DNA from: a virus
IMG/VR virus record: IMGVR_UViG_3300047557_004450
Span: 1 to 24,560 of that record
Reading direction: 5' to 3' (one strand)
Length of the DNA stretch: 24,560 nt
A model generated the notes under the pieces. That model was not told the origin of the DNA. It ran no database searches and saw only the letters and a list, made by a program, of their open reading frames with translations. A program made the position numbers and the translations under genes. Below are positions 1 through 24,560 of this stretch, piece by piece; position 1 is the first letter of the stretch, and every line of letters begins with the position of its first letter.

Positions 1-872
1 GCATCTGTTATTTTTACTAATTCTGAGTACTTTGGATGTGTATCGCCATTAATAAGTTCACTTATGTAACCAAATGGAATTTGTCCTTTATTACTAACAG
101 CTAACCTATGATTAATTCTAAGATCAGCAGCTATGTTATGAGTTTTATGGTCGTATTGTGTTAACCTTGCTGCGTTATCAAAATCACCATGGCTATAATG
201 CAGTATTTCATGCATTAATACCCACTCTACATAAAAATATGCATCTGGTATAGGTCCACCATTTGATTGGTATTTTGTGTCAGTTGCAGGGATTTTTGGT
301 TTCTCAATAACTGCAAAATCCATTAACTTTTGCAAAAAGGGTTTGTAAAAAACGAAATCTCCGTCTTTGGTTACACATGCTGTTTTTACATCGTTGTATT
401 TTGCATCTCTTGGATCAGTGCTTGGCATCAGTATCCAAGGCATTTTTCGTTTATAGTTAAATCGTCCTGGGCTATACAATGGATAAAGAGCAGGATGTTG
501 TCTTTGAGTTAGATCTACTAATTCTTTCCAATCTTTGATGTCAAATTTTACACGTTGCTTTTTCCATTCATCTTTTTCTACGAAGTGTTCTAATAAATCA
601 AATGCAGCATGTTCCGCAGCGTTAGCTGAAAGAGTTTTATATAGAATAGGACTATATTGTTCAAATGCTTTCTTTGAATTTATTGCATTAATTATGTGGT
701 TTTTACAGAATTCAATTGATTTACCACCAATGGTATGAGCCAAATCTATAATTTTTTTGATATGCGGATCATTCAGCACACTTTTTTTGAATTCAAAATC
801 ATCTTTTTTTCTATAATCTAAGCTGACTTCTTGAAGTAAAACAGATGTCAGGGAACTAATTTTAGTAGACAT
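1..872 (-). CDS. Putative zinc-metallopeptidase-domain protein (DUF2201-like), partial
   Basis: The frame stays open from an ATG at 872 to the window edge, giving the first 290 residues; the C-terminus is missing. The N-terminal 200 residues are mostly helical. A zinc-binding HEILH motif sits at residues 221-225, followed by HNIAADLRIN at about 245-254. This pairing is typical of the putative metallopeptidase domain (DUF2201 N-terminal type), which in bacteria usually precedes a VWA-like domain and is encoded beside a MoxR-type AAA+ ATPase. The gene directly downstream of the double-AAA+ gene fits that pattern: only 4 bases separate the ATPase stop from this ATG, and the AAGGA ribosome-binding site lies over the end of the ATPase gene. 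Role is inferred: an ATPase-driven chaperone or remodelling partner. Whether it is an active peptidase, and whether a VWA domain follows, cannot be seen here. Confidence 0.7.
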   Translation of the reverse strand, partial: MSTKISSLTSVLLQEVSLDYRKKDDFEFKKSVLNDPHIKKIIDLAHTIGGKSIEFCKNHIINAINSKKAFEQYSPILYKTLSANAAEHAAFDLLEHFVEKDEWKKQRVKFDIKDWKELVDLTQRQHPALYPLYSPGRFNYKRKMPWILMPSTDPRDAKYNDVKTACVTKDGDFVFYKPFLQKLMDFAVIEKPKIPATDTKYQSNGGPIPDAYFYVEWVLMHEILHYSHGDFDNAARLTQYDHKTHNIAADLRINHRLAVSNKGQIPFGYISELINGDTHPKYSELVKITD

Positions 873-876
873 TTAG

Positions 877-3450
877 TTATCCTTTTAGTTTGCTTAAAAG
901 ATTTATGACACGGGGCATAATATTGTTATTGATGTATGATACTAGTTTATCATGCTCTGCAGTACCATGCTCTTGATCTGCTATATCGTTCATTGCCGTA
1001 TGCATAAATTCTCTTAGTACTTTAAGAACAATTTCTAATGGCTCAGCACTATATTTGTCAGATATTGCATTATGTAAATCCCATACAATAGCCTCTACAG
1101 CACTGTATAGCTCATTTGTTGCTTGTATACCCTCGTTACTTTTTTCTTTTACAGGATGTGTATTTTTACCTATTAAATGGTGCTTGGATTCAACCGTGGT
1201 CGCAAGTTCATTAAAAAATGCTGATAGTTCAGTGTGAAATGTATTTGGGTGATAGTTTTCCATATATTTTGTCCAATTAGGATCATCTGCTAAGTGATAA
1301 TCAGAGTCTTTTAAAATATTAGGAAGCATATACTTTAATTCAGCTTTTTTACCTACGTTACTCATGAAACTAGTCATATTATCATGAAGCCATTTTTTAA
1401 TGTCAGTCATGAAATCTTGAGTTAATTCAGGATTTTTATCATATAAGGCGCCTATTACAGACTTAAATTTTGTATACAAGTAGTCGGATAATTTTCGTGC
1501 AACTTCGTCTGGTTCTTCGCCTGCACTTTCTTCAATTTCACTATCAATACCAACAATTAAATATTTGTAAAGGTCGTCATAATCCCTGGGAGACAGATAT
1601 TCACTGTCCTCTGGTGTCATCTCTGAACTCTTACTACTTAGTTTAAGAAAAAATGGTAAACTTTTGTGATGAACTTTTTCATTTTCATCAGCGTTTGCAT
1701 TTGGCAATTTGTGTGCAAACTCTTCAACAAATCCTGTTAAAATTTGCTTTGCCATTTCTTTAACATCATCACTGTAATTTTTGTATTCAGTTTTATTAAG
1801 TGCGTCAAGGTGTGATTGTAGTTTATCATAATTAGGAGAAGCTTCAATGAGGTCAGCACTATCCTTAAGATGTGTTGATAGTTCATGAACTGGATCGCCA
1901 TATTTTTTAGGGTTCATTGCAGCTACTATTATCATGGATGACCATAATTTGTATCTATCATTAAATTCTTTTTCTAGAATTAACCGACGAAGAACGTTAA
2001 AAGTATTTTGTGTTTGAACACGGTTAATTTCGTCAAAAAATAATAAAAACTTATAAGGCTGCTTTAACCATGCCTGCCTATCTTCACGAGAAGCTGATTT
2101 TTTCCACGTATTAAACTCTTTCATAACCTGTTTAATTATAAGTCTTCTTAATGGAGGTTCACTAAATTCAGTTGATTGCTCACTTTGTGTTTTTCCAGAT
2201 TGAGGTAACGGCAATCCAATAATATCCGTAGACTTTAAGCCCTGAGAATTAATTTTTACAGGTACAAGGTTGAATTCCCTAGCAGCATGAAGAATTGCAC
2301 TGGTCTTTCCTACTCCCGGCCTACCATATATTATAGGAATATATGATCTGTTCTTACCAAGTGCTATTTTTTGTTCTATCTGATGCTCAAGGATCTTTTC
2401 CCAGTCAGTTGGGGGTGTTGGATCAAGAGTACCCAGTTTTACTTCGGACGTTTGCTTGATTAGATTTTCTAACACAGGACGTACAAGAGTCCACAGTGTG
2501 CTGGTCTTTTCATCGTCTTTAAACATAGTTTTGACAGACCCAAGCAGATTATTTGCGTCTTCAGTACTTTTTACAGGTATAGAAGAACTAATATATCTAA
2601 GAACTTGTTCCCACCTTCTAGAACTTGTTCTGATTTCACTGTCATCATCCCAGTTCAAATACTCATCCTGAATTATTGGGTAGAACACATCCACCACTTC
2701 CTTTTTAATTTTGGAACCGCGCGACAGTAGATAATACCAAAATTCATTTTTGGTTGGGGGTTGATATTCTAGTGGACGGTGTTTGGCAGCACCCTGAGGT
2801 GTTTCAACCGTTCCACCAACATCTTTCATATTACTAGCTGTTATAATATAAACATCTTCTGGGAGCATATCTTGACCAATTTTATGCTCTAATATATCTC
2901 GCAGGACATTTCTAACTTCAACTTCAACGGTTCTATAATATTCGTCCAAAAATAAAATACCGCTAAATCTACGTCTAATTGCTATTATGTTACCTTTTGT
3001 TTTTTCACTGAATGTATTATAAACAGCTTGTATATCTTCTGGCCACGAAGCCATGTCTTTTTGCCACTGCTGGTCTGTTTTCTTTTGTAGATTATTACAT
3101 AAATCAACAAGATGACTTTTGGCCATAACTACGTTCATTTTATCAGCAACCATAGTGCCACTGGCGGTTTTCTTGTTATCTTTAAATTTTAAATAAGGTA
3201 TATTGATGACTTGTTCAATGCTCACATGAGGTACTTCAATAACTAAAAGTTCCAACCCTAAAATTCTACTGAGATCTTTGATGAATGTTGTTTTCCCAAT
3301 TCCTGTGCCACCAGTCAGAGTAATCATGTCACCCTTGTAGGCAAGCATGTTATCAAATACGTGGCGAAACATAGACGCCCTATTGGACCAGTTCACCGTA
3401 TTTTTTGAAAATTCTTGATTTTCAACTAGTTTTTTTCTATTTTTTTTCAT
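877..3450 (-). CDS. Large protein with two AAA+ ATPase modules (MoxR-like)
   Basis: This 857-residue protein has two AAA+ modules. Module 1 has a Walker A GGTGIGKT at residues 47-54 and a Walker B GILFLDE at 164-170. Module 2 has a Walker A GRPGVGKT at 376-383 and a Walker B FLLFFDE at 467-473, followed by INR. The second module most resembles MoxR-type ATPases; the first is more divergent. The C-terminal 350 residues are acidic, helical and not recognised. It lies between a 58-residue gene (1 base upstream) and the metallopeptidase-like gene (4 bases downstream), all apparently served by the late promoter at 3646-3653. MoxR ATPases with VWA or metallopeptidase partners act as chaperones that insert cofactors or remodel complexes, so a role in late virion assembly or host remodelling is plausible but inferred. 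Having two AAA+ modules in one chain is unusual for MoxR proteins. Confidence 0.8.
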   Translation of the reverse strand: MKKNRKKLVENQEFSKNTVNWSNRASMFRHVFDNMLAYKGDMITLTGGTGIGKTTFIKDLSRILGLELLVIEVPHVSIEQVINIPYLKFKDNKKTASGTMVADKMNVVMAKSHLVDLCNNLQKKTDQQWQKDMASWPEDIQAVYNTFSEKTKGNIIAIRRRFSGILFLDEYYRTVEVEVRNVLRDILEHKIGQDMLPEDVYIITASNMKDVGGTVETPQGAAKHRPLEYQPPTKNEFWYYLLSRGSKIKKEVVDVFYPIIQDEYLNWDDDSEIRTSSRRWEQVLRYISSSIPVKSTEDANNLLGSVKTMFKDDEKTSTLWTLVRPVLENLIKQTSEVKLGTLDPTPPTDWEKILEHQIEQKIALGKNRSYIPIIYGRPGVGKTSAILHAAREFNLVPVKINSQGLKSTDIIGLPLPQSGKTQSEQSTEFSEPPLRRLIIKQVMKEFNTWKKSASREDRQAWLKQPYKFLLFFDEINRVQTQNTFNVLRRLILEKEFNDRYKLWSSMIIVAAMNPKKYGDPVHELSTHLKDSADLIEASPNYDKLQSHLDALNKTEYKNYSDDVKEMAKQILTGFVEEFAHKLPNANADENEKVHHKSLPFFLKLSSKSSEMTPEDSEYLSPRDYDDLYKYLIVGIDSEIEESAGEEPDEVARKLSDYLYTKFKSVIGALYDKNPELTQDFMTDIKKWLHDNMTSFMSNVGKKAELKYMLPNILKDSDYHLADDPNWTKYMENYHPNTFHTELSAFFNELATTVESKHHLIGKNTHPVKEKSNEGIQATNELYSAVEAIVWDLHNAISDKYSAEPLEIVLKVLREFMHTAMNDIADQEHGTAEHDKLVSYINNNIMPRVINLLSKLKG

Positions 3451-3451
3451 A

Positions 3452-3628
3452 TTAATCCCAGTTTCTTATATCTTTCCACAAGCTTGAATTTTCTTTCATG
3501 TGGGTATGCAACAGGTCGTTATCATAAACTTTAATTCCACATACATTGTGGATTGGCTCACTACTTGTGAGTTTTGATTCTTGCAAACTTTTATTCTTAT
3601 TTTTTTTAGATTCTTTAGATTTCTGCAT
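3452..3628 (-). CDS. Small hypothetical protein, first gene of the late AAA+ unit
   Basis: The protein has 58 residues starting at the ATG at 3628. A GGAG ribosome-binding site lies 6 bases before this ATG; a TTG at 3640 in the same frame overlaps that site and is therefore unlikely to be the start. The first 20 residues are rich in Lys and Ser and probably disordered; the rest has one Cys and two His and ends with Trp-Asp. No family is recognised. It lies 1 base before the double-AAA+ gene and 17 bases after a perfect TATAAATA late octamer, so it is the first gene of that late unit. It may be a partner or substrate of the ATPase, but nothing in the sequence proves this. Confidence 0.65.
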   Translation of the reverse strand: MQKSKESKKNKNKSLQESKLTSSEPIHNVCGIKVYDNDLLHTHMKENSSLWKDIRNWD

Positions 3629-3645
3629 GGTAATCTCCAATAGTA

Positions 3646-3653
3646 TATTTATA
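3646..3653 (-). promoter_or_regulatory. T4-type late promoter octamer
   Basis: The minus strand reads TATAAATA, the exact T4 late promoter box. It sits in the 39-base gap between the 61-residue gene and the ATG at 3628. The ribosome-binding site GGAG begins about 8 bases after the box, so the predicted leader is short. It would drive the 58-residue, double-AAA+ and metallopeptidase genes. Confidence 0.65.
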
Positions 3654-3667
3654 TTTTTTAGCTAAAA

Positions 3668-3853
3668 TTATTCAGTTAAAAGCTGATATAAAGTAGCGTT
3701 TGTACAGGTTAAATACAACTTAAAAATGTATTCAGATTCTACAATTGTCCATTCAATTTCTAGAAATCCTATTTCAGACCTATATTGATCTAAAATAAGA
3801 GAAATTTCTTGATATTTTGAAGCTGGATAAGCTTTAGTAATTGATTTTATCAT
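3668..3853 (-). CDS. Small hypothetical protein downstream of prs
   Basis: The protein has 61 residues and begins at an ATG that overlaps the prs stop codon as ATGA, which points to translational coupling. No good separate ribosome-binding site is visible. The sequence is a mix of hydrophobic strands and charged residues with no signal peptide or clear membrane segment, and it matches no family I recognise. It is the last gene of the bS21-to-Prs run; the late promoter at 3646-3653 follows just after its stop. Confidence 0.6.
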
Positions 3854-4782
3854 TCAAATAGGCTACTTACACTTCTTTCCTCGTTAATACGACACATAGC
3901 TTCAGCTAGAAGTGGACCAATGGATATTTGACGAATATTTGGCGTGTTTGCTACAGCGGTAGTAGCCTGGATACTATCTGTAATTGTCATAGCAGTAAAT
4001 GGAGAGTCTTTAATTTTTCCTGTGGCGCTTCCACTAAAAACACCATGTGTGCAGTATGCAGCAACTGATACTGCTCCATTTTTTATAAGAGCATTAGCCG
4101 CATTTACCAGTGTTCCACCACTATCCACAATATCATCTATCAATATGCAGTTTCGTCCAGTTACGTCACCAATCACATTCATGACTTCGCTTACCCCGGC
4201 CTTTTCACGACGCTTATCAATAATTGCCAAGTCACTATTAATACGTGTTGCTATAGCTCGCGCACGTACAACTCCACCTACATCTGGGCTTACAATAATA
4301 GGATCAAGATTTTCAAACCGTTCTTTAATATCTTTTGAAAAAAGTGGAGCAGCATATAGATTATCTACAGGAATATCAAAAAATCCTTGAATTTGGCCAG
4401 CATGTAAATCCATAGTAAGAATTCTATCCGCCCCTGCCACGGTTATAAGATTAGCTACTAACTTAGAACTGATTGGTGTTCGTGGACCACTTTTACGATC
4501 CTGTCTAGCATATCCAAAATATGGCATCACAGCAGTCACCCTTTTAGCACTGCTACGCTTTAAAGCGTCCAGTGTAATCAATAACTCCATAAGGTGATCA
4601 TTAGCAGGAAAACTCGTTGATTGAATAACAAATACATCCTCGCCTCTTACATTCTCATGAATTTCAGCGAATACTTCATGATCATTAAACTTTTTTATTG
4701 TGGCAGATGTAAGTGGGATATCTAGGCATGCTGAAATAGCATTTGCCAAGTTTTTATTACTATTACAAGAAATTATTTTCAT
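3850..4782 (-). CDS. prs: Ribose-phosphate pyrophosphokinase (PRPP synthetase)
   Basis: This enzyme makes PRPP from ribose 5-phosphate and ATP, feeding purine, pyrimidine and NAD synthesis. The 310 residues match the full family length. Visible landmarks are [10 protein letters not shown] at about 88-97, [12 protein letters not shown] at 125-136, SPDVGG at 165-170, the DKRRE catalytic loop at 189-193 and the PRPP-binding loop [12 protein letters not shown] at 213-224. The C-terminus ends in VSSLFE. The wording of several segments ([30 protein letters not shown]) is close to alphaproteobacterial Prs. All key residues are present, so it should be active. It overlaps a 47-residue membrane ORF at its start and couples by ATGA to a 61-residue gene at its end. 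In a phage it would support dNTP supply together with NrdB. Confidence 0.95.
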
Positions 4783-4906
4783 ATTTTTTTGCCTTTCTCT
4801 GGTAGCTCTTTATGTGGTAGAATGCTATGAATAACCCTGCTATTCCAACAAATAGCAGACAGTATAAAATAAAAAGAGAGGAAAATAAGGTATCAATCTC
4901 AATCAT
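4763..4906 (-). CDS. Tiny single-span membrane protein overlapping prs
   Basis: This 47-residue ORF starts at an ATG that overlaps the stop of the Fe-S carrier gene (ATGA) and runs 20 bases into prs in another frame before a TAA. It has an acidic N-terminus, one hydrophobic stretch at about residues 7-30 and a strongly basic tail (KSYQRKAKK), a normal layout for a single-pass inner-membrane protein with its tail in the cytoplasm. It fills the gap between two real genes that would otherwise be empty. No family is recognised; a short membrane-associated phage protein is the most that can be said. Confidence 0.55.
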
Positions 4907-5229
4907 ACAGAAAAGCTTGCCCCACAACCACACTTACTTTTTTCATTAGGGTTATTAAAAACAAGACCACTTTTAAATGGTGTACTTTCAAAATCAATAA
5001 TAATACCCATTAAAAAAATAATGGATTTATAATCAAGATATAAAACGCAATCATGTTGATTTATTACTTCGTCTTTAGGATCAATAAGGTCGTTATTACT
5101 TAAATGATAACTCAGGCCGGAACAACCTTTACTTTTTACACTTAATTTCAACGACTCTCCGGTTTTTGATAACGACTTTATGTAAGATGCTGCAGATGGG
5201 GTTAGAGATACAATTAAATTCCGATCCAC
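4903..5229 (-). CDS. A-type Fe-S cluster carrier (IscA/ErpA/SufA family, HesB-like)
   Basis: The 108-residue protein is a complete A-type carrier, which accepts an Fe-S cluster from a scaffold and passes it to target enzymes. The three cluster-binding cysteines are in place: Cys36 in KGCSGLSY and Cys100 and Cys102 in KCGCGASF near the C-terminus. It starts with GTG at 5229. A weak late-type octamer (AATAAATA) lies 27 bases upstream, but no good ribosome-binding site is seen. The sequence cannot tell whether it is IscA, SufA or ErpA type. Neighbours give no obvious Fe-S client; NrdB in this phage uses a di-iron site rather than a cluster. Confidence 0.88.
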   Translation of the reverse strand: MDRNLIVSLTPSAASYIKSLSKTGESLKLSVKSKGCSGLSYHLSNNDLIDPKDEVINQHDCVLYLDYKSIIFLMGIIIDFESTPFKSGLVFNNPNEKSKCGCGASFSV

Positions 5230-5242
5230 GTTTTTGATACCA

Positions 5243-5329
5243 TCAGTTGAAAAATCTATTTATTGAAACAACTGTCAGTCCAATAACAACAAAAATGAAT
5301 AGACAAAAATAAAATGCGTCCTTTTTCAT
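5243..5329 (-). CDS. Very short single-span membrane peptide
   Basis: This 28-residue ORF begins with an ATG 4 bases after the clpS stop and ends in TGA 13 bases before the Fe-S carrier start. After a short charged N-terminus (MKKDA) there is a hydrophobic segment of about 18 residues. The ribosome-binding site is weak (AGAAG within the end of clpS). It fills the clpS-carrier gap neatly, like the 47-residue membrane ORF on the other side of the carrier. It could be a chance ORF. Confidence 0.35.
   Translation of the reverse strand: MKKDAFYFCLFIFVVIGLTVVSINRFFN
5257..5264 (-). promoter_or_regulatory. Possible late promoter octamer (AATAAATA)
   Basis: The minus strand reads AATAAATA, a fit to the cyanophage-type NATAAATA late box, 27 bases before the GTG of the Fe-S carrier. 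The spacing matches that of the stronger box before the structural gene. It lies within the 28-residue ORF and could be a coincidence in AT-rich DNA. Confidence 0.25.
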
Positions 5330-5333
5330 TGTA

Positions 5334-5636
5334 TTATACTTCTTCTACGGTCGCCATCAGTGGGAAATTGTTGTATCTGGCAGCTTTCAATGTTTCATCT
5401 TTTTTTTGCAGAGCAATTTCAAATGAGTATGTGCCAGCTATTCCTTTATCATGTTCATGGATTTGAACACAAAGGTCATATGCCTCTTCTGGACTTTTAT
5501 GAAATATTTTAATTAAAATCAGTATGACGAAGTCCATAGTAGTGACATCATCATTATGCAAAATGACATTATATTTGCTTGGGGGACGCATGCTTGTTTT
5601 AGTCTTGGTTTGAATATCAACATCTAAATCAATCAT
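5334..5636 (-). CDS. clpS: ClpS-like N-degron adaptor
   Basis: ClpS binds proteins with a destabilising N-terminal residue and delivers them to ClpAP protease. The 100 residues match the family length and layout: a flexible N-terminal tail, then YNVILHNDD at 22-30 and TTMDFV at 32-37, which form the pocket that grips the N-terminal amino group (Asn28, Asp29, Asp30, Met34), His60 in QIHEHDKG, and TYSFEIALQK at 69-78. The pocket residues seem intact. A GGGAG ribosome-binding site lies 6 bases before the ATG. No clpA is present here; the phage encodes ClpX instead, so this adaptor may redirect host ClpAP, act as a competitor of host ClpS, or work with phage ClpX in a new way. These are inferences. 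Confidence 0.88.
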   Translation of the reverse strand: MIDLDVDIQTKTKTSMRPPSKYNVILHNDDVTTMDFVILILIKIFHKSPEEAYDLCVQIHEHDKGIAGTYSFEIALQKKDETLKAARYNNFPLMATVEEV

Positions 5637-5682
5637 GCGTCACTCCCAGTTAGCCCTATTCTAGTCTAAGATACTGAATAAG

Positions 5683-6141
5683 TCAAGTGTTACTTGGTTT
5701 TGTATCAATAGTGATTTTTTTGGGTTTCATGCTTTCTGGCAATTCCTGTTGGAAATCCAGCGTCAGAATGCCATCAATTAATGACGTATTCGTTACATTT
5801 ACCCATGCATTTAAGTAGAATGTTCGTTTAAAGTTTCTGCTGGCAATACCTTTGTGTAAAAATACCTTTTCTGCAGTATCTTTATCCGCATTCCCAACAA
5901 TTTCTAACACTCCATTTTGAAGTGTGATTTCAATGTCGTCTGCACTAAACCCAGCAACTGCCATATGTAAGCGATAACGCTCATTATCCAGTTTCTCCAG
6001 ATCATAAGGCGGATAGCTGTCTGTGATTGTGTTACGAACTTTGTCAAGCATTCGAAAAGTTGGTTCAAATCCAACTGCATATCGATTAAGTTCACGAAAC
6101 ACTTCATCAAGCTGACTGTTCAATGTTGTAATACTTCTCAT
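5683..6141 (-). CDS. Small heat-shock protein, Hsp20/IbpA type
   Basis: The 152-residue protein has the IbpA-like layout: an N-terminal arm of about 45 residues, an alpha-crystallin domain with NGVLEIVG and IDGILTLDF strands, and a C-terminal ITI (I-x-I) motif at about residues 142-146 that docks neighbouring subunits. Such proteins bind unfolding proteins without ATP. Hsp20 genes are known in T4-like marine phages, where they are thought to aid folding or virion assembly. Its ribosome-binding site, GAGGAGG 6 bases before the ATG, is one of the strongest in the window. Two hairpins lie in the gap before it (6175-6240), so it may be expressed or processed separately from the bS21 gene. Confidence 0.92.
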   Translation of the reverse strand: MRSITTLNSQLDEVFRELNRYAVGFEPTFRMLDKVRNTITDSYPPYDLEKLDNERYRLHMAVAGFSADDIEITLQNGVLEIVGNADKDTAEKVFLHKGIASRNFKRTFYLNAWVNVTNTSLIDGILTLDFQQELPESMKPKKITIDTKPSNT

Positions 6142-6174
6142 GGTTTACCTCCTCTATTTGAGCAAAGTATTTTG

Positions 6175-6199
6175 AAAATTAGACCCTAATGGCGTCTAA
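6175..6199 (-). terminator. Weak terminator-like hairpin before hsp20
   Basis: On the minus strand TTAGAC and GTCTAA form a 6-base-pair stem around a 9-base loop, followed by a short TTTT run. It lies after the bS21 stop and before the hsp20 ribosome-binding site. It may be a weak terminator or part of a processing site. Confidence 0.35.
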
Positions 6200-6204
6200 A
6201 CTGG

Positions 6205-6240
6205 AACCCCAGTGTCACATATATAGGAAGCACTGGGGTT
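6205..6240 (-). repeat. Perfect 10-bp inverted repeat after the bS21 gene
   Basis: AACCCCAGTG at 6205-6214 pairs perfectly with CACTGGGGTT at 6231-6240 around a 16-base loop. It starts 10 bases after the bS21 stop codon. No T-run follows on the minus strand, so it may be an RNA stability or processing element or a protein-binding site rather than a simple terminator. Confidence 0.6.
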
Positions 6241-6249
6241 GATTTCAAG

Positions 6250-6543
6250 TCACATGTTGTTTTTATTTTCTATAATTTTTTTGTCAAGTTTTTTACGACG
6301 TTTGTATGGACTTTCAATATCCATAATCTGATTATATTTCTTCTTCCAGCGAAGAATAGCCTCTGCTTTCTTCTGACGGCGTCTAATACTCTTTGGAACA
6401 AAATGCTTACGCTTACGTAACTCTTTATTAATGCCTTCACTATTCATCCTACGTTTAAGCTGACTGATTGCAGATTCAATATTATTGTTAATAACCTTAA
6501 CAGTCATACCTTTTTTCTTAAAGCTTGTATCATCATAATCCAT
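6250..6543 (-). CDS. rpsU: Ribosomal protein bS21 homologue
   Basis: bS21 sits on the small ribosomal subunit near the anti-Shine-Dalgarno site and helps choose start sites. The 97-residue protein carries the family core: VKVINNNIESAISQLKRR, then an Arg/Lys-rich helix with LRKRKHFVPKS and RRRQKKAEAILRW. A strong AAAGGA ribosome-binding site 7 bases before the ATG at 6543 supports the longer start, so a 12-residue N-terminal extension before the core is probably real. The basic C-terminal tail is also longer than in most bacteria. Phage-borne bS21 is known in some marine and huge phages. A sigma70-like promoter is visible at 6568-6597, overlapping the end of infC. Replacement of host bS21 on ribosomes is inferred. 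Confidence 0.88.
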   Translation of the reverse strand: MDYDDTSFKKKGMTVKVINNNIESAISQLKRRMNSEGINKELRKRKHFVPKSIRRRQKKAEAILRWKKKYNQIMDIESPYKRRKKLDKKIIENKNNM

Positions 6544-6567
6544 GTTTATATCCTTTGATGTTATTAC

Positions 6568-6597
6568 ATTATTTGTATATTATATGCTTATTGTCAA
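6568..6597 (-). promoter_or_regulatory. Sigma70-like promoter before rpsU
   Basis: On the minus strand TTGACA (6592-6597) and AATAAT (6568-6573) are separated by 18 bases. The -35 box overlaps the infC stop codon TGA. The predicted start point leaves a leader of about 20 bases containing the strong AAAGGA site. Confidence 0.4.
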
Positions 6598-7175
6598 ACT
6601 TTTTTTTGACTCGGTGCAATTATTGCACTTAATATTCTGCCATTTAGTTCTGGTTCCTTTTCAATTTTGCAAGGCCCAAGTCCAGTAATAAATGTGTTTA
6701 AAACATCATAGCCCTTTTCAGTAAATCCAATTTCTCTACCTTTGAATTTAATAACTACTTTAACTTTTGCACTTTCTGCCAGAAAGTTTTTTGCATGCTC
6801 TTGTTTCACCAAAATATCATGCCTGTCTGTAACTGGCCGCAGTTGAATTTCTTTCATCACTGTTGCATTTTCGCGTGCCTTTTTTTCTTGCTCTTTTTTA
6901 CTTTTCTTTAATGAATAAATCCATTTACCAACATCCCCAATTTTAACCACAGGTGGAGTTGCAACTGAAGTGACCTCTATTAAGTCAAGTCCTTTATTTC
7001 TTGCAATACCAAGTGCATTTCGCGTTGGCATAACTCCAAGCGCCTGTCCATTCTCATCCATTACACGGACTTCAGTATGCTTTATTCTTTCGTTATAAAT
7101 TACTGAATCTTTCACATGATCCTCAATTTTTCGTGAAATTTTTCTTTCATTTGTATTTTGATTGTAATTTTTCAC
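6594..7175 (-). CDS. infC: Translation initiation factor IF-3
   Basis: IF-3 binds the 30S subunit, blocks premature 50S joining and checks the start codon and initiator tRNA. The 193 residues cover both domains: the N-terminal domain begins at VIYNERI (about residue 25) and includes LDLIEVTSVATPPVVKI, the linker is Lys-rich, and the C-terminal domain has KEIQLRP, DRHDILVK, KVKVVIKFKGREI and a final KIEKEPELNGR. The length is only slightly above the usual 180. It starts with GTG at 7175, overlapping the clpX stop as GTGA, with an AGGAG site 7 bases before. The first 24 residues are a charged extension. A complete IF-3 gene in a phage is rare and, beside bS21, suggests phage control of initiation. 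Confidence 0.93.
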   Translation of the reverse strand: MKNYNQNTNERKISRKIEDHVKDSVIYNERIKHTEVRVMDENGQALGVMPTRNALGIARNKGLDLIEVTSVATPPVVKIGDVGKWIYSLKKSKKEQEKKARENATVMKEIQLRPVTDRHDILVKQEHAKNFLAESAKVKVVIKFKGREIGFTEKGYDVLNTFITGLGPCKIEKEPELNGRILSAIIAPSQKKV

Positions 7176-8413
7176 GAAATAGCTCCTACGTTGTTGTCAT
7201 ATACCTTTAATGGTTCACTCATATTTTCAATTGTCTCCTTTGTAATACATATTTTTCTTACACCACTTTTATAAAGACTGGGTAGATCAAACTGAACGCC
7301 GAGTAGAATATTTTCTACAATACTACGCAGTCCTCTTGCCCCTGTCTTTCTAATCATAGCCAATCCAGCAATACTTTTAAGGCTGTCTTGACTAAATTCC
7401 AATTCAATATTATCTAATTTAAACATTTTTTGATATTGTTTGCAAATTGCATTTTTAGGTTCAGTTAAGATGCGAATAAGAGCATCCTCATCTAAATCGT
7501 CAAATGCAACGACGATAGGAAGACGGCCAATCATTTCAGGAATTATACCAAACTTGACCAAATCCTCACTACGAACATCTCGTAAAAGCATACTATTAGA
7601 TTTTTGAAAATCAGGGTCGTTCAATGAACTATTAAATCCTATACCACTGACTACATCATTTTGTCTTTTCTCAATTATTTTAGAGAGTCCTTCAAATGCC
7701 CCACCAACAATAAAAAGAATATTTTTTGTATTGACAGTAATAAAATCACCATTTGGATTTTTTCTGCCACCTTGGGGTGGGATTTTTACTTCACAACCTT
7801 CAATCATCTTCAATAGAGCTTGTTGGACTCCTTCTCCAGAAACATCGCGCGTAATGCTTGTGTTTTCGCCTTTTCTGGACTTCTTATCAATCTCGTCTAT
7901 GTAGATAATACCACGTTCTGTCTTCTGGATGTCCATCTCCGCAGCATGATATAGCTTGGTAACGGCGTCTTCAACGTCTAGTCCCACATAGCCACTTTCA
8001 GTAAGACTGGTAGCATCAACTATCGCAAAGGGCACATCCAAAATTTTCGCAACATTTTGAATTGTAAATGTTTTACCGGTGCCACTTGAACCGATAAAAA
8101 GCATATTACTTTTATCAATTTCAACACCTTCAATGATAGGATTGTTAATTCTTTTTACATGATTATAAACTGCAACTGACAGAACTCGTTTGGCTAGATC
8201 TTGACCAATAATGTATTCGTCTAATCTGCTTTTTATTTTTGCAGGTATAATGTCCTTTTCGCCAATAATTCTGGGAGTATCTTGCTTTATAATGTCATAA
8301 CATAGATTGACACATTCATTGCATATGAACACATCATTCCCAGCTATAAGCTTACGAACTTGTTGTTGATTTTTATCACAAAAACTACAGACATGAAATG
8401 TCTTAGCTGTCAT
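7172..8413 (-). CDS. clpX: ClpX, ATP-dependent unfoldase
   Basis: ClpX unfolds tagged proteins and feeds them to ClpP. The chosen ATG at 8413 gives 413 residues and has AAGGA 8 bases upstream; an ATG at 8464 in the same frame lies inside the previous gene and is unlikely. Landmarks in order: the N-terminal zinc domain with two CxxC pairs (CSFC and CNEC), Walker A GSSGTGKT, the pore loop SGYVG, Walker B IIYIDEID, a second pore-loop region, the IGF loop (SGIGFNS) that docks into ClpP, GRLPIVVAF, and the sensor-2 motif TGARGLRS near the C-terminus. All functional parts are present, so it should use host ClpP, since no clpP is in the window. It couples to infC by GTGA. Confidence 0.95.
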   Translation of the reverse strand: MTAKTFHVCSFCDKNQQQVRKLIAGNDVFICNECVNLCYDIIKQDTPRIIGEKDIIPAKIKSRLDEYIIGQDLAKRVLSVAVYNHVKRINNPIIEGVEIDKSNMLFIGSSGTGKTFTIQNVAKILDVPFAIVDATSLTESGYVGLDVEDAVTKLYHAAEMDIQKTERGIIYIDEIDKKSRKGENTSITRDVSGEGVQQALLKMIEGCEVKIPPQGGRKNPNGDFITVNTKNILFIVGGAFEGLSKIIEKRQNDVVSGIGFNSSLNDPDFQKSNSMLLRDVRSEDLVKFGIIPEMIGRLPIVVAFDDLDEDALIRILTEPKNAICKQYQKMFKLDNIELEFSQDSLKSIAGLAMIRKTGARGLRSIVENILLGVQFDLPSLYKSGVRKICITKETIENMSEPLKVYDNNVGAIS

Positions 8414-8429
8414 AGGTTTTTTTCCTTTT

Positions 8430-9590
8430 TTATAACCATGTATTTGGCTTTGATGATACATCATTGTTAGTCAATGATACACCAGATGTGGAACTTGTCA
8501 ATGTCACGTTGGAATTAATTACGTCAACATGTGTATCAATCTTAGATTCCTTAATGGATTGATCTATAGGATCTTGTAGGGAGTTTTCACTGCTACGCTC
8601 AGTAGTGGCCAACCAAGCATTCATAGCTTTTTTAACAGTATCTTCAATCACATCTTTTTGTAATACTGGAAATTGGTGAGTATCTAAACTATTTTTTATT
8701 ATGTGTTGAGTACGTTCTTGGAACTCTTCATATGAAAACTGTTGGGATTGCGTAGTAGTTCCCAAGGTAATAGGATGCAAATCAACCCCATCAAAGTACA
8801 TCAATGAATTCTTTTGCAAATCGTAGTAAGTTTGACCAACTGGAACATTCTTAGTATGAACTGGTTTTACACTCATATTTGCGGCAATTAACATCAATAC
8901 AGCTAGAGGGTCAAACACAAGTACAATAACTAATATCATATATTTAACCGCTTTATCATAATCTATATTTTTATCAGAATAAAAAAGCTGGGCAATATAT
9001 TTTATCGGTCCAAGTTCACTCTCAAGTATATTATTCTTTTGCTGAAGAGATTTCTCTTGCATTTCTAAATCAATAAGTTTCTGCCGTTGTCCTTCCAATC
9101 GCGAATTTATCTCAGCCCGTTCTTGCTGTTGACGATTACGGGCCGCAAGTGCTTGCGTTGCACGGTTGTTATCAAGTTGAATATTAATAGACCTGTCAAG
9201 TTGTGCTAGTTGGTTGGTCAGTTGTGAAATTGATTCGTTCACCAAGTTCTTTTGACGTTCAATATTTTTTAATTCTAAAGTAACTTCAGCAGTGTTAAGT
9301 TTTTGATCAGTATGTGCCCTGGTCAGAAATCCAAAAATCCCCAGGCTTGTAATTAACATCAAGACTATAACACTGATTGTTAAATAGGTTTTTAGGAAGT
9401 TATTTATTGTATTCCATTTTTGGTACAACCAGCTAGCACAAACCAGCTTACTAATTTCAAGCACTGCTGCCATTACAATAACGGGAAAATAAGCCGCTGA
9501 AAAAATAGCAGCCAATCCAACTATACTGTAATAGGCGGCAACAGTGCTTAGTGTTATTGCACAGGCAAACAGTAATTTGCTGATATTCAT
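8430..9590 (-). CDS. Membrane protein with coiled coil, unknown function
   Basis: The protein has 386 residues. Three hydrophobic segments lie at about 5-30, 32-55 and 68-90. A long Gln/Glu/Lys-rich coiled coil fills 96-195, a fourth hydrophobic segment lies at about 215-238, and the 150-residue tail is polar and Ser/Thr-rich. This layout places the coiled coil between membrane spans 3 and 4. It resembles conserved membrane proteins of marine T4-like phages that have no known role; that resemblance is from memory. It couples to the SpeD-like gene by ATGA and is followed 16 bases later by clpX. It could be an envelope-remodelling or exclusion protein, or a virion component; the sequence does not decide. 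Confidence 0.75.
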   Translation of the reverse strand: MNISKLLFACAITLSTVAAYYSIVGLAAIFSAAYFPVIVMAAVLEISKLVCASWLYQKWNTINNFLKTYLTISVIVLMLITSLGIFGFLTRAHTDQKLNTAEVTLELKNIERQKNLVNESISQLTNQLAQLDRSINIQLDNNRATQALAARNRQQQERAEINSRLEGQRQKLIDLEMQEKSLQQKNNILESELGPIKYIAQLFYSDKNIDYDKAVKYMILVIVLVFDPLAVLMLIAANMSVKPVHTKNVPVGQTYYDLQKNSLMYFDGVDLHPITLGTTTQSQQFSYEEFQERTQHIIKNSLDTHQFPVLQKDVIEDTVKKAMNAWLATTERSSENSLQDPIDQSIKESKIDTHVDVINSNVTLTSSTSGVSLTNNDVSSKPNTWL

Positions 9591-10000
9591 GAATCACTCG
9601 TAGAAAATTCACCACGATCCAAAATTTTAAAATCAGTTTCTCTATCTAGAAATTTATAGCTGGCAGAAACTACATCAAAATGTTTGGAGATAAATTCCAT
9701 AACTTCGTTAACTTGAAAAGGAGCGCATGAATATAAATCAAATTGCATTACGCTATCATGTGGGTCTGGGAAGTTCCAAATATGCATGGCACAGTGACTG
9801 GTAGTGAGAATCACTGTACTGGTAATACCTTCGTTGCCAAGGTCACTGCACCAAGCAGACACTGGTTCAATCATGACTTTCATACGTACATGTGAAACCA
9901 ACCCTCTCATAAATTCATTTACTTTATCACAATCATTTGGTCCAGGAGGGTTTTTAATTTTAGCGTTAATTAATAAATGAAGGTGAGCAGATGGTTTCAA
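9587..10000 (-). CDS. SpeD-like pyruvoyl-dependent decarboxylase (AdoMet or arginine)
   Basis: The 137-residue protein has the fold signature of bacterial AdoMet decarboxylase proenzymes. Such proteins cut themselves and turn a serine into the pyruvoyl cofactor. By alignment with Thermotoga SpeD, Ser68 is the pyruvoyl serine, His73 the processing histidine and Cys92 the proton donor; all are present (TTSHCAMHIW, DLYSC). Two changes stand out. The residue before the serine is Thr instead of Glu, and HTWPE is HIWNF, so the glutamate expected to hold the AdoMet ribose is missing. It may therefore use another substrate, such as arginine or ornithine, as known for some SpeD-derived enzymes. The start is TTG at 10000, supported by GGAAGGA 9 bases upstream. 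It is the second gene after the late promoter at 11195-11202. A separate agmatinase gene lies at 20858-21778. Confidence 0.75.
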   Translation of the reverse strand: MKPSAHLHLLINAKIKNPPGPNDCDKVNEFMRGLVSHVRMKVMIEPVSAWCSDLGNEGITSTVILTTSHCAMHIWNFPDPHDSVMQFDLYSCAPFQVNEVMEFISKHFDVVSASYKFLDRETDFKILDRGEFSTSDS

Positions 10001-10018
10001 CTTTTAAATTCCTTCCAG

Positions 10019-11167
10019 TTAGACACCAGAAATCTGGGTTACAGTGATATTTTGTTCTATAGTAGTGATAGATGCAACAGAAGTCAAGCCATCAGCTTGA
10101 ATGGATTCAATATTTGCTGCATTTGGACGATCACATCCAGCCCCAAAATTTTCCAGAGTTGGATTAAATAATTTCCTGTTGCTAACCATAGACGCTACAA
10201 GAGCGCGTGCTACTGCGCGTTTTACAGCTGCAGTTCCCGTATAAACCGTGCCAGCGTCAGGTTCAGTAGAGAGAGCAACAACGCGCACTGCGTCTGGTTG
10301 ATCATATCCAACAGTAAATGTAATGGTATCAGTTGCAACATTGCCAATATTACCTGTACGACTGATGCTACCTAGCATGTTAGTTGTAGCAAAAGACTGC
10401 AATTCACTGATCATTTGGGTCCAGCGCATATTAGCCCTTTCTTTAGCCTGACTGTTGGCTAAAGTTGAAGGGAATCCACCGTAATTGCCCAAAGTAAATC
10501 CCATATTTGTAAATGCATTACCGCTGTTAATTGTGTATGGCTCACCCTTAACAGAGGTTAATTGTAGATAAGGGCCAGCAGGTTGTGCAACAACACTGGT
10601 TTGTGCTGTTAATGAATTCATTTGAGTACTTACCCCAGCGGTAGTTAGTGGACCACCTGTAAATGATATGTTTACCCCATTTATTGTTACGTTACTGTCT
10701 GTTGTCACAGAAGTAAAAGCAGTGCCCACTGTTGAAGGATAGTTAGAATATGTACCAGCAGTTAAACCAAGGGTTGATAGCGCGGTGCCAACACCAGCAG
10801 CGATCCAAAACGGCGTACCTTCAAACCCAGGAGCATTCATAAGAGTTACATATCCACCGGCAACTTGCTGACTAGCCGCAACATTTGTAAATGTGGTTGC
10901 CGCATTGATTTTGCTAAGTATGGTAGTTATAGTGTCAGCATTAGTAAATTGAATACTATATCCATTGATAACGATTGTATCTCCATTAGTCAATGGAGTA
11001 CCAACTACAGCCGCTGTACCTGTTGTCATAATTGTTGAATTTATTTGCCACGCAGTCTCAGAGTCTAACCCCCCATTACTATTACCGGTTAGAGCAGAAT
11101 AATCAGTTGGACTTCTTAGGTTCCAAGTGACTTGATAATATGTTGGGTTAAGAGAGTAAGTTGCCAT
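10019..11167 (-). CDS. Putative virion structural protein with two IN-like repeats
   Basis: The 382-residue protein is rich in Thr, Ser, Gly, Val and Asn, as in phage tail or fibre proteins. Two tandem repeats are visible at about residues 62-146 and 157-235. Each begins with a strand like VxING(Y/V)xIxF, then a helix with an N-x-x-T run, then Y(V/L)xL, G-x-P and a terminal LG-x-YxxxPST or LGNYGGFPST. This pattern resembles the IN motif found in flagellin and hook-associated proteins. The C-terminal 140 residues hold a helical stretch (RANMRWTQMI) and a strand-rich part. A perfect late octamer lies 27 bases before the ATG, with AAGGA at a normal distance. A late virion protein is well supported; its exact place in the particle is not. 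Confidence 0.75.
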   Translation of the reverse strand: MATYSLNPTYYQVTWNLRSPTDYSALTGNSNGGLDSETAWQINSTIMTTGTAAVVGTPLTNGDTIVINGYSIQFTNADTITTILSKINAATTFTNVAASQQVAGGYVTLMNAPGFEGTPFWIAAGVGTALSTLGLTAGTYSNYPSTVGTAFTSVTTDSNVTINGVNISFTGGPLTTAGVSTQMNSLTAQTSVVAQPAGPYLQLTSVKGEPYTINSGNAFTNMGFTLGNYGGFPSTLANSQAKERANMRWTQMISELQSFATTNMLGSISRTGNIGNVATDTITFTVGYDQPDAVRVVALSTEPDAGTVYTGTAAVKRAVARALVASMVSNRKLFNPTLENFGAGCDRPNAANIESIQADGLTSVASITTIEQNITVTQISGV

Positions 11168-11194
11168 GCAAAGTCCTTTATGTACATATTAACT

Positions 11195-11202
11195 TATTTA
11201 TA
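11195..11202 (-). promoter_or_regulatory. T4-type late promoter octamer
   Basis: The minus strand reads TATAAATA, the exact late box, 27 bases before the ATG of the structural gene. The leader contains AAGGA at the correct spacing. This promoter may also carry transcription into the SpeD-like, membrane, clpX and infC genes, since no terminator is seen between them. Confidence 0.7.
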
Positions 11203-11213
11203 CAAAATTCTTT

Positions 11214-11228
11214 AATTAGGTCCTAATT
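11214..11228. repeat. Short palindrome after the endolysin gene
   Basis: AATTAGG and CCTAATT flank a single T, forming a 15-base palindrome just after the stop of the endolysin gene. The loop is too tight for a normal terminator unless the inner pairs open; only a weak T-run follows on the minus strand. Confidence 0.3.
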
Positions 11229-11229
11229 A

Positions 11230-11784
11230 TCAACGCGATTGTGCGCAAAATATATGAGATCCAAGCTCAATCTTAACAGGGCATGGAACTAACTTATTAT
11301 TAGATTTTTTGTGATAAAAATACAAGGATCCTTTTCCATAATCTTTTACAGATTGGTTCATTACTTGCAGTGCTATCTGTTGACTTTGTACCCAACTGTC
11401 TTGTTCTAATTTGAATTTGTTACCTAATTTTTTCCCGGCCCAACTAAATTGCCAAATATTCCTTCCATTTGATTTTGCAACTTGAAATACATTATCACAG
11501 ATATTTGTGCTAAATTTGTTGCTGGATGAACGATTTATAGGAACATAAGCAATTGCAATTTTTTCATTCATAGAACCTCCTCTAGCCTCAAAATATAAAT
11601 TCCAGGCAAGACATTTCAAAGTTTTTTTATCAGAATATGAGAGTTTATGGGCCTCAGGAATGTTTAATGGCAAGTTATTTTTAAAACTTTCATATGCTCT
11701 ATAATTCACATGCAATACCTGCTGGCTTTGTGCATGCGATCCTAAAAACATAAAAATTAAAGCTAATGCAAAAATATTCCGCAT
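11230..11784 (-). CDS. Secreted cell-wall hydrolase, SleB-type (Hydrolase_2), likely endolysin
   Basis: The 184-residue protein starts with a signal-peptide-like stretch (positive MRN, hydrophobic LALIFMFLG, then AQSQQ), so it should be exported by Sec. The catalytic domain matches the SleB/Hydrolase_2 family of peptidoglycan-cutting lytic enzymes: LAWNLYFEARGG at 59-70 with probable catalytic Glu66, IAIAYVPINR, an ICDNVFQ segment and QFSWAGKK. A strong AAGGAG ribosome-binding site precedes the ATG. Upstream lie several short hairpins, one of which could compete for part of this site (see 11804-11910). A signal-bearing endolysin fits late lysis of a Gram-negative host. Alternatively it could act at entry or in cell-wall remodelling. 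Confidence 0.82.
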   Translation of the reverse strand: MRNIFALALIFMFLGSHAQSQQVLHVNYRAYESFKNNLPLNIPEAHKLSYSDKKTLKCLAWNLYFEARGGSMNEKIAIAYVPINRSSSNKFSTNICDNVFQVAKSNGRNIWQFSWAGKKLGNKFKLEQDSWVQSQQIALQVMNQSVKDYGKGSLYFYHKKSNNKLVPCPVKIELGSHIFCAQSR

Positions 11785-11977
11785 TTTTTCTCTCCTTATT
11801 AGGTTCTGAGAGTAATCTCAGAAATTTTAGATCACTGACCCACAGTGATAGTACTGATACATGCCGTTGGCATAAATATCCACGATTGGACAAACTGATA
11901 AAAATCAGCTTACATAGTATATATCAAAAATCTGTCATAAGCCAATTTATGTTCAATACAATTTAGCGGAGTGATTT
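11785..11977. other. Intergenic region between divergent endolysin and Smr genes
   Basis: This 193-base region separates a minus-strand gene from a plus-strand gene. It contains four short inverted repeats, a CATAAATA late-type octamer on the plus strand at 11871-11878, and the ribosome-binding sites of both genes. No convincing sigma70-type promoter pair was found, though several AT-rich -10-like stretches exist near 11915-11930. Regulation of both flanking genes is expected to start here. Confidence 0.5.
11804..11910. repeat. Cluster of four short inverted repeats
   Basis: Four stem-loops follow one another: TTCTGAGA/TCTCAGAA at 11804-11823 (4-base loop), ATCACTG/CAGTGAT at 11831-11849 (5-base loop), ATGCC/GGCAT at 11861-11873 (3-base loop) and CTGAT/ATCAG at 11897-11910 (4-base loop). 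The first two have 8 and 7 paired bases. They lie in the leader of the endolysin gene if that gene is transcribed from further upstream. Confidence 0.5.
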
Positions 11978-12334
11978 ATGAAGCTAACTCAAGACGACAT
12001 TAATCTATGGAACCGGTATATGAAATCTTTAAACTCCAACCCAATAAATTGTAGTATCCAATTGGCAAATCGCAGTTATACATGCATTCTTGATCTCCAC
12101 GGAATGACAATACAACATGCCCACATAGAAGTCAAAGCATTTTTAAGATTTCACCGTGAAGAAAAAACAAAAAGTGTCAGAATTATAACCGGAAAAAGTG
12201 GAAAAATTAAAAAAGAATTTATTTTTTGGATAGAATCAGAACCATATATCAGAAAAATAGAACCAATATATGACAGCAGAAAACAAGTTGGATCATTTCA
12301 AATATTTTTAAAAAAAATAAGCAAGACCTATTGA
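11978..12334 (+). CDS. Smr-domain protein
   Basis: The 118-residue protein is almost entirely an Smr domain, the small fold found at the end of MutS2 and in stand-alone nucleases. The LDLHGMT motif is at residues 38-44, and ITGKSGKIKKE at 70-80 replaces the usual HGxGxGxLR. The end GSFQIFLKK matches the GAxxVxLK strand. Some Smr proteins nick DNA or cut mRNA, including at stalled ribosomes. The change of the second motif (TGKSG for HGxG) makes nuclease activity uncertain. It is one of only three plus-strand genes here, with GGAG 6 bases before the ATG. The nearest upstream late-type box is about 100 bases away. Confidence 0.75.
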   Translation: MKLTQDDINLWNRYMKSLNSNPINCSIQLANRSYTCILDLHGMTIQHAHIEVKAFLRFHREEKTKSVRIITGKSGKIKKEFIFWIESEPYIRKIEPIYDSRKQVGSFQIFLKKISKTY

Positions 12335-12350
12335 TTTTTGTGCAGTGCAG

Positions 12351-12358
12351 CATAAATA
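12351..12358 (+). promoter_or_regulatory. Late promoter octamer (CATAAATA)
   Basis: CATAAATA fits the NATAAATA late box known from cyanophages. It lies just after the Smr gene and 48 bases before the ATG of the small gene at 12407, with no gene between. It is the only visible promoter for that gene. Confidence 0.5.
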
Positions 12359-12406
12359 CTGTTGCAAGCGATAGCAATAGTGCATCGCCATAATTGGAGT
12401 AAAATC

Positions 12407-12583
12407 ATGGATAAGACTGTAAAAGCTATGAATGATGCTGTTGTTGACTACGTTGCAAGTTCAGCCAAGCATGTCGTAGAGCTAAACACAAAGCTATTTA
12501 ACGATTACATTGAGTTGAACAAGACCATCGTTGGGATGTATCCTGGCCTTGATGCCTGGATCCCCGCTTACGCCAAGCGTTGA
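12407..12583 (+). CDS. Small 58-residue protein in its own transcription unit
   Basis: The chosen ATG at 12407 has GGAG 7 bases upstream; an in-frame start at 12362 is unlikely. Residues 1-40 form a probable amphipathic helix with regular Val/Ala/Leu spacing and several Lys; the end is Pro/Trp/Tyr-rich (YPGLDAWIPAYAKR). No signal peptide or membrane segment is seen and no family is recognised. Its GC content is visibly higher than that of its neighbours. It sits alone between a late octamer and one of the clearest terminators in the window, a layout used for highly expressed products. It could be a minor virion protein, a host-factor binder or a regulator, but the sequence does not say which. 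Confidence 0.7.
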   Translation: MDKTVKAMNDAVVDYVASSAKHVVELNTKLFNDYIELNKTIVGMYPGLDAWIPAYAKR

Positions 12584-12611
12584 AAAAAAGGGAGCAAGGC
12601 TCCCTTTTTTT
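12583..12611. terminator. Strong bidirectional terminator
   Basis: GGGAGC at 12590-12595 and GCTCCC at 12599-12604 form a GC-rich stem with an AAG loop, flanked by seven A bases before and seven T bases after. It works in both directions and separates the plus-strand 58-residue gene from the converging glycosyltransferase gene, whose stop codon overlaps the T-run. Confidence 0.9.
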
Positions 12612-13272
12612 ATCTTAAAATTATTCTTTTTTCATGTCCAACATGTATTGTTGGATCCACCCAAATTTCGTGACCTGCTTCTTTGGCTGACCAGCAAAAC
12701 CCTACATCTTCAGCACTAAAATCATGAAAATTTTCGTTTGAAATCCATCTTGGTTTAAACCAAGGATATTCCATGGATTCTAAAACTCCATTTGAAATGG
12801 AAATAAACCCAAATCCTGTATAACTTACTTTGAAAGGTTGAATACGCGACTGCATATCCGGCCTTGAAATAAAGTCAAAAACTCCATTCTGATATAACTT
12901 ATCAAACTCAAGATTTTCTACTACTGGATAATGCTTTTTATCTTCCATAATATATACGCCTGATACTATGGGATAATCATGCGATAACAGATTAATGACA
13001 TTTTCTGGAGTCCAAACGATATCATTATCAATCCAAACCATTTTGTCATATGGTAATTGAGACTGCCAAGGCTTTTGCATTTTTCCAGAGGTATTGTTGC
13101 CACCTAGAATTCTATTTCTGGTGTAATAAACCACTGGATTATAATCATTGCTGTATGCATACTGAATTCCTAATTTATTCAACTCAGCTATCATGACATT
13201 CCACGAATTAAAAAAATTTGAGGAAAATGAATTACCGGGTAAACAAAAAACTACTTTCTTAGGTAATGGCAT
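12610..13272 (-). CDS. Glycosyltransferase-like protein (GT-A type)
   Basis: The 220-residue protein looks like a sugar transferase with a GT-A fold. It has a start like KKVVFCLPGNSFS, a metal-binding DxD-type segment WIDNDIVW at about 80-87, and a late acidic motif FSAEDVGFCWSAKEAG followed by HVGHEKR, common in phage and bacterial glycosyltransferases. The sugar donor and target are unknown. It overlaps the previous glycosyltransferase by 14 bases, with GGAG 6 bases before the ATG, and ends at the shared terminator. Likely targets are phage DNA, virion surface proteins or host lipopolysaccharide; the sequence cannot choose. Confidence 0.78.
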   Translation of the reverse strand: MPLPKKVVFCLPGNSFSSNFFNSWNVMIAELNKLGIQYAYSNDYNPVVYYTRNRILGGNNTSGKMQKPWQSQLPYDKMVWIDNDIVWTPENVINLLSHDYPIVSGVYIMEDKKHYPVVENLEFDKLYQNGVFDFISRPDMQSRIQPFKVSYTGFGFISISNGVLESMEYPWFKPRWISNENFHDFSAEDVGFCWSAKEAGHEIWVDPTIHVGHEKRIILR

Positions 13273-13993
13273 TATTTTCTCCTTTTAGCCATGGATATCC
13301 TTGTGGATATTTTTGTTTTGTTATTTGATTTCCTTGCAGGAAAAATTCTGCGGTGACTGAACCGGGATTACCATCAAGTCTATAATTTAAACTGTATTTT
13401 GTACTACATCCAAATTCTGGAAAGTATTGCGATATAACAGAATAAAAATATCTATCTGCACCCCATTGGTTATACCATGCGTTTGCAATACGTACAAACA
13501 CTTCTTTTTTTATACAATAGGCACTTGTATCAACTAGGTAAGAATTATCACTCAAAAAAACAGGATATTTTCCTAAACTTTCACAATTGTCTTGACATAT
13601 AAAAACATCGTCAGCAGTATAGATATTCCTTAAGCTATATGCCCAGTGAAAACTAGATTTCTCACATGTATCAATCATAGTTTCAACATGCTCTGGCTCA
13701 TACCAGTTATCTTGGTCTAGTGCAAACCAATAATCTTGTTCAAGTAATGGCCCACTCAAATAATAGGATCTATGGCCATACCAATTATTTGCACCTATAT
13801 TCCATGGTAAGTTTAAATACTTTATGCCGGATAAATCGCCAATTTGTTGTTTGACAGATTCTTGAAATTCAGGACCATCAACAATAACCAGACATGTTAT
13901 ATTTTTATGTGTTTGATTAAGTACGCTTTGAACAGCTTGTCTTAATTGTTTTTTTCCAGTAGCAGGAATTACGACTAATGCAGATTTTGACAT
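13259..13993 (-). CDS. Glycosyltransferase family 2 protein
   Basis: The 244-residue protein has the GT2 layout: a nucleotide-binding start VVIPATGKKQLRQAVQSVL, then TCLVIVDG, and the metal-binding FALDQDNWYEP with its DxD. GT2 enzymes transfer sugars from nucleotide donors. There is no ribosome-binding site before the ATG at 13993. A TTGACA/AATAAT pair (13999-14027) would place the transcription start at or very close to the ATG, so the mRNA may be leaderless. The next gene, another glycosyltransferase, overlaps it, so the two probably act on one glycan. Target unknown. Confidence 0.85.
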   Translation of the reverse strand: MSKSALVVIPATGKKQLRQAVQSVLNQTHKNITCLVIVDGPEFQESVKQQIGDLSGIKYLNLPWNIGANNWYGHRSYYLSGPLLEQDYWFALDQDNWYEPEHVETMIDTCEKSSFHWAYSLRNIYTADDVFICQDNCESLGKYPVFLSDNSYLVDTSAYCIKKEVFVRIANAWYNQWGADRYFYSVISQYFPEFGCSTKYSLNYRLDGNPGSVTAEFFLQGNQITKQKYPQGYPWLKGENNAIT

Positions 13994-13998
13994 ATCAT

Positions 13999-14027
13999 AT
14001 TATTAATTATGCAATTTAAAATGTCAA
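13999..14027 (-). promoter_or_regulatory. Sigma70-like promoter before the glycosyltransferase pair
   Basis: On the minus strand TTGACA (14022-14027) and AATAAT (13999-14004) are 17 bases apart. The -35 box overlaps the tilS stop codon. The predicted start point falls on or next to the ATG at 13993. Confidence 0.45.
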
Positions 14028-14986
14028 TCACCAGCAGATCTATTTTCAACGAAAACATATTTTCCATGCTTAAAAATCCGGAACTTGTCAATAGTCATCT
14101 CGTTTTTGCTGTCGTAGGTAGCATTCAAAATACCATTTGCAAACTGTTCAATATGACCAATGGTAAAATTACAAACATGGTTTTTATCAAGGATTCTCAT
14201 AATTACGTTTTTCAAACGATTTAACCCTAGTTGTTTCATCTGAACCCAATCAATCTTATTATGGCTGACTTCAATCTTGGAATAATCCAAGTCAGCCAAC
14301 ACAATTGTTAATTCATATGCCTCTGACAAATGACGAATGCTTTTAATCGCATTTACATCTGCAATTTCAAATCGCTCTGAAATTACCGGATAAACATTAT
14401 TTCTAATGTAATTGCGATCAAATGAACTGTCTAAGTTACTGGGATCAGTAATAAACTGGACATTATTATCTGTTGCATACATTTCAATAATACTGCGAGT
14501 AATACTCAGCATGGGACGCACAAGATCAATATTTTTATCATACCAGCACGGCGTGGACTCCCCCATGCTCTTCAGACCTTTAATCCCACTACCACGAAAA
14601 AGCCTAAGCAAGAAGTTTTCAAATTGATCATTTGCATGATGTGCAAGAAGAATAGCATCGCACCCAACTTCACAGAACGCTTTGTATCTAGCCTCTCTTG
14701 CTGCATATTCTAGATTGTTATTAAGGCCAGACAGGCTTACTTTAGCTGACAAAAAATCAATCCCATATGCATCACACACATTTTTCACAAACGATTCCCA
14801 CTCAGAACTCTTTTCATGAATTCCATGATTGACATGCATTGCAGTAAATTTACACTTAAACTTATCTTTGTTAATAGAGATCCAGTGCAATAGAACCATA
14901 CTATCAACCCCACCACTAACTCCAATTACAACACGCTTTGCATTTTTAAGCAAAGATTGCATATGATTAACAGCAAGAATTGACAT
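14024..14986 (-). CDS. tilS: tRNA(Ile)-lysidine synthetase TilS
   Basis: TilS changes C34 of tRNA-Ile(CAU) to lysidine with ATP and lysine, so that the tRNA reads AUA instead of AUG. The 320-residue protein has the PP-loop SGGVDS at 24-29, MHVNHGIH, AHHANDQFENFLLRLFRGSG at about 115-134 and RPML, ITDPSN and RNYIRN further on. It covers the catalytic domain plus a short C-terminal part, so it is a compact form. The usual HHxDDQ is HHANDQ here, with Asn119 in place of Asp. GGAG lies 8 bases before the ATG. It follows the topoisomerase genes across alternating hairpin arms. It suits a phage whose genes use AUA codons often or that encodes its own tRNA-Ile(CAU), which is not in this window. Confidence 0.93.
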   Translation of the reverse strand: MSILAVNHMQSLLKNAKRVVIGVSGGVDSMVLLHWISINKDKFKCKFTAMHVNHGIHEKSSEWESFVKNVCDAYGIDFLSAKVSLSGLNNNLEYAAREARYKAFCEVGCDAILLAHHANDQFENFLLRLFRGSGIKGLKSMGESTPCWYDKNIDLVRPMLSITRSIIEMYATDNNVQFITDPSNLDSSFDRNYIRNNVYPVISERFEIADVNAIKSIRHLSEAYELTIVLADLDYSKIEVSHNKIDWVQMKQLGLNRLKNVIMRILDKNHVCNFTIGHIEQFANGILNATYDSKNEMTIDKFRIFKHGKYVFVENRSAGD

Positions 14987-15006
14987 TCTTAAAATCTCCT
15001 TTGAGC

Positions 15007-15047
15007 AAAGATACCATATATCTTAGAAAGATAAAAGTGTTATCTTT
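15007..15047 (-). repeat. Alternating complementary arms in the tilS leader
   Basis: Four short arms alternate: AAAGATA (15007-15013), TATCTT (15019-15024), AAAGATAA (15027-15034) and TTATCTTT (15040-15047). Neighbouring arms can pair in two exclusive ways. The last arm includes the stop codon of the upstream topoisomerase gene. No T-run follows, so a simple terminator is unlikely. Confidence 0.4.
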
Positions 15048-16392
15048 GTACTTTTGGAAGTTTTTTAAGGTGCAATACTTCTGCTCTGTAAATTGCTCTT
15101 AACTTTTCAGGACTTGAAACTACTGAATTGTATTCAGTAAGAGTATTTTTCAGTTCAGATATTTTGTTTATTACTTCATGATATTGATCTTCAGCCCATC
15201 GGTAACTGGGAAGACCGGCAATTCTGTCCTTTTGCTCTTCAGTAATATCAATCTTTCCAACAAACTTAGAAATTTTTTCAATAATTTCTTGTTTATTCTT
15301 GGCTTTCATTAAAAAACCAGGAAGATTGTGATCATAGCAGGCTTTTAGTGCTAGATTCCAATTCAATTCATGGGTGGTGTCCTGGATTAATTTATCAAAC
15401 CGAACTTTGTAAAATTTAAGTCTCCAGTTGACAAAATCTCTTATAAGATCATGAACGTTAGTAAACTGCTTGATATTTTTTCCATCATAGTCTAACAATA
15501 CAAGTCTTTCAGTATTTTTTGTTTTTAATTTTAAGAAATCAATTGCCTGTTCTACACTCCAATCTGCAATTGAACCTCGCTTAAAACGAACCTCAACATA
15601 AATTTCTTTTGTACTGCGGTCAACATATCCTTGAATTAATTCTTCCTCTTCAAACTTATTAAGACGCGCTTTAAATTTTTCCAGACTTAGATCTGGTGGT
15701 AACTCCGTAACGACTACTGAACTACCATCAATTGACGCTTTACCAAAAAATTCATATTGATTTTCACCTAATGCATTTGTTTTAACATGTAGAAAATCAT
15801 AACATGGAAGTAATTCAGGAAGTTTCTTTTTTTCATCTATTGCCGCAACAGTTGCATCAATCAATTCATTGAAGTTTCTTGGCAAAATTTCTGTGCTCCA
15901 ACCTACGGCAATACCACTGACGCCATTTAATAGAACCACAGGTATTAACGGTAGAAAATGTAATGGTTCCATAACAGATCCATCATAATTTTCTTTAAGA
16001 GGAATAATATCAAAATCTTGATAAATTAGATTTTCAGTGTATACATTTTTCTTTACATATGTATAACGAGGCGCACCCCAATTGTCAGGCCCAACTCTAG
16101 TGCCAAATGCTCCAATTCCACTAAGCAATGGTATATTGTTACAATATGGTGCAGCCATCAACGATATTGTATCACATGCGGCTGCATCTCCATGCAAATA
16201 TTTGTTACTACTAATCATAGTACCAGCCAACGATATCGTTTTAATTTTATCAGACATGGGTTTTATGACATCCAAAGCTTTTCTTTGAGCATCCTTCAGC
16301 CCATCACTTATGCTGGGGATACCACGACTTTTACACACGTAGATACTGTATTCTCTACTTGAAGATGTAATAAAGTCAGTTGTTGTAGACAT
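15040..16392 (-). CDS. Type II DNA topoisomerase, DNA-cutting subunit (T4 gp52-like)
   Basis: The 450-residue protein is the GyrA/ParC-like breakage subunit in the short phage form; T4 gp52 is similar in length. Landmarks are GIPSISDGLKDAQRKAL near residues 24-40, HGDAAACDTISLMA at about 67-80, LLSGIGAFGTR, and GAPRYTYV with the DNA-linking tyrosine (about residue 110). GIAVGWSTEILPRN follows, and a long helical C-terminal half ends without the beta-pinwheel domain of GyrA. It works with the ATPase subunit at 17110-18996 to relieve twist during replication. Its ATG overlaps the stop of a 57-residue gene (TAATG). Confidence 0.92.
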   Translation of the reverse strand: MSTTTDFITSSSREYSIYVCKSRGIPSISDGLKDAQRKALDVIKPMSDKIKTISLAGTMISSNKYLHGDAAACDTISLMAAPYCNNIPLLSGIGAFGTRVGPDNWGAPRYTYVKKNVYTENLIYQDFDIIPLKENYDGSVMEPLHFLPLIPVVLLNGVSGIAVGWSTEILPRNFNELIDATVAAIDEKKKLPELLPCYDFLHVKTNALGENQYEFFGKASIDGSSVVVTELPPDLSLEKFKARLNKFEEEELIQGYVDRSTKEIYVEVRFKRGSIADWSVEQAIDFLKLKTKNTERLVLLDYDGKNIKQFTNVHDLIRDFVNWRLKFYKVRFDKLIQDTTHELNWNLALKACYDHNLPGFLMKAKNKQEIIEKISKFVGKIDITEEQKDRIAGLPSYRWAEDQYHEVINKISELKNTLTEYNSVVSSPEKLRAIYRAEVLHLKKLPKVQR

Positions 16393-16565
16393 TATTCAAT
16401 TACCTCTCTGGATGAACACCATGACGATCTCATCCAATTTTTGATTTTTAATTTTGTATCAGAAGATAGATCATTAAAATCTTGGTCAAATTTTTCTGAT
16501 CTTATAATTAGATTGTTATCGTCTTTGAAATATTCTTCAAAACTTGCGTATCTTAATGTATTCAC
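16392..16565 (-). CDS. Small hypothetical protein coupled to topoisomerase
   Basis: This 57-residue ORF starts with GTG at 16565, overlapping the previous stop as GTGA, with GGAG 9 bases upstream. It ends in TAATG, overlapping the topoisomerase start. The sequence is charged, with FEEYFKDD near the start and a Trp-rich end (NWMRSSWCSS). Overlaps on both sides and a good ribosome-binding site argue that it is real. No family is recognised; it may be a topoisomerase accessory factor, which is only a guess from position. Confidence 0.65.
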   Translation of the reverse strand: MNTLRYASFEEYFKDDNNLIIRSEKFDQDFNDLSSDTKLKIKNWMRSSWCSSREVIE

Positions 16566-16879
16566 TGTTTAGGACTCCACAATTTTGCCCATTTTAAAAC
16601 GTTAGGTAATTCATCTTCATACGGACAAATTACTGCACATGATGGTCTACCATTTAATGTTTTGTTTTCATGTCCAAGATGCACTTTAGGAAGCTGTGAT
16701 ATTTTTTCAAATTCTTTAAGATTTACTCTGATCACACATTTCCTAAATGACTCTTTATACCATTTTTGATATGATGGGTCTTCCTTAAACTTTTCATGAG
16801 CCGCCAAAACTGAATGAGCAACCAGGGTTGGTGCCATATAGTCAGGAAAATCATCCGCAATGGCAATATATAATTTCAT
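16562..16879 (-). CDS. Small conserved-looking protein, possibly peptidyl-tRNA hydrolase 2-like
   Basis: The 105-residue protein has a layout reminiscent of archaeal/eukaryotic peptidyl-tRNA hydrolase 2: an N-terminal strand (KLYIAIADD), a helix with TLVAHSVLAAHEKF, a Trp before the second strand (KCVIRVNLKEFEKI) and a last strand (CAVICPYEDE) before the terminal helix. However, the GKxxAQ motif with the catalytic lysine is absent, so it may be inactive or belong to another family. It overlaps its neighbours on both sides (ATGA and GTGA), inside the topoisomerase operon. The family call is weak; the gene itself is secure. Confidence 0.65.
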   Translation of the reverse strand: MKLYIAIADDFPDYMAPTLVAHSVLAAHEKFKEDPSYQKWYKESFRKCVIRVNLKEFEKISQLPKVHLGHENKTLNGRPSCAVICPYEDELPNVLKWAKLWSPKQ

Positions 16880-17091
16880 TCCTTATTCCTACACATCTCA
16901 TGTATTTCGTCTAAGCTTTCGTGTACTGTAAAACTTGTAACACCACCATTAGGCATTCTTATTGTTGCTATTGTATTTGTATCTACAATCTCAACGTATA
17001 TCAAATCTTGAGTTCTAATTAGTATAGGGACAGTATCATACCAAAATTCTTTTCCATTATTAACTACAACTTTTTTTGTCAATTTTAACAT
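16876..17091 (-). CDS. Small hypothetical protein in the topoisomerase operon
   Basis: The 71-residue protein is predicted to be mostly beta strands (KLTKKVVVNNG, FWYDTVPILIRT, LIYVEIVD, TIATIRMPNGG) followed by a C-terminal helix. AAGGA lies 5 bases before the ATG. Its stop overlaps the next start as ATGA. No family or motif is recognised, and it has no signal peptide or membrane segment. Its place just after the topoisomerase ATPase gene suggests co-expression with replication genes. Confidence 0.65.
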   Translation of the reverse strand: MLKLTKKVVVNNGKEFWYDTVPILIRTQDLIYVEIVDTNTIATIRMPNGGVTSFTVHESLDEIHEMCRNKE

Positions 17092-17109
17092 GAATTTCCT
17101 TTTTATATC

Positions 17110-18996
17110 TTAAGAAAGAGCAATCCAGGCTTTACGATCATCTGCTCGGTCACCATTGAAAATTAGGTCAAGAGCTTCACCCAAGTTGCCATCATCAATT
17201 ATAGGCACAAGTTTAGGATTTGACAAGCTATGTATCCAATCTGTTTCTTCTAGACTACCTAGCCCCTTTGCGCGAGTTGGTTTTGGACAGCCTTTCCAAT
17301 CACTTGGAGTATATTTGTGATAATCATCAGAGTACCAATAATAACGTTTTTTACCTTTCTCCTGTATGATAAAAGGAGTTTGAAAAGCATAAAATACTGG
17401 TTCTTGAGATTTATCAAATAATTCAGGCCAGTGTAAGTAAAAAAAGTTAACTAAAAGCGCAGTAATATTAGCACCATCTGGGTCTTGGTCTGCCGCCAAA
17501 TAAATTTTTCCATACCTTAATTCTGATCTGTTAACTTTTTGTCCTAGTGACACACCAATAGCAGCCATAAGATCTGTTATTATTTGATTTTCAATAATTG
17601 TTTTATTACTTTCTCCACGGACATTAAGAATTTTTCCGCGAAGAGGCAGAGAACCATGTATTTCCGGATCACGAACAGCAGAAATCATAGTACTTGCACT
17701 ATCACCCTCACATAAGAATAATATGCATTTACTTCTATCTCTGCCATTAGCATCAAGCAGTTTTGGTATTTTATTACGGAGAAGCTTTCTGCTTAATTTT
17801 GCAAGTTCAGCATTGTCTTTCTTTTGTGTTCTTTCAGCGCATTTTTTGAAAATGCTTTCAACCCACTCTTTATTTTGTTTTATGATGCTTTTAAATAGGT
17901 CTTCGTCACTGAGTGTGTCAGTTATAAACTTAGATACTTCATCGTTAATTAGTCTAGTTTTGCTTTGACTGTCAAAATTTGGCGCATGCATGCTTGTTGT
18001 ATTATATATTAACAACCCTTCTGCAATATCAGATCTGTTAGGAACTAAATTACGCCTTTTGCTTTCTTTTTCTAGAGCTTTAAGCAATCCTCCAAAAAAT
18101 AGTCTTTTAAAAATATCAATGTGCTGCCCACCATTAAATGCAGGTATATCATTTACAGTACTATGAATATATTCACCATCTGGTTGAAAATTAGGCAGTA
18201 AATAATAAAAACTTTTGAAATTTCCTGAAATAACATCAATCTTTATGATTGGTTGATTATCAAAAAAAGTCTTTTCTAGATTTTTTTTGACTTCAACTTT
18301 TTGACCGTTTAACGTAAATTTAATCTTCGGATGATTAGCCGCTATTTCAAATATTCTTGCCTCAATAAATTTCAAGGGTACAGTGGCATTTGGAAAAACA
18401 GTTTGACTTAAAGTAAAGGTTGCAGTTGTCCCCCGTCTTCCATTATTTGATGTAATTTTTGGTCTGCCAACATTAAGATCAGGGAAAATATCTGTACCTT
18501 CGCTGAATGTCTGAACAAATCGTTTACCATCCCTGATAATATCAATTGTAAAACTTTCACTACAACTAACCACTACGCTAGCACCTATACCATTAGTGCC
18601 TCTGACTTCTTCTCTAGTTCCAAAGTTTCGGCCAGCTCTAGCCTGTGTAAGTGCCAGAGTTGCTTTATGCATTTTTTCTGTATCATCATAATCTATTGGA
18701 ATACCCCTGCCATCATCACTTACGGAAAAATAAAGTTTTGATGGATTATATTCAACATCTATTTTGGATCCATGGTTATGTCCTATAACTTCATCTAGAG
18801 CGTTATCTAGAATCTCGCGAAAGGCACAGTATACAGCGGGAGTCCATGTTGTTTCTTCAGCAACAAGACGACTTCCATCCCAGTTTATGATTGTTTGGGT
18901 ATGAAGGTTTCGACTACCCAAATACATTTCTGTACGTAAGCGGTGATGTTGTGTATCTGTTAGTTTTACGATTTCATCAGACTGATTTTTTTTCAT
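17110..18996 (-). CDS. Type II DNA topoisomerase, ATPase subunit (T4 gp39/60-like)
   Basis: This GyrB/ParE-like subunit binds ATP and drives strand passage. The chosen ATG at 18996 gives 628 residues and has AGG 6 bases upstream; a TTG at 19023 lacks a ribosome-binding site. Motifs in order: REILDNALDE (GHKL ATP site), DDGRGIPID, GTNGIGAS, the transducer region, then the TOPRIM part with CEGDSAS, PLRGKILNV and DQDPDG. In T4 this chain is split into gp39 and gp60; here it is one ORF. Three small genes separate it from the cutting subunit. A terminator-like hairpin lies just upstream at 19022-19054, so a promoter may lie in or after it, but none is clear. Confidence 0.93.
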   Translation of the reverse strand: MKKNQSDEIVKLTDTQHHRLRTEMYLGSRNLHTQTIINWDGSRLVAEETTWTPAVYCAFREILDNALDEVIGHNHGSKIDVEYNPSKLYFSVSDDGRGIPIDYDDTEKMHKATLALTQARAGRNFGTREEVRGTNGIGASVVVSCSESFTIDIIRDGKRFVQTFSEGTDIFPDLNVGRPKITSNNGRRGTTATFTLSQTVFPNATVPLKFIEARIFEIAANHPKIKFTLNGQKVEVKKNLEKTFFDNQPIIKIDVISGNFKSFYYLLPNFQPDGEYIHSTVNDIPAFNGGQHIDIFKRLFFGGLLKALEKESKRRNLVPNRSDIAEGLLIYNTTSMHAPNFDSQSKTRLINDEVSKFITDTLSDEDLFKSIIKQNKEWVESIFKKCAERTQKKDNAELAKLSRKLLRNKIPKLLDANGRDRSKCILFLCEGDSASTMISAVRDPEIHGSLPLRGKILNVRGESNKTIIENQIITDLMAAIGVSLGQKVNRSELRYGKIYLAADQDPDGANITALLVNFFYLHWPELFDKSQEPVFYAFQTPFIIQEKGKKRYYWYSDDYHKYTPSDWKGCPKPTRAKGLGSLEETDWIHSLSNPKLVPIIDDGNLGEALDLIFNGDRADDRKAWIALS

Positions 18997-19021
18997 GGGA
19001 TACCTATTTAACTGTCTATAC

Positions 19022-19054
19022 AAAAATAACGAGAAGTTTACACCCCTCGTTATT
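19022..19054 (-). terminator. Rho-independent terminator after the BI-1-like gene
   Basis: On the minus strand AATAACGAG and CTCGTTATT form a 9-base-pair stem around a 12-base loop, with five T bases next. It lies about 90 bases after the stop of the membrane protein gene and just before the topoisomerase ATPase gene. Confidence 0.65.
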
Positions 19055-19141
19055 CTTGTTAGTTATGCTTGCACAAGTTCTGTGAGAGATTCAAGACTTA
19101 TGCACTTCAGCAACCGTTACTACTTGGTTGCCTATCTGCTT

Positions 19142-19846
19142 TCACTTCCGTTCTCCGAGAAGTTGCAGCAGACTTATGAAGATATTAACGCAATCTAGGT
19201 ACAATGTCAAGGCTCCAAAAATACTGCTTTTTTCAGGGGAATCAAACCCATAAACCTCTCCATTTGACAAATACTCTTCTTTAAGCTTTTGTGTATCATA
19301 TGCTGTAAGGCCAGTAAATGCAATTACACCGACAACTGAAATGATCCAGCTAAGTATTGAACTGGCCAAAAATATATTTACAACACTGGCTATGATTAAG
19401 CCAAAAACACCCATAATTAAAAAACTACCCATACTAGTCAAGTCTCTGCCTGTGGTATATCCATACAAACTTGCAGATGCAAATGTAGCAGCAGTTATAA
19501 AAAACACTTTGGCAATACTAGTACTAGTATAAACAACAAAAATTGATGACATACTTAGCCCCATAAGTGCAGAAAATGCCATAAATAAAGCAAATGCAAC
19601 TTTAATACTGAAATTTTTCATAACAAATGGCATAGCCAGAATTAATAGTAATGGTGAAAAAACAAACAAATACCAAATTGGCGTTGTCATCAACGGTTGC
19701 AAAATAAAGCTTGAAATATACGCGACTACTCCTGTCACAGCAAGTGCTATAGACATATTGTTATAGACACCTAACATCCAGGATCGTAATCCCATATCAA
19801 TAGTTTTTGGATCAACTGAAACTTGGGGATATGCTTCGTTATACAT
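19142..19846 (-). CDS. Bax inhibitor-1/YbhL-like membrane protein
   Basis: The 234-residue protein has about seven hydrophobic segments between residues 30 and 232, a soluble N-terminus of about 20 residues, and the family signature near the end (GLTAYDTQKLKEEY, then LTLYLDCVNIFISLLQLLG). Bacterial members (YbhL, YccA type) lie in the inner membrane; some leak calcium or protons and one, YccA, inhibits the FtsH protease. The start MGLRSWMLGVYNNM is close to alphaproteobacterial homologues. A strong AGGAG site and a good sigma70-like promoter (19890-19917) precede it, and a terminator follows, so it seems to be its own unit, probably expressed early. The role in infection is unknown; membrane stabilisation or FtsH control are options. 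Confidence 0.88.
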   Translation of the reverse strand: MYNEAYPQVSVDPKTIDMGLRSWMLGVYNNMSIALAVTGVVAYISSFILQPLMTTPIWYLFVFSPLLLILAMPFVMKNFSIKVAFALFMAFSALMGLSMSSIFVVYTSTSIAKVFFITAATFASASLYGYTTGRDLTSMGSFLIMGVFGLIIASVVNIFLASSILSWIISVVGVIAFTGLTAYDTQKLKEEYLSNGEVYGFDSPEKSSIFGALTLYLDCVNIFISLLQLLGERK

Positions 19847-19889
19847 GTAGGATTCTCCTCTTCTTTACGAGCAAGTAATACTATATAAC

Positions 19890-19917
19890 ATTATAATCGG
19901 AATTTCAATCCTGTCAG
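19890..19917 (-). promoter_or_regulatory. Sigma70-like promoter for the BI-1-like gene
   Basis: On the minus strand CTGACA (19912-19917) and a perfect TATAAT (19890-19895) are 16 bases apart. The predicted start leaves a leader of about 35 bases with AGGAG before the ATG at 19846. Confidence 0.6.
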
Positions 19918-19927
19918 AAAAAAAATT

Positions 19928-19935
19928 CATAAATA
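19928..19935 (+). promoter_or_regulatory. Possible late octamer directly before the kinase-like gene
   Basis: CATAAATA on the plus strand ends 5 bases before the ATG at 19941. A late start point at the usual distance would fall at the ATG, so the mRNA would be leaderless; no ribosome-binding site is seen either. This could be a chance match. Confidence 0.35.
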
Positions 19936-19940
19936 ATGCT

Positions 19941-20576
19941 ATGTTGATTAAAGAAATCACAATTCGTCATGAATTAAGCAGGTCAGAGGCACCAGACGAC
20001 ATCACAACTATTTTAAAGAGTTACGGATGGAAACACCTTGGAACTGGGTTTGAAGCTAGTGTTTTTGAACATCCAAAGTGTTCGTATGTTTTAAAAATCT
20101 ACTTAAAAAGCAGTCTATACACTTTATTTGTGAGTCAGGTTCAAAAACACAATAACATACATTTTCCAAAATTTCTAAGTGCCGACAAAAAGATACCAGG
20201 GGCACCAAACTGGAGATGTATTCGTATGGAAAAGCTTTCTCCACTTACAAAAGAACAAGTTCTTAATTTTTACTTACCAGAAATGTACTTTATGGTTGAA
20301 AAACTACTTCAACTTGGAATAAAAAGGGGATTAGCAGGATTCAATAAGGATTTGGTAAAAATAGCGTATGAACAATTTGGGTTGAATTGGTCACCTTTCG
20401 TACCTGATCAAGGAAAAATTTGGAAATTTTTGAATAAACCATCAAACGAATGGCAAGAAGCTGTAGGAGTTGTGGCTAGTTTAGCTAAAGAAATTGGCGA
20501 GTATTCGTTGGACATACATGATGGAAATCTTATGTTACGAGACAAAACATTGGTTATAATTGATCCAATTGCCTAA
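19941..20576 (+). CDS. Kinase-like (aminoglycoside-phosphotransferase-type fold) protein
   Basis: The 211-residue protein carries marks of a protein-kinase-like fold. GTGFEASVF at 34-42 looks like the glycine-rich loop, VLKIYL has a Lys52 in the ATP-anchoring position, and near the end DIHDGNLML gives Asp191, His193 and Asn196 in a DxHxxN motif like that of aminoglycoside phosphotransferases, followed by a metal-binding Asp208 in IIDP. The C-terminal lobe stops right after this aspartate, so it is shorter than typical kinases. Target is unknown: it could be a protein, a small molecule or a nucleic acid. It is the third plus-strand gene and has no visible ribosome-binding site. Its end meets the converging 87-residue gene with a 2-base gap. 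Confidence 0.65.
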   Translation: MLIKEITIRHELSRSEAPDDITTILKSYGWKHLGTGFEASVFEHPKCSYVLKIYLKSSLYTLFVSQVQKHNNIHFPKFLSADKKIPGAPNWRCIRMEKLSPLTKEQVLNFYLPEMYFMVEKLLQLGIKRGLAGFNKDLVKIAYEQFGLNWSPFVPDQGKIWKFLNKPSNEWQEAVGVVASLAKEIGEYSLDIHDGNLMLRDKTLVIIDPIA

Positions 20577-20578
20577 GG

Positions 20579-20842
20579 TCACAGATATTCTTCCCAAACC
20601 ATACGATAGAAAACATAGTCGTCTTTATTTTCAATGTAAACCATACCCATACTACCGGTAATATCAGTATCATCCCAATAATAGCTGTCGTTCACATTTG
20701 ATTCTAACCAGGACTTGATTTCTTCCCTGGTTTTTCCTTTTGGAGTGGAAACAGAATGCCACGTCTCCGTAACTTCTTTTAGCTTGGTTCTCATTTCCAT
20801 TCTCATTTCACGTAATGCATAATATTTTTCAGCAGAATTCAT
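20579..20842 (-). CDS. Small hypothetical protein downstream of agmatinase
   Basis: The chosen ATG at 20842 gives 87 residues, with GGAG 5 bases upstream; a GTG at 20845 is too close to that site. The first 30 residues form a charged helix rich in Arg, Glu and Lys; the end is Tyr/Asp/Trp-rich. No family, signal peptide or membrane segment is recognised. It lies 15 bases after the agmatinase gene, so it may be co-expressed with it. It could be a polyamine-related accessory protein, but only position suggests this. Confidence 0.65.
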   Translation of the reverse strand: MNSAEKYYALREMRMEMRTKLKEVTETWHSVSTPKGKTREEIKSWLESNVNDSYYWDDTDITGSMGMVYIENKDDYVFYRMVWEEYL

Positions 20843-20857
20843 CACAACTCCAGCATG

Positions 20858-21778
20858 TTATTGATCATTGTAAATATTTTGACTGAGATATTGCCATACA
20901 AATGTAGCTGCTGCCAAACTAGTTATTTCAGCATGGTCATAAGCAGGTGCAACTTCACAGCAGTCCATGCCTACCCAATTGATATGTTTTCGACCCATGT
21001 TTTGTTGCCCCAGACAAGTAATCAATTCTTTCAACCAAATCGTAGATAACCCACCTATTTCAGGTGTACCTGTACCTGGAGCAAATGCTGGGTCTAAACA
21101 ATCAATATCTAGACTTAGATAACAAGGTTTTTTAGATATATGATCTTTTATAAAATCACTCATGACTTCTGGTGAACGATTCATGGCACTCATAGCTGAA
21201 ATAGTTTTACCTCCTAAATTAGAAAGGTAATTTAAGTCTTTTTTATCTGCAGGACTACGAATTCCAATACTAATTGTAGTTTTTGCATCTACAATACCCT
21301 CTTCAATAGCATTATACAACCACGTTCCATGCCCATATTTTTGACCAAAATGGTTTGACCATGTGTCACAGTGAGCATCAAAATGTATTATACTAATCTT
21401 GTCTTTGACCGTGTCTTTAAGACCTCTTAACACGCCCAGTGTGGTTAAATGATCTCCACCAAGAACAACAATGTTACTACGGTACTTTTTAATACTATCT
21501 TCAATAACATTAAGACTATTTTCTACATTTCCAGATGGTATTGGTATATCTCCAGAATCTCCTGTAAACTCCGAAATGTTTACAGGATATCTGGTGTTCT
21601 GTCCATCTGTAAGCATCATGCTTGCATTTCGTATAGAGTTAGGCCCCATACGAGCACCACTTCTGTACGTGGTTGCAGTATCCCATGGGGCACCAATAAC
21701 TACAAATTTCTGATCAACAAAGTTAGGAACGCCACAAAAGTTGCGTGTAGAACCATATTGATACGGAAGATGCATCAT
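20858..21778 (-). CDS. speB: Agmatinase/arginase-family ureohydrolase
   Basis: Members hydrolyse agmatine, arginine or related guanidino compounds, giving urea and, for agmatinase, putrescine. The 306 residues match SpeB length. The manganese-binding motifs are complete: GGDH, FDAHCD and SLDIDCLDPAFAPGTGTPE, followed by MDCCEVAPAYDHAEITSLAAA. The sequence around YRSGARMGPNSIR fits agmatinases better than arginases, but substrate choice is not certain from sequence alone. It couples by ATGA to the upstream 113-residue gene and is followed by an 87-residue gene. With the SpeD-like gene at 9587-10000 it points to phage control of polyamine supply. Confidence 0.88.
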   Translation of the reverse strand: MMHLPYQYGSTRNFCGVPNFVDQKFVVIGAPWDTATTYRSGARMGPNSIRNASMMLTDGQNTRYPVNISEFTGDSGDIPIPSGNVENSLNVIEDSIKKYRSNIVVLGGDHLTTLGVLRGLKDTVKDKISIIHFDAHCDTWSNHFGQKYGHGTWLYNAIEEGIVDAKTTISIGIRSPADKKDLNYLSNLGGKTISAMSAMNRSPEVMSDFIKDHISKKPCYLSLDIDCLDPAFAPGTGTPEIGGLSTIWLKELITCLGQQNMGRKHINWVGMDCCEVAPAYDHAEITSLAAATFVWQYLSQNIYNDQ

Positions 21779-22116
21779 GTCAACAGGGATGACGAATCAG
21801 AACCTGATGGGATGGCTAGTCCACTTGTATGTGCGGTGTATCCTTTAACCGCATCACTGCTGGCCTTCACCATGCATACTATATTATTTTTTGAAATTGG
21901 AAACTTTTGTTCATTGTCTGCTCCCAACATCCAAAATGGAGCCATTTGAATTCCTGGCTGTCCATTACGAGGATCTCTAGCAATACCCATCGTCAGAGGC
22001 TTAGTAACTACAATGGTCAATGAATCAACGTTGACGACTTTGGCAATTACCTCATCACCCGTAATCAATTTCATAGTTACAATATCGTTTGTTTTAATTT
22101 CAGTTGCAAGTAGCAT
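21775..22116 (-). CDS. Small protein with possible Sm-like fold
   Basis: The 113-residue protein begins with strands typical of Sm-like proteins: a turn with LITGDEVIAKVVNVDSLTIVVTKP, then PFWML and a strand NNIVCMVKAS; the last 25 residues are Ser/Gly-rich. Similar proteins with a K(L/I)xxGEExIA pattern are common in T4-like marine phages and have no assigned role; this is from memory. A sigma70-like promoter and a hairpin holding the ribosome-binding site lie upstream, so it seems to lead an early unit with the agmatinase. An RNA-binding role is possible but unproven. Confidence 0.65.
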   Translation of the reverse strand: MLLATEIKTNDIVTMKLITGDEVIAKVVNVDSLTIVVTKPLTMGIARDPRNGQPGIQMAPFWMLGADNEQKFPISKNNIVCMVKASSDAVKGYTAHTSGLAIPSGSDSSSLLT

Positions 22117-22134
22117 GGTAAAATCTCCTTTACC
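22117..22134 (-). promoter_or_regulatory. Hairpin with the ribosome-binding site in its loop
   Basis: On the minus strand GGTAAA and TTTACC pair around GGAGAT, so the Shine-Dalgarno sequence sits in the loop and the ATG follows the stem directly. The predicted transcript start (see 22137-22164) lies near the top of this hairpin, so it would form nearly the whole leader. Confidence 0.5.
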
Positions 22135-22136
22135 AT

Positions 22137-22164
22137 ATTATGCATACTTCACACAAAAAATCAA
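22137..22164 (-). promoter_or_regulatory. Sigma70-like promoter for the Sm-like/agmatinase unit
   Basis: On the minus strand TTGATT (22159-22164) and CATAAT (22137-22142) are 16 bases apart, between the M15 peptidase stop and the ATG at 22116. The match is moderate. Confidence 0.4.
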
Positions 22165-22170
22165 CAAAAA

Positions 22171-23040
22171 TCAGGCAATTCCCAGATTACTAGCATAATT
22201 TGTTAGACCATTTCTATTAATCCATGTGGTCGGTGCCACCAATGTTCCAACTTTACATTCTGTACCAAATGGTCGTGTTGGCTCTTTATAGCTAACATGA
22301 ATCCAACACGTTTTTCCTTGACTACTGATTGCATACTCAAGCAGCAACTGATCAAACGGAACATTATCCCTGATCCATAAAGCAATATTATAAAATTGAG
22401 ATTTTGGTGTGCCAGTAAATTGCAAGTCAGCTGCTTGGCCTCGTCCATGCTGACTTTTCCCAACTGATGCACGAAATGTATTTGTTACAATCATGTTTGG
22501 AAATTTATCACGAACTTTATCTAAAACATTCACTGCCAGTAGCTTTAGGTTAGCAACAATTTGACCCCTGGTGAGTCCATTTATTCCTTGTGCAGGTATA
22601 TCATAGGCGTATGTAACCCAAGGCTTTTGAGTTAGTTGACCAAGGGTATAGTATCTACTTAATGGTAAATTAAGAGGGAATTCAGAAAGCTTTTCAACCC
22701 CACCTGTATTTGATGATGTAGGTGTTGGTAGGGTTGATGGAACATCGTTATTTGATTGGTCGTTTGGAGTAGCTTTGCTAGATAAAATTTCTTGTGCTTG
22801 CGCCTCTGTGATATCACCCTTTTTAACTAGGTTTTCAAGGTATGTTTTACTTTGGGCTGCACTCACCGCAGTACCATCAGCAGCAATGTCGTCTCCTATG
22901 GTTATAGGACCCAAACTAGGCAACAAAACTTCGTCGCGTGGCCATGGTGGTTGCCATAAGGCAACTTGTGATTTATTCACGAAAAAATCTGGACTAAACC
23001 AAACATCATGTCCAATGTATGAAGGGGGATTAAGAGGCAT
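22171..23040 (-). CDS. Peptidase M15-type domain protein, probable virion-associated wall enzyme
   Basis: The 289-residue protein has a Pro-rich N-terminal part, a short helical region at 55-90, a Pro/Ser/Thr/Asn-rich linker at 90-115 and a C-terminal M15 (D-Ala-D-Ala carboxypeptidase-like) domain. The zinc ligands are His198 and Asp205 in SQHGRGQAADLQF and His248 in CWIHVSY. Such domains cut the peptide cross-links of peptidoglycan. No signal peptide is seen, and the linker suits a structural protein, so a tail or baseplate enzyme for entry is more likely than a free endolysin. It overlaps the glutaredoxin stop (TAATG), and a CATAAATA box ends 4 bases before its ATG with no ribosome-binding site. 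Confidence 0.85.
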   Translation of the reverse strand: MPLNPPSYIGHDVWFSPDFFVNKSQVALWQPPWPRDEVLLPSLGPITIGDDIAADGTAVSAAQSKTYLENLVKKGDITEAQAQEILSSKATPNDQSNNDVPSTLPTPTSSNTGGVEKLSEFPLNLPLSRYYTLGQLTQKPWVTYAYDIPAQGINGLTRGQIVANLKLLAVNVLDKVRDKFPNMIVTNTFRASVGKSQHGRGQAADLQFTGTPKSQFYNIALWIRDNVPFDQLLLEYAISSQGKTCWIHVSYKEPTRPFGTECKVGTLVAPTTWINRNGLTNYASNLGIA

Positions 23041-23309
23041 TAAGTATTTATGTTTTTAAAATGCGCACTTAGTTTATCATACCCACCAATTAAAACTCCG
23101 TCTATCCATACCTGTGGAACTGTTTTAGCCCCTGGGTTGTTTTCAAGAAAATCAGTTCGTGTTATATATTGCTGATTTTCCATCAATGGCTTTTCGCCCA
23201 TACCCGCACTTACAATAAATTCTCTATATGAAAGTCCATGAGATTTTAATAGGTCTTTGGCTTTAACACAGTATGGGCAATCTATCTTACTATAAACATC
23301 AATTTTCAT
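23040..23309 (-). CDS. Glutaredoxin
   Basis: Glutaredoxin passes electrons from glutathione to enzymes such as ribonucleotide reductase. The ATG at 23309 (89 residues) has AAGGA 6 bases upstream; a TTG six bases further upstream overlaps that site and is not used. The active site CPYC lies near residue 12, TVPQVWIDG holds the cis-proline, and GGYDKL follows. A 12-residue insert in the middle (AGMGEKPLMENQ) makes it slightly longer than E. coli Grx3. It lies directly after nrdB, so it is probably the phage's own electron donor for that enzyme. Confidence 0.93.
   Translation of the reverse strand: MKIDVYSKIDCPYCVKAKDLLKSHGLSYREFIVSAGMGEKPLMENQQYITRTDFLENNPGAKTVPQVWIDGVLIGGYDKLSAHFKNINT
23045..23052 (-). 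promoter_or_regulatory. Possible late octamer within the end of the glutaredoxin gene
   Basis: The minus strand reads CATAAATA 4 bases before the ATG of the M15 peptidase gene. It overlaps the last codons of the glutaredoxin gene, so it may be a coincidence of coding sequence; if real, the mRNA would be leaderless. Confidence 0.3.
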
Positions 23310-23327
23310 AATCAATCCTTTCGTAAA

Positions 23328-24461
23328 TTACAAACTTAATCCGTTGAAACTGTTTTCTGTGACATCCATTTTTGCGTCCCCAACTCGATAGCTGCTTATC
23401 TCAGTTTCCTGTGGAGCCACCTGAACTTCCTTCCCACTAATCCATTTTTGTGTCCATGGCAGAGGGTTTGATTTTACTTTGTATGGGCTGTCAAGGCCGA
23501 TACCACTCATACGAGTTTGTGCAATGTACTCAACATATTCTTTTAGTAGAGCGGAATTAAGCCCAATCATGCTACCATCTTTAAATAGGTAGTCTGCCCA
23601 ATCTTTTTCCTGTTGTACAACCGAGTGGAACATAGTCTTAACTTCATCACGACATTCTTTTTCAATATCTGCAAATTCAGGATCATCCTTGACTAGAAGT
23701 TTAAGCAAAGTTTGTGTACTACCCAAATGGAGATTTTCATCCCTGCATATAAACTTAATAATCTTTGCATTACCTTCCATTTTTTTCAATTCAGCAAAAG
23801 CCCAACTGCATGCAAAGCTAACATAAAATCGAATACCCTCCAAAGCGTTTACTGAATTTAAACAAAGCCATAATGTCTTTTTAAGATCATATTCAGTTAG
23901 TTCTATAGTCTTTCCATTAACGGCATGTTTACCAAATCCTAGAATGTGATAAAGCTGTGTCTTATGGATAAGACTATCATAGTATTTTGTAATATCCTTG
24001 GCACAGTTTACAATTTCTTCAATGTCCATCATGGAGTCAAAAATCTTGCCTGGATCACTATACACATTACGAATAATATGTGTGTAACTTTTACTATGGA
24101 TTGTTTCAAAGAATGCCCATGTTTGAATCCAAACTTCTAGTTCTGGTAAACTACATACCGGCAAAAATGCCAAATTTGGCGCACGTCCCTGAACTGAATC
24201 AAGAATGATTTGTCGTTTCAAATTTGACGTAAAAATATGTTGTTCATTCGCACTTAGACTGCGAAAATCTTTTTGATCTTTAGTTACATCAACTTCGGCG
24301 GGACGCCAGAAAAAACTTAACTGATTTTCAGTAAGTCTATCAAAAACTCGATACTTGATGTTGTCGTATCGTGCCACGGTTGTTGTTCCTGACTGGTCCA
24401 GAAAAATCTGATTCTGAGCATTATCACTTCGATTATTTGAATTGAGAGTCTGATAAGTCAT
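23328..24461 (-). CDS. nrdB: Ribonucleotide reductase class Ia, beta subunit
   Basis: NrdB holds the di-iron tyrosyl radical used by NrdA to reduce ribonucleotides. The 377 residues align along their whole length with E. coli NrdB. The radical tyrosine is Tyr126 (SYTH), and metal ligands are Asp88 (ILDSVQGR), Glu119 and His122 (FFETIHS), a Glu in NALEGIRF, and a Glu and His in RDENLHLG. The C-terminal tail that docks into NrdA is present (FNGLSL). No intron or intein is seen. GGA lies about 12 bases before the ATG. The nrdA gene is expected beyond the window edge. Confidence 0.97.
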   Translation of the reverse strand: MTYQTLNSNNRSDNAQNQIFLDQSGTTTVARYDNIKYRVFDRLTENQLSFFWRPAEVDVTKDQKDFRSLSANEQHIFTSNLKRQIILDSVQGRAPNLAFLPVCSLPELEVWIQTWAFFETIHSKSYTHIIRNVYSDPGKIFDSMMDIEEIVNCAKDITKYYDSLIHKTQLYHILGFGKHAVNGKTIELTEYDLKKTLWLCLNSVNALEGIRFYVSFACSWAFAELKKMEGNAKIIKFICRDENLHLGSTQTLLKLLVKDDPEFADIEKECRDEVKTMFHSVVQQEKDWADYLFKDGSMIGLNSALLKEYVEYIAQTRMSGIGLDSPYKVKSNPLPWTQKWISGKEVQVAPQETEISSYRVGDAKMDVTENSFNGLSL

Positions 24462-24560
24462 GTTTTATTTTCCATCCTTTGCAATGCCCTATGCGGGCTG
24501 GTTTAAACGTATTTCTTATAGCTTGTTCTTTTAGACTTTGATACACATTTAGAACATTGG
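24462..24560. other. Unresolved window-edge stretch upstream of nrdB
   Basis: About 99 bases precede nrdB. On the minus strand one frame gives a short end with CSKC and stops at 24503, and another stays open over the nrdB start. Neither can be assigned. The first could be the C-terminus of a gene such as nrdA, whose tail often carries a cysteine pair, but the evidence is too short. A 4-base-pair GCCC/GGGC hairpin is also present. Confidence 0.3.

Follow-up and report, generated by a model that had tools for sequence, protein, structure and literature searches.

The 24,560-base virus record analysed here (the window, a fragment) encodes a small homolog of the AdoMet decarboxylase SpeD whose sequence makes it very probable that it still functions as a pyruvoyl enzyme but not on AdoMet. 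On balance, we lean towards the reading that this protein acts on arginine. It would be a SpeD-derived, self-cleaving pyruvoyl decarboxylase, processed at Ser68 and no longer serving AdoMet, that removes the carboxyl group of L-arginine to give agmatine, which an agmatinase encoded by the same phage would then convert to putrescine and urea. In this way, the infected cell would gain a PLP-independent route to putrescine with two enzymes. The features involved are listed below by position in the window.

9587..10000, minus strand: SpeD-type pyruvoyl decarboxylase gene, predicted from its Pfam AdoMet_dc match, its fold match to T. maritima and its conserved orthologs (137 aa, TTG start)
9797..9802, minus strand: codons of Thr67 and Ser68, the predicted self-cleavage site and pyruvoyl serine (Ser68 invariant, Thr67 invariant within the clade)
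9770..9784, minus strand: codons of HIWNF (residues 73-77), replacing HTWPE in the 1TLU alignment; His73 is the predicted processing/catalytic histidine
9725..9727, minus strand: codon of Cys92, the invariant counterpart of T. maritima C83
8430..9590, minus strand: 386-aa gene with no assigned function, the 3' border of the SpeD slot; its start overlaps the SpeD stop as ATGA, and it is kept beside SpeD in relatives
10019..11167, minus strand: 382-aa gene with no assigned function and no family match, the 5' border of the SpeD slot, also kept beside SpeD in relatives
20858..21778, minus strand: agmatinase (ureohydrolase) gene, 306 aa, the proposed second step, from TIGR01230, six metal ligands and co-occurrence in the near clade

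The SpeD-like protein matches the Pfam family AdoMet_dc (PF02675; E 2.2e-11, 44.5 bits against a gathering score of 25) and does not pass TIGR03330, the NCBIfam AdoMet decarboxylase equivalog (32.9 bits against a cut-off of 75.65). Its AlphaFold2 model (pLDDT 93) matches the T. maritima AdoMet decarboxylase (1VR7/1TLU) with Z 14.0-14.1 over 111-112 residues. The two proteins share this fold and the processing and catalytic Ser, His and Cys, although they are 14% identical (structures 1TLU, 1TMI and 1VR7) and the ESH and HTWPE of the T. maritima enzyme are replaced in the window protein. In the alignment with 1TLU, Ser68, His73 and Cys92 correspond to S63, H68 and C83, Thr60 to S55, Thr67 to E62, and HIWNF (73-77) to HTWPE (68-72). 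The first-pass annotation was right in stating that the pyruvoyl serine, processing histidine and catalytic cysteine are kept, that Thr instead of Glu precedes the serine, and that HTWPE has become HIWNF. Thr60, Thr67, Ser68, His69, His73, Gln86, Asp88, Tyr90 and Cys92 are invariant across 46 homologs of the clade. Among orthologs at 70-75% protein identity, pN is 0.17-0.22 against a pS of 0.70-0.94, at which synonymous sites are saturated. Together with the invariant residues, these values point to purifying selection on a gene that is not a chance open reading frame, and this selection is what makes a working pyruvoyl enzyme very probable. The agmatinase gene is also under purifying selection. 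Orthologs L001, L003 and L006 share the TTG start of the SpeD gene and the Lys-Pro that comes next.

Which residues mark the substrate is less straightforward than the first-pass annotation had proposed. The glutamate of HTWPE, Glu72 in T. maritima, is presumably the equivalent of human Glu247. The human residue binds the ribose of AdoMet (PMC3686867), and the loss of its counterpart in HIWNF had been taken as a sign that AdoMet use was lost. This argument does not hold, as the motif reads HFCDV in phiN3 and HYWID in phiYS40, both proven AdoMet decarboxylases (PMC9992855) that lack the glutamate, whereas it reads HSWDE in the SpeD homolog of pelagiphage HTVC201P (AXH71538), a pyruvoyl arginine decarboxylase with no ornithine or lysine activity (PMC9992855) that retains it. 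The glutamate therefore cannot separate AdoMet enzymes from arginine enzymes. A proline has been reported as a mark of true AdoMet decarboxylases (PMC10407285); if this is the proline of HTWPE, it is, for the same reason, not decisive in phages. On the sequences compared, the threonine before the pyruvoyl serine, present in 46 of 46 clade members, is a better marker than the loss of the glutamate. However, this threonine alone does not separate arginine from ornithine enzymes. The reported markers of ornithine enzymes (SpeDC) are Gln, Thr, Phe and Tyr (PMC10407285). By residue type, Thr67, Gln86 and Tyr90 are candidates for them in the window protein, and the arginine enzyme HTVC201P shares all three.

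Among annotated phage records, the nearest SpeD homologs are pelagiphage proteins at 27-36% identity, HTVC201P among them. Much closer relatives were found in IMG/VR, where a near clade at 70-75% identity (L001-L006, L017, L018 and L208, the last on contig G046) carries TTSHCxxHIWN throughout. Its sister group (42-48% identity, support 100/98) has the motif ATSHASIHVWD, and both sit in a large clade with ETSHIAxHxWDE proteins from phages, SAR11 and gammaproteobacteria. This TSH clade contains HTVC201P, though not as the nearest branch to the window protein, and excludes (94/92) the enzymes of T. maritima, S-PM2, phiYS40 and phiN3, all proven AdoMet decarboxylases; in the first tree, that of P2559S was also outside it. 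The tree has 134 columns and many of its forks are weak, but the window clade and the sister group are well supported. The phage collection yielded no sequences of the ornithine decarboxylases LBP and UCP01-04, and the tree was built without them. The window protein thus groups with the HTVC201P clade, apart from the proven AdoMet decarboxylases that were included, and the first-pass proposal of a changed substrate survives the phylogeny.

TSH-type homologs also occur in cellular genomes (SAR11 and gammaproteobacterial loci among L093-L135), and a plasmid search gave no SpeD match. At one locus (L107:5995-6375), the gene directly after the TSH-type SpeD resembles alanine dehydrogenase. The cellular homologs were considered as a guide to substrate and set aside, since no recognisable polyamine gene was seen by eye in the raw open reading frames around 11 loci.

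The agmatinase named in the first-pass annotation is real by its family match. The product of the gene passes the TIGR01230 agmatinase equivalog (197.6 bits against a cut-off of 174.3) and has all six metal ligands (His110, Asp134, His136, Asp138, Asp224 and Asp226), which are invariant in 20 aligned sequences. It shares the ureohydrolase fold family and these ligands with E. coli-type agmatinase SpeB (7LOL, 7LBA) and with guanidinobutyrase (3NIO), and its PDB scores to agmatinase and guanidinobutyrase are almost equal. It differs from E. coli-type SpeB in that its score of 284.9 narrowly misses the SpeB subfamily cut-off of 302, while it passes the agmatinase equivalog. The idea that it might instead be an arginase feeding an ornithine decarboxylase was rejected, as it failed the arginase model (79.2 against 227.6 bits).

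The agmatinase accompanies the window-type SpeD in related contigs. In a search that started from SpeD alone, agmatinase was detected in six of eight near-clade contigs, these being all six of at least 50 kb, and in none of 32 contigs with other TSH-type SpeDs, 14 of which are at least 50 kb. The reverse search, from agmatinase, found SpeD in three of 17 further contigs, many of the 17 being short. These three are G046, with a window-type SpeD (L208), G054, where a divergent phiN3-like SpeD lies about 1.1 kb downstream of agmatinase, and G055 (607 kb, L221:12396-14630), where an ETSH-type SpeD fills the SpeD slot, flanked by the 382-aa and 386-aa genes. In G050 (L211:1322-4271), agmatinase is kept but the slot is empty, the 382-aa gene being separated from the 386-aa gene by 50 bases, which counts against a strict coupling of SpeD and agmatinase. 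The empty slot of G050 and the ETSH-type occupant in G055 indicate that SpeD can be lost or swapped in this position. Because the contigs are kin, the co-occurrence does not represent many independent events.

Near-clade contigs keep the gene order 382-aa gene, SpeD, 386-aa gene, ClpX, IF-3, S21, Hsp20 and ClpS. In the window, host-like genes for PRPP synthetase, an IscA-type Fe-S protein, ClpS, Hsp20, ribosomal protein S21, IF-3 and ClpX occupy 3850-8464, all on the minus strand. Sinorhizobium phage Phosso (469 kb) has matches to ClpX, IF-3, S21 and both topoisomerase subunits, and Agrobacterium phage Atu_ph07 (490 kb) also matches ClpX; the near-clade orthologs thus occur in jumbo-phage contigs related to these two phages. 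From this kinship, one might guess that the host of the window phage is an alphaproteobacterium. No match to SpeD or agmatinase was found in either Phosso or Atu_ph07. In Phosso, a protein of the glutathionylspermidine synthase family is annotated close to ClpX and IF-3 (L223:14623-15792), which may be a further polyamine link.

One relative, G001 (IMGVR_UViG_3300032315_001715, 452,799 bases), encodes three SpeD homologs, one of them of window type. The other two (L161:5149-5511 and L162:5878-6297) are a canonical-looking protein with AESHLSWHHYPE and a phiN3-like protein with ETSNIAAHFVE, in which Asn follows the predicted pyruvoyl serine. A second SpeD in one genome has been used as one sign for picking re-purposed copies (PMC10407285). 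Searches of the near-clade contigs found no spermidine synthase, no SpeY of the deoxyhypusine-synthase type and no PLP-dependent ornithine or arginine decarboxylase. The speH-speH-speE-speB cluster of Microcystis phage MaAM05 (MW495066, L209, 240345-253133) was set aside as a phage precedent; it lies next to purL, purF and guaD, and its genes are the same set as reported for Vampirovibrio, so it is probably bacterial DNA.

The first-pass suggestion of an arginine decarboxylase stands in part. Its glutamate argument falls away, while the failed TIGR03330 match, the clade shared with a proven phage arginine decarboxylase and the conserved agmatinase all speak for it, and the agmatinase pairing is what favours arginine over ornithine. 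SpeDA and SpeDC are SpeD-derived pyruvoyl arginine or ornithine decarboxylases of bacteria and archaea, in which SpeDA is often encoded with agmatinase (speB) (PMC10407285). Two traits of SpeDA are seen here, namely the grouping with a proven arginine decarboxylase and an agmatine-using enzyme in the same genome. However, the cellular genes are mostly clustered, whereas the phage genes lie 11 kb apart, and this distance weakens the arginine reading, as in Methanolacinia an unclustered speB accompanies a SpeD that decarboxylates ornithine. The reading is also weakened because HTVC201P, the sole proven arginine decarboxylase in the clade, is only 29% identical to the window protein. Both have Thr before the pyruvoyl serine, the QxDxYxC block and the catalytic Ser, His and Cys, but HTVC201P has ETSH and HSWDE where the window protein has TTSH, HIWNF and a longer loop. 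Furthermore, no agmatinase is reported for the HTVC201P pelagiphage, whose host may supply it, whereas the window phage encodes its own. A third weakness comes from the freshwater and lake phage homologs LBP and UCP01-04, four of five of which prefer ornithine and act on arginine little or not at all, while the fifth takes both (PMC9992855). These enzymes are described as similar to HTVC201P and have lost AdoMet activity (PMC9992855); they differ in using ornithine, and the comparison with the window clade is by description only. They raise the possibility, which we hold only tentatively, that the window protein is a pyruvoyl ornithine decarboxylase of the SpeDC type, or one acting on both ornithine and arginine, that makes putrescine directly while the agmatinase uses agmatine from an arginine decarboxylase of the host. 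This would fit the Thr that precedes the serine and the Tyr two positions ahead of the catalytic Cys, which recall two of the four reported ornithine markers, and also the retention of agmatinase without SpeD in G050. However, the agmatinase goes with the window clade and with none of the 32 contigs carrying other TSH-type SpeDs, the sister clade included, and the pairing would have no reason if putrescine were made directly.

It appears improbable that the protein has remained an AdoMet decarboxylase, with an unusual active site, and feeds decarboxylated AdoMet to a host spermidine synthase. The divergent phiN3 enzyme provides a model for this, as it restores spermidine in E. coli without HTWPE (PMC9992855), so that odd motifs are compatible with AdoMet use, and an agmatinase together with an AdoMet decarboxylase would also suit spermidine synthesis. 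Nevertheless, the TSH clade does not include phiN3 or its kin, and phiN3 has an acid (Asp) before the serine where the window protein has Thr. In addition, the tested close homologs HTVC201P, BAR31446, LBP and UCP01-04 all failed to restore spermidine (PMC9992855), and G001 already has a canonical-looking SpeD. Very unlikely, in our view, is a different substrate or role, either some other amino acid or, with decarboxylation lost, a part as a regulatory or structural partner. Compared with T. maritima, this subclade has four extra residues in the segment after HIW, and compared with HTVC201P two, and it lacks both motif glutamates; its pocket is therefore unlike that of any characterised member. 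Against this, the processing and catalytic residues are all invariant, the gene is under purifying selection, and lysine is used by none of the tested relatives (PMC9992855, PMC10407285). The arginine reading, with agmatine passed to the phage agmatinase, remains the one we prefer.

The conversion of SpeD to arginine and ornithine decarboxylases in phages was published in 2023 (PMC9992855), so the kind of event is known. The literature searched, which comprised open-licence papers, gave no report of the window subclade, its jumbo-phage lineage or the conserved pairing with a phage agmatinase. That 2023 study names a single phage genome with more than one polyamine enzyme, an AdoMet decarboxylase and a spermidine synthase (PMC9992855). 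We consider the prospects evenly balanced that a lineage of Atu_ph07-like jumbo phages carries a complete PLP-free route from arginine to putrescine, formed by a phage agmatinase and an arginine decarboxylase that derives from SpeD and belongs to a new subclade, and that a canonical-looking AdoMet decarboxylase is added in at least one member. The phage would then provide the two precursors of spermidine, with aminopropyl transfer alone left to the host. If true, this would be a phage-encoded putrescine pathway built on a re-purposed enzyme, in jumbo phages. It would raise the question of why phages of about half a megabase make their own diamine, whether for the charge balance of their DNA or for translation, given that they carry IF-3 and S21. 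The subclades with TTSH/HIWN, ATSHAS/HVWD and ETSH/HxWDE would offer a test set for the residues that set the substrate in the SpeD family.
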